In this document: in pieces, positions 1 through 64,000 of the stretch
Numbering within the stretch: the stretch's first letter is position 1
Layout of the letters: every line of letters starts with the position of its first letter
Source of the DNA: Candidatus Electrothrix communis
GTDB lineage: Bacteria; Desulfobacterota; Desulfobulbia; Desulfobulbales; Desulfobulbaceae
DNA: 64,000 nt
Direction of reading: 5' to 3'
NCBI GenBank assembly: GCA_030644725.1
Contig: CP130629.1
Location: 861,572-925,571, forward strand
Made by a program: the position numbers and the translations under genes
The notes under the pieces: generated by a model
What the model was told of the DNA's origin: nothing
The model's input: only the letters and a program-made list of their open reading frames with translations
The model's database searches: none

Positions 1-1295
1 AGCAGATCCTCAAGGCGGCTCATCTTATCGGTGAGGCGGGGAATATGCTTACCTTCTGGTTTCAAGGCTATAATCATTCTACCCAGGCGGTTTTCAAAAA
101 CAACAGTCTGCATAATCTCTCTTTGCTTACCGAAAATTTTTGTCGTCCCGGAGCCGGACCGCTTTCAATTACCGGAGAGGCCAATGCCTTGGGCAATCGT
201 TGGGTCGGTGCCTTAAGTCATCTTTTACCGGGAATGCGTTCGGTTGCCAATCCCCAACACCGTCAGGAAATAGCAGATTTTTGGAATATTCCGGTAGAAA
301 GGATGCAACAGACTCCTGGTCGCTCCATCATTGAAATAATTCAGGGCTTGCATGACGGGACTATTCGCGCCCTGTGGGTCACCACCACCAATCCTGCTGC
401 CTCCTTGCCGGATACGCATTGGGTAGAGGAAGGCCTTAAAAAAGCCGAGCTGCTCATTGTCCAGGATATATTCCATCCTACTGAAACAACTGAATTGGCA
501 GATGTTGTGCTTGCCGGTGCCCAGTGGTGCGAGAAGACAGGCACGTTTATCTCTTCGGAACGACGCATTGAACTTGTGGAAAAATTGGTGGATCCTCCTG
601 GGGAGGCCAAAACAGACTGTGAAATTATCATTGATGTGGCACGGGCCATGGGGTTTGTGGATGAATTTCCATATACATCAGCGAAAGAAGTCTTTGAGGA
701 GTGGAAATGTCTGACCAAGGGCCGCATTTGTGATATGAACGGGGTGAGCTACGAACGCCTGCAGGATACAATTGGTCCTCAGCTCCCCTGCCCTGATCAG
801 GATCATCCGGGAACCGAGCGCCTTTTTCTTGATTGGCGTTTTCCACGACCTGATGGCCGAGCAGCATTATTGGCTCGAACCTATCAGGAACCAGCAGAAA
901 TGACAGACGCTGAATTTCCTTTTATCCTGCTCACCGGTAAATTGGCTGGACATTTTAATACCAGAACCCGTACTGGTCGAGTGAAAAATTTGCAGGATCT
1001 GGAACCGGACAACTATATCGAAATTCATCCACAAGATGCTGATTTTCTTTGCATGCAGGAGAACGAGTTGGTCGAGGTGGTTTCTCGTCGCGGAAAAGTG
1101 TATGCAAAAGTGAGGATTGCCGACAAGGTACTGGCAGGCACTGTTTATATGAATATGCATTTCGGTAACGCTCTACAGGATGCTGATGATCGGTTGGCCA
1201 ATATCCTCTGCTCCCACGCCATTGACCGTCATTCCAAGCAACCCGAGTATAAAATAACAGCCGTTCGAATGGCTAAAGTAGATGAAGCGTTATGA
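1..1295 (+). CDS. nasA: Molybdopterin oxidoreductase, assimilatory nitrate reductase-like, C-terminal part
   Basis: Partial gene: the frame is open from base 3 and the start lies before the window. About 430 residues are visible. The text GYNHSTQAVFKNN and the following LTENFCRPGAGP-SITGEANALG-R resemble NasA/NarB-type catalytic subunits, and the TTTNPAASLPD segment is typical of the molybdopterin domain. The end (about residues 300-430 of the visible part) reads as the molybdopterin-dinucleotide-binding domain, with LLTGKLAGHFNTRTRTG. The expected role is cytoplasmic two-electron reduction of nitrate to nitrite. The N-terminal Fe-S and Mo-ligand region is outside the window, so a formate dehydrogenase-like relative is not excluded. 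The stop overlaps the next start as ATGA, so the kinase downstream is probably co-transcribed. Confidence 0.82.
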   Translation, partial: QILKAAHLIGEAGNMLTFWFQGYNHSTQAVFKNNSLHNLSLLTENFCRPGAGPLSITGEANALGNRWVGALSHLLPGMRSVANPQHRQEIADFWNIPVERMQQTPGRSIIEIIQGLHDGTIRALWVTTTNPAASLPDTHWVEEGLKKAELLIVQDIFHPTETTELADVVLAGAQWCEKTGTFISSERRIELVEKLVDPPGEAKTDCEIIIDVARAMGFVDEFPYTSAKEVFEEWKCLTKGRICDMNGVSYERLQDTIGPQLPCPDQDHPGTERLFLDWRFPRPDGRAALLARTYQEPAEMTDAEFPFILLTGKLAGHFNTRTRTGRVKNLQDLEPDNYIEIHPQDADFLCMQENELVEVVSRRGKVYAKVRIADKVLAGTVYMNMHFGNALQDADDRLANILCSHAIDRHSKQPEYKITAVRMAKVDEAL

Positions 1296-3292
1296 ATGAC
1301 GTTCGGCAACACGATATTGAAACCCTGAAAAAGACGGTCGAGTTTTTCGAGGCGGTGCTGGCCGCTTCGCAGGACGGCATTTTGATCACTCATGAAGACG
1401 CCACTATCTTGGTGGCCAATCAAAGTTTTTGTTCTTTTTTCGACTGTACTTCCGGTGATCTGGTGGAAACCAGTGTCTTTGATTGGCTGAGTGCCTTTGA
1501 GGGTGACCCTGTTTCAGATTGGCTTGCATTGCAAAACGCTATTGGCACTGAAGGCGTCTGTAATAATCTTGAGTTTGAGGTGATCAGCGACGCTGTCCCT
1601 CAATTTTTCAGCGTCAACGCCTCTTCCTTGAACTTGGATGCTGATGGAGAGCGGGGAGCCATCGCTGTCGTCAGTATATGGCGTGATATCACAGAGAGAA
1701 AGAACATTGAAGCCGCTTTGGAACGGGCCAACATTATGTTGGAACAACGGGTTATAGAGCGGACCGAAGAGTTGAGAGTAGAACGAGATAATCTTGCTCA
1801 CCTTCTCGAGTCAATGGAGGATGGTTGCTATATTGTTAATCAACAATATGATATTCAATTTGCCAACCAGGCCCTTATGAGGGATTTTGGCACTTGGCAG
1901 GGGCGTAAATGTTATGCGTATTTCTTCGACAGCCGGGAACCATGCTCTTGGTGTAAAAATGACCAAGTTTTTTCTGGTCAAACCGTACATTGGGAATTGC
2001 ACTCGGAAAAGAGCGACAAAATCTATGACATCATAGAAACGCCAATGGCGGGCCAAGATGGATCTATCTGGAAACTTTTGATGTTTAGAGATGTTACAGA
2101 GCGGGTTGCGTCCGAGCGAGAAAAAGAGAAAATTACTGCTGAGCTTATCAAGGCGAAAAAAATGGAAGCCATGGGGATGATGGCTGGTGGCGTTGCCCAT
2201 GATCTTAATAATATTCTTACGGGGATTGTTGGGTATCCAGAACTGATATTGGAGAAATTGCCAGAAGACAGCGAATTGAGGAAACCGATTGAGGCTATTC
2301 GTACATCAGGCAGAAAAGCAGCAACAGTGGTTGCGGATCTCCTGACTATTGCCAGAGGTGCTGCCGGTACCAGAGAACCCTATAACCTCAACGAATTAAG
2401 CAAAGAATACTTAAGTTCTCCCGAGTGTGAAAGACTCAAATCGCTTTATCCAAATGTCATTTTTCGACATCAACTTGAGGCTGCATGGCCCGTTGCGCTC
2501 TGTTCGCCGATTCATGTTGGAAAATGCCTCATGAACTTGGCAACAAATGCGGCAGAAGCCATTGGATTCGATGTTGCTGGAACCGTCGTTATAACCACCC
2601 TGAATCAATACGTTGATGCGGAGGCAAGCACAGAGCATGATATAAAAAAAGGCGATTATCTTATTCTTACGGTACAAGATACAGGCCCCGGTATTCCGCA
2701 TACTGAATTGGAACAAATCTTTGAACCGTTTTACACCAGAAAAATAATGGGACGAAGCGGTACCGGTTTGGGATTGACAGTGGTATGGAACACAGTGAGG
2801 GATCATGGTGGTAAAATTCTGGTGGAAATCAATGATAAGGGAACCTGCTTTCAGCTGTATTTTCCAGTACGTAAAGAGGAGGGGCTCGTTTACATAGAGG
2901 AAGATGATATGGAGAAATTCGTTGGTCACGGTGAACGTATTTTGCTTGTGGACGACGAAAATCAACCACTTGATGTTGCAAGAGAGATACTTGAATCTTT
3001 TGGCTATACGGTAGACACGGTCTGTTCCGGCGAACTGGCTGTTCAGTTTGTCAAAGATACTCCTGTTGATTTACTTGTGATTGATATGTTGATGGCGCCT
3101 GGTATAAACGGGCGGCAAACCTATGAAGAAATACTCAAGCTATATCCTGGTCAGAAGGCTGTTATAGCAAGTGGTTTTTCTGAGAGTGAGGATGTTCAGG
3201 CGACTCTTCAGCAAGGGGCTGGTGGTTTTGTCAAAAAACCGTACTCAATGTATCAATTGGGTCGTGTCGTGAGTGGTGCGCTGGGTAAATAA
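1292..3292 (+). CDS. Hybrid PAS sensor histidine kinase with C-terminal receiver
   Basis: A 666-residue soluble kinase with no membrane segment. Order: PAS (about 12-130), coiled linker, second PAS (about 165-275), HisKA with phospho-acceptor His near residue 303 in VAHDLNNIL, HATPase (N box MNLATNAAEAI, G1 DTGPGIP, G2 GTGLGLTVV), and a receiver (about 545-666) with acceptor Asp near 598 in LLVIDML. The second PAS has the cysteine pattern KCYAYFF...PCSWC, which could bind a metal or sense redox; that is an inference. It overlaps the nitrate-reductase-like gene by 4 bp, so a link to nitrogen or redox sensing is plausible. No output domain is present, so it probably passes phosphate on or self-regulates. 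Confidence 0.9.
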   Translation: MNDVRQHDIETLKKTVEFFEAVLAASQDGILITHEDATILVANQSFCSFFDCTSGDLVETSVFDWLSAFEGDPVSDWLALQNAIGTEGVCNNLEFEVISDAVPQFFSVNASSLNLDADGERGAIAVVSIWRDITERKNIEAALERANIMLEQRVIERTEELRVERDNLAHLLESMEDGCYIVNQQYDIQFANQALMRDFGTWQGRKCYAYFFDSREPCSWCKNDQVFSGQTVHWELHSEKSDKIYDIIETPMAGQDGSIWKLLMFRDVTERVASEREKEKITAELIKAKKMEAMGMMAGGVAHDLNNILTGIVGYPELILEKLPEDSELRKPIEAIRTSGRKAATVVADLLTIARGAAGTREPYNLNELSKEYLSSPECERLKSLYPNVIFRHQLEAAWPVALCSPIHVGKCLMNLATNAAEAIGFDVAGTVVITTLNQYVDAEASTEHDIKKGDYLILTVQDTGPGIPHTELEQIFEPFYTRKIMGRSGTGLGLTVVWNTVRDHGGKILVEINDKGTCFQLYFPVRKEEGLVYIEEDDMEKFVGHGERILLVDDENQPLDVAREILESFGYTVDTVCSGELAVQFVKDTPVDLLVIDMLMAPGINGRQTYEEILKLYPGQKAVIASGFSESEDVQATLQQGAGGFVKKPYSMYQLGRVVSGALGK

Positions 3293-3299
3293 GGATTTG

Positions 3300-6200
3300 T
3301 TACAGGTCTCTACCCCAACCACCTCCACCAGGAGTACAAATCCGCAACCGATCCCCGACCTCAGCCTGAATCGTATTTTTGCCACCAAGATTTAATCGCC
3401 TGCCGTTGTTGCGAATAAAGATATTCTCCCCCCGCTTCCCATCCCCGCTGCCCTCCAGACCGTAGGGAGCAAAGACCCTGCGTTCAGAGAGGATAGATAC
3501 CTGCAAGGACTCCAAAAACTCCAGCTCCCGCACTAACCCGTCGCCGCCTCGAAATTTTCCTTCCCCACCAGAACCCCGGCGTAAAGCAAACTCCCGGACC
3601 AGCACCGGATAACGGCGTTCCAAAATTTCTGGATCGGTGATCCGGGTATTAGTCATGTGGGTATGCACGCCGGATTGGCCGTGCCAGCTCGATCCGGCCC
3701 CGGCTCCGCCGCCGATGGTCTCGTAATAACCAAAACGCTCGTTGCCAAAGGTGAGGTTGTTCATGCAGCCTTGGGAGGCCGCCGCTACCCCGAAGGCCCT
3801 GAGCACCACATCCACCACCCGCTGGGAGGTAAGCACATTGCCGCCAACCACTCCTGCTTCGGGCGATGGGTCGAGCAAGGAACCGGGCGGGATGATCAGG
3901 CGAACCGGGATCAGGCAGCCGTGATTGAGCGGAATATCCTTTTCCACCAGACAGCGCAGGCTGTAGAGCAGGGCGGATCGAGTCACCGCCTTGGGTGCAT
4001 TCAGGTTCCCCCAAAGTTCCGGCCCGGTGCCGCTGAAGTCAAAAATGGCAGAACCGTCCCGCCGGTCAATGCTCAGGCGCAAGCGGATCGGGCTACCGTC
4101 GTCCAGATAATCCACAGCCTCAACCACTTTTTGCTCAGTGTTCAGCTCAGCCCCTTGCTCTGCCATACCCCGATTCAGAGAAAGCTCGCTCAAGGCTTTC
4201 CGCACCGCTGTTTCGGCAGCATCCTGGACATGGCCCATATAGGCTTGGACCGCCTCTAACCCGTAATCCTCAACCATGCCGAGGATCAGGTCGATGCCCT
4301 TCTGGTTTGCCGCTACCTGAGCCCGGAGGTCGGAGATGTTATCAGCCAGCCTGCGGGTGCCGCAGCTCCCCGGCCCTTCGCTCTTGAGGAGCAGCGCAGA
4401 GATCCCTTCTTCCTGAAACACGCCGCCCCGCACCAGGCGGAAGGACTCGATGGCCGCCCCTTCTTCGCTCAGGAGGCGGGAGTGAGGCGGCATGGAACCG
4501 GGTGAGATGCCCCCGATATCTGCATGATGGCCTCGGCTCGCCGCCCAGAAAATAATTTTCTTATTGTTTGATTCGGCCTCCTGCCGAAAGACCGGGGTGA
4601 TCACGGTTATGTCCGGCAGGTGACTGCCCCCGGCTGCCGGATGATTGCTCACCAGCACGTCACCGGGTTCCAGGTCCGGGCAACGGCGGATCTGCTCCTG
4701 CACAGCCTCGCTCATGGCCCCTAGGTGAACCGGGACATGGGGAGCATTGGCGACCAGCTGTCCTGCGGTATCGAAGAGGGCACAGGAGAAGTCCAGCCGC
4801 TCCCGGATATTGGTGGATACGGCTGTCTTTTGCAGCATCCGCCCCATCTGCTCGGCAATGGACATGAACAGGTTGGCAAAGACCGAGAGCCGCACCGGAT
4901 CAACCGCAGTGCTGATGGCCTCCTGCTGTTTGCGACTAACCTGGATTTCTACGTCTTCGTAGGTGCTGATGCGGGCAATGCAATCCGGCTCCACCACGAT
5001 GGTGGCTGTGTCCTGGATCAGGATGGCTGGGCCGGGGATTTCATGACCGGCCAGCACGGTATCCATTATATATATAGGCGTGTCCCGTTCTCCCTCTGTA
5101 AACCAGACCGGCACCCGAGCCTGCTGCACAGGCGGGGCCTCAGCCACAGGGATAGGCTGCTTTTCCACCCTGCCTGCCTGCCCTGCAGAACGCACCCGTA
5201 GATCATCAATCAGAATCGCCCGGTACTGGAGGGTAAAGCCGAACTCCCGCTCATAGGTGGCCCGGAAGGCCGCGCCATAATCACCGTCTTCGGGTTCTGC
5301 AATCATCAGTGCGGTGTCTGTGCCTGCATAGCGCAGGTTGAGAAAGCATTGGCTGGTGATTCGCGCGGGCGTGATACCTTGGTCAAGCAACTCCTGCTCA
5401 GTCCTGGCACGGAGGCAGGCAAGTTCTTGGCGCATGGTATTTAACGCCACCGGCCCTAACTCGGCAGCTGCTGGTTGGCGGCGATCCACCGTGGTATCGG
5501 CCATGCCCATGCCGCAGGCCGAAAGAATTCCGGAAAAACGGTGAACCACCACCTTGCGGATTCCCAGGATCCGGGCCACTGAACAGGCATGTTGAGCACC
5601 GGCTCCGCCGAACACGGCCAGGACATGCTCGCGGATGTCAAAGCCGCGCATTACGGAGATCTCCCGGATAGGGCGGACCATGACCTCGTCCGCCACCCGG
5701 AGAAAACCAAGGGCCACCTCTTCCACGGATAAGGGGGCATGGCCCTGGTCGCCGTGGTCGTTACGGTCGCTGGAGTCGCGGGATGCGGCATTGATCTCCG
5801 CCGTCAACTCCGTCAAGGCAGCGCGGGCTGCTTCCCGATCCAGGGGCTGATCCTCGTCAGGGCCGAAGATATGGGGGAAATATGCAGGCTGGAGGCGACC
5901 GAGTACCAGGTTGGCATCGGTCACGGTCAGATAGCCGTTCTTGCGATAGCAGATCGGGCCGGGATGGGCTCCTGCTGATTCCGGCCCCACCCGGAACATC
6001 CCGTTATCAAAGAAGAGGCGGGAGCCGCCGCCCGCAGCAACCGTGTGGATATCCAGCTGCGGGGCATGAATGCGCACCCCGGCAGTGCAGTTGGCAAAGG
6101 TCAGTTCCGGTTCTCCAGCAAAGCGGGACACATCCGTGGAGGTGCCGCCCATATCAAAGCCGATGACCGGTTCCTTGGTGACGGGATCCCAGACGCCCCG

Positions 6201-7118
6201 GCCATAGCCGATCACTCCGCCCGCAGGCCCGGAAAGCACGGCCCGCGAGCCGGTGAAATTATCTGCCCTAGCCAGGCCGCCGTCCGACTGCATAAAGAGG
6301 AGCTTGTCATCCGCCAGCCCGCCTGCAAAGCCGGAGCGAAAGCTGTCCAGGTAGGTGCGGATATGGGGGGTGAGGTAGGCGTCCACCATAGTGGTGTCGC
6401 CGCGCGAGACCAGTCTCACTGCGGGCATGACCTGGGAGGACAGGGAAACCTGGGCAAAGCCCAGCTTGCGGGCCAGTTTACCCACTGCCTCCTCGTGTTG
6501 CGGACAACCGTAGGCATGGACAAAGACCACAGCCACAGAGGTGATGCCTTGACCCAGGATAGCCTGCAAACGGGGTTCCAGCGCGGTCAGATCGGGCTGG
6601 GCCAGCACGGCAAAACGTTCGCCGCTGGTAGCGGTGATAATCTCCCGCCCCTGCGCTTCCTGCCGAGCCGCTTCCTCGTCGCTTTTGAGGAGCAGCAGAC
6701 GCTCTTCCACCTCAATGACCTCCTCGTAGAGCAGATCAGGTTTTACAATCTTCAGGTCAAAGAGATCAGGCCGATCCTGATTGCCGATCTGGAGGATATC
6801 GCCGAAGCCCTTGGTGGTGACCAGGGCGGTGCGGGCTCCCTTGCGTTCCAGCAGGGCATTGGTGGCCACGGTGGTGCCCATGCGGATCCACTCGATCCGG
6901 GAGCTGTCCAACAGGTCGTTTTGCAGGGGAATGCCGAACTCCGCCAGAATGCGGCGGATACCCTCGCGGGGCGCGTCCGGGTAATTGGCCGGGTCTTCAG
7001 AGAGCAGCTTAATGGTGCGGAAGCCGGGTTTTCCTTGTTTTCTTGGTACTTCGGCGTAGACATCGGTGAAGGTGCCACCCCTATCTATGGAGAAGCGGAA
7101 TTGGCTGGAGAGAGGCAT
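3300..7118 (-). CDS. 5-oxoprolinase, ATP-hydrolysing (HyuA-HyuB fusion)
   Basis: A 1272-residue protein matching the full single-chain 5-oxoprolinase architecture, close to the roughly 1290 residues of eukaryotic enzymes. The N-terminal HyuA half begins with the ATPase motif DRGGTFTDV (residues 12-20) and has [14 protein letters not shown] near residue 320. The HyuB half starts near residue 745 and ends with glycine-rich CTPGGGGWG. The family opens 5-oxo-L-proline to L-glutamate with ATP, in the cytoplasm. Family members also include hydantoinases and acetone carboxylase subunits, but the fusion favours oxoprolinase. It converges on the kinase with only 7 bp between stops. It would complete a gamma-glutamyl cycle with the Ggt-type gene at 51.6-53.1 kb. 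Its GC content is visibly higher than its neighbours. Confidence 0.9.
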
Positions 7119-7152
7119 AATGCAGCGGGGAAGAGCGGAAGAAGGAAGTTAA

Positions 7153-7434
7153 TCAATATACTTCGTCATGAGTGCCTGTCGCTTCCAATAAAATGGCTTC
7201 ATGTCATGCATGATCAACAAAAGAAAAGACAATCCGCAAATCGTAGGCAACACTGCAGGCCCATGAATCAGCAAGATTCCCCTTCAGCTTATGCGTTTTC
7301 AATGAGGGATAAAAAGCATCTTCGGAAAGCAGCTCCAAGGTTGCGCAAATATTTTCAGCCAACTGAGGATTCTTTCGTACAACTCGTTTAGCACTGCGGA
7401 CAAATGCACTGGACTTGAGCAGCAGCCTGTTCAT
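7153..7434 (-). pseudogene. RelE/YafQ-like mRNA interferase toxin with in-frame nonsense codon
   Basis: The frame reads 76 residues from MNRLLLKSSAF to YDLRIVFSFVDHA and then hits TGA at 7204-7206. Without a shift it continues HEAILLEATGTHDEVY to a second stop at 7153-7155, which is the normal C-terminus of RelE/YafQ-type toxins. A single base (probably GGA to TGA) therefore removes the last 16 residues, including the GTHDEVY segment that carries the catalytic His in YafQ. Length to the second stop would be about 93 residues, normal for the family. It overlaps the antitoxin by 4 bp. The toxin is probably inactive; sequencing error is the alternative. Confidence 0.8.
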
Positions 7435-7646
7435 GGGAGAATTGACTGCATAATATCGTCCGGGCTTTCAGGGGTTAATTTGCCGTTCTTGTACTCCTCG
7501 CGTGCGGATGATACCTGTGTCGCTATTTCTTGACGCCGGTATTCAGCTATACGGCGGCGAATCAGGTCAATAAGAGACTCCTGGTCGTCCAAGGGCAGGC
7601 GCTCGACCGCATCCAGTATTTCGTGAAATGAAATTACATTCGCCAT
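7431..7646 (-). CDS. Antitoxin of a RelE/YafQ-type toxin-antitoxin pair
   Basis: A 71-residue acidic protein (MANVISFHEILDAVERLP...), with the LPLDDQESLIDLIRRRIAEYRR helix pattern seen in small antitoxins encoded just before RelE/YafQ toxins. The start is fixed by a strong GAGGAG ribosome site 6-7 bases upstream. It overlaps the toxin start by 4 bp, the usual translational coupling. It would bind and neutralise the toxin and perhaps repress the operon. With the toxin broken it is now an orphan. Family assignment comes from context and pattern only. Confidence 0.7.
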   Translation of the reverse strand: MANVISFHEILDAVERLPLDDQESLIDLIRRRIAEYRRQEIATQVSSAREEYKNGKLTPESPDDIMQSILP

Positions 7647-7866
7647 AATAAACTCCTCGGTCTTTCGGTGCTGTTTCGAGTGTTCTGCAAAGGGATTCGA
7701 TGTCTACGTAGTTGGATTCCCGGCTGTCTTTCAGGCGTTCTTCAGCAAGGAATCCCAAGATTAAATCTTCAGCCAAATCATGCTTCCCTGTCATGGTTCC
7801 ATACTCTTCATCAGACATCGGATACACCGACGAGCGTTGTATTTTCTTCTTTGTTTTTTTGGTCAA
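7567..7866 (-). CDS. Small hypothetical protein upstream of the antitoxin
   Basis: An open frame of 99 residues starting MTKKTKKKIQRSSVYP. I recognise no family. The first 70 residues (MSDEEYGTMTGKHDLAEDLILGFLAEERL) look like a real acidic, helical small protein, while the last 27 overlap the antitoxin coding start in another frame and look non-biological. It may be an older gene whose 3' end was replaced by the toxin-antitoxin pair, or chance. Weak support. Confidence 0.25.
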   Translation of the reverse strand: MTKKTKKKIQRSSVYPMSDEEYGTMTGKHDLAEDLILGFLAEERLKDSRESNYVDIESLCRTLETAPKDRGVYYGECNFISRNTGCGRAPALGRPGVSY

Positions 7867-7928
7867 GTCCGGTTACTTGGAAGTATAGTTTATGTCGGAT
7901 GAATAGTCAATTCAGGTGACGATTAAAA

Positions 7929-8177
7929 GTAACTACTCAGTCCAATAAAAAAGGCCGCTTTCAGGAGTGATGAAAACGGCCTTTCCTGCTTTTTATGCTG
8001 CTGCGTCGGGAATAAAAGGGTCTCCGAGGAAAGCATCTCTGATCGCCTCAAAAATATTCTGGGAATTCTTACGGGCCGTGGAGATATATCCCCGGATACA
8101 GGCGAATCGTTCCGCACCTTCAAAAGTCCGGAAGCAGCCTGAAACCTTCTGCTTGACCTTCATCATACGCACATCTC
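7929..8177 (-). mobile_element. IS66 3' remnant (transposase C-terminus and terminal repeat)
   Basis: Reading the minus strand, 8175 to about 7990 encodes the last 55 or so residues of an IS66 TnpC-type transposase (VKQKVSGCFRTFEGAERF-like, then GDPFIPDAAA-like), nearly the same as the end of the IS66 copy at 25107-26383. The outer end is the terminal repeat GTAACTACTCAG at 7929-7940, shared with that copy. The inner end stops abruptly at AGAGATGTGCG, where an IS1182 element begins. The missing 5' part matches the remnant at 22131-23107. Confidence 0.8.
7949..7985. terminator. Hairpin in IS66 3' end, terminator-like
   Basis: AAAGGCCGCTTTCA and TGAAAACGGCCTTT form a stem with one mismatch around a 7-base loop, flanked by A and T runs so it could act in both directions. 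The same hairpin recurs at 26327-26364. Confidence 0.6.
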
Positions 8178-9086
8178 TGAGCCTGTTGATTAAATGCGGT
8201 CAGCAAAACCAACTATAATCGACTATAGTCAGTAGTGATTCTCAGACAGTAATGATTTCGTGGCCTATTCCGAAAAAAAATTCTCGTAAAACAATATTTC
8301 CAGCATTTTTTACCCAAAACAGGAGAAAACAAGGCCAAAGCCCTCCTATGCGACCACATTTGATGGATTTTGGACGGAGTTCTGCGTAAAATGGATAAAT
8401 CGCTTCACATTACAACTTATTCCAGCCATCACTAACTGTAGCCGGGATCCTTTTTCATTTCGATGACGTGATTGCCTGCCGTCGTGTGCATTGGCAATTT
8501 CGTTTACAAGACTTTCGGCTCCTGCACGGATACCACATTTCCTGCGGTATTCTGGATCACCCATATACTGATGATGGCGAGCGGCTCCAGCATATTGTGC
8601 CTCGTCCACAGTTAATGTTGCTATTTTAACACCAATTTTAACCGGACAACGGTCACAGACGCCACAAGCTCTACAAACATCACTGTTGAAATGAACCAGG
8701 AGTTTGCCGGTTTTCTCACTGCGAGGCTGATCGATCGGAACTTGATTTTTCGGGCAGGACAAAACAGAAAGCTCTTTCGTCTCATCATTAATTTGAACCT
8801 TAGCAATATCAAGAGGGCGGTCTATGTCAGCAAACCCTTCTATACTCTGTGATCGTCCTGAACTGGGACCTGCCAAGTCTATACCCCTTGCTGCCGCTTC
8901 CAGGATTGACTGTCCATTGACAAAACCAGCATCCGCATTCAGTTCTTTTGGTTTCAGATTGTTCTCTTCAAGTCGTTGTTCTATAAAAGATATTTCTGTT
9001 GCATCAGCATGAGTTGCGGCTTCAAGGTTTACATCAGTAATAAATTGAACTTTGTTATCAGGATCGCAAGTTTCGGTAACAAATCC
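8178..9086 (-). mobile_element. IS1182-family element, 3' half with transposase C-terminus
   Basis: The minus strand encodes about 245 residues from GFVTETCDPDNK to the end at 8346. The four-cysteine CRACGVCDRCP segment and the C-terminal GIRAGAESLVNEIAN...GRQSRHRNEKG...LQLVMAGISCNVKR block are typical of IS1182 transposases. The N-terminal half is absent here and matches the fragment at 23261-28896. The outer end carries GAGCCTGTTGATTAA at 8177-8191, the same terminus seen at 23108 (GAGTCTGTTGATTAA). The inner end abuts the IS66-like terminal repeat at 9087. Not functional in this state. Confidence 0.82.
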
Positions 9087-10601
9087 GTAACTTCTCAATA
9101 AGTGCTGGTGGTCATTTTGAGGCTCAAAAAGTCAGAGCATTAACCGTCTGATTGTGTATATTATCTGAATATGAAGACAACCTTAGATCAAATCAAGCAG
9201 AATCTTCCAGATTCAGACAAGCAAAGCCCCAGTGTATCCATTCTGCTGGAATTGCTTGAGCAACATATTGCAACAATCACTCTCCAGAAAGAGCAAATTC
9301 AGGAACTCAAAGATGAAATTGCTCGGTTGAAAAAGCAGGCTACCAACTTAAGCCGGGACAGAAAGTAAATTCAAAGGGTTACTCTTGACATGTTTTCTCG
9401 GCTTACGAGGCAGGGGCAACTCGCCCACTTGGTGCAGCAACCATTCAAATAAGTCCGGTGGCTTTTCACCAAACAATCGTTGCGCTGCTGTACTGCCATC
9501 TGAGCGTTTTGTGAAATAATTATGCATAACGGTAAGCGATTTGAGACGATTTGAATTCAATCCTCTATTATTATGATGAATTTGTAACAAGAATCCGTTA
9601 CGTCCTTCGACAGCAGAGGAAGCTCGATGAAATTTTCCCACCATTTCCTCGGCCCAATTTTGCCAAAAGAAAATCTCATCCTCGCTAAATGTTCCAGTCA
9701 AGGCATGCGCCTGAAAGACGACCAAAGCTTTTTCCCATACTTTTTCATATTCTTTTCGAAGGGTTGGGTTCTTAGTTTTTCTTGCCTGATTGTACCAATA
9801 CACCGTAGGCAAAAGATGGTACATTGCCCAATCCAGCAGTTCCTTGCTCCTCTTTCCCAGCCCTATCAGGTTAGTGAACACATACAACCACCAAAAATCA
9901 ATTGATGGGACCAATTCTTTTATTTGATTCTTAAATTTCTTCATAACGCCGGTATTGTCGTTAATACCTTGTTTGCAGGCCAGCGTTTCAATATTCTTGG
10001 CTTGCTCTCGCAGCTCTTTTGCAACGTTTGCAGAATCTTGCGGTTTATTGTCGTCCAGTTTGAACGGATGCACCGTTTTTGATATTTTCCTTATTGTTCC
10101 AAGGTAGTTATCCAGATCTTGCGTGGCTTTTTGGTCTTGAGCCCGTGCTTCTTCGACCTGCTTCACTTTGGAGGCCACAATTTTTTTGTTTGCTCCTCTT
10201 TTTCAGCTTTTTCAAGACTTGACTCGCACTTATCCAACTGTCTTTTCGTCGTGCTCTTACGGCGGCCTAAAGTTGAGCCCATCCATTTACTGATATCGTG
10301 CAAGCCGTGAAAAATATCAGCGTTGTGATCACATTTAAGCCCGACCACAGCCAACTTTATTAACGCTTTAGCTCGATCAGATACCATCAGCTGAACGTGT
10401 ACACCTAACTCCTCAAGGCGTGGTTCCAACTATTTTAAACCAGGTATCAAAACTTGGGTACCAACTTAAGCCGGGACAAAATGAACCTCGTCCCAAAAAA
10501 TCATAACCTGAAATATCGTTTTTGATTGCCAGAAGTCTATGAAAAATAAGTTTATTGAAAAAATACTTTAACTGCTCGTAAAAAAATAGCATATTTCCGT
10601 T

Positions 10602-11413
10602 ATGAAAGCATTAACGGAAAAAATACGATCTATCGGTGGCAGAGTTTTTGCGGCTCTGGGGAAGTCAGACAAGCTTACCTACGAACAACTGGCAAAAGAA
10701 GCGAATACAAGCAAAAGTAGTGCGTTTCGACAAGTTAAAGGAATTCAAAGAAGAAATATCTATCCCGAATCTGTTTTGTGGGAACATGAAGAGGGGTATG
10801 AGTGGATTCGCAGGCATTTTTTTGCCACCTTGTTGATATTCGGTGTGCAACATGGAATAGGAGCGGACACCCTTTCCGAATATTTCAAGGTGCTTCGACT
10901 CGACACGCATATCGGGGTATCACCCACGCCTATACGAACCAGACTCTCTCAGCTTCAGGATGCAATTATCAGGTTTCAAAAGAAGTTGAACAAAATTATA
11001 AAGATGTATTCAAAGAGGTGATCGGTGCGGCGGACGAAACATTTTTCTGCAATGCACTCATTCTGGTATTTATGGACCTGTCATCGGGTTATTTAATTTT
11101 AGAGGATGTCGCTGATGACAGAAGTTTTGATACCTGGTTTAAAATGTTGGAACCACGCCTTGAGGAGTTAGGTGTACACGTTCAGCTGATGGTATCTGAT
11201 CGAGCTAAAGCGTTAATAAAGTTGGCTGTGGTCGGGCTTAAATGTGATCACAACGCTGATATTTTTCACGGCTTGCACGATATCAGTAAATGGATGGGCT
11301 CAACTTTAGGCCGCCGTAAGAGCACGACGAAAAGACAGTTGGATAAGTGCGAGTCAAGTCTTGAAAAAGCTGAAAAAGAGGAGCAAACAAAAAAATTGTG
11401 GCCTCCAAAGTGA
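10602..11413 (+). pseudogene. DUF6399 IS orf1 (copy B), one-base deletion
   Basis: Encodes MKALTEKIRSIGG..., an N-terminal helix-turn-helix-like segment (LTYEQLAKEANTSKSSAFRQVKG) followed by the first DDE acidic residues (GAADETFF, MVSDRAKAL). Against the intact orf1 at 29617-30429, the run before GAAGTTGAAC near 10980 has four A instead of five, which shifts the frame. Otherwise almost identical. Orf1 would end at ...KLWPPK and overlap orf2. Confidence 0.8.
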
Positions 11414-12228
11414 AGCAGGTCGAAGAAGCACGGGCTCAAGACCAAAAAGCCACGCAAGATCTGGATAACTACCGTGGAACAATAAGGAAAATATCAAAAA
11501 CGGTGCATCCGTTCAAACTGGACGACAATAAACCGCAAGATTCTGCAAACGTTGCAAAAGAGCTGCGAGAGCAAGCCAAGAATATTGAAACGCTGGCCTG
11601 CAAACAAGGTATTAACGACAATACCGGCGTTATGAAGAAATTTAAGAATCAAATAAAAGAATTGGTCCCATCAATTGATTTTTGGTGGTTGTATGTGTTC
11701 ACTAACCTGATAGGGCTGGGAAAGAGGAGCAAGGAACTGCTGGATTGGGCAATGTACCATCTTTTGCCTACGGTGTATTGGTACAATCAGGCAAGAAAAA
11801 CTAAGAACCCAACCCTTCGAAAAGAATATGAAAAAGTATGGGAAAAAGCTTTGGTCGTCTTTCAGGCGCATGCCTTGACTGGAACATTTAGCGAGGATGA
11901 GATTTTCTTTTGGCAAAATTGGGCTGAGGAAATGGTGGGAAAATTTCATCGAGCTTCCTCTGCTGTCGAAGGACGTAACGGATTCTTGTCACAAATTCAT
12001 CATAATAATAGAGGATTGAATTCAAATCGTCTCAAATCGCTTACCGTTATGCATAATTATTTCACAAAACGCTCAGATGGCAGTACAGCAGCGCAACGAT
12101 TGTTTGGTGAAAAGCCACCGGACTTATTTGAATGGTTGCTGCACCAAGTGGGCGAGTTGCCCCTGCCTCGTAAGCCGAGAAAACATGTCAAGAGTAACCC
12201 TTTGAATTTACTTTCTGTCCCGGCTTAA
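11398..12228 (+). CDS. DUF6399 IS orf2 (copy B), transposase C-terminal half
   Basis: 276 residues in the -1 frame relative to orf1, continuing the same protein: a coiled-coil linker (VKQVEEARAQDQKATQDL), a WWLYVFTN region, then the DUF6399-like end with the third acidic residue in SSAVEGRNGFLSQIHHN and HNYFTKRSDGSTAAQRLFGEKPPDLFEWLL. It has no convincing own ribosome site. It most likely is made as a fusion by slippage on CAAACAAAAAAATTG, where A AAA AAA is in register with orf1. Confidence 0.75.
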   Translation: MASKVKQVEEARAQDQKATQDLDNYRGTIRKISKTVHPFKLDDNKPQDSANVAKELREQAKNIETLACKQGINDNTGVMKKFKNQIKELVPSIDFWWLYVFTNLIGLGKRSKELLDWAMYHLLPTVYWYNQARKTKNPTLRKEYEKVWEKALVVFQAHALTGTFSEDEIFFWQNWAEEMVGKFHRASSAVEGRNGFLSQIHHNNRGLNSNRLKSLTVMHNYFTKRSDGSTAAQRLFGEKPPDLFEWLLHQVGELPLPRKPRKHVKSNPLNLLSVPA

Positions 12229-13050
12229 GTTGGTAGCCCAAAACTTCTGTCATCAGCGACATCCTCTAAAATTAAATAACCCGATGACAGGTCCATAAAT
12301 ACCAGAATGAGTGCATTGCAGAAAAATGTTTCGTCCGCCGCACCGATCACCTCTTTGAATACATCTTTATAATTTTGTTCAACTTCTTTTTGAAACCTGA
12401 TAATTGCATCCTGAAGCTGAGAGAGTCTGGTTCGTATAGGCGTGGGTGATACCCCGATATGCGTGTCGAGTCGAAGCACCTTGAAATATTCGGAAAGGGT
12501 GTCCGCTCCTATTCCATGTTGCACACCGAATATCAACAAGGTGGCAAAAAATGCCTGCGAATCCACTCATACCCCTCTTCATGTTCCCACAAAACAGATT
12601 CGGGATAGATATTTCTTCTTTGAATTCCTTTAACTTGTCGAAACGCACTACTTTTGCTTGTATTCGCTTCTTTTGCCAGTTGTTCGTAGGTAAGCTTGTC
12701 TGACTTCCCCAGAGCCGCAAAAACTCTGCCACCGATAGATCGTATTTTTTCCGTTAATGCTTTCATAACGGAAATATGCTATTTTTTTACGAGCAGTTAA
12801 AGTATTTTTTCAATAAACTTATTTTTCATAGACTTCTGGCAATCAAAAACGATATTTCAGGTTATGATTTTTTGGGACGAGGTTCATTTTGTCCCGGCTT
12901 AAGTTGGTACCCAAAAAGCAAAAGCCAAAACCGAAAATATCCCCCAGCAATCTGTCCCAAAAAGGTGAAAAAAAGAAGAATGGCAAGCGTCCAGGCTCGG
13001 CCAAAAAACAAAAAACAGCGAATCTGGAGATACACAAAACGAATAAGGTT

Positions 13051-13080
13051 AGATTGTGCGAGCGCAGCGAGCCACAATCT
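13051..13080. repeat. Perfect subterminal hairpin of the IS91-like element
   Basis: AGATTGTG (13051-13058) pairs with CACAATCT (13073-13080), enclosing a GC-rich CGAGCGCAGCGAGC loop. It sits about 10 bases inside the proposed element edge, where IS91-type transposases recognise hairpins. Confidence 0.6.
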
Positions 13081-13337
13081 GAACCGTTTGTTGGACAAGC
13101 CCGGCATTATATAGAAAACATCTTTTTTGGCTGAAGGCTGCCTAGTCAGACAGATGGACCGGAAGGCTGTTTTGGAACCGAGAATTTGATCTTTGAAATT
13201 GATTTTCCCTATGCATAAAGCTGTAGTCGGTGAAAAATAGTATTTTTTAAGTACAGGTATCCAGCGCCGGTTGAACCGGTTTTTTCGAAAGCTGGCGATG
13301 TCGCTTCAGGGTTACATAACCATGCACACCTCCATTT

Positions 13338-14424
13338 TTATGCGATGCAAACAGCTGGCCGGAGAGGAGGCGGCTTCCTCACCCTAGTCCGAATGATTTT
13401 CATTTCCGCCCCGCAGTTCGGGCAGATGATAGCAGCTTTTTTGGGTTGCTCAGCACTGAATAATGTAAACGGGTTGACCCTAAGCACCAGTTGGAGAAAT
13501 CGGATGAGCTTTTTGCTGCACGGATGCAGAAAACCGTAACAGCGTGCCCTGCGAAACCCTTTGGGCAAGACGTGCAGCATGAGCAGAGAGAGGAATTCTT
13601 CTCCGGTCACCTCCCTGGACCTGTATTTGCCGGTTTTGGCGTGAAGATACCTGAAGGTAACCATGCCGTTTTCGCACTTCAGGATATCCTTTTCCTGAAT
13701 TACGCCCCGGTAGAGATATTTGCCGAGATAGATGATCGCCTTGTCTCCGTTGCCGACGCTCTTGCAGTCGACAACCCACTTTTCCGGGCAATCCTTTGGC
13801 AGTTTCAGGCCTTGCTCAACTATGGCCGTAAGCATCTTTGCCCGAAAAACCTTTGCCAAGGCCTTGTGGTTAAAGAGGTATTCAGCCCCCTTTTTATGCC
13901 ACAACCCTGTTTTTTGTTGATGCTTGCTCCGGGCATGACCACATGGATGTGGGGGTGATGATCAAGATTTCTTGCATGGGTATGGAGGATAGCGGTAAAT
14001 CCCGCTTCTCCGCCGAGTTTTTTGTCATTTGCAGTAAAGGTTTTCAGAGTCTCTTTGACCGAAGCGAACATCTGTGAATAAACGATTTTCTGATTTCTCC
14101 AGGCAAGATCCCTGAGTTGAGCAGGCAGGGTAAAGGTAACCAGAAAATAGGGAGCCGGCAGCCGCTTGTTCAGTTGCTTTTCGATCCAGTTGCTGCTTTC
14201 ATGGTTCTGACAGTGCGGACAGTTTCTATGGCCGCAGGAATGAGGAATATAGATTTCTGTTCCGCATTCATGGTTCGCACACCGCGCAAGCATCTGCAGG
14301 CTGTGTTCCGTCCTGCACTTGGCCATGGCCCACAGCGCTTTTTGTGGCTGGGCAGAACGAAAGCCTGATATTGCGCTAAAAACTGTTCCTTGAATCGATT
14401 AATAATCGTGGAGAGCAAAATCAT
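13338..14424 (-). pseudogene. IS91-family transposase, frameshifted
   Basis: Starts [15 protein letters not shown] at 14424. It contains the zinc-binding CANHECG...CGHRNCPHCQ block, the HUH motif in DHHPHIHVVMPG, and the C-terminal YLGKYLYRGVI segment where IS91 enzymes have their catalytic tyrosines, followed by a CPNCGAEM finger. Two frame changes break it: one near 14344 (one A short in CACAAAAAGCG) and one near 13910 around ACAGGGTTGTGG. Restored length would be about 360 residues, normal for the family. Confidence 0.8.
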
Positions 14425-15329
14425 TTGACGCCCTCCCAAGTGATATCAAAGGTATCGGTCAGGGAGTTGACGGCCTGACGGGCGTTGCTGTTGGTGACAG
14501 CGGTAAGATGGGTATATCGGGATGTGGTCAGGATGCTGACATGACCGAGTATCTGTTGGAGTTCAACAAGGTCAACCCCGGCTTCCAACATATGGGTGGC
14601 ATAACTGTGGCGCAGGGAATGGCATGAGATTTTTTTATGTTGAGCTGTCCAACCACAGCCTTCATGGCAGCTTGAATACCTCCTCGATTTAAAGGCGTTT
14701 CAACCAAGTGGACGTTTTTCAGTCCCCGTTTCCTGTTTGGAAAGAGGAATTTGGGGTGCTGGTGAACGGACCAGAAATTTCTTAGAATCTGAAGGGTTTT
14801 TTCAGGCAAAGGAACCAGCCTGTCCTTGTTGCCTTTGGCGTCGCGAATGTGGACCCGCATATTGCTGGCGTCAATGTCGCTTGTTTTCAGGGCAATGCCC
14901 TCGCCGAGGCGCAGCCCCAGTGAGTAGGCTGTGAAAAAAAGACCTTGTAGCTCAGTTTGCCGGTGGCGGCAACCAGTTGATGGAGCTGCTCGACCGTGAG
15001 AATATCTGGAATCCTTGAAACCTTGGGCGGTTTGATCAGGGGATATCCTCCCAGGTTCTGTTCAGCACCCTGGAATAAAAGAACTTCAGCCCATACAGGT
15101 CGAGCTTGACTGCGCTCCATGAGCGACAATCCAAAAGTTCGTTAAAGTAATCAAGGAGCTGGTCGGATGTGAGATTGTCGATTTGACACTCGAAATAATT
15201 GCCGATTCGCCTGATCGACCGTGAATAGGCATCAATGGTCTTTGGTTGTAAGCCGTTAAGTTTCAGATGTTTGATATGTTTTTGATAAAGCAGATTGAAG
15301 TGTGGATCGCTTGGCATCGTGCAGTTCAT
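14421..15329 (-). pseudogene. Tyrosine recombinase (XerC/D-like) of the IS91 unit, frameshifted
   Basis: Begins MNCTMPSDPHFNLLYQKH with a SAM-like N-terminal DNA-binding domain (LQPKTIDAYSRSIRRIGNYF). The catalytic region is readable across frames: [29 protein letters not shown] and TSRYTHL with the nucleophile Tyr. Three frame changes, each one base short in a run: C4 near 15046, T7 near 14935 and A7 near 14632. Restored length is about 300 residues. The stop overlaps the transposase start as ATGA, so the two were one transcription unit. Confidence 0.8.
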
Positions 15330-16891
15330 TGTAACCTCCTCTGTGTAATAATAGGATAATGGCAGTGCACTTGCATTGCCGTTATACTATTATTGCAAAA
15401 GATATAGGCTGCTACAAGATATTCACCGCAGAGGTGGATGTACGGGGTTTGTCTGCCGCGTAGCGGCTTCGTCCAACAAAACGTATTAAGCCTGAGTCAA
15501 TTCCGCCAGGGTCTACATTTAACGGTTGCACGCCGTACACTGTGCAGGGATTGAAAATATCAGTTCACAATACCCGCTATTTGCTCGAACAGTGGATAAC
15601 CCCGGATGGTACAATAATTTCTGGGAAACTTCCCTCTGAAATTGATGGTCATTTTGACAATACTCTTAGAACGTACATTCTTCATCAATACCATCATTGT
15701 CATGTCACGCAACCGTTACTTCTTGAGCAACTCCGTGAATGGGGAGTGGATATCTCATCCGGGCAGCTGAATAACATTCTCACCGAAAACAAAGAGTCTT
15801 TTCACGATGAGAAAGATGCAATTCTTGCCGCTGGTCTTCAGTCTTCATCCTATGTAAACTGTGACGACACAGGCGCTCGTCATAACGGCAAAAATGGTTA
15901 CTGCACTCATATAGGAAATGACTTTTTTGCATGGTTTGAGAGCACTGAAAGCAAAAGCCGGATCAATTTTCTCAGTCTCCTTCGAGCCGGATCGTCTGAT
16001 TATCTGCTCAATGAAGATGCCTTTGAATATATGAAACAAAAGCGCCTTCCGAAGTCGCCGCTAGCTCTCTTACTCAATCATCCGGTCAAAGAATTTTTGG
16101 ATGCAGAGCAATGGGAGCAACACCTCAAAGAATTGGGGATTGTCAAGCCTCGGCACATACAAATTGCAACGGAAGGAGCACTTTTTGGTTGCGTTCTCTC
16201 TCGTCTTCCCAGAAGCCTTGTCATTGTCAGTGATGATGCTGGGCAATTCAACATACTCAACCATGCACTTTGCTGGATTCACGCTGAGCGAACATTAGCC
16301 AAAATAATTGCTCCCAGCGACGAGAAGCGCCAGATACTTGAGGAAGTTCGTGAACAAATTTGGAAGTTTTATAGCGAACTGAAAAATTACAAGGAATCAC
16401 CAAGCCAAAAAGAACAAAATCGGTTGTCTGAAGAATTTGAAACAGTTTTCACCCAGAAAACAGACTTCGAAATCCTGAACTTGGCTCTTCAGCGCCTCCA
16501 TAAAAATAAGTCGGAGCTCCTCTTGGTTCTCGACAGACCGGAGATACCACTTCATAATAATCTCAGTGAAAATGATATCCGTGAATATGTAAAAAAACGC
16601 AAAGTCAGCGGCAGTACTCGTAATGAAGCTGGTCGTCTTTGTAGAGACACATTTGCAAGCATAAAGAAAACATGTAGAAAATTAGGGATATCTTTTTGGC
16701 AGTATATTGAAGATCGACTTTCTGGTAAAAATACTATTCCTCCTTTACCCCAGCTTGTTGAACAAGCAAGCGCTGCTCCCGGATAAAATCCGCTTAGTTG
16801 TATATTCCCAGAAGACAGTATCAAAATTCCTCCCTATCGATGGCGTAGTGTATCTTTTTTTGACGGTTACCAGCACTTATTGAGAAGTTAC

Positions 16892-17733
16892 GGATTATCT
16901 ATGTAACCATCAGAAAAGCCACATACTTCTGTACAAAGAGAGACTGCGTCGTCAATCTTCTCCTGATCCAGAAAAAAAGGGACTGATTGAGTATACTCTG
17001 GATTCTCTTCTTGATATATCCCGGTCTCTTCAAAGCCATGCCGGGATAATATTTGTTCGGATTTTTTTGTTATATGCTCAAGCAGGGCAGTTCCTTCCCG
17101 CTCTGTAGCTTCATGAAGTGTACGGGATGGGGTGCCGTCTTTTTCCTGGTACCGGATGCGATTGATTAATCGTGTTGTTTTTCTGTATGATTCTTCCGTA
17201 TCACCGTAAATCAAAGCTATTTCTTTGAAACCTGTGGTTCGGTAATACTCTTTCCCATGCAGGCACGAAAAAACATCTTGACCGGTGTTGTATCGCACGT
17301 CGGCACCCTTCAGGATACTATGGGTAAAGAATGCAAATCGTCCGGCTTCCCCATCAACTTTATATGGACAACTATTTTGAATTACTTGTTCTCCGGCTTC
17401 ACTCATCTCACCAGCTTTTTTTGAGACACCCCGGTAAGGTGCTCGGATAAAGCAGACCGTATTGTCGGATATGCGGTTTGTAAAATGGTTTTTTCGCACT
17501 TGTCTATACTTACAGCATCTTTCTCACTGATAACCATATTGAAACTGCCATCTTGCTGCTTCGTCGGGCTATCGCTAATAGATTCGTTACACTCTACAAG
17601 TTCAACGCTTACTTTGACTTTATACCCAGTCATTCTGATCCCTCCACATGAAATATGAGTCTATCCTTCTATAATATTAATCGCATGTCACGCGTGAGGG
17701 TAGTGAAAATTAATCTAACCGCACAGGTTGAAA
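16892..17733 (-). mobile_element. Unassigned IS, 5' part with broken transposase
   Basis: The minus strand has terminal repeat TTTCAACCTGTGCGGTTAG (17733-17715), then a GGAGG ribosome site and a 76-residue frame MTGYKVKVSVELVECNES from 17633, then a second frame running to the edge (...CGFSDGYIDNP). The frames join at CAAAAAAAG, where A AAA AAG is in register for -1 slippage. The 3' half is cut off by the IS66-like element end at 16891. A longer copy lies at 60957-62530. I cannot place the transposase family. Confidence 0.7.
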
Positions 17734-18417
17734 AGTTTTACCGGTATAGGAGATTACTCCGCAATAGGTCTAATGCTTGAAATACAATCAGTCGCACGTT
17801 TTTCAACAGTCAAAAAATTAGCCTCGTTTTTTGGAATTCACCCTGTTTTCAAAGCCAGTGGTGACGGCGTAACAGTTGTTCGCATGAGCAAAAAGGGACG
17901 AAGAGAACCTCGCAGAATCTTGTTCATGGTGGCCATGTCGGCCATTAAGTCAAATCCTATGATCCGTGAGACTTATCAAAAGCACACATCAAACGGCATG
18001 GAAAGCATGGCTGCCCTCGGCCTATGCATGCACAAGATATTACGTGTTATTTATGGAATGCTCAAAAATAACACACCATTTGATCCTGCGATAGACAAAA
18101 AGAATCAAGAACGGAGTAAAGGGAAAAACCCTGGTGCCACAAAGGATAAAAGCAGACGCTACCAAAAATTTGATTCCAAGGCGCCAGTCTCAAGACGACA
18201 AAAAAAGAAAAGAGAGGAGCAGGTGAAGTCCCAAAACGCTACAATGGGCGTTGAGAACGGGATCAAAACACCCACTCCTTCGCTATCTTAATAATCAAAT
18301 TTAAGATAAGTGTAAAGTATTACCAGATTGCCAAGGAACACATGAAATTAAGCCAAGAATCGTTTTTTTAGGCATACAAACGCCTCAAAACCCTCTTGAC
18401 TTTCACCGGAATAACTC
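17728..18417 (+). mobile_element. IS110-family element, 3' part
   Basis: Encodes the C-terminal transposase_20 domain (GIGDYSAIGLMLEIQSVARF...KLASFFGIHPVFKASG...MSKKGRREPRRILFMVAMSA) to a stop at 18291, then about 125 bp of the element's right end. The N-terminal RuvC-like catalytic domain is missing, cut where the unassigned IS terminal repeat ends at 17733. The last 238 bp (about 18180-18417) are repeated almost exactly at about 62967-63203. The element end supplies the stop codon of the cytochrome gene to its right. Confidence 0.85.
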
Positions 18418-20166
18418 CGGGCAAGGCCGCGCCGGATCATAATTCGTATAGGCAGGATCATCATAATCCTCATGACAGGGCAGGCAAAGCCCGACTCGCA
18501 GGATACGCCGGAGTTCATCGCCATTAAAGGGCCGTAGATTCTCCCGAGATCCATGCTGGAGCTGTTTGCCGTCAATAGTGACAAAGGCATCCAGGGGCAC
18601 GGTCCTCTTTTTCTCCAGGGTATCCACACCCTGTCCAACCGGATAGAATGCCCATTTGCCATCCTTTTTGACTACAGTGCCCTCACCAAGCCCCACGGTC
18701 TTGGGTGAAGTATGGCAGTCCTTGCAGGGTCGCCCCTTGGCCTGGGTGGTGTGGGGATTAATGGCCGCCATTGTAAAACGATTAAAGCCGCCCTCAACCT
18801 TGCCGTCTTTGTCAATCAGGGTGACAATATCCTGGCAGCCCGGCGTGATAATCACCACCTTATCGCCCCAAACCCCTAACATGGGTTTTTCATAACGGAT
18901 ATAAGATCGGCCTTCTTCCCACCAGCCCTCGGTTTCCTTGATGGTGAGCTTGTCCAGATGGGTATCACGGGCATCGCGCTTGGCATGGCAACCGTAGCAT
19001 TGCGGCACCCAGGTGGAATGGCAGGATTCGCAGCTCATCCGCTTATGACCGGGAAAGGCACAGGCTTCATTTTTTGGTGGCCTCAGCGGGTAGACCTTGC
19101 CGTTATTACGACCGGTCAGGACAAAACCATCCCCTTCTTGCTGAACATTAGTGAGTTTCCGGTTCTTGCGGGTCAGGCCCGGTTTTTCGGAATGACAGCC
19201 CTCACAGCTGATTTCCAGCTGCTCCTCATAATGGGCATACTGGGTGCCGTCGCCCATGATTTCTTCACGGGTATGGCAGTCAATGCAGGACATCCCCTTT
19301 GTATGATGGACATCGTCGGCAATCTCCAGATAAAAGCGGCTGCCGGGCAGGCGCTGTGAGGAAGGCTCGCCCTGTTCATAAGGGGTGCCGTAGCCCTCGG
19401 CTTCAAATTTACCGGTATAGGAAATACCGATGCGGCCAGAACGATTATGACAGCGGATACAGTTTTGGTCTGGAACCTTTTTCGTAATCAGCGGATGCGG
19501 TTTTTTTGCTGGCTTCGCATTGCTCTTTTCTTCAAAGGAGTCCACGGTGGTGGGCGTATCCCCCTCAGCCGGGACATAATGGCAGGCTGAACAACCGCCA
19601 CCTTTTTCATTAAAAAATTTCGGGTAACCGGGCAGGTCGTTCTTCTGTTTCCAGAGATGGCAGGTGGCGCAGAGTTTGCGGTAATAATCCAGGGCCAACG
19701 AGGTCTCGCCGCTTTCCAGCAGCTCCTCCACCGTGATTTCAGCATCCTGGCTATCCCGTTCCCCCCAATAATAGAGGAGGGTGGAAAGAATGCCCCTGTT
19801 AGTGGCCATAAGGGAGTTCTTCACCTTGTGTACATCAGCAGGATGACAGCCCTTGGTACCGCAGGTCTGTTCTGCGACCCGGAGGTCGCCAGGGTTGATC
19901 ACCATGCCCGTGTGGGCCTTTTCTTTATCCGTCGCTGCGGCATCGCCGAGATGACAAGGAGAACAGCCCACCATATGGGCGGCATGGGCCGGATCCGGCT
20001 TTTCGTCGACATGGCAGGACAGGCACATTTCCAGAAAACCGGCAGTGGTGATTGAAATCTCATCAGGTCGTTCCTTCTTCTGTTCCTGATACAGGAGATA
20101 GCCGACAACAGCGCCGACACAGAGCAGGGCAAGAAGGGCTGGGATGTATTGCGATGGTTTGGACAT
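18403..20166 (-). CDS. Multihaem c-type cytochrome, 12 haem motifs, membrane anchored
   Basis: From ATG at 20166 the protein is 587 residues. An N-terminal helix YIPALLALLCVGAVVGYLLY acts as anchor or signal, so the rest is periplasmic. Eleven CXXCH motifs (CLSCH, CSPCH, CATCH, CSACH, CIRCH, CIDCH, CEGCH, CESCH, CYGCH, CKDCH, CLPCH) and one CX4CH (CGTKGCH) would bind haem. The longer frame from 20223 was rejected because its first residues lie in the ISKra4 end. That IS sits 39 bp upstream of the chosen start and no clear ribosome site is visible. The last residues and stop (PELFR) come from the IS110 end, so the true C-terminus may be missing. Likely an electron-transfer protein; partner unknown. 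Confidence 0.85.
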   Translation of the reverse strand: MSKPSQYIPALLALLCVGAVVGYLLYQEQKKERPDEISITTAGFLEMCLSCHVDEKPDPAHAAHMVGCSPCHLGDAAATDKEKAHTGMVINPGDLRVAEQTCGTKGCHPADVHKVKNSLMATNRGILSTLLYYWGERDSQDAEITVEELLESGETSLALDYYRKLCATCHLWKQKNDLPGYPKFFNEKGGGCSACHYVPAEGDTPTTVDSFEEKSNAKPAKKPHPLITKKVPDQNCIRCHNRSGRIGISYTGKFEAEGYGTPYEQGEPSSQRLPGSRFYLEIADDVHHTKGMSCIDCHTREEIMGDGTQYAHYEEQLEISCEGCHSEKPGLTRKNRKLTNVQQEGDGFVLTGRNNGKVYPLRPPKNEACAFPGHKRMSCESCHSTWVPQCYGCHAKRDARDTHLDKLTIKETEGWWEEGRSYIRYEKPMLGVWGDKVVIITPGCQDIVTLIDKDGKVEGGFNRFTMAAINPHTTQAKGRPCKDCHTSPKTVGLGEGTVVKKDGKWAFYPVGQGVDTLEKKRTVPLDAFVTIDGKQLQHGSRENLRPFNGDELRRILRVGLCLPCHEDYDDPAYTNYDPARPCPELFR

Positions 20167-20205
20167 GGGTATTGTTTCGGTAAAAACTTTTTCTAAAAAG
20201 GAATA

Positions 20206-21898
20206 GGGTGCGGCTCTTTTCATGCAAGCCTAACCGGTTATACCATCGACGGAACAGCATCACCGTTCGGTACCCAGCTATAGTTTCTGCACCTTTCCTT
20301 CCAAAAATGAAAACTCAGGTAATCTTTCAAATCACTGCTGGTTTTCAGCGCTCTCAATTTCAGCACGGCATCTGCTGATTTAAGCCGCCAACGAGCACCG
20401 GTGAGATCCATGCGATCCTTAACCAAGTGACGACAAGCTCCCTCTATTACACCGGTGGCTATAGGCAGTCCTTTTGAAAGAGCTTCTTCATATCTCAGGC
20501 GTTTCTGATTTTTCTCAATATAATTCGCAGCGGTATCCGAAGAAATACGTTCATTTTCGTCTAATCCTCTGCGTGTGGCCGCACGACGCAAACCGCTTGC
20601 CACACTTTGTGCGTTTCCTTTCAAAATTTCAAGCGTACGTCCACGCACCCACTCTTCTCGTCTTTCAACATTTTCTTTGCCCGAATAAAGCGCATGAGCA
20701 GATTTCCATAGGTATTCGACGACATGAATGAAATCCTGAATAACTGTTATTTTCACATCATACTTCTCCGCCTGCGCCTCGACCTGCCTGATCAAATCGG
20801 TCTGCCCGTCAATAAGAACCGCCCATTCCATTTTTTGCTCAGGATCCCGACGGAGTGCCTCCTGGAATCCTTGGTCAAGGGCACTTCCCATATCTTCCGT
20901 AATCTCCGCCCAAACCCGCTTGTTCTCAATCTTGGGTCGTAATGGTGAGCTTTCCTGGTCGATACCGAGGATTTGTTCAGGGGTTCGCTGATAAGGGGAT
21001 GTTTCATACACGGAGACAACAGTCGCCATCCGTTTTCTACCCTTTTTCTCTCCGGGTTGAAGGCGGGCTTTTTTCTTCCTTTGATCCTCTTCAGCCTGTT
21101 TTTTGGCGGCGGGTCGCAGATCCTGATTATGCATTGATACGCCTTTTCCGTCTGCTGTGATGACCAAAATATTGCCTTGTTTCGGGGACGATTCAAGGGG
21201 CTGCTCATAAAATTCTTTGAAATCCTGTACAATATCCGCAGATACATCCTGAAGTTGACGTTTGGGCAGCATCCCTCCTCCCTGCCGTTCCAGTGACTCC
21301 AATGTTTCGTCAAAAGAGGCGATAGCCGCCAGATGCGCTATTTCACTCCGCAGACCGTGTGAATACTTGTCGGGCGGCAAGTTTAACTCTGCATCCAGAG
21401 GAAAAACGCTGCCGACAAACTGCCCGTAATAACCGATTCGCGACAACTTAACCTCTCCAAAGCGTGATTCAATTTTTCGAGCAGAACCTGTCCTGCGACG
21501 ATTGCGACGGATACCATCTTCTCCGACAACGAATTCTTTTTTCACCTCTTCAGCAGTGCGTTGAGAAAGATATCCCTGTGCCAACAGTCGTAGAATTTCC
21601 TGCCCTTTTTTTTGAATAACTGCTTCCACGTCTCCAAAAGAGGCTTCGGAAAACCCTGCGCTTGATATGTAGGATGCGAGTTTATCAAGAGACTCAAACG
21701 ACGAAATATAATGCTCTCTATGACTTTCTGTAATGTGGCAAGGGTGGTACATGTTGAAACTCCAAAATGCTGAGTAAAAAATATTTTATATATTTTTACC
21801 GCATTGAAAGGAGCATTTCAAGCAAATAATACATAACTCAAAATTAAAGATTGACAACTTATCAATATGTTAAAATTAAATCAAAAGAGCCGCACCCT
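20206..21898 (-). mobile_element. ISKra4-family element, apparently complete
   Basis: A 1693-bp element with inverted ends GGGTGCGGCTCTTTT (20206) and AAAAGAGCCGCACCC (to 21898). The transposase frame is full length. I see no direct duplication at the flanks (AAGGAATA versus TTATCAAA). It separates the cytochrome start from whatever promoter lay upstream. Confidence 0.88.
20238..21752 (-). CDS. ISKra4-family transposase
   Basis: 504 residues, intact. Catalytic candidates: ITADGKGVSM, the second acidic site in WAVLIDGQTDL, and the strongly conserved C-terminal block ATGVIEGACRHLVKDRMDLTG-RW with the final Glu. This block is diagnostic of ISKra4 enzymes. This is one of the few intact transposases in the island, so the element may still move. 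Confidence 0.88.
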   Translation of the reverse strand: MYHPCHITESHREHYISSFESLDKLASYISSAGFSEASFGDVEAVIQKKGQEILRLLAQGYLSQRTAEEVKKEFVVGEDGIRRNRRRTGSARKIESRFGEVKLSRIGYYGQFVGSVFPLDAELNLPPDKYSHGLRSEIAHLAAIASFDETLESLERQGGGMLPKRQLQDVSADIVQDFKEFYEQPLESSPKQGNILVITADGKGVSMHNQDLRPAAKKQAEEDQRKKKARLQPGEKKGRKRMATVVSVYETSPYQRTPEQILGIDQESSPLRPKIENKRVWAEITEDMGSALDQGFQEALRRDPEQKMEWAVLIDGQTDLIRQVEAQAEKYDVKITVIQDFIHVVEYLWKSAHALYSGKENVERREEWVRGRTLEILKGNAQSVASGLRRAATRRGLDENERISSDTAANYIEKNQKRLRYEEALSKGLPIATGVIEGACRHLVKDRMDLTGARWRLKSADAVLKLRALKTSSDLKDYLSFHFWKERCRNYSWVPNGDAVPSMV

Positions 21899-22034
21899 TA
21901 TCAAATCTATAAATGAGCAATCCATCGCATTGTTTTTGAAGTATTGTTGACTTTGTAAATGGAGTGATTCTCTGACGAGAGTTCCTCTTGTGCCGCATGA
22001 CTATAGCAGGCATAAAGCAAGATCACGATATTTT

Positions 22035-22130
22035 GGGCTTGGTTCTAAGTTAGGCCAATTGATTTGCGATTGACACTCGGAGTAAAAATAAATCCATTAA
22101 ATCAATCAGTAAATTAGCCGCACAGGGCGG
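22035..22130. repeat. Truncated MITE, left half
   Basis: Starts GGGCTTGGTTCTAAGTT and continues about 70 bp with clear similarity to the complete MITE at 22449-22577 (GGCCAATTGATTT, then CATTAAATC), but diverged and without a right end. IS66 transposase sequence starts at about 22131. The 136 bp before it (21899-22034) show no gene. Confidence 0.6.
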
Positions 22131-23107
22131 AAATAAAGATCTGTCCGGGATACGGAACTGAAAATCGGGGTGAATTCCCGGAAAACGTCGAAAGGGGTGT
22201 TCGATACGGCACAGGGGTAAAGACATGGGCCGCGTATTTCGGAAATCAGCACCATATTCCGCTTGAACGCACCGCACAGATTATTGAAGACCTGACCCGG
22301 GCACGGAATTTCCGAGGGTTCGCTGCTCAAGGCGTCCGAAGAGCTTTCCGAGTGCGTTCGGCCCTCGACCGAGGCAACTGCGGAGCTTCTCCGTAATGCC
22401 GAGGTTCTGAATGCGGACGAAACCGGACTGCGGGTCAAAGGAAAACTCGGGCTTGGTTCTAAGTTCGGCCAATTGATTTACGCTTGGCACTCTCAATAAA
22501 AAAGATCATTAAATCTAAATTGTTATCATGCAGGTGCAGATTGTACTGGCAAGATGGCCGAAGTTAGAACCAAGCCCGAAAACTCCATTGGCTGCATGTC
22601 GCTTCATCGGACCTGCTCACTAATTATAACGTGCATGAAAAGCGCGGAAAAGAAGCGATGGATGCAGCCGGAATCCTCAGCGAATTCGAAGGCAAGATGG
22701 TGCATGATCACTTGAAATCGTACTTTGGATATAAAAATTGCCGTCATGGGCTATGCAACGCGCACCACCTTCGTGAGCTTGAATTCATAGGCAAGCAGTA
22801 TGAACAGGCATAGGCCGGAGACATGGCCGACCTGCTGCTTGAGATAAAAGAGGCGGTCGAAAAACTGAAGCCGGACCGGGACAGTTTTGGCTCGGAAGAT
22901 ATCGAAAGTTTCGAGCGAAGGTACGATGAAATAGTCTGCCGGGGCTTCGCGGACAATCCCTTCACTCCGCCGAAAGAGAAAAAAAGAGGCCGGGTGAAGA
23001 AAACCCCGCCGCTCAACCTTCTAACAAGGCTTCGGGATTACAAAGCGGAGACCCTCGCCTTCATGTACGATTTCCGGGTGCCGTTTGATAACAACGCAGC
23101 GGAAAGA
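22131..23107 (+). pseudogene. IS66 transposase, central part, decayed
   Basis: Homologous to the IS66 transposase at 25171-26325. Readable pieces in changing frames: GVRYGTGVKTWAAYFGNQHHIPLERTAQ-like, ADETGLRVKG, KMVHDHLKSYF with the second catalytic Asp, CNAHHLRELEFIGKQYEQA followed by a TAG, then LKPDRDSFGSEDIESFERRYDEIV and DNNAAERD. The 5' end is lost and the 3' end stops at AGAGATG where IS1182 starts (23108). It is interrupted by a MITE. Unlike the 25-kb copy it keeps the middle catalytic region. Its missing 3' end matches 7929-8177. Confidence 0.8.
22449..22577. mobile_element. MITE type 1, complete, 129 bp
   Basis: Inverted ends GGGCTTGGTTCTAAGTTCGG and its near-complement CCGAAGTTAGAACCAAGCCC. 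An exact 8-bp duplication GAAAACTC flanks it (22441-22448 and 22578-22585). Removing MITE plus one duplication restores IS66 coding sequence. No coding capacity. The same terminus ends the DUF6399-relative element at 33011, which suggests that element's transposase moved it. Confidence 0.92.
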
Positions 23108-23327
23108 GATGAGTCTGTTGATTAAGCCACCAAGGCGCTGCCCCGCCTTAACTGTCTGAAATAATGCTATTTGCTTATGAAAAACTCTTGACAACCCAAC
23201 TGGTGACATGTTATATACGATTGATATCAGATGATTAATTCATAATCAGGTAAAGTCAACATGTTCAAAAAAACAAGTCCCCAATTAACTCTCACAGAAC
23301 CAGCTTTTCAGATGGCGGGTATTTTGC
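23108..23327 (+). mobile_element. IS1182 5' end with transposase N-terminus
   Basis: Begins with GAGTCTGTTGATTAA. The transposase starts at ATG 23261 (MFKKTSPQLTLTEPAFQMAGIL) and is cut after 22 residues by the IS66-like element at 23328. It resumes at 27994 with PKDDWSFIYKDKIWP. The 8-bp duplication TATTTTGC marks the cut on both sides. Confidence 0.85.
23188..23217 (+). promoter_or_regulatory. Probable promoter of the IS1182 transposase
   Basis: TTGACA (23188-23193) and TATATA (23212-23217) are 18 bases apart and lie about 45 bases before the transposase ATG at 23261. A consensus match only. Confidence 0.5.
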
Positions 23328-25099
23328 GTATCCTCTCCAAAATCCAGGGTAGCTAAATAAAATTTTTCAAAGCTTGCAATATGGCTCAATTTATAAGAAT
23401 ATATGCCTCATGAATGCAGATAGTCTGAAAACCTTACAACAGCTTCATATTGATTTTGACTCACTGCCCGACAATGGGGTGCAGGATAAAATCATGCTGT
23501 TGATAAACATCGTTGAGCAGTTAGCCCAGGAGAACCAAGAACTCAAGGAAACTGTCAAATTGCTCAAAGACGAGAACAACCGTCTCAAAGGAGAGCAGGG
23601 GTGTCCGATAATTCGACCCAAAACACAATCTGGTGATATTTCATCGGAGTCGGACCGTAAAAAGAAAAAACAACAAAGCAACCCAAACGGAAAAAACGCA
23701 ATTTTGTTATCCATGAGAAAAAAAGCTGCCCAGTGGATAAGGAAAAATTACCCGCTGATGCTGTACCAAAAGGACACGATACCGTTGTTGTTCAGGATAT
23801 TATTATAGAGGTGAAAAACACCGCCTTTAAGCGGGAAGTCTATTATTCAGCATCAGAAAACCGACGAATCATCGGCGCATTACCCATTGAATATCAAGGT
23901 GGTTTCGGCCCCGGCATCAGGACATTGGTCCTCTGCTTATATAATGACTCCAACATGAGTCAGCCTAAAATCCATAGCTTGTTGCAGACAGTCGGTGTTG
24001 AAATCTCACCAGCAACAATTTCTCGCATAATAACAGACGATGTTACCTGTTTTCACGACGAAAAATCTGAAATTGTCTCGGCTGGTCTTCAAGCAACGAA
24101 TTATCAGAATGCTGATGATACCAGTGCTCGTGTCAATGGCGCCAATTTCTACAACCATGTACTCTGCAGCCCCTATTATACAGCATATTTTACCAGAGCG
24201 AAGAAGAATCGCCTGACTCTGCTGGAAATATTCAGTGAAGGCGAATTGACCTTCCAGCTAAACTCGCAAACCATTGAACTGTTAAGTGACTTTAACCTGT
24301 CTGAAAAACAGCGGCAACGTCTGACACCATTTTTAAGTGAACGCATAATGGAGCGTTCTGAAATGGATGCTTTGTTGAGTAGGCTGTTTCCTGACCCTGG
24401 CAAACAGAAAACGAATCGTCAACGCATTTTGGAAGCCTGTGCTGTGACAGCGTTTCGTCATCAGGGCCGCCCGTTTCCGATCCTTATCTGTGATGATGCC
24501 CCTCAGTTTAAGGGGATCACCGAACATCTTGGTCTATGCTGGGTCCACGAAGGCAGGCATTACAAGAAACTGCAGCCGTTCATGGAAAATAATCGCGAGA
24601 AACTGGCAAAAGTGCTCAGTGACTTTTGGGATTATTACCATTGCCTGCGGAGCTATAAAGAGGCTCCCTCCAAGGCTGAAGCTGAACGTCTTTCCGAGCA
24701 GTTCGACACCTTATTCCTGCAAACAACAGGCTATGATCAGCTAGATGACCGTTTACGGAAAACATGGGCCAAGAAGGATAATCTTCTGCTTGTCCTGCAA
24801 TATCCGCACATTCCTTTGCATAATAATTCTGCGGAACTTGGTGCCAGAGTTCAGGCACGAAAACGGGATGTCAGTTTCCAGACGAAAAACGAAAAAGGGA
24901 CTCAAGCAAAAGACACCATGATGACTGTGGTCGAAACTGCAAAAAAATGTCGGTCAATGTGTTTGAATACATCCATGACCGTATCAGCAAAAAGTACGAA
25001 ATGCCCTCCTTGGCATCCATCATTTCATCTCAATCTCAGCATACTGCTTCCGACCCCGCCTGAAAATATTCCTGTTACCCTGGTTTTTGGAGAGGATAC
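23328..25099 (+). mobile_element. IS66-like element type 2, copy 1
   Basis: Ends are GTATCCTCTCCAAAATCCAG (23328) and the complement of GTATCCTCTCCAAAAACCAG (to 25099). Length 1772 bp, matching copy 3 (59184-60956). TATTTTGC precedes the left end (23320-23327), but the right flank is AATTTTT; the matching duplication is instead found after copy 2 at 27994-28001. This is best explained by recombination between two copies. Confidence 0.88.
23410..25063 (+). pseudogene. IS66-like type 2 transposase (copy 1), two frameshifts
   Basis: Starts MNADSLKTLQQLHIDFDSLPDNGVQDKI with a coiled coil, then a basic segment and a DDE core (DDTSAR, CDDAPQF, NNSAELGAR). Relative to copy 2 it has six A instead of seven in the run near 23665 and seven instead of eight near 24940. 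Each is one base and breaks the frame. The rest is virtually identical to copy 2. Confidence 0.85.
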
Positions 25100-25170
25100 A
25101 ATTTTTGTAACTACTCAGCCAGTCGCCAAGCCTCTTGACAGAAGCAACGGGTTAAGATTATTTTGCTGTT

Positions 25171-26325
25171 ATGAATTTTAGTATCCCCGAAGAGAAAGAA
25201 GTCCGTACGGCCTTTGCGGAAGGTGAAGAGGCAATTATTGCCCTGTTCGGCAGTATAACCGCGCAGGTTAAAGAACTCGCCGCTCAGTTGGAAAAACAGG
25301 CCGGAGTATTGAAGGATTTACAGGCCCGGCTGTCGAAAAACAGCCGCAACAGCGGTAAACCGCCTTCAAGCGACGGATACGGTAAACAGAACAAGACGGA
25401 AAGCCTGAGAAAGTCTGGTCAAAAGTCGAACGGCGGGCAGCCGGGTCATGAAGGGCGGACTCTTAAGCGGTCGGAAAACCCAGATCATACGGAAACGTAT
25501 AAACCCGACACATGTGACAACTGCCAGACATCGCTTGAGGACGTCGCCGCCGTCGGAGAGGAAGAACGACAGGTTTATGATATTCCGGCGATACGAATCG
25601 AAGTCACCTCGCATCGTGCGGAAATCATAATTTGTCCCGAATGCGGCATGGAAAATACGGGAAAATTTCCGGAAAGTGTGGGACGGGGCGTTCGATACGG
25701 CAGAGGCGTGAAGACATGGGCCACGTATTTCGGGAATCAGCATCATATTCCGCTTGAACGCACTGCACAGATTTTTGAAGATCTGATCGGGCACGGAATT
25801 TCGGAGGGTTCGCTGCTGAAGGCATCTGAAGAACTTTCCGAGTGCGTCCGGCCCTCGACCGAGGCGACAGCGGAGCTTCTGCGTAATGCCGAGGTTCTGA
25901 AAGTGGACGAAACCGGACTGCGGGTCAAAGGAAAACTCCATTGGCTGCATGTAGCTTCGTCGGACCTCCTCACTCATTATAACGTGCATGAAAAGCGGGG
26001 AAAAGAAGCGGAAAAAAAGAAGGGACGACTGAAAAGACCGCCGCCGCTCAATCTGCTGATACGGCTCCGGGATTACAAGTCGGAGACTCTCGCCTTTATG
26101 TACGATTTTCGGGTTCCGTTCGACAATAATGCGGCGGAAAGGGATGTGCGTATGATGAAGGTCAAACAGAAGGTTTCGGGTTGTTTCCGAACTGTTGAAG
26201 GTGCGGAACGGTTCGCTTCTATCCGGGGATATATCTCCACGGCTCGTAAAAATTCAAAAAACATTTTCGAGGCGATTAAAGACGCCTTCAACGGCGATCC
26301 TTTTATTCCCGATGTCGCAGTATAA
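25171..26325 (+). CDS. IS66 transposase with in-frame loss of the central catalytic region
   Basis: 384 residues. Order: coiled-coil N-terminus (VKELAAQLEKQAGVLKDLQARL), SKNSRNSGKPPSSDG, GGQPGHEG, a zinc-finger-like CDNC...CPEC, the first Asp in KVDETGLRVKG, and the last Glu in DNNAAERDVRMMKVKQKVSG. After HEKRGKEA it jumps directly to EKKKGRLKRPPPLN. The remnant at 22131-23107 has roughly 100 residues between these points, including VHDHLKSYF with the second catalytic Asp and CNAHHLREL. The deletion is in frame, so a stable but catalytically dead protein could be made. Confidence 0.85.
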   Translation: MNFSIPEEKEVRTAFAEGEEAIIALFGSITAQVKELAAQLEKQAGVLKDLQARLSKNSRNSGKPPSSDGYGKQNKTESLRKSGQKSNGGQPGHEGRTLKRSENPDHTETYKPDTCDNCQTSLEDVAAVGEEERQVYDIPAIRIEVTSHRAEIIICPECGMENTGKFPESVGRGVRYGRGVKTWATYFGNQHHIPLERTAQIFEDLIGHGISEGSLLKASEELSECVRPSTEATAELLRNAEVLKVDETGLRVKGKLHWLHVASSDLLTHYNVHEKRGKEAEKKKGRLKRPPPLNLLIRLRDYKSETLAFMYDFRVPFDNNAAERDVRMMKVKQKVSGCFRTVEGAERFASIRGYISTARKNSKNIFEAIKDAFNGDPFIPDVAV

Positions 26326-26326
26326 A

Positions 26327-26364
26327 AAAAGGCCGCTTTCATAACTTTTGAAAGCGGCCTTTTT
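26327..26364. terminator. Strong hairpin terminator at the IS66 3' end
   Basis: GGCCGCTTTCA and TGAAAGCGGCC form a perfect 11-bp stem with a 7-base loop, flanked by A7 and T5, directly after the transposase stop (26325). It can act in both directions and would shield the IS from outside transcription. Confidence 0.8.
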
Positions 26365-26383
26365 CGTTAGGCTGAGTAGTTAC

Positions 26384-27993
26384 TCATGCTGTTGATAAAC
26401 ATCGTTGAGCAGTTAGCCCAGGAGAACCAAGAACTCAAGGAAACTGTCAAATTGCTCAAAGACGAGAACAACCGTCTCAAAGGAGAGCAGGGGTGTCCGA
26501 TAATTCGACCCAAAACACAATCTGGTGATATTTCATCGGAGTCGGACCGTAAAAAGAAAAAAACAACAAAGCAACCCAAACGGAAAAAACGCAATTTTGT
26601 TATCCATGAGAAAAAAAGCTGCCCAGTGGATAAGGAAAAATTACCCGCTGATGCTGTACCAAAAGGACACGATACCGTTGTTGTTCAGGATATTATTATA
26701 GAGGTGAAAAACACCGCCTTTAAGCGGGAAGTCTATTATTCAGCATCAGAAAACCGACGAATCATCGGCGCATTACCCATTGAATATCAAGGTGGTTTCG
26801 GCCCCGGCATCAGGACATTGGTCCTCTGCTTATATAATGACTCCAACATGAGTCAGCCTAAAATCCATAGCTTGTTGCAGACAGTCGGTGTTGAAATCTC
26901 ACCAGCAACAATTTCTCGCATAATAACAGACGATGTTACCTGTTTTCACGACGAAAAATCTGAAATTGTCTCGGCTGGTCTTCAAGCAACGAATTATCAG
27001 AATGCTGATGATACCAGTGCTCGTGTCAATGGCGCCAATTTCTACAACCATGTACTCTGCAGCCCCTATTATACAGCATATTTTACCAGAGCGAAGAAGA
27101 ATCGCCTGACTCTGCTGGAAATATTCAGTGAAGGCGAATTGACCTTCCAGCTAAACTCGCAAACCATTGAACTGTTAAGTGACTTTAACCTGTCTGAAAA
27201 ACAGCGGCAACGTCTGACACCATTTTTAAGTGAACGCATAATGGAGCGTTCTGAAATGGATGCTTTGTTGAGTAGGCTGTTTCCTGACCCTGGCAAACAG
27301 AAAACGAATCGTCAACGCATTTTGGAAGCCTGTGCTGTGACAGCGTTTCGTCATCAGGGCCGCCCGTTTCCGATCCTTATCTGTGATGATGCCCCTCAGT
27401 TTAAGGGGATCACCGAACATCTTGGTCTATGCTGGGTCCACGAAGGCAGGCATTACAAGAAACTGCAGCCGTTCATGGAAAATAATCGCGAGAAACTGGC
27501 AAAAGTGCTCAGTGACTTTTGGGATTATTACCATTGCCTGCGGAGCTATAAAGAGGCTCCCTCCAAGGCTGAAGCTGAACGTCTTTCCGAGCAGTTCGAC
27601 ACCTTATTCCTGCAAACAACAGGCTATGATCAGCTAGATGACCGTTTACGGAAAACATGGGCCAAGAAGGATAATCTTCTGCTTGTCCTGCAATATCCGC
27701 ACATTCCTTTGCATAATAATTCTGCGGAACTTGGTGCCAGAGTTCAGGCACGAAAACGGGATGTCAGTTTCCAGACGAAAAACGAAAAAGGGACTCAAGC
27801 AAAAGACACCATGATGACTGTGGTCGAAACTGCAAAAAAAATGTCGGTCAATGTGTTTGAATACATCCATGACCGTATCAGCAAAAAGTACGAAATGCCC
27901 TCCTTGGCATCCATCATTTCATCTCAATCTCAGCATACTGCTTCCGACCCCGCCTGAAAATATTCCTGTTACCCTGGTTTTTGGAGAGGATAC
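26384..27993 (+). mobile_element. IS66-like element type 2, copy 2, 5' truncated
   Basis: Identical in almost every base to copy 1 but lacking the first 165 or so bp, which are replaced by the IS66 element. The right end (complement of GTATCCTCTCC) is at 27993, followed by TATTTTGC (27994-28001), the partner of 23320-23327. Confidence 0.88.
26386..27957 (+). CDS. IS66-like type 2 transposase (copy 2), unshifted core
   Basis: 523 residues in one frame from MLLINIVEQLAQENQELKETVK to ...QSQHTASDPA. It lacks the first 26 residues of the family start (MNADSLKTLQQLHID...). It shows a leucine-rich coiled coil, a lysine-rich linker (RKKKKTTKQPKRKKRN), a conserved FHDEKSEIVSAGL block, and DDE candidates DDTSAR, CDDAPQF and NNSAELGAR. 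The internal ATG could serve as a start, but there is no clear ribosome site at the IS66 boundary. This copy is the reference showing that copies 1 and 3 carry one-base losses. Confidence 0.8.
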   Translation: MLLINIVEQLAQENQELKETVKLLKDENNRLKGEQGCPIIRPKTQSGDISSESDRKKKKTTKQPKRKKRNFVIHEKKSCPVDKEKLPADAVPKGHDTVVVQDIIIEVKNTAFKREVYYSASENRRIIGALPIEYQGGFGPGIRTLVLCLYNDSNMSQPKIHSLLQTVGVEISPATISRIITDDVTCFHDEKSEIVSAGLQATNYQNADDTSARVNGANFYNHVLCSPYYTAYFTRAKKNRLTLLEIFSEGELTFQLNSQTIELLSDFNLSEKQRQRLTPFLSERIMERSEMDALLSRLFPDPGKQKTNRQRILEACAVTAFRHQGRPFPILICDDAPQFKGITEHLGLCWVHEGRHYKKLQPFMENNREKLAKVLSDFWDYYHCLRSYKEAPSKAEAERLSEQFDTLFLQTTGYDQLDDRLRKTWAKKDNLLLVLQYPHIPLHNNSAELGARVQARKRDVSFQTKNEKGTQAKDTMMTVVETAKKMSVNVFEYIHDRISKKYEMPSLASIISSQSQHTASDPA

Positions 27994-28896
27994 TATTTTG
28001 CCAAAAGACGACTGGTCGTTTATCTACAAAGATAAAATTTGGCCTCTCATAGACGAAAACCAGTTCAAGCATCTTTATTCGAAAGAGGCCGGGGCACCGA
28101 ATATTTCAATCAAGCTGAAAGTATCCCTGCTCATTTTTATGGCTCTGGAACAACTCAACTGGCGGCAGGTTGAGTTTATGTTTATGCGCAGGATCGATTG
28201 GATCAATGCGACATATTCAGAATTTGGACAAGCCTTTATCGACCATACCACGTTATTCAAGTTTTATCAGCAAATCGAAGATGATAAAGCCACTTACCAA
28301 CTCCTTGTCGACCTCACCAATAACTTTATCAAAAGCTGTGGGGTTTCAAAGAAGAAACAGCGCGTTGATTCTTTTTCATGCTTGGATGGCTCGCGACACT
28401 TTCCCGTTATGGATTATTCAAGGAAACCATCAGGGGTTTCTTCAAGCACTACGAAAGCATAAGCCCGGACTGTATGCAGAGGTAAAAGACGAACTTTCCC
28501 TTGATTACCTACAGGATAATTTTGATTTAACAGAAAAGGATAAAGATAAGGCCAGAGGTCGAATCAAGGAAATGGCCAAGGATCTTTACCTGCTGAAAAC
28601 ATCTTTTGAACATCATCATCAAGTGGGCCATTACCAGACATTTAAGACATTAGCCCAAGTGTTTGATCAGCAGTGTGCTGTTAAATCTGAAAATGACCTT
28701 TCTTCTTCTCCTGCTGATGTTGACTCTGACAAAGAACTCGTTGAAGCTGCAAGGAATACCGCTCCGGTTGACTCTGAAGAGGAAATATCGTCTGGCAACA
28801 TGACACCTGCTGATGAATCAGCTGACAGTACAAAAAATATTGTTCCTGCTGAACCTGAGATAGAAATACGGGCGAAGCCGGTGGGTGATAAAATCA
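27994..28896 (+). pseudogene. IS1182 transposase, N-terminal/middle part, frameshifted
   Basis: Continues the gene begun at 23261: PKDDWSFIYKDKIWPLIDE, SIKLKVSLLIFMALEQLNWRQVE, then a frame change near 28380 (LSRYGLFKETIRGF in the third frame) and again near 28440 (LQALRKHKPGLYAEVKDEL). It ends at KPVGDKIR where a DUF6399 IS end (28897) cuts it. In IS1182 proteins only about 20 residues separate this point from GFVTETCDPDNK, where the fragment at 8346-9086 starts, so the two are probably halves of one gene. Confidence 0.8.
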
Positions 28897-29470
28897 GGCT
28901 ACCAACTTAAGCCGGGACAGAAAGTAAATTCAAAGGGTTACTCTTGACATGTTTTCTCGGCTTACGAGGCAGGGGCAACTCGCCCACTTGGTGCAGCAAC
29001 CATTCAAATAAGTCCGGTGGCTTTTCACCAAACAATCGTTGCGCTGCTGTACTGCCATCTGAGCGTTTTGTGAAATAATTATGCATAACGGTAAGCGATT
29101 TGAGACGATTTGAATTCAATCCTCTATTATTATGATGAATTTGTGACAAGAATCCGTTACGTCCTTCGACAGCAGAGGAAGCTCGATGAAATTTTCCCAC
29201 CATTTCCTCGGCCCAATTTTGCCAAAAGAAAATCTCATCCTCGCTAAATGTTCCAGTCAAGGCATGCGCCTGAAAGACGACCAAAGCTTTTTCCCATACT
29301 TTTTCATATTCTTTTCGAAGGGTTGGGTTCTTAGTTTTTCATGCCTGATTGTACCAATACACCGTAGGCAAAAGATGGTACATTGCCCAATCCAGCAGTT
29401 CCTTGCTCCTCTTTCCCAGCCCTATCAGGTTAGTGAACACATACAACCACCAAAAATCAATTGATGGGAC
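28897..29470 (-). mobile_element. DUF6399-type IS, copy C, 3' fragment
   Basis: Right terminus GGCTACCAACTTAAGCC at 28897, encoding the last 125 residues of orf2 on the minus strand. An A-to-T change turns AGA into TGA near 29341 (QARKT to QA-stop), so it is dead. It is cut at 29470 by copy D. No flank duplication is recoverable. Confidence 0.88.
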
Positions 29471-29616
29471 GGGTACCAACTTAAGCCGGGACAAAATGAA
29501 CCTCGTCCCAAAAAATCATAACCTGAAATATCGTTTTTGATTGCCAGAAGTCTATGAAAAATAAGTTTATTGAAAAAATACTTTAACTGCTCGTAAAAAA
29601 ATAGCATATTTCCGTT

Positions 29617-30429
29617 ATGAAAGCATTAACGGAAAAAATACGATCTATCGGTGGCAGAGTTTTTGCGGCTCTGGGGAAGTCAGACAAGCTTACCTACGAA
29701 CAACTGGCAAAAGAAGCGAATACAAGCAAAAGTAGTGCGTTTCGACAAGTTAAAGGAATTCAAAGAAGAAATATCTATCCCGAATCTGTTTTGTGGGAAC
29801 ATGAAGAGGGGTATGAGTGGATTCGCAGGCATTTTTTTGCCACCTTGTTGATATTCGGTGTGCAACATGGAATAGGAGCGGACACCCTTTCCGAATATTT
29901 CAAGGTGCTTCGACTCGACACGCATATCGGGGTATCACCCACGCCTATACGAACCAGACTCTCTCAGCTTCAGGATGCAATTATCAGGTTTCAAAAAGAA
30001 GTTGAACAAAATTATAAAGATGTATTCAAAGAGGTGATCGGTGCGGCGGACGAAACATTTTTCTGCAATGCACTCATTCTGGTATTTATGGACCTGTCAT
30101 CGGGTTATTTAATTTTAGAGGATGTCGCTGATGACAGAAGTTTTGATACCTGGTTTAAAATGTTGGAACCACGCCTTGAGGAGTTAGGTGTACACGTTCA
30201 GCTGATGGTATCTGATCGAGCTAAAGCGTTAATAAAGTTGGCTGTGGTCGGGCTTAAATGTGATCACAACGCTGATATTTTTCACGGCTTGCACGATATC
30301 AGTAAATGGATGAGCTCAACTTTAGGCCGCCGTAAGAGCACGACGAAAAGACAGTTGGATAAGTGCGAGTCAAGTCTTGAAAAAGCTGAAAAAGAGGAGC
30401 AAACAAAAAAATTGTGGCCTCCAAAGTGA
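29617..30429 (+). CDS. DUF6399 IS orf1 (copy D), intact
   Basis: 270 residues. A helix-turn-helix-like N-terminus (residues about 20-50, LTYEQLAKEANTSKSSAFRQ), a middle region, and the first two acidic catalytic candidates in GAADETFF and MVSDRAKALIKL. It ends ...EEQTKKLWPPK. The last 16 bases overlap the orf2 frame. The codons ACA AAA AAA TTG place A AAA AAA in the slippery register, and slipping back one base continues into IVASKVKQVEEA. The related single-frame protein at 31369-32817 shows what the fused product looks like. Confidence 0.85.
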   Translation: MKALTEKIRSIGGRVFAALGKSDKLTYEQLAKEANTSKSSAFRQVKGIQRRNIYPESVLWEHEEGYEWIRRHFFATLLIFGVQHGIGADTLSEYFKVLRLDTHIGVSPTPIRTRLSQLQDAIIRFQKEVEQNYKDVFKEVIGAADETFFCNALILVFMDLSSGYLILEDVADDRSFDTWFKMLEPRLEELGVHVQLMVSDRAKALIKLAVVGLKCDHNADIFHGLHDISKWMSSTLGRRKSTTKRQLDKCESSLEKAEKEEQTKKLWPPK

Positions 30430-31389
30430 AGCAGGTCGAAGAAGCACGGGCTCAAGACCAAAAAGCCACGCAAGATCTGGATAACTACCGTGGAACAATA
30501 AGGAAAATATCAAAAACGGTGCATCCGTTCAAACTGGACGACAATAAACCGCAAGATTCTGCAAACGTTGCAAAAGAGCTGCGAGAGCAAGCCAAGAATA
30601 TTGAAACGCTGGCCTGCAAAACAAGGGCTACCAGCTTAAGCCGGGACAAAAGTTCGGGTTCTGAAGTCTCCGAATTCGGCAAAAGCCCCCGCTATGAACA
30701 GTTTGCGACGGTTTACGCAATTGCCTGATTTTGCAAGCTGTCCCGCCTTAAGTTGGTAGCCCAAACAAGGTATTAACGACAATACCGGCGTTATGAAGAA
30801 ATTTAAGAATCAAATAAAAGAATTGGTCCCATCAATTGATTTTTGGTGGTTGTATGTGTTCACTAACCTGATAGGGCTGGGAAAGAGGAGCAAGGAACTG
30901 CTGGATTGGGCAATGTACCATCTTTTGCCTACGGTGTATTGGTACAATCAGGCAAGAAAAACTAAGAACCCAACCCTTCGAAAAGAATATGAAAAAGTAT
31001 GGGAAAAAGCTTTGGTCGTCTTTCAGGCGCATGCCTTGACTGGAACATTTAGCGCGGATGAGATTTTCTTTTGGCAAAATTGGGCCGAGGAAATGGTGGG
31101 AAAATTTCATCGAGCTTCCTCTGCTGTCGAAGGACGTAACGGATTCTTGTCACAAATTCATCATAATAATAGAGGATTGAATTCAAATCGTCTCAAATCG
31201 CTTACCGTTATGCATAATTATTTCACAAAACGCTCAGATGGCAGTACAGCAGCGCAACGATTGTTTGGTGAAAAGCCACCGGACTTATTTGAATGGTTGC
31301 TGCACCAAGTGGGCGAGTTGCCCCTGCCTCGTAAGCCGAGAAAACATGTCAAGAGTAACCCTTTGAATTTACTTTCTGTCCCGGCTTAA
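30414..31389 (+). pseudogene. DUF6399 IS orf2 (copy D), interrupted by a MITE
   Basis: Begins VASKVKQVEEARAQDQ and reads to ETLACK, where the MITE at 30626-30761 enters. It resumes at NTGVMKKFKNQIKELVPSIDFWW and runs to SVPA. One residue in the TFSEDEIFF region is changed to Ala (TFSADEIFF). With the MITE removed the frame would also need one extra A in the left duplication corrected. Confidence 0.85.
30626..30761. mobile_element. MITE type 2, 136 bp, with DUF6399 IS ends
   Basis: Ends GGCTACCAGCTTAAGCCGGG and TCCCGCCTTAAGTTGGTAGCC-like inverted repeats, each within 1-2 bases of the host IS ends. Flanked by CAAAACAAG (30617-30625) and CAAACAAG (30762-30769), an 8-bp duplication with one A added. 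The interior has no similarity to the IS coding region that I can see. Confidence 0.9.
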
Positions 31390-32817
31390 GTTGGTAGCCT
31401 TTCTTGGGTTAGCACTTTGTATCAGTGATTCCGTTTTTTCCGGATTGATCCCTGATATAAACCCGTTGTGTTGATTGATAATTGAAAGTAGTTTGGCTGA
31501 TTGCTGTTGAATCAGCTCCCTTCTGACCTTATCCTTTTCTTTTTCCGCAACGAAAGAGAGATAGAAACCGGGAATCAGTCGATCCTTCAGTAGTATTTCT
31601 TCTTCACCGGAAAAATTCATATTTTCGAGATATTGATCCACCATTGTCCAAAAGAAGGCTATGGTGGAAACTAAATTGGCCACAACCTTATACGCTTTTT
31701 CAACACGATTGCGGCATTTCCCGGAAAGATCGGCTGCCGCTTTATTTATTTCGGAAAAGCAGGAGTCTAGGAGGCTCTCCACCGTAGAAGGATCCTGCCT
31801 TTCTCCTGTTGTGGGATCATAGGGGTGATAAATATGCCCGATCCTCTTTCTCGCCGCACGGATGGTTTCCTGGTTTTCACGAGCTTTCAGCAGTTCCGCC
31901 TCCGCACTTTCTCTTTGTTTTTCAGCAAGGTTAACCTTTTTTTCAAAACCCGGTCTCCTGCCTCTCGGGCGACGCTCCCGTGAATCGTAACGATGCATTT
32001 CTTCTTTTATTTTATCTACTTGCTTCCCTGACGATTGAAAAGCTTTTTCCGCTCTTCTGATCTTCGAAGCAAGCGGCCCGGAAGTCCCTTTTCCTATATC
32101 GTGAGATACATGAAAAATATCCGACGAATGATGAACCCCGAGCCTTTTTTTAACATGATTCAGTAAGCCGCTGCCTTGATCACTGGTAACCTGAATCACC
32201 TTGACCGGTAGGCTGGAAAGTGCATCTTTAACTGATGTGTCCCAAGTTTCCCCCTTTCTGTTTTCGGCGTATTTTTCCAAAAGTATATAGTTTGACACCG
32301 GTTCCATAGCAACAAGGCATATCTCTGGATGGAAAGTTTCATCTTCCGCCAAGGTGATTGCCTTTGGCGGCATTTGAGTCGCGAGGCGATCATGTTCAGA
32401 CTTGCCAAATCGTATCAACTCATTATCCATTTTGTTTGAGATTCTACGCTGAGTTGCATATGAACTTCCGATAAACGGAGCAAGTCCGCACGCTTTAAGG
32501 AAATTACTGACATTGTGAATGCTTGCCACCCCAACCTTGGTAAATTCTAAATGAGCGACGGTTACCAGTCTGTGCAAAAAAGCCACCCCGTCCGGGCTTT
32601 CAAAGAAATCAATGAGAGCCGGAGAGGCATCAATATTCTCTTTACGTTTGAGCCAATATTGAAGCGTAGTTCTTGGAATCTTTTCCTTTTGGGCAAACTG
32701 CCGTTGACTTTGTCGACCTCTTTCCTCTTCAAATTCACATATCTTTATCGAGGAATGAAGCCGGTTGTGATTATTTCCTCTTACTTTATCTGGAGAAATT
32801 TGATATTGTGTGGTCAT
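31369..32817 (-). CDS. DUF6399-related transposase, single frame, C-terminus truncated
   Basis: 482 residues in one frame from MTTQYQISPDKVRGN. It aligns with fused orf1+orf2 of the other copies: AEDETFHPE (first acidic site), QVTSDQGSGLLNHVKKRLGVHHSSDIFHVSHDIGKG (second), then a long coiled coil (EKKVNLAEKQRESAEAELLKARENQE) where the others have their frame switch, and IAFFWTMVDQY for the WWLYVFTN region. The last nine residues (ATNLSRDRK) come from the end of copy D at 31399, so the DUF6399 C-terminus with the third catalytic residue is missing. Confidence 0.8.
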   Translation of the reverse strand: MTTQYQISPDKVRGNNHNRLHSSIKICEFEEERGRQSQRQFAQKEKIPRTTLQYWLKRKENIDASPALIDFFESPDGVAFLHRLVTVAHLEFTKVGVASIHNVSNFLKACGLAPFIGSSYATQRRISNKMDNELIRFGKSEHDRLATQMPPKAITLAEDETFHPEICLVAMEPVSNYILLEKYAENRKGETWDTSVKDALSSLPVKVIQVTSDQGSGLLNHVKKRLGVHHSSDIFHVSHDIGKGTSGPLASKIRRAEKAFQSSGKQVDKIKEEMHRYDSRERRPRGRRPGFEKKVNLAEKQRESAEAELLKARENQETIRAARKRIGHIYHPYDPTTGERQDPSTVESLLDSCFSEINKAAADLSGKCRNRVEKAYKVVANLVSTIAFFWTMVDQYLENMNFSGEEEILLKDRLIPGFYLSFVAEKEKDKVRRELIQQQSAKLLSIINQHNGFISGINPEKTESLIQSANPRKATNLSRDRK

Positions 32818-33011
32818 AGCTGCTTGTTTTTGTTGGTTTGTTCTTTGGTTGGAAAAAACCTAATACAAAATCAAGCAGCTTTCATCTATCTTATTCTTCT
32901 AAAAAAATATTTTTCTTTCCCACAGGTCACTTTCTCCAAAAAATAGAAAGCTCCAAGAGGATTGAGCTGTGCTTTGGCAGTACAAAATTGGCCGAACTTA
33001 GAACCAAGCCC
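31400..33011 (-). mobile_element. DUF6399 subfamily 2 IS, 3' truncated
   Basis: The 5' end of the element is at 33011, reading GGGCTTGGTTCTAAGTTCGG on the minus strand. This is the same terminus as the type 1 MITEs at 22035 and 22449. The other end is lost to copy D. About 170 bp of untranslated leader lies between the terminus and the start codon at 32817. It sits 16 bp after the stop of the PEP-binding gene. Confidence 0.82.
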
Positions 33012-33027
33012 GAAACGATTATGGTCA

Positions 33028-35952
33028 TTATCGTTGGCCCGGTGACCATGTCGCCTCCTTATTTTCCCCATCCACCTTCAGGGTAAAGGGACTGGCAAGC
33101 CGCACATGGCAGACCCCTTCCCGCTCACTCTCTCTTTCCAGAGAAAGAAGCCACTCCCAATCAATGCTATCACCGCTACCTTGTCCTCGGACCATGAGAT
33201 ACGGAATTCCCAGCGAAGTAATATTTTGAAAAAAATGTGACCCTTGGGAAGCCTCGGCCCGCACCGTCCCGTCTTGAAGTTCTACAATAGCACCCACCCC
33301 AGAAATATCCCGCCACTGTACCGGGATCCCAAGCCAGGGATCAGCAGTGCCCCAGCGTCCAGGCCCTATCAGAAGAAAGGGGCGTTCCTGCTGATGCAGC
33401 ATCCTGTTGATCTTGCCAATTGCCTGGGCATAGTTCTGCGTCCTTGCCCGATCAAAGCTCTCTGGAAGAACAAAAATAATGTCCTGCATTAAATGCCGCC
33501 CGTAGCCGAGGGCATCGCTTGAAAAAAGAAGGGCCTCAGCCTTTTCTTCCTCTGTAATACGGAGCTGCTCCATCTCGTTACCAACCACAATAGGGCGGAT
33601 CTGGAGGAAATAAAAAATAGACTCAGCCGAATTTTCTGCCAGATCAACAGCAAATTCCACCTCCACCTCGCAGCCCATTCCTGTCCGCCCCAGAACTAAA
33701 ACCTCTTTGAGTAAGTCTGCCAGGGGATAAACATCATATTTGAGGATAGGAGCAAAGGTCAGGACTTTGGGGCCGGGAATACGACTGTCACGAATCCGAT
33801 GTTCTTCTGGGATATAGGTGGAACTGAGAAACTGGATCGCTTCATCGTCCTCTGCCTCCTCAAGTTGGCGAATCGTCATGCCGCTGACCGGCTCGGCTCC
33901 TGTGGCGCAGCTGAGGCAGTAAAAATGACGCTGGGCATTATTGAGCATGTCCTCCACTGTCGAAAATTGGGGCATGTGCCGGGGATAAGCCGGGCAGAAG
34001 CGCAGGCTTTGTTCGCCTTCCACCACTGTTTTACCAAAACCCGTTGCCAGATGGACAACCCCATCCTCGGCCTGCATGGGGCCCATAGGATAATAATTAT
34101 AGGATTGCGCCACCCCGGATATGGCGGGGTAGAAAAAATCACCGTATTGCCTGCCCACGGTTTGCTGGATGATGACCGCCATTGCATCGGCCCTGGTCTG
34201 TCCGATGGAACGGGAATATGCCCTTGGCCCTTCAAACCAGGTAGAGGCGTAGACTCGTTTCACGGCCTGGACAAGTTGATCCAGTCGCTCGTTGAAATCA
34301 GGTTCCTGATTTGTCAACATACAGGTATGATAGAGTCCAGCATAGGGACGGTAACGGGCATCTTCAAGCAGGCTGGAGGAGCGGACAGAGAGAGGGTGAT
34401 GAATATTTTTCAGATAGGCCTTGAGGTCGTTCAATAACCAATTCGGGAGGTCCCCGTTAAGAAATTGCTGCTCAATCTCATGGTCCGAAAGATGTTCATC
34501 TGGATACAGTTTATTGAGGCGGATAAAATCTTTAAAACCCGAGGAGGCAATCACGCAGGTTTGGGGGATTTTGATACTGTTCGTCCTGAAAAGTGGGTGC
34601 CGATAGCGGATCTTATGCAACTCTGAAGCCATAAAGGCTACCCCCCGAGCCTTTCCGCCCACGGAGCCTTGGCCGATACGGGTAAATTCCGTGACCTCGG
34701 GATCATAGTCACGGGTGGAAAAACGGGTCATTACTCCCTGCTGCCTGGATTCCCGGAGAGCATGTACCTTTGCCACAAGATCTTTCCGCAGAACAGAGCA
34801 GTCATCTATGTCGCCGACCTGGTCTTTATGGAGGCGGGCTGCAAGCGAGACCTCGGTCCGGGCCATGACCCAGTTGGAGAAATGATTGCAGCGGGCATGG
34901 TAGAGCAGGGATTCTTCCGGCACGGTTCCCAGCCGTTGCTCAAACTCATAGAGGGTGGATGCCCTGCTGACCTCCATTCCTTCTGGGGTGCGAAAGATGA
35001 AATCCCCGAAACCGAGATGGTGGATGAAAAATTCATGCAGTTTCTCAGCCATGCAATGGTTTGTTTTTTGGATAAAGACAGCCGGGATTTGATGCGCTAA
35101 TTTTCTATTGTCCGCCTCAGAACTGAGCATAAGCAGAGGCAGGTCTGGTACCTGTGACCGGATCTCGTTGAGCAATTCGTAGCCAGCTGATGCTGATTCT
35201 TCGCCGTTTTTCGGAAAACGACCATCGGACATAACAGAGAATATATAGGGACGGTAGCGCCTGAAAAGAGCGAGCGCCTCTTCATAGCTTGCAGCGGTCA
35301 GGATTTTGGGTCGAGCCCGCATCTTGAGTAGCCGATGTTGTTCGTTCAGTCCCTCGTCCAGCACAGCCAGTGTCTGTTGAACCAGTTCTTCGTAGAGCAT
35401 GGGGAGAAGGATAGAACGATGAAGCGGGGAGTCTTCCACCAGCAGGATCACCCGAACCATGGCTTTTTCCGTGTCATGGTCCACATTGCGCTGATCCTCA
35501 GCGTTTTTGACAAGGGCCAGCATAATAGAGGAATCGCAGCACCAGGTATAGCTGTTATCAAAACAGGGCTTTTGGGGAAAAGCTGTCTGATTGATAGCAT
35601 CCCGGACCGAATGGGTGAGCAGGATAACCGGAATATCCGAGTGTCGTTCTCTAATTTTTACGGCAAATTCACAGCCAGCCATGCCGTTGAGATGGGCCAT
35701 GGTAACCACCAGATCGAAATGGTGTTTTTTGAGGAGTTCCAATGCCTGCTCTGCATTATCCGCACGCGTGATGCGTGGTGGACGAGAAAGATTCAAGCCA
35801 TGATACTCATTGATGATCCGTGAGGCCATAGAGCCGTCTTCTTCCAGGATATAGGCATCATAGGGGCTGGAGACCAAGAGAATTTCCTGGACCCTGAAGC
35901 TCATCAGCTCATGGAAAATTTTAAAATGAGGATCGTGCTCTTTGTTTTTCAT
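33028..35952 (-). CDS. PEP/pyruvate-binding protein fused to two receiver-like domains
   Basis: 974 residues. Residues about 15-145 are a receiver-like domain (ILLVSSPYDAYILEEDG, LDLVVTMAHLNGMAG) in which the acceptor position looks non-standard. Residues about 165-310 form a second (VILLVEDSPLHRSILLP, SVMSDGRFP). From about 400 a PPDK_N/PEP-synthase ATP-grasp-like domain follows (GQGSVGGKARGVAFM, HPLSVRSSSLLEDARYRPYAGLYHT, LQIRPIVVG), ending LLIGPGRWGTADPWLG. The swivelling His domain and PEP-binding barrel of a complete PEP synthase are absent, so phosphoenolpyruvate synthesis is unlikely. It may be a signal-controlled phosphotransfer protein. Divergent to the glycosyltransferase with about 245 bp between. 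Confidence 0.75.
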   Translation of the reverse strand: MKNKEHDPHFKIFHELMSFRVQEILLVSSPYDAYILEEDGSMASRIINEYHGLNLSRPPRITRADNAEQALELLKKHHFDLVVTMAHLNGMAGCEFAVKIRERHSDIPVILLTHSVRDAINQTAFPQKPCFDNSYTWCCDSSIMLALVKNAEDQRNVDHDTEKAMVRVILLVEDSPLHRSILLPMLYEELVQQTLAVLDEGLNEQHRLLKMRARPKILTAASYEEALALFRRYRPYIFSVMSDGRFPKNGEESASAGYELLNEIRSQVPDLPLLMLSSEADNRKLAHQIPAVFIQKTNHCMAEKLHEFFIHHLGFGDFIFRTPEGMEVSRASTLYEFEQRLGTVPEESLLYHARCNHFSNWVMARTEVSLAARLHKDQVGDIDDCSVLRKDLVAKVHALRESRQQGVMTRFSTRDYDPEVTEFTRIGQGSVGGKARGVAFMASELHKIRYRHPLFRTNSIKIPQTCVIASSGFKDFIRLNKLYPDEHLSDHEIEQQFLNGDLPNWLLNDLKAYLKNIHHPLSVRSSSLLEDARYRPYAGLYHTCMLTNQEPDFNERLDQLVQAVKRVYASTWFEGPRAYSRSIGQTRADAMAVIIQQTVGRQYGDFFYPAISGVAQSYNYYPMGPMQAEDGVVHLATGFGKTVVEGEQSLRFCPAYPRHMPQFSTVEDMLNNAQRHFYCLSCATGAEPVSGMTIRQLEEAEDDEAIQFLSSTYIPEEHRIRDSRIPGPKVLTFAPILKYDVYPLADLLKEVLVLGRTGMGCEVEVEFAVDLAENSAESIFYFLQIRPIVVGNEMEQLRITEEEKAEALLFSSDALGYGRHLMQDIIFVLPESFDRARTQNYAQAIGKINRMLHQQERPFLLIGPGRWGTADPWLGIPVQWRDISGVGAIVELQDGTVRAEASQGSHFFQNITSLGIPYLMVRGQGSGDSIDWEWLLSLERESEREGVCHVRLASPFTLKVDGENKEATWSPGQR

Positions 35953-36197
35953 CGTTCCATCTACTCATGAAATGGAGGTACGTTGGGAGTGCTGTTTAGG
36001 GACTGGATGATATGGCTGCCTTCGAGAAATTTTTTTGTATTTTTCCTGAAGTATATTGTTTGAACAATAGCAGGAAAATTCCATGAAGAAAACCTCCACA
36101 TTTTTCAATCAGTAGAGTGGGCACAAGCAAAAACTTGCTTTTTTCCGTGCAACATGTTAATTGTTTTGAAAAAATATTTATTCCAGGCAAAGACATT

Positions 36198-37355
36198 ATG
36201 TGTAACGATCCACAGCATATCCTCCTGTTGGAACCGTATTATGGAGGGTCTCACAAGGCCTTCCTGATTGGATTACAGCAGCAGCTTGATTACCGTTTCA
36301 CGCTGCTTTCCCTTCCTGCGCGAAAATGGAAGATGCGGATGCAGTTGGCTGCACCGTGGTTTGCCCAGCGGATTGTCGAAATGATTGCCCAAAGTAATAC
36401 CCAGAGTAATGCTCAGGATAATACTCAAGATAATGGTAATTGCTTCGATGGAATACTGACCTCCACCTTTCTCGATGTGGCTGTGCTCCGCAGCCTCTTA
36501 GCCGCGCAAGGGATACATATTCCCGTGGTCATGTATTTTCATGAAAACCAGTTCACTTATCCCGGCCAGCAGCATGATCCTGGTATATTTCAGTTCGCCT
36601 CTGTTAATTTTACCTCTGCCCTGTGCGCGGATCGTCTAGCCTTTAATAGCCGCTACAACCTGGAGACGTTTCTGGCCGGGATTCGTTTCTATTTAAAAAA
36701 GTCAGCAGACATGGAGTTATGCCACCTTGAAGAGCAGATTCGGGCAAAGTCCGTTATACTGTATCCTGGTATTGATTTTCAGCAGATTGATGCCCAGCTG
36801 GAAGATAAGATGGGAGAGGGTAAAAAGAAAGAACCCATCATTGTCTGGAATCATCGTTGGGAACATGATAAAGATCCAGATACCTTTTTTCATACGCTGT
36901 TTGCGTTGGCTCAGGAATACCCCTTTCAGGTTATTGTGCTTGGGCAGCATTTCCGTCACCAGCCAGAGATCTTTGCGCAAGCCCAAACGGTTCTTGGTGA
37001 CAGGTTGATCCACTTTGGTTATGTGAAAAGTCGGGAAGAATATGCTCGCCTGCTCATGCGGGGTGACTTTATTGTGTCCACAGCCCGCCATGAGTTTTTC
37101 GGGATCTCAGTGTTAGAGGGGGTGCGGGCCGGGTGTCGTCCTGTGGTCCCAGATCGCCTTTCTTATAGAGAACTCTTTCCGAAAAAATACAGGTATTCGG
37201 AAGGTGAACTTGAAGAGCATCTCCGACAAATATTCGCAACACCTCGTTCCTTAACAAATGATGAGGCAAGGGAATTAACAGAAGCGTATAGTTGGCCAAT
37301 GCTTGGGGCAAGGTACCAGGAGTGGCTGCGATTCAAGAGGATGACAACGTGTTAA
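36198..37355 (+). CDS. DUF3524 glycosyltransferase, tRNA-queuosine mannosyltransferase-like
   Basis: 385 residues from ATG 36198 (MCNDPQHILLLEPYYGGSHKAF). The GTG at 36117 would add an unlikely leader, so I reject it. LLLEPYYGGSHKAFL, LPARKWKMRM, FHENQFTYP and NHRWEHDKDPDTFF are hallmarks of the DUF3524 family, whose human member GTDC1 mannosylates queuosine in tRNA-Asp. The C-terminal half is GT4-like (HFGYVKSREEYARLL, STARHEFFGISVLEGVRAGC). The role in this bacterium is inferred from family only. It carries a short Gln/Asn tandem repeat near residue 65-80. Confidence 0.75.
   Translation: MCNDPQHILLLEPYYGGSHKAFLIGLQQQLDYRFTLLSLPARKWKMRMQLAAPWFAQRIVEMIAQSNTQSNAQDNTQDNGNCFDGILTSTFLDVAVLRSLLAAQGIHIPVVMYFHENQFTYPGQQHDPGIFQFASVNFTSALCADRLAFNSRYNLETFLAGIRFYLKKSADMELCHLEEQIRAKSVILYPGIDFQQIDAQLEDKMGEGKKKEPIIVWNHRWEHDKDPDTFFHTLFALAQEYPFQVIVLGQHFRHQPEIFAQAQTVLGDRLIHFGYVKSREEYARLLMRGDFIVSTARHEFFGISVLEGVRAGCRPVVPDRLSYRELFPKKYRYSEGELEEHLRQIFATPRSLTNDEARELTEAYSWPMLGARYQEWLRFKRMTTC
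36390..36437 (+). repeat. Four 12-bp in-frame tandem repeats in the glycosyltransferase
   Basis: Units CAAAGTAATACC, CAGAGTAATGCT, CAGGATAATACT and CAAGATAATGGT encode Q-(S/D)-N-(T/A/G). Units differ at 2-5 positions, so it is old or under selection. It lies in a loop between MIAQ and FDGILTSTFLD, and copy-number change would not alter the frame. Confidence 0.75.
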
Positions 37356-37548
37356 CCCTACGGCGTGGAAGAGGTGTTTACTTTTTACCCTAAAATTTAT
37401 TTTACAGATCATTGTTTACGTTTTACAATCTTTTTTTAAGAATTATTGTAGAATGGATGTTACAGGCTCTTTGTTTCGGGACTGAATTTTTACCGCTATC
37501 TTTTATTTTAAGCATGCCTTTACTCATCTCATGTAGAGGCGAAACTGA

Positions 37549-38070
37549 ATGAACAATATGGCTGATAATATTATTTTGATAGGTTTTATGGGCGTTGGCA
37601 AGGGGAGAACAGCACGCGCTCTTGCCGAACAGACCAGTCGTTTTGCTGTGGATACTGATGACCTGATCGAAAGCATGGTCAATCTGAAGATAAGGGATAT
37701 TTTCGCGGAACAGGGTGAGGCAGGATTTCGTCGACTGGAACAGAAAGCGGCAGACTGGCTGGAATATCATGTCAGCGGAACGGTCGTTTCCACCGGTGGT
37801 GGTTTTTTTAACGTCCGGAATCTCAATAGATTAGGAAAAATTATTTATCTGCACTCCACAGTGGAAGATATCTATCATTCCATCTGTAATCACCCAAATG
37901 CAAAAAAGAAAATAAAAAAACGCCCCTTGCTTACAGATTTGAAACAGGCTGAAGAATTATTCAAGGAACGCCTGCCCCAATATCGTCACCTAGCTGATAT
38001 AGAGATTGCGGTCAACGGAAAAACAAGTTTGGAGCGAGCCGAAGAAATAGCCGGTTATTTGTGCGAGTAA
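37549..38070 (+). CDS. aroK: Shikimate kinase
   Basis: 173 residues, standard length. Walker A is GFMGVGKGRTARAL, with GKGRT in place of the usual GKST/S. DTDDLIE gives the shikimate-binding Asp, the adenine-side region follows, and STGGGFF corresponds to the GGG shikimate-binding loop. KKRPLLTD carries the lid Arg. It phosphorylates shikimate at the 3-hydroxyl with ATP in aromatic amino acid synthesis. It stands alone rather than beside aroB. ATG at 37549 is followed by a second ATG (MNNM); either may be used. Confidence 0.87.
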   Translation: MNNMADNIILIGFMGVGKGRTARALAEQTSRFAVDTDDLIESMVNLKIRDIFAEQGEAGFRRLEQKAADWLEYHVSGTVVSTGGGFFNVRNLNRLGKIIYLHSTVEDIYHSICNHPNAKKKIKKRPLLTDLKQAEELFKERLPQYRHLADIEIAVNGKTSLERAEEIAGYLCE

Positions 38071-38152
38071 CCTTCTTGTTCAAGGACTTTGACAGGGTGT
38101 TGATCTTCTCTGTACCCATTAAAAAAATGATTCTCGACTAATCGGGTATTCA

Positions 38153-39976
38153 TTGCAATCTGGAAAAAGAGTGACTCAGGATTTACAGTTCTCATTTAAG
38201 GTATTTGATGTTTTGCCCCTGTACGGGATACTGTTTGATCGTGACGGCAGGGTCATAACAGCGAATAAGACATTTCTCGATACCATCGGACTGCGGGAAA
38301 AAGAAATAATAGGCATGTCAGCAGAAGAGCTGGAGCCCTATTATGTCGATCTCAAAAAACATCTCGCAGAACTGGAAGCGCATGGTGTCCGTACGGTTCG
38401 TGGCTATCTGGTCAGAGAGGATGGAACACGTTTTTCTGTCGAGCATACTTTTGTGCATCTCGCTGAAACGGAAAGGGGAGTTGTCGCCAGTATAAGTTAT
38501 AAGATTGAGGGGTGGACCATTGGCGAGGAACGACGTGAGGCCGAGAAAAAAATTGAAGCGGCTAATCAGCGAAAACGGCAGTTTGTTGCTAATATTAATC
38601 ATGAGATCCGCACCCCGATGAATGCCATTGTGGGCTATGCAGAGATGCTCGCTGAATTAGATATTGGCAGTCAGCAGCGGCGCTATGTGGAGACTATTAG
38701 AAAAAATAGCGCTCACCTTATTGCTATTATCAACGATATCATGGAGCTCTCCAAGCTGGAGACCGGTAACGTACAGCTTCTCAAGTCCACAGTCAACCTG
38801 CATGTTATCACAGAGCAGGTGTTTGATTTCTTTGCTGATCAGGCCAGGGGGAAAAATATTGAATTTACCTGTCATGTCGAGCCTGATCTCCCGAAATACT
38901 ATATTATTGATGCCAATCATTGCCGCCAAATTTTAACCAACCTTATCAGTAATGCTGTAAAGTATACAGACGCGGGGAAGATTACCCTGTCTGTCAGCGG
39001 TGAAAAGAAAAAAGCAGGATGGTATGCGCTAACCTTCTGTGTGCTTGACACCGGGAGAGGGCTGACTGCTCAGGAACAGCATAATATTCTTGACCTGATT
39101 GCTCAGCAGAAAGAGAGTGTCACTATTCATGACGGAAAATGTCTGGGCCTTACCCTCAGCGCCCGTCTTGCCCGGATCATGGGGGGAGATATTTTCCTGG
39201 AAAGTGTCAAAGGCAAGGGCAGTACCTTCAGCTTTACGTTGTTGGCGTCGGTTGCCGATGAAGCCACTCTTCAGGGGATCGGGTCGGAACAATCTCAGAG
39301 AAAAAAGAAAAAAAGGAAAAAACATCCTGTCATTCTTGTTGTCGATGATATGCCGGAAATGTCCCATCTCGTTAAAATATACTTCACCGGCACTGCAATC
39401 AGGGTTCTTGAAGCGAGTAATCGTGAGAAATGCCTGGAGCATGCATTTAATAACAGCCCGGATCTGATCCTCATGGACCTTAATCTGGCAGGTACCGATG
39501 GTCGAGATGTCACCCGGCAGCTACGAAACGACCCGAGAACAAAGCAAATACCCGTTATTGCCATGACCGGCATGATGCTGGAAAAAAAGACCTACAAGCC
39601 ACTTTTTGATGATTTTCTCGGCAAACCCTTTCACCTCCACGAATTACGTCGCATAGTTGATAAGTATATTCCGATGACGCCGGACACTGTTTGTGCAGTT
39701 GATGAGTCTAAAAATGAATTATTTATAGATATTAAAAAAATAAAACCATTTTGGACTAAAGAACTTGACGAGCTATATAGGGAGGCTGAGATGAGTGGCA
39801 GTCTGGATATTGTTTCGGAGCTTGGGCAAAAAATGCAGGAGCAGGGGCTTCGTGCCCACTCTCCGGCCTTGCTGGAAACGGGCAAAAAATTGCGACAATT
39901 TGCTCTTGCTCTTGATATTCAAGAGGTGGATCATCTCTTGGCAGTTCTGGAGACTATAGCAGGGAAAGACAAATGA
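38153..39976 (+). CDS. Hybrid histidine kinase: PAS, HisKA, HATPase, receiver, Hpt-like tail
   Basis: About 607 residues from a TTG at 38153; the start is uncertain because no strong ribosome site is visible. PAS about 15-120 (LYGILFDRDGRVITANKTFLDTIGL), HisKA with FVANINHEIRTPMNAIVGYAEML, HATPase with ILTNLISNAVKYTDAG, DTGRGL and CLGLTLSARLARIMGG, then a receiver (VILVVDDMPEM, LILMDLNLAGTDGR, LGKPF). A final helical stretch of about 90 residues (ELDELYREAEMSGSLDIVSELGQKMQEQGL) resembles an Hpt bundle but lacks an obvious HxxKG. No transmembrane part. It overlaps the HD-GYP gene by 4 bp, so the two are likely partners. Confidence 0.88.
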   Translation: MQSGKRVTQDLQFSFKVFDVLPLYGILFDRDGRVITANKTFLDTIGLREKEIIGMSAEELEPYYVDLKKHLAELEAHGVRTVRGYLVREDGTRFSVEHTFVHLAETERGVVASISYKIEGWTIGEERREAEKKIEAANQRKRQFVANINHEIRTPMNAIVGYAEMLAELDIGSQQRRYVETIRKNSAHLIAIINDIMELSKLETGNVQLLKSTVNLHVITEQVFDFFADQARGKNIEFTCHVEPDLPKYYIIDANHCRQILTNLISNAVKYTDAGKITLSVSGEKKKAGWYALTFCVLDTGRGLTAQEQHNILDLIAQQKESVTIHDGKCLGLTLSARLARIMGGDIFLESVKGKGSTFSFTLLASVADEATLQGIGSEQSQRKKKKRKKHPVILVVDDMPEMSHLVKIYFTGTAIRVLEASNREKCLEHAFNNSPDLILMDLNLAGTDGRDVTRQLRNDPRTKQIPVIAMTGMMLEKKTYKPLFDDFLGKPFHLHELRRIVDKYIPMTPDTVCAVDESKNELFIDIKKIKPFWTKELDELYREAEMSGSLDIVSELGQKMQEQGLRAHSPALLETGKKLRQFALALDIQEVDHLLAVLETIAGKDK

Positions 39977-41058
39977 GGCGTCAACCGAACAAACCATTGG
40001 TTTTTGTTGTTGATGATGTTCCGGAGAATATCCAGATAGCCCTCTCTCATTTAAAAGGCCTGGATCTTGAATTTGCTTATGCCACTTCCGGTGAACAGGC
40101 TTTAGCCAGAATTAGGCAGAGGATACCAGATCTCATCCTGATGGATGTTATGATGCCGGGTATGAACGGTTTTGCAACCATACAGGAATTGCGTAAATCA
40201 CCGGAGACCCACTCGACCCCTGTCATTTTTCTGACGGCGAGATCAGAACCGGAAGATGTGGCAAGGGGCTTTAAACTCGGCGGAGTTGATTATATCACCA
40301 AGCCCTTTCATGGGGTTGAATTGCGTTCCAGAGTGCGCAATCATCTTGAACTGCATAGTTATAGGGTCAGTTTAGAGCAGAAGGTTCTTGCTCGAACCAG
40401 AGAGGCAACTCTTCTTAAAGATATCACTATATTGGCTATGGGTGAGTTGGCAGAACATCGGGATGCCAATACAGGTGGCCATATCAACCGGACTCGTTTT
40501 TTTGTTAAGACATTAGCCGAAACTTTGTTTGATAAGAAAAAGTTTCCCGATATTCTTACTCAGGAATATATTGTTCTTCTCTATAAAACAGCACCGCTTC
40601 ATGACATAGGCAAGGTGGCGATCCGAGATTCAATTTTGCTCAAGAAAGGTCGTCTGACAGCTGAAGAGTTTGCGGAAATGAAGAAGCATACCATCTACGG
40701 AGAAGAGGTGATTGATAAGCTGGCAAAAATGGCCGGAGAGCCTATGGCTTTTTTGGAATGCGCCAGAGATATGGTGGGCAGTCATCATGAAAAACATGAC
40801 GGTACCGGTTATCCCAGAGGGCTGGCCGGTGATAATATTCCTTTGGCAGGCCGGATTATGGCCGTGGCAGATGTCTATGACGCCTTAAGGACAAGGAGAT
40901 CCTATAAAAAGGCCTTTAGCCATGAGGAAACTATGTATATTATGGACACAGAAGATGGGCGGGGCAGGCGTTTTGATCCAGATGTTTACGATGCTCTTCT
41001 TTGTATAGAGCATGAGTTTGCCCGCATTGCCGAAGAAAACAGCAAGGGCATAAAATGA
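39973..41058 (+). CDS. Response regulator with HD-GYP c-di-GMP phosphodiesterase domain
   Basis: 361 residues. Receiver about 9-125 with FVVDDVPENIQIAL, acceptor Asp in LILMDVMMPGMNG and the Lys in ITKPF. A short coiled linker (HSYRVSLEQKVLARTREATLL) leads to HD-GYP at about 155-350, with HDIGKVAI and HHEKHDGTGYPRGL, so the metal ligands and GYP motif are intact. It should hydrolyse c-di-GMP under phosphorylation control by the overlapping upstream kinase. This would connect sensing to surface, motility or biofilm output. Confidence 0.92.
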   Translation: MRRQPNKPLVFVVDDVPENIQIALSHLKGLDLEFAYATSGEQALARIRQRIPDLILMDVMMPGMNGFATIQELRKSPETHSTPVIFLTARSEPEDVARGFKLGGVDYITKPFHGVELRSRVRNHLELHSYRVSLEQKVLARTREATLLKDITILAMGELAEHRDANTGGHINRTRFFVKTLAETLFDKKKFPDILTQEYIVLLYKTAPLHDIGKVAIRDSILLKKGRLTAEEFAEMKKHTIYGEEVIDKLAKMAGEPMAFLECARDMVGSHHEKHDGTGYPRGLAGDNIPLAGRIMAVADVYDALRTRRSYKKAFSHEETMYIMDTEDGRGRRFDPDVYDALLCIEHEFARIAEENSKGIK

Positions 41059-41091
41059 TTATGTTTGTCCTTGTCAAGACAGTCGGTCAGA

Positions 41092-42132
41092 CTAAAGAAA
41101 GGGGTAGGAGCAGGGGATTCCCTGATAGTTATTGAATAGTAGTTTATCCTTTTGATGCGAGAGTATATAATCCGGTGTAAGCGGTATCTTGCCCTTGCCC
41201 TCAGGTGCATCCAGGATATAGGTCGGCAGGGCCATTCCAGAGACAGTACCTATAAGACCGCGCATAATTGCAAGCCCTGTTTTGATATCGGTACGAAAAT
41301 GGGCGGTACCTTCGGTTAGGTCCGCCTGCATGAGATAATAAGGCCGGACCCTGATTTCTAATAGTCTGTACAATAATTCCCGGATCACCGGCAGAGAATC
41401 ATTGATTCCTTTCAGAAGCACTGTTTGACAGCCTAGGGGGATGCCAGCATCTGCTAATAAAGTACAGGCTTGTTCTGCTTGTTGGGTAATCTCTGCCGGA
41501 TGGTTGAAATGGGTGTTGATGTAGAGAGGGTGATATTTCCTCAGCATGTTCACCAGTTCCGGTGTGATTCGCATAGGCAGGGTACACGGCGCTCTCGTTC
41601 CTATGCGAATCACCTTGATATGTTTGATCTCCCGGAGCCTCTGAAGAATTTTTTCAATATGTTGATCAGAAAGTAAGAGGGGATCCCCGCCTGATATCAG
41701 GACTTCCCGAATTTGAGGTGTGTTACGGAGGTATTCCAAGCCAGCAGCAAGAGTTTCTTTATTGATCTGCATAGATGCCTTGCCCACTTTGCGCTTGCGA
41801 GTGCAAAAGCGACAGTACATGGCGCATTGACTACTGACAAGGAAGAGGGCACGGTCAGGATATTTATGCACCAAATTAGGTACAGGGCTCAGAGATTCTT
41901 CACCTAAAGGATCAACCATACCCTGAGGATCTTCCAATTCCCGGATATCGGGTACTGCCTGACAAAAAAGCGGTTCTCCGACTCGTTTGATCAACTCAAG
42001 GTAATATGGGGGAATACGCAGAGGATAGCGCGAGTTCACCGCTGCTACCTCGGCCGGATCACAATCGAGGATCCGCGAGAGTTCTTCTGGGCTGGTGAGA
42101 GAGTTTTTGAGTTGATTTTTCCAGGCTGTCAT
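41092..42132 (-). CDS. KamA-family radical SAM aminomutase (lysine 2,3-aminomutase/EpmB-like)
   Basis: 346 residues. The radical-SAM cysteines are in SSQCAMYCRFCTRKR, SAM contacts in ISGGDPLLL, and the PLP-binding Lys is expected in LDAPEGKGKIPL. LPMRITPELVNMLRKY and INTHFNHP are typical of KamA. The length is close to EpmB (about 340, beta-lysylation of elongation factor P) and well short of clostridial KamA (about 416). Neither an EpmA nor an AblB partner is in the window, so EF-P modification versus beta-lysine osmolyte synthesis is undecided. It faces the acyl-CoA synthetase head to head. Confidence 0.85.
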   Translation of the reverse strand: MTAWKNQLKNSLTSPEELSRILDCDPAEVAAVNSRYPLRIPPYYLELIKRVGEPLFCQAVPDIRELEDPQGMVDPLGEESLSPVPNLVHKYPDRALFLVSSQCAMYCRFCTRKRKVGKASMQINKETLAAGLEYLRNTPQIREVLISGGDPLLLSDQHIEKILQRLREIKHIKVIRIGTRAPCTLPMRITPELVNMLRKYHPLYINTHFNHPAEITQQAEQACTLLADAGIPLGCQTVLLKGINDSLPVIRELLYRLLEIRVRPYYLMQADLTEGTAHFRTDIKTGLAIMRGLIGTVSGMALPTYILDAPEGKGKIPLTPDYILSHQKDKLLFNNYQGIPCSYPFL

Positions 42133-42521
42133 GGGGGGCTGTCATGAAGGGAATTGTTTGACGGATGAGGCTGCATACCTCTACATACGTTGATCTCGCT
42201 GCTCTGTTCCTGGAGCACTCTACTGATATAGTGATGATACTTCAAGTGAAATTCCTCAACAGAAATATCTCAAGCACTCAATTGTAACGGCGGGATGGAA
42301 GAGGGGAAATTCATTACTTCATGAGGGGGGATTCCCCATTGCATCAGAAAAGAATACAGCATATAATCGTATAAATATATTAATCCAGAGAGTTCCCAGA
42401 GAAGCCTTCCATGAGGCTCTGAAGAGGCTGTCCGTCTGTAATTTAAACACGTTATACGTACCGAAAACGGGTTTGAGAACTTGATAATTCGGCAATAAAT
42501 GTTTTTTGATATTTTTTCCAA
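42133..42521. other. 389-bp intergenic region, nothing recognised
   Basis: Lies between divergent genes, so it must hold promoters for both, but I see no convincing -35/-10 pair, RNA gene or repeat. AT-rich, with short frames on both strands that look random. Confidence 0.5.
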
Positions 42522-44306
42522 ATGCCTGAAAAGTACAAAAAGAACCGAACAGATATTCTTTTCCCGGTTAAGGATTACCAAGAAAAAGGCCGAGCCGTTC
42601 ACCTGAATGCATTAATTGATACGAGCTGCAGGAAGTATAAAGATCTGCCAGCTGTCGGCATAGCCTTGAAGGGCTCAATAAGCTACCAGGAACTGCATAA
42701 CCGTATTTTTCTTCTTGCCGCTCTGCTACGGCAGGTAGGCATTGGCAATGGTGATCGGGTCGCTCTCCTGGCGGAAAGTTCTCCGGCCTGGGGAACGGCA
42801 TATTTTGCCCTTGTTCGCCTGGGTGCCGTCTGCGTGCCTATACTTCCCGACTTGCCAGAAGAGGATATTCAGCATATTCTCAGTGAGATGGAGTGCGATA
42901 CGGTTTTCACGACTCGTTCGCAGATCAGTAAAATTACTCTCCAGCAGCTCCCACATCATCGCATACATCGGATACATCGCATAATTACTCTTGATGATTA
43001 CCAAAACAGTGCGTTTCCTGTAGAGATAACACCTTTTTCAGAATTTCTTCACCAAGCGCGAAATATATATGCAGACGCGCTGCAGGCGGGAGATCTGCAA
43101 TTCCCTGAACCCATGCCGGATCAGCCAGCATCTATTATGTACACCTCCGGTACTTCTGGATTTTCCAAGGCTGTTACCCTCAGTCATAGAAATTTTTGCG
43201 CCAATGCCTATGCCGCAGATGAGACAATAACGCTTTCACCGGGTGCAGTATTTCTTTCTCTTCTACCTATTTCTCACGCTTACGAATTCACCACCGGCTT
43301 TCTCATGCCCCTGATTAAGGGCGCATCTGTTCGCTATATCGGCAAGGTACCTACACCCTCAGTGTTAGAAAAGATTTGCAGACGGGAGCGGCCTCATGTT
43401 CTGTTGGCTGTCCCTCTGATCATGGAAAAAATTTATAAGAAAAAGGTGCTGTCTGCGCTTGAAGGGAGTAAGCTTCTCTCTGTCTTGTCCAGGGTTTCTT
43501 TTATGAGAAAATTAATTTTTCGTCAGATCGGCTCAAAACTGCAGCGCTTTTTTGGTGGACGCTTAGAGATGATGGGCATGGGCGGAGCAGCTCTGAATCC
43601 GGAGGTTGAGCAATTTCTCCATGATGCCGGATTCCCTTTCCTTGTGGGATACGGTCTCAGTGAAGCAGCTCCGTTGATTTCAGGAGGGCCATACGGGGAC
43701 CGCAGCATTTTGCCTGGTTCAGTGGGGAAACCTATGCTCGGAGTTGAAGTGCGTATTGCTGAGCCAAATCCAGAAACCAGAGTGGGTGAAATCCTTGCCC
43801 GTGGTCCGAATATTATGCAGGAATATTGGGATAATGCACAGGCAACGCAGGAAGCCCTAACTGATGATGGGTGGTTGCGTACCGGTGATCTTGGCTGTAT
43901 GGATAAGCAGGGTAATCTTTGTATTCGCGGACGTTCAAAATCTGTTATTGTTCTTTCTAACGGAGAGAATGTTTATCCAGAGGCTCTTGAACATAGGCTG
44001 AATAGTTATGTTGTTGTGCTTGATTCGATAGTGGTTGATAATGGTTCTGTGCTGGAGGCTTGGCTTTATTTGGATAATGATCTTTTGCGCCAAAGGGTAC
44101 AGAATGATGAGAGCCGAGACCAGAAGCAGGCTCGTATTACCATGGAGCTTGAGCGGATCAGAAAAAGCGTCAATAGCCGACTCGCTCCTGCATCAAGGTT
44201 AAGTGCGGTCTTTGCACGGAAGGAACCCTTTGTGAAAACAGCCACCCATAAAATAAAACGGTATCTGTATACCGCAGAAAGTCTACGAAGAGATTTCGAG
44301 CAGTAG
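42522..44306 (+). CDS. AMP-dependent long-chain acyl-CoA synthetase
   Basis: 594 residues. AMP-binding motif IMYTSGTSGFSKAVTLSH, FLSLLPISHAYEFTTGFL, GMGGAALNPEVEQFLHDAGFPFLVGYGLSEAAP, and the C-terminal DDGWLRTGDLGCMDKQGNLCIRGRSKSVIVLSNGENVYPEALE hinge. The catalytic Lys is expected in TATHKIKR near the end. It activates a fatty acid through acyl-AMP to acyl-CoA at the membrane surface. No weak-hydrophobic anchor is evident. A short RIH repeat (HHRIHRIHRI, 42954-42980) is present. The start at 42522 has no clear ribosome site, so a downstream start is possible. Confidence 0.9.
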   Translation: MPEKYKKNRTDILFPVKDYQEKGRAVHLNALIDTSCRKYKDLPAVGIALKGSISYQELHNRIFLLAALLRQVGIGNGDRVALLAESSPAWGTAYFALVRLGAVCVPILPDLPEEDIQHILSEMECDTVFTTRSQISKITLQQLPHHRIHRIHRIITLDDYQNSAFPVEITPFSEFLHQARNIYADALQAGDLQFPEPMPDQPASIMYTSGTSGFSKAVTLSHRNFCANAYAADETITLSPGAVFLSLLPISHAYEFTTGFLMPLIKGASVRYIGKVPTPSVLEKICRRERPHVLLAVPLIMEKIYKKKVLSALEGSKLLSVLSRVSFMRKLIFRQIGSKLQRFFGGRLEMMGMGGAALNPEVEQFLHDAGFPFLVGYGLSEAAPLISGGPYGDRSILPGSVGKPMLGVEVRIAEPNPETRVGEILARGPNIMQEYWDNAQATQEALTDDGWLRTGDLGCMDKQGNLCIRGRSKSVIVLSNGENVYPEALEHRLNSYVVVLDSIVVDNGSVLEAWLYLDNDLLRQRVQNDESRDQKQARITMELERIRKSVNSRLAPASRLSAVFARKEPFVKTATHKIKRYLYTAESLRRDFEQ

Positions 44307-44344
44307 GTTCGGAATAATAGGAGGATAAAATTAGGTGAAAAAAT

Positions 44345-45121
44345 ATGATTGAATTTGTTCGTTTTCTGGCGCCTTTTCTCGCGCCTCTGCCCGTAGGCGT
44401 GTTCTGTATTCTTGTGACGCTGTTTTTTTTGCTTTTTGGCTTGCGTAAGATAGCGACCCTCTCTTTGCTGATGACCCTCGGTTTTTTTCTTGCCTTTGGA
44501 TACGGCCTGCCTGCGCGACAGCAGATAGAACAATTGGAGAGAAAATACACTCTTCTGGATATGGAACAAATTCCAGAAAAGGAGCAGCGTAATATCCGCT
44601 TTGTTGTTGTACTTGGGAGTGCAAATATCACTGATCCTGCTCTTCCAGAGAGCAATCAACTTGACACGGCCTCGTTATACCGATTGGTCGAGGGAATCCG
44701 TATTCAACGGCAACTTCCCCAGACTTTTTTGATCCTCAGCGGAGGAGTAAATCAGGATCCCCGAGCCAATGCCGCAGTAGCGCGTAGGGTTGCTGAATCA
44801 CTGGGAGTGGAAAGCGGAAGATTGGTCACTGAAGAACGGCCACGCGACACCACAGAAGAGGCGAAAATGCTGCAGCCCATGCTCAAAGATATGCCTTTTA
44901 TTTTGGTAACCTCTGCCGCGCATATGGAACGAGCCATGAAGTTGTTCCAGGAGGTAGGTACGCACCCCATCGCTGCTCCAACGGATTTTCTTATCAAAAA
45001 TAATAATCAGTTAACCTCATCGTCCTTTGTACCCACCTGTGAAAATTTAGGGCTTTCACAGCGGATGATCTATGAATGGGCATCTCAGGCTTGGAATTCT
45101 GTCAACCGACTTCTTGAGTAA
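44345..45121 (+). CDS. YdcF/ElyC-family (DUF218) membrane protein
   Basis: 258 residues. Two N-terminal membrane helices (about 7-35 and 37-55), then a periplasmic DUF218 domain: FVVVLGSANI, DTASLYRLVEGIRI, LILSGG, ARRVAESLGV, EERPRDTTEEAKML, ILVTSAAHMERAMKLF. In E. coli ElyC affects peptidoglycan precursor handling; YdcF binds SAM. It follows the acyl-CoA synthetase after 38 bp and may share its transcript. Confidence 0.85.
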   Translation: MIEFVRFLAPFLAPLPVGVFCILVTLFFLLFGLRKIATLSLLMTLGFFLAFGYGLPARQQIEQLERKYTLLDMEQIPEKEQRNIRFVVVLGSANITDPALPESNQLDTASLYRLVEGIRIQRQLPQTFLILSGGVNQDPRANAAVARRVAESLGVESGRLVTEERPRDTTEEAKMLQPMLKDMPFILVTSAAHMERAMKLFQEVGTHPIAAPTDFLIKNNNQLTSSSFVPTCENLGLSQRMIYEWASQAWNSVNRLLE

Positions 45122-45378
45122 ATCTTGTCGTTTTTGTTTCTGCTTCCTGCTCGCCAGAAAAAGAAGAGCATATAATGGAGAGGTACGATAACGTACTATA
45201 CACAGGTCACGCTCTATGATATTATATTTGTTATATTGAGTTGTTGCAGGGGCAGGAGGCTGCTTTTTTTCTTTTAATAGCTTGTTATGTTGAACTAAAT
45301 TTCAATATCGCCGCTGGGTGATAGCCTGCTCACTCTGGAAAATTTGGGTGAATCAGGAAAAATTAAATTGAGTGCTCA

Positions 45379-46563
45379 ATGAAGGTTAAAGGGTTTACTG
45401 CTGCCGCTGTCCAGGCAGGCATTCGTTATCAGGATCGACTTGATCTCGGCCTGATTTATTCCGAGGTTCCGGCTGTGACGGTCGGTATGTTTACAACAAA
45501 TACTGTTCAGGCTGCTCCTGTGGTGCTGGGCAAAAAACGCCTGCTGAACGGCAAGGCGCAGGCAGTGTTGGTGAACAGCGGCAATGCCAATGCCTGTACG
45601 GGTGAACAGGGCATGGAGTTGGCATTGCGTACAGGCTCCTTAGTTGCTGATGCCTTGGGGATTGATGAAGAATTAGTGCAAATCGCGTCCACAGGGGTTA
45701 TTGGCGAGTCGCTGAACATAGATCCTTTTGTCCGGGCTGTGCCGGGGCTTGTCACCTCTTTAAAGGAGGATGGTTTTGATGATCTTGCACAGGCAATTAT
45801 GACCACGGATACTGTGCCGAAGACCTCTTCTGCCACTGTGGAGATTAACGGCGTTTCCGTGAATTTACTGGGTGTTGCCAAAGGCTCCGGGATGATCATG
45901 CCGGATATGGCAACCATGCTTTGTTTTGTTGTGACGGATGCTCGGATTCCTTTTTCCGCATTAAATGAAATCGTCAAAACCGGGGTGGAACAATCATTCA
46001 ATCTGATTACGGTGGACGGGGATACCTCGACCAATGATACGGTTTTGGTTATGGCAAACGGTGCTGCGAAAAACCATTGGATCGATGAAGAAAATCGGGA
46101 GAGCGTAAGGGTTTTCACAGAAGCGTTGCATAAGATTTTCAAGGATCTTGCTTTGCAGATCGTTTCAGATGGCGAAGGAACAACCAAGGTTGTAACCATT
46201 CGGGTGGTTGGTGCCAGGAGCAAGGAAGAGGCTATGAATGGAGCCCAAACCATTGCTAACTCTGCTTTGGTTAAGACAGCATTTTTCGGTGAAGACGCGA
46301 ACTGGGGTCGAATTATCGCTGCGCTCGGTCGGTCAGGATGTCAGTTTCAGCCAGATCGGGTTTCCATAGCCTTTGATGATGCAGTGATGGTTGAAAACGG
46401 CCTCGGCTGCGGAAAAGAGGCAGAAAAAAAGGCCTCTAAAGTGTTGCAGCAAAAAGAATTTACCGTTACTGTCGACCTTCGGGACGGAAGTGAACGTGCG
46501 GAGGTATTTACTACAGATTTAACCTGTGATTATGTGAATATTAATGCCGATTATCGATCCTGA
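45379..46563 (+). CDS. argJ: Bifunctional ornithine acetyltransferase/N-acetylglutamate synthase
   Basis: 394 residues, normal for ArgJ. KGFTAAAVQAGIRY at the start, FTTNTVQAAPV, LVNSGNANACTG (oxyanion-hole region) and KGSGMIMPDMATMLCFV, in which the Thr near residue 179 is the autocleavage site and nucleophile. EDANWGRIIAALGRSG and the C-terminal TCDYVNINADYRS are conserved. It recycles the acetyl group from N-acetylornithine to glutamate in arginine synthesis. The first enzyme activity depends on acetyl-CoA use and cannot be read from the sequence. Confidence 0.94.
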   Translation: MKVKGFTAAAVQAGIRYQDRLDLGLIYSEVPAVTVGMFTTNTVQAAPVVLGKKRLLNGKAQAVLVNSGNANACTGEQGMELALRTGSLVADALGIDEELVQIASTGVIGESLNIDPFVRAVPGLVTSLKEDGFDDLAQAIMTTDTVPKTSSATVEINGVSVNLLGVAKGSGMIMPDMATMLCFVVTDARIPFSALNEIVKTGVEQSFNLITVDGDTSTNDTVLVMANGAAKNHWIDEENRESVRVFTEALHKIFKDLALQIVSDGEGTTKVVTIRVVGARSKEEAMNGAQTIANSALVKTAFFGEDANWGRIIAALGRSGCQFQPDRVSIAFDDAVMVENGLGCGKEAEKKASKVLQQKEFTVTVDLRDGSERAEVFTTDLTCDYVNINADYRS

Positions 46564-46634
46564 ATCGAAACAATGCACGTAAACTGCTGACCTGCTGATT
46601 TTTGTGAGGTTTCGGCGAAGAACAGGAGGAAAGG

Positions 46635-46883
46635 ATGACGGATTATGCCGGGGGCGATTACCCTCCTGAGATTCAGAAAATTTTTCAAGAGATTGAACAG
46701 GCCCTTGCCGGTGCAATCGGGCCTGCAGCTGGCATGATCCTTGGCGATTACATCGAACAATGGCAAGGAAACGGCCCAGTTGTGGCCGCCCGCATAATTG
46801 AACTGACCACAGCCTTGGTGGAAGAAATCGGCGATCCTGTGACAGCTCAAGAGTTTATCAGTAGAATTGAGAAAAAATATTGA
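46635..46883 (+). CDS. Small hypothetical acidic protein
   Basis: 82 residues (MTDYAGGDYPPEIQKIF...EFISRIEKKY), helical and acidic with a hydrophobic centre (LAGAIGPAAGMILGDYI). It has a strong AGGAGG ribosome site 5-7 bases before ATG, so it is probably real. It is 71 bp after argJ and may be co-transcribed. I recognise no family. Confidence 0.6.
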   Translation: MTDYAGGDYPPEIQKIFQEIEQALAGAIGPAAGMILGDYIEQWQGNGPVVAARIIELTTALVEEIGDPVTAQEFISRIEKKY

Positions 46884-46928
46884 GCATAGAATACCCCCCT
46901 TATAGATGCAGAATTGTAGGGGCAAACC

Positions 46929-46963
46929 TGTGTGTCTGCCCGGAATAAGAAGGGCGAACACAT
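46929..46963. repeat. Imperfect palindrome, REP-like
   Basis: TGTGTGTCTGCCC and GGGCGAACACATA are inverted around a 10-base spacer, with GTAGGGGCAAAC before and TTCTAC after. Similar GGGGCGAAC-type palindromes are dispersed in some bacterial genomes. Only one copy is seen here. Confidence 0.35.
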
Positions 46964-47149
46964 AGATTTTTGTTCTACAGAGGGCGTTCGGGCATTCTCA
47001 CTCAATACCCTGATTATAAGATAAGGGACTGAAAATATCACTTTGACCTCCTCCGCTGCCTCTGGCTAAGGTGGTTCACTGAAGAGAACTTAATCAGGAA
47101 AATTTCTGAACCGCGTGAGACGCTACATTAAGTAACACAGGGAGTTTTG

Positions 47150-49249
47150 ATGCGAAGGACCAAAATACTGATTGCTGCCTTAGTTATTCAATGCGGAACA
47201 GCCCTGACCTGTTATGCCGGTTGTCTTTCTGGAGATTGCAAAAATGGTGTAGGGACATTACAAAGTGCGAATGGACGGGTGTACGAGGGTGAGTTTAAAA
47301 AAGGTTTTCTTTGGGGACGCGGACGACTGGTCACTCAAGATGGGATGGAATACAATGGCGAGTTTGTCAGAGGCAAGTACCATGGTTTTGGCATATTAAA
47401 GACTTTAGATGGCCGTTCCTATAAGGGCACCTTTAAAAATGGTGTTATTGATGGAGAAGGGATCCTGAAAGAGGCTGACGGACGGCGTTACCAGGGAGAC
47501 TTTGAGCTCGGTAAATTTCATGGCAAAGGCGTCTTGATGTACCCCGATGGCCGGAAATACGTCGGTGATTTTCGAAGCAATTTCCTGCACGGGAAGGGCG
47601 AAATGATCATGGCCGACGGCAGCAGTTTTGAAGGAGAATTCCGTGACGGTCATCCAGGCGGTAAGGGGGTTCGTCGTTATGCTGACGGCACTGTCTATAT
47701 CGGCGGCTATGTTGGCAAGGTTCGCCAGGGCTACGGAATCCTGCAAATGACCGACGGCACACGCTATGAAGGATATTTTGAAAATGACCTGTATAACGGA
47801 CGCGGTACCTTAAAGGAAAAAAACGGTCGGACCTATATCGGGACCTTTCTTGACGGAACAATTACCGGTATGGGAACTGTGACTTGGTCCGACGTCGGCC
47901 AGCAGTATAAGGGCGATCTGCTGAATGGGTTACCACACGGTGAAGGGACCATGGTCTACGGAAACGGTTCCCGCTACGTGGGCCAGTGGGAAAAGGGCGT
48001 CAGGGTTGGTATAGGAAAATTGAAATATGCTGATGGGCGGATCTATGAAGGGCTTTTTTCCAAGAATGAGCCTGTTGGTCGCGTTTTTAGACCGAAACGT
48101 GCAAAAACTGACGTTATGACCGTTGTCGCGCCTGAAGAAAAAAATCAGTACGACAAGGTCGATATCCCGGCAACTGTAGCTGTTAGCCACACCAAAAAGG
48201 TAAAGAAGGCGAAGAAGAGACGCATTAAAGAAATACATGCCCCTGTTCAACCTGTTCTAGACCCTGAAATGGAAGAGGTGGACAGCCTGATTGAAGAAGA
48301 GCTGGTAACAGAAACGTTGGTGACAGAGACAGTTGAACCTCCTGTCGAGTACCCTGAAGAACAGGTTGAAAAGTTGACAGAGAAGGTCATACATGTTGAA
48401 AATACTGAAGAAGATGCAGGGGGACAGGAGACCAAAATACGCATTCAGATGCCTGTAGCCTCTGTAAAAGAAGCTACTGAGCCTGTGCCACAGGTTCCCC
48501 CTGCTGAATATGTGCCTCCTGTTGAAGAACTTGAGATCAGCGAGGAGGAGCTGCCTACCCATTTTGTAGAGGTCAGTGAGAAGAATGGAAAGAAAAAACT
48601 GGAGGAAGAGGGACAGCTTGTTCTGATCAATGAAATCCCTTATTCCTTTCATGGAAAAGAAGAGAAAGGGAAAAATTCATTCAGCGGGGTACGAGAGGTT
48701 GAGTTGCCTGATGCTTCCCATTATCAGGGAGAGTTCAAAGACGGAAAAATGGAAGGTTGGGGCACCATGCAGCTGGCAGACGGAGAAAGCTATGAAGGCG
48801 AATTCTCGGCAGGTAAGTTTCACGGTCAGGGAACCTATGTCTTTGCGGATGGTCGTCAGTACAACGGCACCTTTGAAAAGGGAGAACGCGAAGGGAATGG
48901 CACCTTTACCTATCTTGACGGCTCTTCCTATGAAGGGGATTTTGTCAGGGGAGTCTTTGAAGGCAAAGGTACCTATATTTTTCCGGACGGCAGCTATTAT
49001 AAGGGAGAATTTTCCGATGGTTTCTTTTCTGGAAAAGGAGAATTGCTCTATAAAAATGGCAAAAAATACAAAGGCGAATTCAAAAACGATCTACCTTACG
49101 GACATGGGAAATTGACCTCGGCCGACGGGACTGTGTACGAGGGGATGTTTAAATCCGGTCGCAGGAACGGCGCAGGAACAATCAAGTATGCCGATGGTCG
49201 TGTTGTGAACGGGGTCTTTAAAAATGATGAATTGGTTGAGCAGGAATAG
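47150..49249 (+). CDS. Secreted MORN-repeat protein, about 20 repeats in two blocks
   Basis: 699 residues from ATG 47150, with GGGAG 5-6 bases upstream. The signal peptide is about 1-23 (ILIAALVIQCGTALTCYAG), and cleavage at YAG-C could make it a lipoprotein. Twelve 23-residue MORN units (pattern G-G-DGR-Y-GEF--G) cover about 32-310. A Lys-rich then acidic, Pro/Glu/Val-rich linker spans about 310-500, and eight more units run to the end. MORN units form a flat beta solenoid that binds lipids or proteins, so a cell-envelope scaffold is likely. Ligand unknown. The M20 gene starts 2 bp after its stop. Confidence 0.88.
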   Translation: MRRTKILIAALVIQCGTALTCYAGCLSGDCKNGVGTLQSANGRVYEGEFKKGFLWGRGRLVTQDGMEYNGEFVRGKYHGFGILKTLDGRSYKGTFKNGVIDGEGILKEADGRRYQGDFELGKFHGKGVLMYPDGRKYVGDFRSNFLHGKGEMIMADGSSFEGEFRDGHPGGKGVRRYADGTVYIGGYVGKVRQGYGILQMTDGTRYEGYFENDLYNGRGTLKEKNGRTYIGTFLDGTITGMGTVTWSDVGQQYKGDLLNGLPHGEGTMVYGNGSRYVGQWEKGVRVGIGKLKYADGRIYEGLFSKNEPVGRVFRPKRAKTDVMTVVAPEEKNQYDKVDIPATVAVSHTKKVKKAKKRRIKEIHAPVQPVLDPEMEEVDSLIEEELVTETLVTETVEPPVEYPEEQVEKLTEKVIHVENTEEDAGGQETKIRIQMPVASVKEATEPVPQVPPAEYVPPVEELEISEEELPTHFVEVSEKNGKKKLEEEGQLVLINEIPYSFHGKEEKGKNSFSGVREVELPDASHYQGEFKDGKMEGWGTMQLADGESYEGEFSAGKFHGQGTYVFADGRQYNGTFEKGEREGNGTFTYLDGSSYEGDFVRGVFEGKGTYIFPDGSYYKGEFSDGFFSGKGELLYKNGKKYKGEFKNDLPYGHGKLTSADGTVYEGMFKSGRRNGAGTIKYADGRVVNGVFKNDELVEQE

Positions 49250-49251
49250 TT

Positions 49252-50427
49252 TTGTTTACTGTAACTGAGGAGCAGGAAAAGAAAATCCTGGAGACCCGCC
49301 GCGCATTGCATCGCCACCCGGAGCTTTCCTATCAAGAGAAAAAGACATCTGCCCTGATCAAAAAAGAGCTGGAAAGATTGGGGATACCTTATACAGGAGG
49401 CTTGGCCGGAGGCACCGGCATCAGGGCTGAACTGGGAAAAGGTACCGGCCCTTGTGTGGCTTTGCGGGCTGATATGGATGCCCTACCTGTTTCCGAAGAA
49501 ACCGATCTTGATTTTGCATCCCAGCAGCCCGGCGTGATGCATGCCTGCGGGCATGATGGGCATACTGCCATGTTGCTCGGAGCAGCAGAATTACTCTCTC
49601 AGAGTACTGGACTTGATAAGATCTGTGGCAGGGTTGTGCTCCTTTTTCAGCCAGCGGAAGAGGCAGGAAACGGGGCTGCAGCTATGATTGCCGACAACTG
49701 CCTGCAGGATGTGGGTATGATTTTCTGCGGTCATATCGACACCCATCATCCGGTCGGGCATCTGGCTGTCGATCAAGGGCTTATCTGTTCCTATGCTGAT
49801 CCCTTTATCATTGAAATCTGCGGCCGAGGTGGACATGCTGCTCGGCCTCACGAAGCTGTTGATGCTGTTGTGGTCGGTGCAAGTCTGGTGCTGAATATCC
49901 AGACTATGGTTTCTCGAATGATTAATCCGGCTCATCCCGGTGTGATTACTGTCGGCCGGATTGCAGCGGGGTCGGTGCATAACGTCATTGCCGGTAAGGC
50001 TGTGCTTGAAGGGACGATTCGTAGCACCCACCCGGACACCAGAGAGCAGATCATCAGGCGGATGCAGGGCGTGGTACGCGGTCTTGAGGAGATGTGCAGG
50101 GCCGAGATCAGCTTCACCCTCCACCAAGGCTTGCCCGCTGTGGTGAATGACCCGGTTTCCTGCGCTCTTGCCCGGCAGGCGGCTCTGGAGGTTGTGGGTA
50201 TTGACCAGGTTGTTTCTCAGGGTTCCCCCAGCCTAGGAGGAGAAGATTTCTCTTTTTATCAGGAGAAAATTCCCGGAACCATGATTCGATTCGGGGCTGC
50301 AAAAGACCCGAATACCGGTCCTGCCCATTCTAGCGCTTTTGATTTTGATGAAAAAGTTTTAACCTGCGGAAGCCGATGGCTGGCCACTGTAGCTGTTCAT
50401 GCCTTGCGATATTTGCAAAAATCGTAA
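49252..50427 (+). CDS. M20-family amidohydrolase (aminoacylase/hippurate hydrolase type)
   Basis: 391 residues from a TTG start, with AGGAA just upstream overlapping the previous stop. RRALHRHPELSYQEKKT, ADMDALPV, HACGHDGHTAMLLGAAELL, LLFQPAEEAGNGAAAMI, CGHIDTHHPVG, and the lid-domain GRGGHAARPHEAVDAV. Metal ligands (Cys, His, Glu pair, His) are present. The family hydrolyses N-acyl amino acids or small amides, two-metal dependent, in the cytoplasm. The exact substrate is not readable. Its position before the YbdK/Ggt cluster hints at peptide or amino acid salvage. Confidence 0.9.
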   Translation: MFTVTEEQEKKILETRRALHRHPELSYQEKKTSALIKKELERLGIPYTGGLAGGTGIRAELGKGTGPCVALRADMDALPVSEETDLDFASQQPGVMHACGHDGHTAMLLGAAELLSQSTGLDKICGRVVLLFQPAEEAGNGAAAMIADNCLQDVGMIFCGHIDTHHPVGHLAVDQGLICSYADPFIIEICGRGGHAARPHEAVDAVVVGASLVLNIQTMVSRMINPAHPGVITVGRIAAGSVHNVIAGKAVLEGTIRSTHPDTREQIIRRMQGVVRGLEEMCRAEISFTLHQGLPAVVNDPVSCALARQAALEVVGIDQVVSQGSPSLGGEDFSFYQEKIPGTMIRFGAAKDPNTGPAHSSAFDFDEKVLTCGSRWLATVAVHALRYLQKS

Positions 50428-50441
50428 ATCAGAAAATCCAA

Positions 50442-51584
50442 CAGATGGAACAGAGCACATTCACACCAATATTTAGCGGCAGTCGGACATGTACCCTCGG
50501 TGTTGAGCTAGAATTTCAGCTTGTTGATTGCCATACACTGGACCTCGTGCCACGGGTAAACAGCATTTTGGAAGATCTTGTTCCAAAGGGAAGCGATAGA
50601 ATTGCTCCAGAGTTCCTCCAATCTATTATAGAGCTGCAAACCGGCGTCTGCGATACTGTTGATGATGTGGCTGCTGATCTCAGCCGACTCATCCATTTAG
50701 TTGAAGATGTTGCTATGGGTGAGGGCTGTTACCTCTCTTCGACAAGCCTCCATCCTTTTGCGGAGCCTTCTGCTCAAGTATTGAGCAAAGGAGAGCGGTA
50801 TCAGCGAATCATGGATGAACTGCAACAGGTTGGGCGTCAGTTCATTACCCAAGGAATGCATGTCCATGTGGGAATGCCTGATGGCGACACTGCGATCAAG
50901 GTCTGCGACATTATTCAGCCCTACCTTCCCATTCTCCTTGCCCTGAGCAGTTCCTCACCCTTTTTTCGCGGTCAGGATACAGGGTTTCAATCTTATAGGA
51001 CCAAGCTATTTGAGGCGCTCCCTTTAGCAGGCATTTTCGGTTATCACGGGAATTGGCAGGGCTATGCGGAAGAGGTGAACAATTTGCACGCGCATCAGGC
51101 TATTGAGCGGCTCAAGGATCTTTGGTGGGACGTACGACCAAGTCCCGGATACGGTACTGTGGAGGTTCGCATCTGCGACCTGCCGTGTCGATTTTATTCC
51201 ATCTTGGGCTTGACAGCTGCTGTCCAGGCTCTGGCTGCTTACCTTGCTGAAATCAACCTTTCTTCCCGCCCGGTCAGTTTACAGCTGCTGAAATATAATA
51301 AATGGCAGGCAGCCCGGCACGGGCTTGACGGACGTTTTGTCGATATTTACGGGTTATTGGGTAACTCCGATCTCACCTTGCGACAGGCGGCAGATAAGCT
51401 GTTTCAGCTTATTCGGCCAGTGACCGACCGGTTTCATACCACAGGCTATATCCGTGAGCTCCGTAAAATTTTGGAACAGGGCACAGGAGCAGATCGACAA
51501 CGCCGGTTGGCTGGAGGCGAAAAGAAAAAATTCAAAGAGATGATCATCAGCCTGAGAAATGATTATTGGCTGAGAGAGCAGTAA
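50442..51584 (+). CDS. YbdK-type carboxylate-amine ligase (glutamate-cysteine ligase family 2)
   Basis: 380 residues from ATG 50442 (MEQSTFTPIFSGSRTCTLGVELEFQLVD); the longer frame overlaps the M20 gene and was rejected. GVELEFQLVD, PEFLQSIIELQTG, GMHVHVGMPD, LLALSSSSPFFRGQDTGFQSYR, and GTVEVRICD are the YbdK/GCS2 signature. E. coli YbdK (372 residues) has weak glutamate-cysteine ligase activity and its true substrate is uncertain. It precedes the Ggt-type gene by 11 bp, so a gamma-glutamyl ligase role here is reasonable but inferred. Confidence 0.88.
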   Translation, partial: QMEQSTFTPIFSGSRTCTLGVELEFQLVDCHTLDLVPRVNSILEDLVPKGSDRIAPEFLQSIIELQTGVCDTVDDVAADLSRLIHLVEDVAMGEGCYLSSTSLHPFAEPSAQVLSKGERYQRIMDELQQVGRQFITQGMHVHVGMPDGDTAIKVCDIIQPYLPILLALSSSSPFFRGQDTGFQSYRTKLFEALPLAGIFGYHGNWQGYAEEVNNLHAHQAIERLKDLWWDVRPSPGYGTVEVRICDLPCRFYSILGLTAAVQALAAYLAEINLSSRPVSLQLLKYNKWQAARHGLDGRFVDIYGLLGNSDLTLRQAADKLFQLIRPVTDRFHTTGYIRELRKILEQGTGADRQRRLAGGEKKKFKEMIISLRNDYWLREQ

Positions 51585-51595
51585 GGAATATGAAT

Positions 51596-53125
51596 ATGAA
51601 GAATAAAGCGGTTGTTGCTGCCGGTCATGAGGCAGTGGCCGAAGCGGCTGCTCTTATCCTGGAGGCGGGCGGCAATGCCTTTGACGCAGTGGTTGCAGCG
51701 GGTTTTGCCAGTGCTGTTGCCGAGCCGATGCTGACCAGTCTGGGCGGAGGCGGATTTGCCTTAGCCCGTACTGCAGATCATCAGGAAATATTTTTTGATT
51801 TCTTTGTGGATACCCCCGGCCTCGGCCTGGAGCCCTCCAAGCTGGAGCCCCATTTTTATCCCATCGATGTTGATTTTTCAGGATCAACCCAGGAGTTTAA
51901 TATCGGGCTCGGTTCTGCGGCTGTTCCTGGTACCCTGAAGGGCTTGCTGCATATTCACGAACGCTTAGGTCACATGCCCTTGCAAGAGGTTGTAGCGCCT
52001 GCTGTCCACTTGGCGCAGGGCCATGAGCTGAATCAGGTGCAGGCCTATTTTATCAAGATTCTTCGCCCGATCTTGGAAATAAGCACGAGCGGGGGCAAGC
52101 TGTATGAACCCGACGGACATCTTCTTCAGGTCGGTGAAACTTTAGCTAATCCTGAACTTGCCGACTTTCTCCGTCATTTGCCTGAGGAAAAGGATAAGAA
52201 TTTTTATGCCGGTGATATCGCAGCGCGTATTGACCAGGATATGCGCAACGGCGGCGGCCTTCTCTCGGCTCAAGATCTTGCAGCCTATAAGGTGATTGAA
52301 CGCAAGCCGCTGCGGGTACAATACCATGATCATACCCTGTTGACAGCCCCGGATTTCGGTGGTTCCCTGATCGCCCTCTCCTTGCTCTTGCAGGAGAAAG
52401 CAGGGGATGTTGCTGGGCCTGTTCAGGAATGGGGCAGCCCGGAACATCTGCTTCGCACCTTAGGCCTAATGCGCGAGGTAGAGCGGCTCCGTAAACAGGG
52501 GATTTCTAGCCCCCAGGCCTTGGCGGATTTTATCGCTGGGCAGGAAGTTCAGGCAAGTGCGGAACGAATTCGTCGATTCAGTCGGGGCACCACCCATGTC
52601 TCTGTTGCAGACAGCATGGGCAATATTGCCTCCATGACCTGCTCCAACGGGGAAGGCTCTGGATATTTTGTGCCGGAAACCGGCATTATGCTCAATAATA
52701 TGATGGGCGAGGATGATCTCCATCCGGGCGGTTTCCATGCTGAGCCGCCGGGGCAACGAGTTGGGTCTATGATGTCGCCGTCCGCATTACTCTATGATAA
52801 TGAGGTCAAACTGGTTTTCGGCAGCGGAGGCTCTAAACGCATCCGAACGGCCCTGTCTCAGGTACTGACCCAGGTTGTTGATTTTAAGAGAGACCTCTCT
52901 GAAGCAGTCCTTGCTCCGAGGATGTACTGGGACGGCGATGAAGAAATTCTTCAGGTTGAACCCGGCTTCAGAGAGCAGGCAATCCAGGCTCTGCAAGAGC
53001 AGGTTCAAGTCAACCTTTGGGGAGCGCCAGATCTCTATTTCGGTGGAGTGCATGCGGTAATACCCGGTGTTGGTGGGGTTGGTGACGCCAGAAGAGGCGG
53101 ATCTGTGGCTGTGGTGGAACTGTGA
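51596..53125 (+). CDS. ggt: Gamma-glutamyltransferase
   Basis: About 509 residues from ATG 51596, chosen because AAGGA lies 8 bases upstream; ATG 51590 is too close. VAAGHEAVAEAAALILEAGGNAFDAVVAA at the N-terminus and the autocleavage Thr near residue 332 in RGTTHVSVADSMGNIASMT are typical. GSGYFVPETGIMLNNMMGEDDL and SALLYDNEVKLVFGSGGSKRI support it. No signal peptide is visible, unusual since many Ggt are periplasmic. It cleaves or transfers gamma-glutamyl groups from glutathione-like peptides. The stop overlaps the next start by 4 bp, so it is translationally coupled to the permease. Confidence 0.9.
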   Translation: MKNKAVVAAGHEAVAEAAALILEAGGNAFDAVVAAGFASAVAEPMLTSLGGGGFALARTADHQEIFFDFFVDTPGLGLEPSKLEPHFYPIDVDFSGSTQEFNIGLGSAAVPGTLKGLLHIHERLGHMPLQEVVAPAVHLAQGHELNQVQAYFIKILRPILEISTSGGKLYEPDGHLLQVGETLANPELADFLRHLPEEKDKNFYAGDIAARIDQDMRNGGGLLSAQDLAAYKVIERKPLRVQYHDHTLLTAPDFGGSLIALSLLLQEKAGDVAGPVQEWGSPEHLLRTLGLMREVERLRKQGISSPQALADFIAGQEVQASAERIRRFSRGTTHVSVADSMGNIASMTCSNGEGSGYFVPETGIMLNNMMGEDDLHPGGFHAEPPGQRVGSMMSPSALLYDNEVKLVFGSGGSKRIRTALSQVLTQVVDFKRDLSEAVLAPRMYWDGDEEILQVEPGFREQAIQALQEQVQVNLWGAPDLYFGGVHAVIPGVGGVGDARRGGSVAVVEL

Positions 53126-54171
53126 GTCTCTACATCCTTAAACGTTTTTTGCTTATGATCCCCACCTTGTTCGGGGTCATGTTTATCACCTTTGTCATCA
53201 CCCAGTTTGTCCCTGGAGGGCCGGTTGAAAAGATGATGAGCCAGATTGAAGGCCGGGGTGCAGGCGGTGAGTCAAGTGGTGGGCGTTCAGGGCTCTATCA
53301 GGGAAAACAGGGGCTTGATCAGGAGCGCATTGATCAACTGAAAAAGCTGTACGGTTTTGATAAACCGCCCATGCAGCGCTTTGTCTCCATGATGGGCTCT
53401 TATCTCGTCTTTGACTTTGGCGACTCCTATTATCACCAGAAGGGCGTGGCACAGCTGGTCATTTCGAAGTTGCCGGTTTCCATGTCCTTGGGCATCTGGA
53501 CCTTTCTGATTGTTTATTCGGTCTGCATTCCTCTTGGGATCCGCAAGGCTGTTGTTGATGGATCCCGCTTTGATGTAATCACAAGTACCGCCATTCTCAT
53601 TGGCTATGCCATACCCGGCTTTGTCCTGGGTATTCTTCTCATTGTCCTCTTTGGCGGGGGCAGCTTCTGGAATGTGTTCCCTCTGCGTGGGCTGGTCTCG
53701 GATAATTGGGCTGACTTGAGCAGGACAGGCAAGGTCTTGGATTATCTCTGGCATATGGTGTTACCCATCATCTCCTCAACAGTGGGTAGTCTGGCTGTCA
53801 TGACCATGCTGACCAAGAACTCCTTTTTGGAAGAAATCCGCAAGCAGTATGTCATGACGGCACGGGCCAAGGGGCTTGGCGATAATCAGGTCCTGTACCG
53901 GCATGTGTTCCGCAATGCCATTATCCCGATCATTACCGGCTTTCCCGGTTCTTTTATCACCGCCTTTTTTACTGGATCATTGCTCATAGAAACGATTTTT
54001 TCCTTGGACGGCATGGGCCTGCTGGCCTATGATTCTGTCCTGAACCGAGATTATCCGGTGGTGTTAGGGACCCTCTATTTTTTCACCCTGATCGGGCTGA
54101 TTGCCAGACTGCTTTCCGATCTCAGTTATGTCTGGGTTGATCCGAGAATCAGTTTTGAGAAATTACAGTGA
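53122..54171 (+). CDS. Peptide ABC transporter permease, YejB/DppB type
   Basis: 349 residues from a GTG overlapping the ggt stop. N-terminal MSLYILKRFLLMIPTLFGVMFITFVITQFVPGGP, an insert of about 30 residues before LKKLYGFDKPPMQRF, and five more membrane helices. The EAA-type loop is ARAKGLGDNQVLYRHVFRNAIIPI. The inserted EGRGAGGESSGG region and YYHQKGVAQL resemble YejB of the microcin C/peptide importer. No binding protein or ATPase gene is adjacent, so those subunits must be encoded elsewhere. Confidence 0.88.
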   Translation: MSLYILKRFLLMIPTLFGVMFITFVITQFVPGGPVEKMMSQIEGRGAGGESSGGRSGLYQGKQGLDQERIDQLKKLYGFDKPPMQRFVSMMGSYLVFDFGDSYYHQKGVAQLVISKLPVSMSLGIWTFLIVYSVCIPLGIRKAVVDGSRFDVITSTAILIGYAIPGFVLGILLIVLFGGGSFWNVFPLRGLVSDNWADLSRTGKVLDYLWHMVLPIISSTVGSLAVMTMLTKNSFLEEIRKQYVMTARAKGLGDNQVLYRHVFRNAIIPIITGFPGSFITAFFTGSLLIETIFSLDGMGLLAYDSVLNRDYPVVLGTLYFFTLIGLIARLLSDLSYVWVDPRISFEKLQ

Positions 54172-54190
54172 GCAGGAAAGGGAGAAGAAG

Positions 54191-55219
54191 GTGGCTGTAA
54201 AAAAACAAACACTTGCGGCCCGCAGATGGCGGGGCTTTCGGAAAAATCGAAGAGGCTACTATAGCCTGTTGATCTTCAGCCTTTTGTTCGGCGTTTCCCT
54301 TTTTGCCGAGGTGTTGAGCAATGATAAACCCTTACTGGTCAAATACCAGGGCGAGTATTATTTCCCCTTGCTCAAGGCCTATCCGGAAACCGTGTTTGGG
54401 GGGGATTTTGAAACCGAGACAGATTATCAGGATTCCTATATTCTGGAAAAATTGACTTCTGACGGCAATACCGTTATTTTTCCACTGAATCCCTATGATT
54501 ATACCTCGATTAACCTTGAACTTGACCGGCCTGTTCCGTCTCCGCCAGCAAAAGAAAATATCCTCGGTACTGATGACCGGGGCAGGGATGTCCTGGCCCG
54601 TTTGATTTACGGATTTCGCCTTTCTGTTCTTTTCGGTTTTGCTTTGACCCTGATTGGGACCGTTGTGGGCATAATTGCCGGAGCAGTGCAAGGCTATTTC
54701 GGCGGCAAGACAGATTTGTTTTTTCAGCGTTTCATCGAGATTTGGAGTTCCATGCCGGAGCTCTATCTCCTGATTATCTTTGCCTCAATTTTCAAGCCCA
54801 GCATCCTGCTGCTGTTGATTCTGCTCTCTTTATTCGGTTGGATGGGATTATCTGATTATGTGCGAGCAGAGTTTCTCAAGGGGCGCAATATGGAGTATGT
54901 CAAGGCGGCCAAGGCCTTGGGCGTGGGCAATTTGACCATTATGTACCGTCATCTCCTGCCCAACGGCATGACCCCGGTGATCACCTTTCTTCCTTTCAGG
55001 ATATCCTCTGCAATTCTTTCTCTGACCGCCTTGGATTTTCTCGGCCTTGGTGTGCCGCCCACAACACCGAGTCTGGGCGAGTTGCTCAAGCAGGGTAAGG
55101 GGAATATCGAAGCTTGGTGGCTTTCCTTGACGACCTTTATCGTTCTAGTCGGCACCCTGGTCCTGCTGATCTTCATTGGTGAAGCCCTGCGTGAGGCCTT
55201 TGATCCGCGCAGGCAGTAG
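54191..55219 (+). CDS. Peptide ABC transporter permease, YejE type
   Basis: 342 residues from GTG 54191, with GGAGAAGAAG immediately upstream; the frame from 54101 overlaps the previous gene by 71 bp and was rejected. RRGYYSLLIFSLLFGVSLFAEVLSNDKPLLVKYQGEYYFP is the YejE signature, with a long periplasmic segment to about 140 and ILGTDDRGRDVLARLIYGFR. Five helices follow, with the EAA loop KAAKALGVGNLTIMYRHLLPNG. Length matches E. coli YejE (341). It ends 1 bp before the convergent FecR gene. Confidence 0.9.
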   Translation: MAVKKQTLAARRWRGFRKNRRGYYSLLIFSLLFGVSLFAEVLSNDKPLLVKYQGEYYFPLLKAYPETVFGGDFETETDYQDSYILEKLTSDGNTVIFPLNPYDYTSINLELDRPVPSPPAKENILGTDDRGRDVLARLIYGFRLSVLFGFALTLIGTVVGIIAGAVQGYFGGKTDLFFQRFIEIWSSMPELYLLIIFASIFKPSILLLLILLSLFGWMGLSDYVRAEFLKGRNMEYVKAAKALGVGNLTIMYRHLLPNGMTPVITFLPFRISSAILSLTALDFLGLGVPPTTPSLGELLKQGKGNIEAWWLSLTTFIVLVGTLVLLIFIGEALREAFDPRRQ

Positions 55220-55220
55220 A

Positions 55221-56171
55221 TTATTTGAGACCCTGCCATAGCCTGATCCTGTTTTCCTGCCCAGGCTTGCACATCTTGAAATATTTTAACTCCTCGACGT
55301 TGTTTGAAAAAGGCCAACAGGGCGCAGTGACCGGAGCAACAGCCGGAGCAGGCTTTTTCGGAAGACTGGGGCGAAATCCAGTTTGTGGAGCCGGGGCAAT
55401 CCTTTGAAGCAAAGGTATTGCGTCAGGGCCGACATGCACGGCCTGCTCAGCCAGGCTACCTGAGCGCACTCTGGCGGCTGAAAACGGCTTGACCCGAATT
55501 GAAGGGCCAAAAAAACCGGCAAGCTCCACCGTTGACGGATTCCCTCCTGTGAGTACCGCTGTCAGTAATCGTACTGGCGTCCCCCCCCCCCATCCTTGCG
55601 GTTTGTTCTTTGGAGCAGGTGCTACTGCTGCCGCAAAATCACCTTCTTGCACTCTGAGGGTGGCGGTCGTTGTTCTGATTTTATATTCCCCAGCAAGTTT
55701 CTTCACCTGAGCTCGGACCCTCCCGAAAAAAAGTTGTAGGGCGGTGTCACGAACCTTTATTATGGGCAGGGATCTCTCTATGACCAGCTTGGTTTGGGCC
55801 GCAAGGGTCAGGGTCGTGGCGTCGGTCATCTGCAAGGTGATGCTGCTTTTCTCAGCGGTGACCAAGGTGTCACCACTGAAGATGGGCAGATCCCTTTTAA
55901 TTTTATAGGCTGTTGTTCCGTTTTTATGGTAGACATAGGCGGTCCCTTGCAGCTGGGCAACTGTTCCGGCATACGCAGCTGTGCTTGGCTTAAAGCTTTC
56001 TGTAACGGGGAGAGAAGCCGGTAATAGGGGAAGGAGAGGCGTATGTTCCGTGCCCAGAAATTGGAGCAGGGTGCTGCTGTCAACGGCAAAGCTGGTTGCC
56101 GGAAGAAGGAGCGTCACCCCCAGGATGATGGTAATGATGGCCTCTGTTATCAAAGAAATACGTATTGGCAT
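55221..56171 (-). CDS. Secreted FecR-domain protein with an 11-G tract
   Basis: 316 residues. Signal peptide about 1-29 (IITIILGVTLLLPATSFA-V). FecR domain about 70-210 (GTVAQLQGTAYVYHKNG, IFSGDTLVTAEKSSITLQMTDATTLTLAAQTKLVI, FFGRVRAQVKKLAGEYKIRTTTATLRVQEGDFA). A Pro/Ala-rich tail ends RIRLWQGLK. FecR modules of this sort sense or scaffold in the periplasm. The run of 11 G (minus strand of 55581-55591) encodes WGGG, so slippage would shift the frame and truncate the last third. A role as phase-variable surface protein is a guess. Confidence 0.8.
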   Translation of the reverse strand: MPIRISLITEAIITIILGVTLLLPATSFAVDSSTLLQFLGTEHTPLLPLLPASLPVTESFKPSTAAYAGTVAQLQGTAYVYHKNGTTAYKIKRDLPIFSGDTLVTAEKSSITLQMTDATTLTLAAQTKLVIERSLPIIKVRDTALQLFFGRVRAQVKKLAGEYKIRTTTATLRVQEGDFAAAVAPAPKNKPQGWGGGTPVRLLTAVLTGGNPSTVELAGFFGPSIRVKPFSAARVRSGSLAEQAVHVGPDAIPLLQRIAPAPQTGFRPSLPKKPAPAVAPVTAPCWPFSNNVEELKYFKMCKPGQENRIRLWQGLK

Positions 56172-56471
56172 TATGATTTTTACCTGAGTGGTTGGTCGGT
56201 TCAGCAGCAGGGAGCGATGAGTAACGTTGCTGCCGCATGTTTTTTCTCAGATGTAATGACATGAAAGAGCGGCGGAGTCAAGCATAGGTTATCAGGTGCG
56301 AGTGTTTTATCTCTCTGAAGTTCTGGTTAATATGTATAAAAAATACTCATCTGGTTATATCTCGTAATCGGTTGCTGTCTTGCAAGGTGTCGATTATCTT
56401 TGTTCTTTGTCAGGTTGTTCAGTCACCTCAATAAGGGAAGAAGGTATGGATCAAGATGGCGGAGAGCAGGG
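56172..56471. other. 300-bp intergenic region, nothing recognised
   Basis: Lies between the divergent FecR and NACHT-type genes. It should contain a promoter for each; no clear consensus or RNA structure seen. Confidence 0.4.
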
Positions 56472-57509
56472 ATGAACAGTAAAACCCAGGAAGAAGAGAT
56501 TGCCGAGCTGAAGCGCAGATTGGCCGAAGCAGAAGCCAAGCTGACAGCTGCCGATCTGGTTGAACCGAAACAAATAACAGCGGTAGCCGAAAATAGCGGT
56601 TCTGGAGCCATAGGCCAAGGTGATCTTCAGACTGAGGCCCGACGCGGCTATCTCGGCGAACTGGCTTCTAATCCCCTGCTGCTTACGGTCATGGCTGTGG
56701 TCCATACCCACAGGGGCCGTCTGCCCGGTTCTCGTGCTCTGCTCTATGAGGAATGTATTGATATCCTCCTCCACCGCTGGGAACAGGTCAAGGCGGCTGA
56801 TCAGGGTCGGTCGTCACGACTGCGGAAGCTGCTGGAACAGGCTGGTCGGCAGAAGAGCGATCTCCATAGAATCCTGCGACGACTGGCCTTTGAGGTGCAT
56901 GGACAGGCAGGCAAGGGGCAGCTGGCTGATATCAGTGCTTGGCAACTGCAAAAGGCCCTGATCAAGCTCCATCCCGAGGTGGTTGTTGCTGTTCGGGAAC
57001 GGGCCGGGCTGCTGATTGAGCGGGACGAGGATGTCTACACCTTTCCCCACCGCACCTTTCAGGAATATCTTGCCGGTGCTCATCTTGCCGGGTTGGGTGA
57101 TTTTTCCCGGCAGGCTGTTCAACTGGCTGATGATCCCAACTGGCATCAGGTCATCCTCCTTGCTGTGGGTCATCTCACTTTCTGTACCATGCAGAGTGAT
57201 CCGGTGCGCAGTCTGCTGGATCGTCTCTGTCCACAAACCGGGAAAGACACGTCCTCGGCTTGGCGTCGGGCCTGGATTGCCGGTGATGCGGTTTTGGAAA
57301 TGGAGCGCAAACGGCTTTTGGAGGATGATGGCACAGACCTGGACCGGCGTATCCGCACGCGCTTGGTTGATCTGCTCAGGAAAGGTGCCTTGGAGGCCCG
57401 TGAACGGGTGGCTGCGGGCAATGCCCTGGCCCGGCTTGGTGATCCTCGATTTTGCCCGGATCGTTGGTTTCTGCCCGATGAAGGCGATTATAATGGACCC
57501 ATCTTTTAG
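56472..57509 (+). pseudogene. NACHT/STAND NTPase-type gene missing its P-loop and C-terminus
   Basis: 345 residues from ATG 56472 (GGAG 9-10 bases upstream). An N-terminal coiled coil (EEEIAELKRRLAEAEAKLTAA) and the GSGAIGQGD motif normally lead into a NACHT domain, but here the text jumps to LQTEARRGYLGELASNPLLLTVMAVVHTHRGRLP-SRALLYEECIDILL-RW, the end of that domain. There is no Walker A or B. YTFPHRTFQEYLAGAHLA and HEAT-like helices follow (AAGNALARLGDPRF). In relatives a sulfatase-modifying-factor domain usually comes next, but the IS3 end at 57494 supplies the stop. Likely a dead remnant of a STAND sensor or defence gene. Confidence 0.65.
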
Positions 57510-57611
57510 GACAGCTATTTAAGGTAGATTTTTTTCTAAAAAGGGTGAATGTATTTTGATCGCTCGGCAACGAGTTTAAAATCCATACAGCCACTACCGG
57601 AGAGCATAAGC

Positions 57612-57890
57612 ATGTCACAAAAAAGAAGAGTCCACTCAGCTGCCTTCAAAGGAAAAGTTGCACTCGAAGCATTGAAAGAGTTGAAGCCAATTAATGCGTT
57701 GGCGTCCCAGTATGAGATTCAACCAAACCAGATAAGCCTCTGGAAAAAGCAGTTAAAAGAAGGGGTTCCCGAAATATTCAGTAGAAAACGTAGTAAGGAA
57801 AAAGAGGACTCCCGTAAGGTTGAAAATCGTTTATATGAAGAGGTCGGGCGCCTGAAAATGGAGTTGGACTGGCTTAAAAAAAAAGTCTGA
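57612..57890 (+). CDS. IS3-family OrfA
   Basis: 92 residues: MSQKRRVHSAAFKGKVALEALKELKPINALASQYEIQPNQISLWKKQL with the IS3 helix-turn-helix, and a C-terminal leucine-zipper-like tail (LYEEVGRLKMELDWLKKKV). It ends in a run of nine A (57876-57884). OrfB follows in the +1 frame, so loss of one A from the transcript, or a frameshift, is needed for the fused transposase. Confidence 0.87.
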   Translation: MSQKRRVHSAAFKGKVALEALKELKPINALASQYEIQPNQISLWKKQLKEGVPEIFSRKRSKEKEDSRKVENRLYEEVGRLKMELDWLKKKV

Positions 57891-58716
57891 GTCATGTTCA
57901 GATCCACTTGATTTAATTGATCCTAAGCACAAGTCGATCAGCATCCAGAGGCAATGTGACCTGCTCGGCATCAGTCGATCCCGCTATTACTATAAGCCTG
58001 CGGTCGAGAGTGAATTGAACCTCAAATTGATGCGAATTATTGATGAGATCTACACCAACTTCCCTTTTTACGGAAGCAGACGAATGGTCATCGAACTGGA
58101 GCGGCGTTCTTTTCATGTAAACAGAAAACGGGTTCAAAGGTTGATGCGCCTTATGAGGATTGAGGCGATTTATCCGAAACCGAAGCTAAGCCAAAGGAAT
58201 AGCGAACATAAGGTTTATCCGTACCTTTTGAGGAACATCTTGATTGATCATCCCAATCAGGTTTGGAGTACTGATATCACATATATTCCGATGCAGGACG
58301 GTTTCATGTACCTGACGGCAGTTATTGATTGGTACAGCCGATACATTCTCAGCTGGCGCATATCCAATACGCTCGATAACGATTTTTGTATTGAGGCCCT
58401 TGATGAGGCATTAAGTCAGGGATTACCCGATATTTTTAATACCGATCAGGGGGTACAGTTCACAAGCAAAAAATTCACAAAACGTCTGACAGATGTTGAT
58501 GTAAAAATCAGCATGGACGGCAAGGGTCGGGCACTGGATAATATTTTTGTCGAGCGTTTTTGGCGTACAGTAAAATATGAAAACATCTACCTGAAGGACT
58601 ATCGAAACGGCAAGGAGTTATACCACGGTCTGGAGGAATATTTTTCATTTTACAATACCCAACGCCCCCATCAGTCTTTGGGGTACAGAGTCCCTGAATA
58701 TATTCATTATTGCTAA
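57883..58716 (+). CDS. IS3-family OrfB transposase core
   Basis: About 277 residues, open from the A run. RQCDLLGISRSRYYY, then NFPFYGSRRMVIELERRSFHVNRKRVQRLMR, and an rve integrase core with catalytic D in WSTDITYIPM, D in IFNTDQGVQFTS and E in DNIFVERFWRTVKYE. FYNTQRPHQSLGYRVPEYIH ends it. The core is intact. OrfB has no good start of its own after the run. Confidence 0.87.
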   Translation, partial: KSESCSDPLDLIDPKHKSISIQRQCDLLGISRSRYYYKPAVESELNLKLMRIIDEIYTNFPFYGSRRMVIELERRSFHVNRKRVQRLMRLMRIEAIYPKPKLSQRNSEHKVYPYLLRNILIDHPNQVWSTDITYIPMQDGFMYLTAVIDWYSRYILSWRISNTLDNDFCIEALDEALSQGLPDIFNTDQGVQFTSKKFTKRLTDVDVKISMDGKGRALDNIFVERFWRTVKYENIYLKDYRNGKELYHGLEEYFSFYNTQRPHQSLGYRVPEYIHYC

Positions 58717-58857
58717 TGCGACACACTCAAGCAGATACAGGGGGGAAATCATCAGATAAGAGAGGTCATTGTCAGTTCGAAATCTATCTTAAATTATGCC
58801 AATTTTTGTGTTGACTGTGGGGTCCACTTTACTACCTGAAAAAAGGAGACTAATATG

Positions 58858-59183
58858 AGCTTTATTAATAATCATTGTCCTTAATGTGAAGGGACTTCAT
58901 ACCGGATTTTAAAAAATATGTAATTCGTTGCGGGGAAGAACGCCAACTTTATAAATGTAATGATTGCGATTCTTGTTTTTCAGAAACAAGACATACGATA
59001 CTGGAAGGGTTGAAAACCCCTGTTTTTCGAATCATAATGATATTGACCGCATTAAGTGAAGGCCTGGGCATCAATGCGGCAACAAGGGTTTTTTCTGTTG
59101 GAAAAAACAGTATTTATCGTTGGCAGAATCGATTATTATCGTTACAACAGACCTTAATGCTGTATTCATTGTGTCAACAATTT
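58858..59183 (+). pseudogene. IS1-like InsA fragment, decayed
   Basis: Starts MSFINNHCP, then TAA where CPxC is expected, then CEGTSYRILKN, a frame change near 58915, and CGEERQLYKCNDCDSCFSETRHTILEGLKTPVFRIIMILTALSEGLGINAATRVFSVGKNSIYRW. The zinc-binding cysteines and the SETRxTxLEGLKTP segment are typical of IS1-type InsA. It is cut at QF by the IS66-like element at 59184. Confidence 0.7.
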
Positions 59184-60956
59184 GTATCCTCTCCAAAAAC
59201 CAGGGTAACAGGAATATTTTCAGGCGGGGTCGGAAGCAGTATGCTGAGATTGAGATGAAATGATGGATGCCAAGGAGGGCATTTCGTACTTTTTGCTGAT
59301 ACGGTCATGGATGTATTCAAACACATTGACCGACATTTTTTTTGCAGTTTCGACCACAGTCATCATGGTGTCTTTTGCTTGAGTCCCTTTTTCGTTTTTC
59401 GTCTGGAAACTGACATCCCGTTTTCGTGCCTGAACTCTGGCACCAAGTTCCGCAGAATTATTATGCAAAGGAATGTGCGGATATTGCAGGACAAGCAGAA
59501 GATTATCCTTCTTGGCCCATGTTTTCCGTAAACGGTCATCTAGCTGATCATAGCCTGTTGTTTGCAGGAATAAGGTGTCGAACTGCTCGGAAAGACGTTC
59601 AGCTTCAGCCTTGGAGGGAGCCTCTTTATAGCTCCGCAGGCAATGGTAATAATCCCAAAAGTCACTGAGCACTTTTGCCAGTTTCTCGCGATTATTTTCC
59701 ATGAACGGCTGCAGTTTCTTGTAATGCCTGCCTTCGTGGACCCAGCATAGACCAAGATGTTCGGTGATCCCCTTAAACTGAGGGGCATCATCACAGATAA
59801 GGATCGGAAACGGGCGGCCCTGATGACGAAACGCTGTCACAGCACAGGCTTCCAAAATGCGTTGACGATTCGTTTTCTGTTTGCCAGGGTCAGGAAACAG
59901 CCTACTCAACAAAGCATCCATTTCAGAACGCTCCATTATGCGTTCACTTAAAAATGGTGTCAGACGTTGCCGCTGTTTTTCAGACAGGTTAAAGTCACTT
60001 AACAGTTCAATGGTTTGCGAGTTTAGCTGGAAGGTCAATTCGCCTTCACTGAATATTTCCAGCAGAGTCAGGCGATTCTTCTTCGCTCTGGTAAAATATG
60101 CTGTATAATAGGGGCTGCAGAGTACATGGTTGTAGAAATTGGCGCCATTGACACGAGCACTGGTATCATCAGCATTCTGATAATTCGTTGCTTGAAGACC
60201 AGCCGAGACAATTTCAGATTTTTCGTCGTGAAAACAGGTAACATCGTCTGTTATTATGCGAGAAATTGTTGCTGGTGAGATTTCAACACCGACTGTCTGC
60301 AACAAGCTATGGATTTTAGGCTGACTCATGTTGGAGTCATTATATAAGCAGAGGACCAATGTCCTGATGCCGGGGCCGAAACCACCTTGATATTCAATGG
60401 GTAATGCGCCGATGATTCGTCGGTTTTCTGATGCTGAATAATAGACTTCCCGCTTAAAGGCGGTGTTTTTCACCTCTATAATAATATCCTGAACAACAAC
60501 GGTATCGTGTCCTTTTGGTACAGCATCAGCGGGTAATTTTTCCTTATCCACTGGGCAGCTTTTTTCTCATGGATAACAAGATTGCGTTTTTTCCGTTTGG
60601 GTTGCTTTGTTGTTTTTTTCTTTTTACGGTCCGACTCCGATGAAATATCACCAGATTGTGTTTTGGGTCGAATTATCGGACACCCCTGCTCTCCTTTGAG
60701 ACGGTTGTTCTCGTCTTTGAGCAATTTGACAGTTTCCTTGAGTTCTTGGTTCTCCTGGGCTAACTGCTCAACGATGTTTATCAACAGCATGATTTTATCC
60801 TGCACCCCATTGTCGGGCAGTGAGTCAAAATCAATATGAAGCTGTTGTAAGGTTTTCAGACTATCTGCATTCATGAGGCATATATTCTTATAAATTGAGC
60901 CATATTGCAAGCTTTGAAAAATTTTATTTAGCTACCCTGGATTTTGGAGAGGATAC
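59184..60956 (-). mobile_element. IS66-like element type 2, copy 3
   Basis: 1773 bp with both ends (GTATCCTCTCCAAAAACCAG at 59184; complement of GTATCCTCTCCAAAATCCAG to 60956). Nearly identical to copies 1 and 2. Flanks AACAATTT and GATAGACT differ, so no duplication. The transposase (60874 to 59220) is broken by one missing T near 60566 (six instead of seven), giving IHEKKAAQWIRK instead of IHEKKSCPVDKE. Confidence 0.9.
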
Positions 60957-62530
60957 GATAGACTCATATTTCATGTGGAGGGATCAGAATGACTGGGTAT
61001 AAAGTCAAAGTAAGCGTTGAACTTGTAGAGTGTAACGAATCTATTAGCGATAGCCCGACGAAGCAGCAAGATGGCAGTTTCAATATGGTTATCAGTGAGA
61101 AAGATGCTGTAAGTATAGACAAGTGCGAAAAAACCATTTTACAAACCGCATATCCGACAATACGGTCTGCTTTATCCGAGCACCTTACCGGGGTGTCTCA
61201 AAAAAAGCTGGTGAGATGAGTGAAGCCGGAGAACAAGTAATTCAAAATAGTTGTCCATATAAAGTTGATGGGGAAGCCGGACGATTTGCATTCTTTACCC
61301 ATAGTATCCTGAAGGGTGCCGACGTGCGATACAACACCGGTCAAGATGTTTTTCGTGCCTGCATGGGAAAGAGTATTACCGAACCACAGGTTTCAAAGAA
61401 ATAGCTTTGATTTACGGTGATACGGAAGAATCATACAGAAAAACAACACGATTAATCAATCGCATCCGGTACCAGGAAAAAGACGGCACCCCATCCCGTA
61501 CACTTCATGAAGCTACAGAGCGGGAAGGAACTGCCCTGCTTGAGCATATAACAAAAAAATCCGAACAAATATTATCCCGGCATGGCTTTGAAGAGACCGG
61601 GATATATCAAGAAGAGAATCCAGAGTATACTCAATCAGTCCCTTTTTTCTGGATCAGGAGAAGATTGACGACGCAGTCTCTCTTTGTACAGAAGTATGTG
61701 GCTTTTCTGATGGTTACATAGATAATCCGATAGGCTACGAGGATCCTTCTGAAACAATCAACATAGCGGTGGATGATGTTAATGTAAAAAGACAGGAAGA
61801 TAACAGAATTCCGGGGCAGAAAAGAACCGCGCATACAAGGAAATACGCACATAACACAATCGCTCGTCTTTCTCACAACGGGACAAAATATGTCTTAAAC
61901 GGAGCGTCCATAACCTCTCTTCTTCCTATTATAATGTCTTTTTACTTGCTAACGGTCTTTCCGGGAAACGATTCCAGTTTTTTACTGATGGTCATACAGT
62001 CCTGAATACAGCAATTATAAATTTTTATTCCTGGAAAGAAAATATGGGAATAATATTGGACTGGTACCACCTTGGTAAGAAGTGCGGGGAGTTGCTGAGT
62101 CAAACAATGAACGGTCGGAAATTACGCAATGAAGTTCTCAATAAACTCAAGCCGTTGCTTTGGTACGGTCTCACAGATAAAGCAATTGAGTTTTTGCGTG
62201 AGATCCCGGAGAAGGATATAAAGAACGTTCAATCATTAGAGAAACTCATTGCCTACCTGGAAAGGAACCGACCTTATATCCCCTGCTATGCTGCCCGAAA
62301 AGAACTCGGACTTTGTAATTCGAGTGCTGTCGGTGAAAAGGCGAATGATCTGATTGTGTCAGAACGACAAAAACATAATGGGATGAGCTGGACCAAAAAG
62401 GGAACAGTGGCCTTGGCTACGATTACTGCCCTTAAGCAAAATAATGAATACAGAAAGTGGTTTGAGGAAAAGGATATTGATTTTAAACTGGCTGCTTAGA
62501 CTAAAAAATGGCTAACCGCACAGGTTGAAA
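60957..62530 (+). mobile_element. Unassigned IS, near-complete copy with decayed transposase
   Basis: Same element as 16892-17733, here with the 3' end, terminal repeat CTAACCGCACAGGTTGAAA at 62512-62530. The 5' leader is cut at GATAGACTC by copy 3 above. The transposase (60989-62499) passes through five frames: MTGYKVKV..., A AAA AAG switch near 61200, GEMSEAGEQVIQNSCPYKVDG, IYGDTEESYRKTTRLINRIRYQEKDGTPSR, TAHTRKYAHNTIARLSHNG, and MGIILDWYHLGKKCGELLSQ...IPCYAARKELGLCNSSAVGEKANDLIV...MSWTKKGTVALATITALKQNNEY. The DWYHLGKK and C-terminal block look DDE-like, but the family is uncertain. Confidence 0.65.
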
Positions 62531-62957
62531 TATTCGGAAAGGGTGTCCGCTCCTATTCCATGTTGCACACCGAATATCAACAAGGTGGCAAAAAAATGCC
62601 TGCGAATCCACTCATACCCCTCTTCATGTTCCCACAAAACAGATTCGGGATAGATATTTCTTCTTTGAATTCCTTTAACTTGTCGAAACGCACTACTTTT
62701 GCTTGTATTCGCTTCTTTTGCCAGTTGTTCGTAGGTAAGCTTGTCTGACTTCCCCAGAGCCGCAAAAACTCTGCCACCGATAGATCGTATTTTTTCCGTT
62801 AATGCTTTCATAACGGAAATATGCTATTTTTTTACGAGCAGTTAAAGTATTTTTTCAATAAACTTATTTTTCATAGACTTCTGGCAATCAAAAACGATAT
62901 TTCAGGTTATGATTTTTTGGGACGAGGTTCATTTTGTCCCGGCTTAAGTTGGTACCC
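62531..62957 (-). mobile_element. DUF6399-type IS, copy E, 5' fragment
   Basis: 5' terminus at 62957 (complement of GGGTACCAACTTAAGCC) with the first 90 or so residues of orf1 on the minus strand (start 62811, MKALTEKIRSIGG...TLSEYF). It is cut at 62531 by the terminal repeat of the unassigned IS. It sits inside the IS110 remnant. Confidence 0.88.
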
Positions 62958-63203
62958 ATTCCAGGCGGCGCCAGTCTCAAGACGACAAAAAAAGAAAAGA
63001 GAGGAGCAGGTGAAGTCCCAAAACGCTACAATGGGCGTTGAGAACGGGATCAAAACACCCACTCCTTCGCTATCTTAATAATCAAATTTAAGATAAGTGT
63101 AAAGTTTTACCAGATTGCCAAGGAACACATGAAATTAAGCCAAGAATCGTTTTTTTAGGCATACAAACGCCTCAAAACCCTCTTGACTTTCACCGGAATA
63201 ACT
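62958..63203 (+). mobile_element. IS110-family 3' end, second copy
   Basis: Encodes the last 30 or so transposase residues (APVSRRQKKKREEQVKSQ...) to a stop at 63078, then the right end of the element. It is nearly identical to about 18180-18417 (one visible mismatch, GTTTTACC for GTATTACC). It ends about 25 bp after the dnaK stop. Confidence 0.85.
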
Positions 63204-63229
63204 CTGGGGGTGGTTTGTTTGTTCCTCTT

Positions 63230-64000
63230 TTACTTCACCTCTTCAAAGTCGGCATCAACAACATCATCATCGTCATCTTTGCCTGAAGAAGCCTTGCCCG
63301 TAGCATCAGCACCTGCGGCACCAGCTGCTCCGGCGGCATCACCCTGGTTCTGCGAGGCCTGGGCATACATCAGCTCAGCCAGTTTATGGGAAGCCTGGGT
63401 CAGGGCCTCGCTAGCAGCCTTGATGGTGTCAAGATCATCACTTTCCAGGGCCTTTTTCGTGTTCTCAATCTCGCGTTCCACATTACCCTTGGTCTCGGCA
63501 TCCACTTTATCGCCAAGCTCACCCAGGGTTTTTTCGGTCATGTGGATCATGGAATCAGCATTATTTTTCGCTTCAACCATTTCTTTGCGTCTCTTGTCTT
63601 CTTCCGCATGCAGTTCCGCATCCTTTTTCATATTCTCAATCTCTTCCTCACTCAAGCCGGAAGATGCGGTGATACGGATGGACTGCTCTTTGCCGGTACC
63701 CATATCCTTGGCAGAAACATGGAGGATACCGTTGGCGTCCAGGTCAAAGGTAACCTCGATCTGGGGTACCCCGCGCGGCGCAGTCGGAATGTCAGACAAC
63801 TCAAAGCGACCGATGGTCTTGTTGGCATCGGCCATCTCCCGCTCACCCTGGAGTACATGGATGGATACCGCAGGCTGATTATCCGCCGCAGTGGAGAAAA
63901 CCTGGCTCTTCTTGGTCGGAACCGTGGTGTTCTTTTCAATCAGCTTGGTCATAACACCGCCCAAGGTCTCAATACCAAGAGAGAGCGGGGTGACATCCAG
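63230..64000 (-). CDS. dnaK: Chaperone DnaK (Hsp70), C-terminal part
   Basis: About 257 residues visible; the gene continues past the window edge. [80 protein letters not shown] form the substrate-binding beta domain, and the helical lid follows ([25 protein letters not shown]). The tail is Ala/Gly-rich ([16 protein letters not shown]) and ends [12 protein letters not shown], as usual for bacterial DnaK. It assists protein folding with DnaJ and GrpE. The IS110 end lies just downstream and leaves the coding region untouched. Confidence 0.96.

What the first reader, a model, noticed from the sequence alone, without database searches (positions are those of the whole stretch)
22449..22577. MITE type 1 shares its ends with the DUF6399 subfamily 2 element
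A 129-bp element with TIR GGGCTTGGTTCTAAGTTCGG and TSD GAAAACTC. The same terminus is at 22035 (diverged half copy) and at 33011, the 5' end of the element encoding the single-frame transposase (31369-32817). So the likely mobiliser is 10 kb away. The divergent half copy suggests more than one wave of movement.
Basis: partly seen in the sequence, partly recalled or inferred. Interest (0 to 1): 0.6.

Follow-up and report, generated by a model that had tools for sequence, protein, structure and literature searches.

The report
Small hitchhiking DNA transposon (MITE)
This is a 129-base piece of 'hitchhiker' mobile DNA that carries only the end sequences of a larger jumping element and has spread through the genomes of a bacterial genus; the larger copy 10 kb away that was thought to move it is broken.

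Summary
Window 22449-22577 is a 129-bp element with 23-bp inverted ends (one mismatch) and a perfect 8-bp duplication. An IS66 gene copy at 25788-26010 shows the same site empty (207/223 identical after removing the element and one GAAAACTC). The own genome holds 11 full copies of 129-131 bp; with six related genomes there are 22 (129-138 bp), of which 16 have an 8-bp duplication with at most one mismatch. It is a MITE family.

Its ends match those of the DUF6399 'subfamily 2' element. A whole 1934-bp element in another genus of the family carries a 558-aa DUF6399 protein between these ends, and the right end adjoins the 3' end of this gene in four genomes.

The proposed mobiliser 10 kb away is dead: ORF 31369-32817 lacks the last 88 residues, with the invariant glutamate, cut off by another DUF6399 element's end. 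No intact subfamily-2 gene was found in this genome, although five MITE copies are 98-100% identical. The mobiliser was probably lost or broken since.

A new family of a known kind; DUF6399 itself looks like an unnamed insertion-sequence family.

The parts
22449..22577 (+). MITE, 129 bp (copy G000 884020-884148)
   Evidence: TIRs and TSD; empty site
22441..22448 (.). target site duplication GAAAACTC, left copy
22578..22585 (.). target site duplication GAAAACTC, right copy
22449..22471 (+). left TIR, G at position 15
22555..22577 (-). right TIR, C at position 15
22035..22129 (+). truncated MITE copy of an older subgroup (TTAGG type), ending near the junction with an IS66 fragment; right limit approximate
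25788..26010 (+). IS66 transposase paralogue carrying the empty MITE target site (single GAAAACTC at 25931-25938)
31400..33011 (-). truncated DUF6399 subfamily-2 element: intact left TIR at 32989-33011, right part and right TIR missing
31369..32817 (-). ORF of 482 aa: 472 aa of subfamily-2 transposase (62-63% to the intact 558-aa protein) plus about 10 aa read from the neighbouring element's end
29471..31399 (+). DUF6399 subfamily-1 element with different ends (GGSTACCAACTTAAGCCGGGACA) that truncates the subfamily-2 element; carries its own 136-bp MITE at 30626-30761

Best explanation
22449-22577 is a copy of a non-autonomous, cut-and-paste-type MITE. SHOWN: 23-bp near-perfect inverted ends, 8-bp target duplication, an empty target site, and 11 full copies of near-constant length in the genome. 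The ends and the duplication length match those of a DUF6399-type insertion sequence ('subfamily 2'): an intact 1934-bp copy in another genus has these ends flanking one 558-aa gene, and a distant plasmid relative has an 8-bp duplication. INFERRED: a subfamily-2 transposase, acting in trans, bound the MITE ends and inserted the MITE into AT-rich 8-bp targets. In this genome the spread went on until recently (five copies at 98-100%), but every subfamily-2 gene found here is now truncated, so the source has been lost or broken. The copy 10 kb away is one of those dead relatives.
For: Own-genome pattern search: 29 ends, 0 control. Of 22 full short copies in 7 genomes, 14 have a perfect 8-bp duplication and 2 have one mismatch; the two 383/388-bp relatives are perfect. 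Empty site 207/223. MITE 4542534 splits an ORF that reads 399 aa once it and one duplication are removed in silico. Intact element L165: TIRs at 1-23 and 1912-1934 around an ORF at 229-1905 with a DUF6399 match at E 1.1e-39. The right TIR follows the 3' end of subfamily-2 genes in G013, G003, G005 and L195. The element's left 26 bp are identical in seven MITE copies; the G013 element's right 35 bp match MITE 940206 at 91%. The Thiodictyon plasmid DUF6399 element has TIR GGCCTTGATCATAAATCCGG and TSD GTCCAACC, better than shuffles. No intact subfamily-2 gene in this genome.
Against: 6 of 22 full copies lack an 8-bp duplication. The MITE interior does not match the intact element beyond the ends, so descent by internal deletion is not shown. 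The window MITE itself matches the element's right subterminal 14 bp at only 7/14. The intact element lies at a contig edge, so its own duplication could not be tested. No movement was observed. The mobiliser of the recent burst was not found in the assembly (completeness 95.69%).
Confidence: 0.86

Rival explanations
1. The co-resident, apparently intact subfamily-1 DUF6399 transposases cross-mobilise this MITE, which would explain recent copies without a subfamily-2 source.
For: Subfamily 1 is abundant: 15 DUF6399 hits, one intact 542-aa ORF read at 2917470-2919254, and it also makes 8-bp duplications (2 of 3 copies checked).
Against: Its ends (GGSTACCAACTTAAGCCGGGACA) agree with the MITE ends at only about 10 of 23 positions (counted by eye), and it has its own 136-bp MITE family with its own ends.
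Confidence: 0.08
2. The truncated 472-aa protein 10 kb away still works in trans.
For: One open frame through the DETF motif and the second conserved aspartate.
Against: It ends before the VEGRN block whose E is present in all 5 other aligned proteins; the element lacks its right end.
Confidence: 0.03
3. It is not a mobile element but a structured RNA gene or regulatory hairpin repeat.
For: The whole element folds strongly as RNA (z -7.55); Rfam lists two miRNA hairpin families at E 0.003 and 0.25, both far below their gathering scores.
Against: The fold comes from the TIRs: the interior alone has z +0.53. Duplications and the empty site show insertion.
Confidence: 0.01

Closest known systems
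MITEAba12 / ISAba12 (Acinetobacter; PMC6382973, passages read)
   Same: Short element (111-114 bp there) with TIRs matching a coresident insertion sequence and a fixed duplication length; many copies without duplication (40% had one there, 16 of 22 here).
   Different: 9-bp duplications, a different transposase, and an intact parent in the same strain; here no intact parent was found in the genome.
DUF6399 (Pfam PF19936) elements
   Same: The intact subfamily-2 protein matches PF19936 at E 1.1e-39; 8-bp duplications in subfamily 1 and in the Thiodictyon plasmid element.
   Different: The MITE has no gene. Pfam calls the domain 'unknown function', and no NCBIfam family matched the 558-aa protein at E up to 1.
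IS66 family
   Same: The MITE is inserted in an IS66 transposase gene fragment; 8-bp duplications are also recalled for IS66 (from memory).
   Different: The MITE interrupts that gene and is flanked by IS66 gene sequence, not by IS66 ends; its ends belong with DUF6399 genes.

Membership tests
MITE (non-autonomous TIR element) | Short, no transposase gene, terminal inverted repeats | tested here: met
   129 bp, 23-bp ends with 1 mismatch
MITE (non-autonomous TIR element) | Target site duplication of fixed length | tested here: met
   8 bp; 14 of 22 perfect, 2 with one mismatch, 6 without
MITE (non-autonomous TIR element) | Multiple copies of near-constant length | tested here: met
   11 copies of 129-131 bp in the own genome; 22 copies of 129-138 bp in 7 genomes
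MITE (non-autonomous TIR element) | Ends shared with an autonomous element | tested here: met
   Intact 1934-bp element L165, same family, other genus
MITE (non-autonomous TIR element) | Moves in trans by that transposase | not testable with these tools
   needs an assay
MITE of type I (internal deletion of the parent) | Interior derived from the parent element | tested here: not met
   no match of the window MITE to the intact element over more than 35 bp; only ends and a few subterminal bases agree
DUF6399 insertion sequence, subfamily 2 (window 31400-33011) | Full gene with C-terminal DUF6399 domain and both TIRs | tested here: not met
   C-terminus and right TIR missing; no Pfam match
DDE transposase (DUF6399) | Conserved acidic triad | tested here: inconclusive
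   D159 and D213 invariant in 6 aligned proteins, E484 in the 5 that reach that far; roles inferred; the model of the core was low confidence (mean pLDDT 54.3)

The most novel reading that the evidence does not exclude
DUF6399 proteins are the transposases of a so far unnamed insertion-sequence family with 8-bp target duplications and two-block ends (about bases 1-12 and 16-23). The two ends are kept unequal at bases 13-15: position 15 differs in 25 of 26 end pairs, the intact G013 element differs at 14 instead, and the distant Thiodictyon element at 13-15. Each of two subfamilies in one genome supports its own roughly 130-bp MITE family, and the type-1 MITE outlived its own transposase gene in this genome. 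The unequal bases would mark left from right for the transposase or prevent a perfect hairpin.
Probability: 0.4. Interest if true: 0.45.

Novelty: new member of a known kind. Interest (0 to 1): 0.33.

Why it matters
It ties a Pfam family of unknown function to mobile-element ends and a duplication length, and so gives DUF6399 a testable role as a transposase. It also gives a case in which a recent MITE burst is recorded in a genome where only broken copies of the matching transposase were found, with two subfamilies and two MITE families side by side for testing end specificity.

Tried and rejected
Unrelated transposase between the same ends: the 1754-bp G003 element (L166) looked like one. 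Its bases 1-47 and 1421-1754 match the 383- and 388-bp type, and a roughly 1370-bp stretch with its own inverted ends sits between (inner ends read by eye), so it is a nested insertion. Rejected as a rival.

Structure of the DUF6399 protein: AlphaFold2 on a 5-row alignment gave mean pLDDT 54.3, with residues 137-247 below 50. Too weak for a fold search, so none was run.

Viral contigs: no relative of the 558-aa protein. A paralogous empty site for MITE 4542534: none in the own genome. Ends of the Crinalium and Acaryochloris DUF6399 plasmid genes: no end pair better than shuffles, so 1 of 3 plasmid elements tested gave clear ends. H4 (Acaryochloris, 33% coverage) was not fetched, and H5 (Methylomonas) was fetched but its ends were not tested.

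Single ends not counted as full copies, own genome: 661795, 883606, 894563, 927991, 1206064, 3314792, 4391383. Single-end hits in G003, G005, G007 and G013 were likewise left out of the 22. G028's one hit with 2 mismatches was not analysed further. G042's C-terminal fragment has an end-like sequence with 4 mismatches and was not counted among the four genomes with a right end. G010 and G033 fragments showed no such end within 5 mismatches in the stretches fetched.

The end asymmetry at position 15 was looked at as possible selection for unequal ends. Most of the copies share descent, and the commoner changes (G to A, C to T) cannot make the ends equal, so it is not proof.

Literature: 0 papers hold 'DUF6399'; 0 hold both 'miniature inverted-repeat transposable' and 'Desulfobulbaceae'; some searches gave general or neighbouring papers. 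ISfinder could not be searched.

Full report
WHAT WAS CHECKED. The window lies in a 4,845,585-base single-contig genome (G000, window = C1:861572-925571). Names are not given. A same-family genome, G013, holds the contig JAOTSI010000001.1, 'Desulfobulbaceae bacterium' (same 40,716-base contig). A same-genus genome, G007, is one contig of 5,089,909 bases, which fits the 5.09 Mbp reported for Candidatus Electrothrix scaldis (PMC10926707, passages). That the window comes from a cable bacterium is my inference only.

THE ELEMENT. The 20-bp terminus is found at 22035 (+), 22449 (+), 22558-22577 (-) and 32992-33011 (-), none expected by chance. The element 22449-22577 is flanked by GAAAACTC on both sides. 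It interrupts an IS66 transposase gene fragment. A second IS66 gene copy in the window has the same site empty: removing the MITE and one GAAAACTC from 22298-22657 gives 223 bases that align without a gap to 25788-26010, 207 identical.

THE FAMILY. The own-genome search with up to 3 mismatches gave 29 ends and 0 for the reversed control. They form 11 full copies of 129-131 bp. Relatives: 8 of 145 genomes (own included) hold the 23-bp pattern with up to 2 mismatches, 5 of the 7 other same-genus genomes among them. Among the 22 full short copies that I assembled (11 own, 11 from G003, G004, G005, G006, G007 and G013), 14 have a perfect 8-bp duplication, 2 have one mismatch, 6 have none. Two larger elements of 383 and 388 bp in G007 and G004 have the same ends and perfect 8-bp duplications. 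These 16 perfect duplications are 70% A+T, with T in 13 of 16 at base 7 and C in 10 of 16 at base 8.

AGE. Five own-genome copies (771693, 940206, 1510253, 4219135, 4542534) are 98-100% identical; 2681693 is 90-91% to them; 395346 and 635862 form a second group (95%), to which the half copy at 22035 belongs (90-92%); the window copy is 71-77% to the other full own-genome copies except 3815012 (57%). So there were at least two episodes. MITE 4542534 splits a reading frame that reads 399 aa, a group II intron reverse transcriptase by its look, when the MITE and one duplication are removed (protein named by eye). Insertion there was therefore into a once-open gene.

THE PARTNER TRANSPOSASE. L165 (G013:C370) has a single 558-aa ORF at 229-1905, the left end at 1-23 (2 mismatches to the pattern, at the contig's first base) and the right end at 1912-1934, exact. 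The protein matches Pfam DUF6399 at 410-553, E 1.1e-39, and is 62% identical to the window ORF. Two further contigs of G013 begin inside the 3' part of the same element, which suggests at least three copies there. The right end also follows the 3' end of diverged genes of this subfamily in G003, G005 and in L195, a Deltaproteobacteria MAG. The left end precedes the gene in three own-genome copies: the window, 4391383 and 1206064. A distant relative on a Candidatus Thiodictyon plasmid (38%) has ends GGCCTTGATCATAAATCCGG / GGCCTTGATCATCGTTCCGG and an 8/8 duplication, score 25 against at most 20 in 20 shuffles; the Crinalium and Acaryochloris relatives gave nothing above shuffles.

WHY THE NEARBY COPY IS NOT THE MOBILISER. 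The window ORF aligns to residues 1-470 of 558 and then runs into the end of a subfamily-1 DUF6399 element at 31399. It lacks the block with E484, present in all 5 other proteins of the alignment. The other own-genome copies match over 318 aa with a stop, and over 69 aa. All 15 DUF6399-domain hits in the own genome score 192-201 bits, against 136 for the subfamily-2 protein; those looked at are subfamily 1, and the full subfamily-2 protein found no subfamily-2 C-terminus in the own genome. At 1122983 another subfamily-1 end cuts a subfamily-2 remnant about 18 bases away from the equivalent point.

WHAT THE MITE TOOK FROM THE ELEMENT. The element's first 26 bases are identical in seven MITE copies, and the G013 element's last 35 bases match MITE 940206 at 91%. 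Inside the 23-bp end, the right-hand 14 bases agree with the element at 9 or more positions in 12 of 22 copies (a random window 14-mer does so with P 0.004; the copies are related, so these are not 12 independent cases), but the window copy has only 7. The rest of the interior does not match. The MITE may be built from the ends only, or come from a relative not yet seen.

END ASYMMETRY. In 25 of 26 end pairs (22 short copies, 383, 388 and 1754 bp, and the intact element) the two ends differ at position 15, mostly G against C. Other positions differ 0-5 times. The intact element differs at 4 and 14 instead. In three copies (3815012, G005, G007) the interior is inverted relative to this mark. 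The Thiodictyon ends differ at 13-15. Shared descent explains much of this; a role in telling left from right is a guess.

MECHANISM. Most likely a DDE-type transposase of the DUF6399 subfamily binds both ends and inserts the MITE with an 8-bp staggered cut. The ends, duplication and empty site are shown; trans-action, the DDE chemistry and loss of the source are inferred. The RNA fold of the whole element is strong only because of the ends (interior z +0.53).

NOVELTY. MITEs with shared parent ends are well known; MITEAba12 is a close parallel (PMC6382973, passages). New here are this family and the link of DUF6399 to such ends. No paper in the held library contains 'DUF6399', and no NCBIfam model matched the 558-aa protein at E up to 1.

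Noticed in passing
window 28896-31400: Subfamily-1 DUF6399 element (29471-31399) beside an inverted 575-bp partial copy; it carries its own 136-bp MITE (30626-30761) with ends GGCTACCAGCTTAAGCCGGGACA. 44 such ends (up to 3 mismatches) in the genome; the whole elements looked at have GGC at one end and GGG at the other.
   Followed up: partly
G000 872027-873809 and similar copies: Several similar subfamily-1 copies have the transposase split over two or three frames, while 2917470-2919254 has one 542-aa frame: either programmed frameshifting or the spread of broken copies.
   Followed up: no
window 31399 and G000 1122983: Two subfamily-1 ends join diverged subfamily-2 remnants only about 18 bases apart in the subfamily-2 sequence.
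   Followed up: partly
G000 927991 and G003 C1:2261695: Both keep just the first 50 bp of the subfamily-2 left end, followed by different sequences.
   Followed up: partly
L168 and L169 (388 and 383 bp): These longer non-autonomous elements hold an inner second pair of end-like sequences (AATTTCTAAGTTCGGCCA...), as if one element sat inside another (by eye).
   Followed up: no
window 20238-21752: ISKra4-family transposase, 504 aa, NCBIfam E 4.7e-91.
   Followed up: no

What the first reader, a model, noticed from the sequence alone, without database searches (positions are those of the whole stretch)
30626..30761. MITE type 2 inserted in a DUF6399 IS that has the same ends
A 136-bp non-coding element carries near-copies of the DUF6399 IS termini, with an 8-bp duplication CAAACAAG (one A added on the left). 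It disables orf2 of copy D, the very transposase likely to move it. Together with type 1 this shows that each DUF6399 subfamily has spawned its own MITE.
Basis: partly seen in the sequence, partly recalled or inferred. Interest (0 to 1): 0.6.

Follow-up and report, generated by a model that had tools for sequence, protein, structure and literature searches.

The report
Miniature transposon inside its helper transposon
A 136-base DNA parasite without genes, found in cable bacteria (Candidatus Electrothrix), carries the end signals of a larger jumping element and has landed inside a copy of that element's own transposase gene; it is a well-supported new example of a familiar kind of mobile DNA.

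Summary
Confirmed. Window 30626-30761 is a 136-bp miniature inverted-repeat element inside orf2 of a 1783-bp DUF6399 insertion sequence (copy D, 29471-31399). About a dozen uninterrupted IS copies elsewhere in the genome preserve the empty site, with CAAACAAG once. The family is real and mobile: three 100%-identical copies sit at unrelated sites of this genome, and 26 distinct full-length insertions occur in 7 of 8 genomes of the genus (identified as the cable bacteria Ca. Electrothrix). Twelve have 8-bp target duplications matching at >=7/8 (eight exact; null 0); two further empty sites were found. The IS also makes 8-bp duplications. The interior is not an internal deletion of the resident IS, so this is a type II MITE. 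Its right end shares a subterminal box, G(C/T)A(A/T)3TCA at a fixed offset, with DUF6399 IS right ends and with unrelated-interior MITEs of sister genera, so descent from that IS lineage is likely; the immediate parent was not found. Mobilisation in trans by the DUF6399 transposase is the best explanation (inferred). 'One MITE per DUF6399 subfamily' is partly supported: the type-1 MITE is multicopy and matches the neighbouring type-1 IS end. A new member of a known kind.

The parts
30626..30761 (+). MITE (136 bp, no gene of its own), orientation with IS-left-like end (ACAAAA) at left and IS-right-like end (GGCGGGACAG, reading inward) at right
   Evidence: Inverted arms; 100% identical copies at two other loci of the genome and diverged ones elsewhere
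30626..30648 (+). left terminal inverted repeat GGCTACCAGCTTAAGCCGGGACA
   Evidence: 95.7% identical to an IS end over 23 nt
30739..30761 (-). right terminal inverted repeat GGCTACCAACTTAAGGCGGGACA (read on - strand)
   Evidence: 95.8% identical to the IS right end over 24 nt
30726..30734 (-). right subterminal box GCAAAATCA (read on - strand), 4 nt inside the right repeat; consensus G[CT]A[AT]3TCA
   Evidence: Same offset in IS right ends and in MITEs of three sister genera
30617..30625 (+). left copy of target duplication, CAAAACAAG (one A more than the target)
   Evidence: empty site CAAACAAG in intact IS copies
30762..30769 (+). right copy of target duplication, CAAACAAG
29471..31399 (+). 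host element: DUF6399 IS copy D (1783-bp type, here 1929 bp with the MITE), GGGTACC...GGTAGCC
   Evidence: DUF6399 PF19936 E=2.9e-59 in orf2
29617..30429 (+). orf1 of copy D: N-terminal transposase part with the first two presumed acidic residues (ADE, SDR)
   Evidence: weak IS256_Zn_var hit E=3.5e-4
30414..30728 (+). orf2 frame upstream of and running into the MITE, stopped inside it
30793..31389 (+). rest of orf2 with the DUF6399 domain (VEGRN, presumed third acidic residue), cut off from its start by the MITE
22448..22580 (.). type-1 MITE, comparison element, with ends of the type-1 DUF6399-like IS

Best explanation
The element is a non-autonomous type II MITE that is (or was until recently) moved in trans by the transposase of the co-resident DUF6399 insertion sequence. 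Proposed mechanism: the DDE-type, Mutator/IS256-like transposase binds the 23-bp inverted repeats, with help from a right-end subterminal box. It then joins the element to a staggered cut and 8 bp of A+T-rich target are duplicated. One such jump landed in orf2 of IS copy D and truncated that copy's transposase, so other copies must supply the enzyme. Shown here: the repeats, the 8-bp duplications, the empty sites, the multiple identical and diverged copies, the shared right-end box, and the disruption of orf2. Inferred: that this particular transposase performs the reaction, and that the MITE descends from an older member of the same IS lineage whose interior was replaced or lost.
For: Both ends match the IS ends at 95-96% over 23-24 nt. 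MITE and IS both make 8-bp duplications: MITEs 8 exact and 12 of 26 at >=7/8, with none in mismatched pairings; IS copies CAAAATAA, GACAAATC, CAAAACTT, A8 and TGCTTTTT. Empty sites: about a dozen IS copies for this insertion; 260/260 bp in G003 for copy 3538536; a contiguous 81% match in G005 for the G007 copy at 610565. The three 100%-identical MITEs occur in the one genome that also holds about 14 near-identical DUF6399 IS copies, while genus members with absent or relict IS have only diverged MITEs. One IS copy has a single 546-codon open frame. The right-end box at a fixed offset is shared between MITE and IS (p=0.0004; left end p=0.29-0.60) and held in a further element type examined afterwards.
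Against: The right repeat differs from the resident IS at base 16 (G for C), and the GGCG form is shared with other genera's MITEs. A different, unseen or extinct relative may therefore have been the enzyme source for older copies. Most IS copies have frame differences at homopolymers, so the active enzyme supply is uncertain. No transposition was observed. The transposase has no close annotated family beyond DUF6399 and no solved relative.
Confidence: 0.8

Rival explanations
1. The MITE is a direct internal-deletion derivative of the resident DUF6399 IS (type I MITE).
For: Ends are 95-96% identical and left/right asymmetry (ACAAAA left, ACAG right) is kept.
Against: The 88-nt interior matches nothing in the IS (score 20, shuffle mean 19.5, 227 of 500 shuffles as good).
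Confidence: 0.02
2. The MITE descends from, and is moved by, a different member of the DUF6399 IS lineage (with a GGCG right repeat) that is now lost from, or unsampled in, these genomes; the resident IS plays no part.
For: Right repeat base 16 is G in MITEs of Electrothrix, G010 and G088 but C in the ISs. Most genus members have MITEs but no intact DUF6399 IS. The right-end box shows lineage descent.
Against: The three 100%-identical copies require recent movement in a genome where the only DUF6399 ISs with matching ends are the resident ones.
Confidence: 0.15
3. Chance inverted repeat or a hairpin RNA/terminator gene, not a mobile element.
For: The strand folds well (z = -4.7 DNA, -5.3 RNA).
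Against: The folding is mainly the inverted repeats themselves. No Rfam match. Target duplications, empty sites and 26 dispersed insertions show mobility.
Confidence: 0.01
4. Duplicated or mis-assembled copy of another locus placed in copy D by the assembly.
For: Single-contig assembly with homopolymer differences between IS copies; three MITE copies are identical.
Against: Each identical copy has its own flanks and its own 8-bp duplication, which assembly error would not create.
Confidence: 0.02

Closest known systems
MITEAba12 of Acinetobacter with ISAba12 (PMC6382973)
   Same: Short element (113 bp) without a gene; identity to co-resident ISs confined to the terminal repeats; same duplication length as the IS; proposed mobilisation in trans; found across a bacterial family.
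   Different: 9-bp duplications, 16-bp repeats and unrelated sequence; a transposition event was observed in the laboratory. Here movement is inferred from empty sites, and a right-end box outside the repeats is shared with the IS.
Type II prokaryotic MITEs in general (e.g. Chunjie of Geobacter, QMITE of Coxiella; reviewed in PMC10969869)
   Same: <500 bp, terminal repeats within the usual size, duplications decaying with age, mostly intergenic.
   Different: New sequence family; IS partner is of the DUF6399 type, for which no paper was found in the library; one copy sits in the partner's transposase gene.
Prokaryotic Mutator-like (p-MULT) ISs: IS256, ISLre2, ISKra4/ISMich2 (PMC3942029), as relatives of the partner IS
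   Same: DDE-type; a (C/D)xxH motif after the second D (here DIFH, 20 residues after it); ISMich2 also has a two-ORF transposase restorable by a -1 frameshift.
   Different: DUF6399 C-terminal domain; only a weak IS256-variant profile hit (E=3.5e-4); motif spacing one residue outside the published 11-19.

Membership tests
MITE (type II) | Short (<500 bp), no transposase gene | tested here: met
   136 bp, no gene of its own; the overlapping host-frame ORFs only run into it
MITE (type II) | Terminal inverted repeats | tested here: met
   24-nt arms, 92% complementary
MITE (type II) | Target-site duplication of constant length | tested here: met
   8 bp; 12 of 26 insertions >=7/8, null 0
MITE (type II) | Multiple dispersed copies and empty sites | tested here: met
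   26 insertions in 7 genomes; empty sites
MITE (type II) | Similarity to the autonomous partner confined to the ends | tested here: met
   Interior vs IS no better than shuffles; weak right-end extension of about 24 nt
MITE (type II) | Transposed in trans by the partner's transposase | not testable with these tools
   Needs a transposition assay
Type I MITE (internal-deletion derivative of resident IS) | Interior derived from the IS | tested here: not met
Prokaryotic Mutator/IS256-like IS (partner element) | DDE catalytic triad with (C/D)xxH after D2 | tested here: inconclusive
   Candidate motifs ADE / SD / DIFH / VEGRN seen in alignment; no structure model made; no strong family hit
Prokaryotic Mutator/IS256-like IS (partner element) | 8-9 bp target duplications | tested here: met
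   8 bp, five exact pairs; the 8-9 bp figure for this group is from my own knowledge

The most novel reading that the evidence does not exclude
DUF6399 transposases repeatedly mint MITEs of unrelated interior across the family (four genera seen), and these MITEs preferentially land in or next to the cognate IS, acting as a built-in brake. Besides copy D, a MITE abuts an IS relic in another Electrothrix (L148/L066) and a different MITE lies beside a truncated DUF6399 IS in G010. Neutral survival in dispensable DNA is the simpler reading.
Probability: 0.07. Interest if true: 0.5.

Novelty: new member of a known kind. Interest (0 to 1): 0.3.

Why it matters
It adds a documented MITE family, with recent mobility and empty sites, for cable bacteria, and ties a poorly described transposase group (DUF6399) to exact ends, an 8-bp duplication and a fixed subterminal right-end box. 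The same ends recur on MITEs with unrelated interiors in four genera of one family. This gives a small natural series for asking which end bases a transposase needs and how MITEs acquire new interiors.

Tried and rejected
Internal deletion of the resident IS: rejected. Structured RNA: no Rfam hit, and the folding comes mainly from the repeats. Autonomous parent carrying the MITE interior: not found in 57 genomes searched with the MITE, nor among solo ends in the genus, which were truncated MITEs or IS relics. Wider spread: no match in phages or plasmids, no exact end motif in viral contigs. Within 258 genomes of the order the end motif occurs only in four genera of the home family. DUF6399 proteins on cyanobacterial plasmids (35-38% identity) gave no clear ends with >=7-bp duplications in a simple scan. 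PDB and Pfam searches gave no structural relative.

Full report
What was checked. The finding lies at 30626-30761. The element there is exactly 136 bp, bounded by inverted arms that the repeat finder reports as 30625-30648 and 30739-30762 (92% complementary). It is inserted in a DUF6399 insertion sequence, copy D, at 29471-31399. An intact copy of the same IS aligned to copy D differs by one inserted T, two substitutions and this insertion at IS position 1144. Uninterrupted copies elsewhere in the genome read CTGCAAACAAGGTATT at the site. The orf2 frame enters the element and stops at 30728, so copy D cannot make a full transposase.

The family. In the window's own genome (G000, 4,845,585 bp in one contig) there are three copies with 100% identity at unrelated sites, two full-length diverged copies and one truncated copy. 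In the 57 genomes searched, the whole element is found only in the same genus. After removing two orthologous pairs I hold 26 distinct full-length insertions in 7 of 8 genomes of the genus. One genus member, G007, is 5,089,909 bp long (contig length), exactly the length published for Candidatus Electrothrix scaldis GW3-3 (PMC10926707). A search for cable bacteria with 'miniature inverted-repeat' returned no paper in the held library.

Mobility. Comparing the 8 bases left and right of each insertion, 8 of 26 are identical and 12 of 26 agree at 7 or more positions. No pairing of the left flank of one insertion with the right flank of another does so, and no insertion has a longer exact repeat. 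The IS shows the same length: CAAAATAA, GACAAATC, AAAAAAAA, CAAAACTT and TGCTTTTT are exact. I joined the flanks of seven insertions and searched the genus. The target of copy 3538536 exists uninterrupted, 260 of 260 bases, in G003 (and at 90-97% in others). The target of the G007 copy at 610565 exists as one contiguous 81% match in G005. Together with the site in copy D, that makes three empty sites.

Relation to the IS. Ends match at 95-96% over 23-24 nt and keep the left/right difference of the IS. Beyond the repeats, the right ends of MITEs and ISs share a box G[CT]A[AT]3TCA beginning at the fifth base inside the repeat. For the Electrothrix MITE against the two ISs and two other MITE families the ungapped match gives p = 0.0004, while the left ends give p = 0.29-0.60. 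A further element type, in G013, was looked at afterwards. It has the box at the same place (GTAAATTCA) and an exact 8-bp duplication ATAAAATT. Over all ends held, the box is at that offset in 38 of 125 and elsewhere within 60 bp in 2 (copies are related, so this is descriptive). I read this as descent from the DUF6399 IS lineage. The box may be an additional binding site for the transposase or a host factor; that part is a guess.

Other genera. G010 (another genus of the family) has about 100 end motifs. The units read there are 145-251 bp MITEs with interiors unrelated to the Electrothrix one, several with exact 8-bp duplications; G088 has a 125-bp one with AAATGGGG on both sides. In 258 genomes of the order the end motif is found only in four genera of the home family.

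Who moves it. Recent movement (three identical copies) is seen in the genome that has about 14 near-identical DUF6399 ISs. Genus members with no or only relict DUF6399 IS carry diverged MITEs. This supports mobilisation by the resident transposase but rests on few genomes. IS copies differ in homopolymer length: T6/T7, A5/A6, constant A7. One copy, 5 kb from a MITE, has a single 546-codon frame. The others need a -1 shift, for which the A7 run would suit, or are assembly errors; some also carry the T6 variant that breaks the N-terminal part. The transposase has ADE, SD, DIFH and VEGRN motifs and a weak IS256-variant profile hit, consistent with the Mutator/IS256 group, but membership was not established.

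The wider claim. The neighbouring IS (transposase 31369-32817, minus strand; 24-26% identical to the D-type in the alignment) ends in CGGGCTTGGTTCTAAGTTCGGCCAATT, and so does a MITE at about 22448-22580 with about a dozen full-length relatives in this genome and more in the genus. 'Each subfamily has its own MITE' is therefore a fair description of this window, though the descent of each MITE from its IS is inferred.

Verdict. A real, mobile, type II MITE family with a DUF6399 IS partner. It is well supported, modestly interesting, and of a known kind (closest documented parallel: MITEAba12/ISAba12, PMC6382973).

Noticed in passing
window 9338-12912: A DUF6399 IS copy interrupted by a second copy (10456-12238): one 3575-bp unit with an exact 8-bp duplication TGCTTTTT, i.e. 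IS-in-IS insertion.
   Followed up: partly
window 28897-29470 and 29471: Copy D has no duplication of its own (GATGGGAC / TTTCTTGG); its left end abuts a 574-bp 3' fragment of another copy in inverted orientation, and its right end lies in the transposase gene of a type-1 IS. This suggests an adjacent deletion or inversion.
   Followed up: partly
G000 IS copies (e.g. L007-L016, L132, L133): IS copies differ almost only in homopolymer lengths (T6/T7, A5/A6), which split or fuse the transposase frame; A7 is constant. Either -1 slippage regulation or assembly error.
   Followed up: partly
window 22448-22580: Type-1 MITE inside an IS66-type copy; about a dozen full-length relatives (72-80%) in the same genome and more in the genus.
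   Followed up: partly
L148 / L066 (2896-3421 of L148): In another Electrothrix genome a diverged MITE directly follows the first 391 bp of a DUF6399 IS relic, without a duplication.
   Followed up: partly
L176-L187 (G010): A genome of a sister genus holds about 100 copies of the end motif; the units read are 145-251 bp MITEs whose interiors contain a separate hairpin-rich repeat (GTTCCCACGCTCC...GAGACTCCGTCT).
   Followed up: partly
G000:C1:3538405-3538808: The target of one identical MITE copy is itself a repeated sequence present at 90-100% identity in G001, G003 and G005; nature not identified.
   Followed up: no
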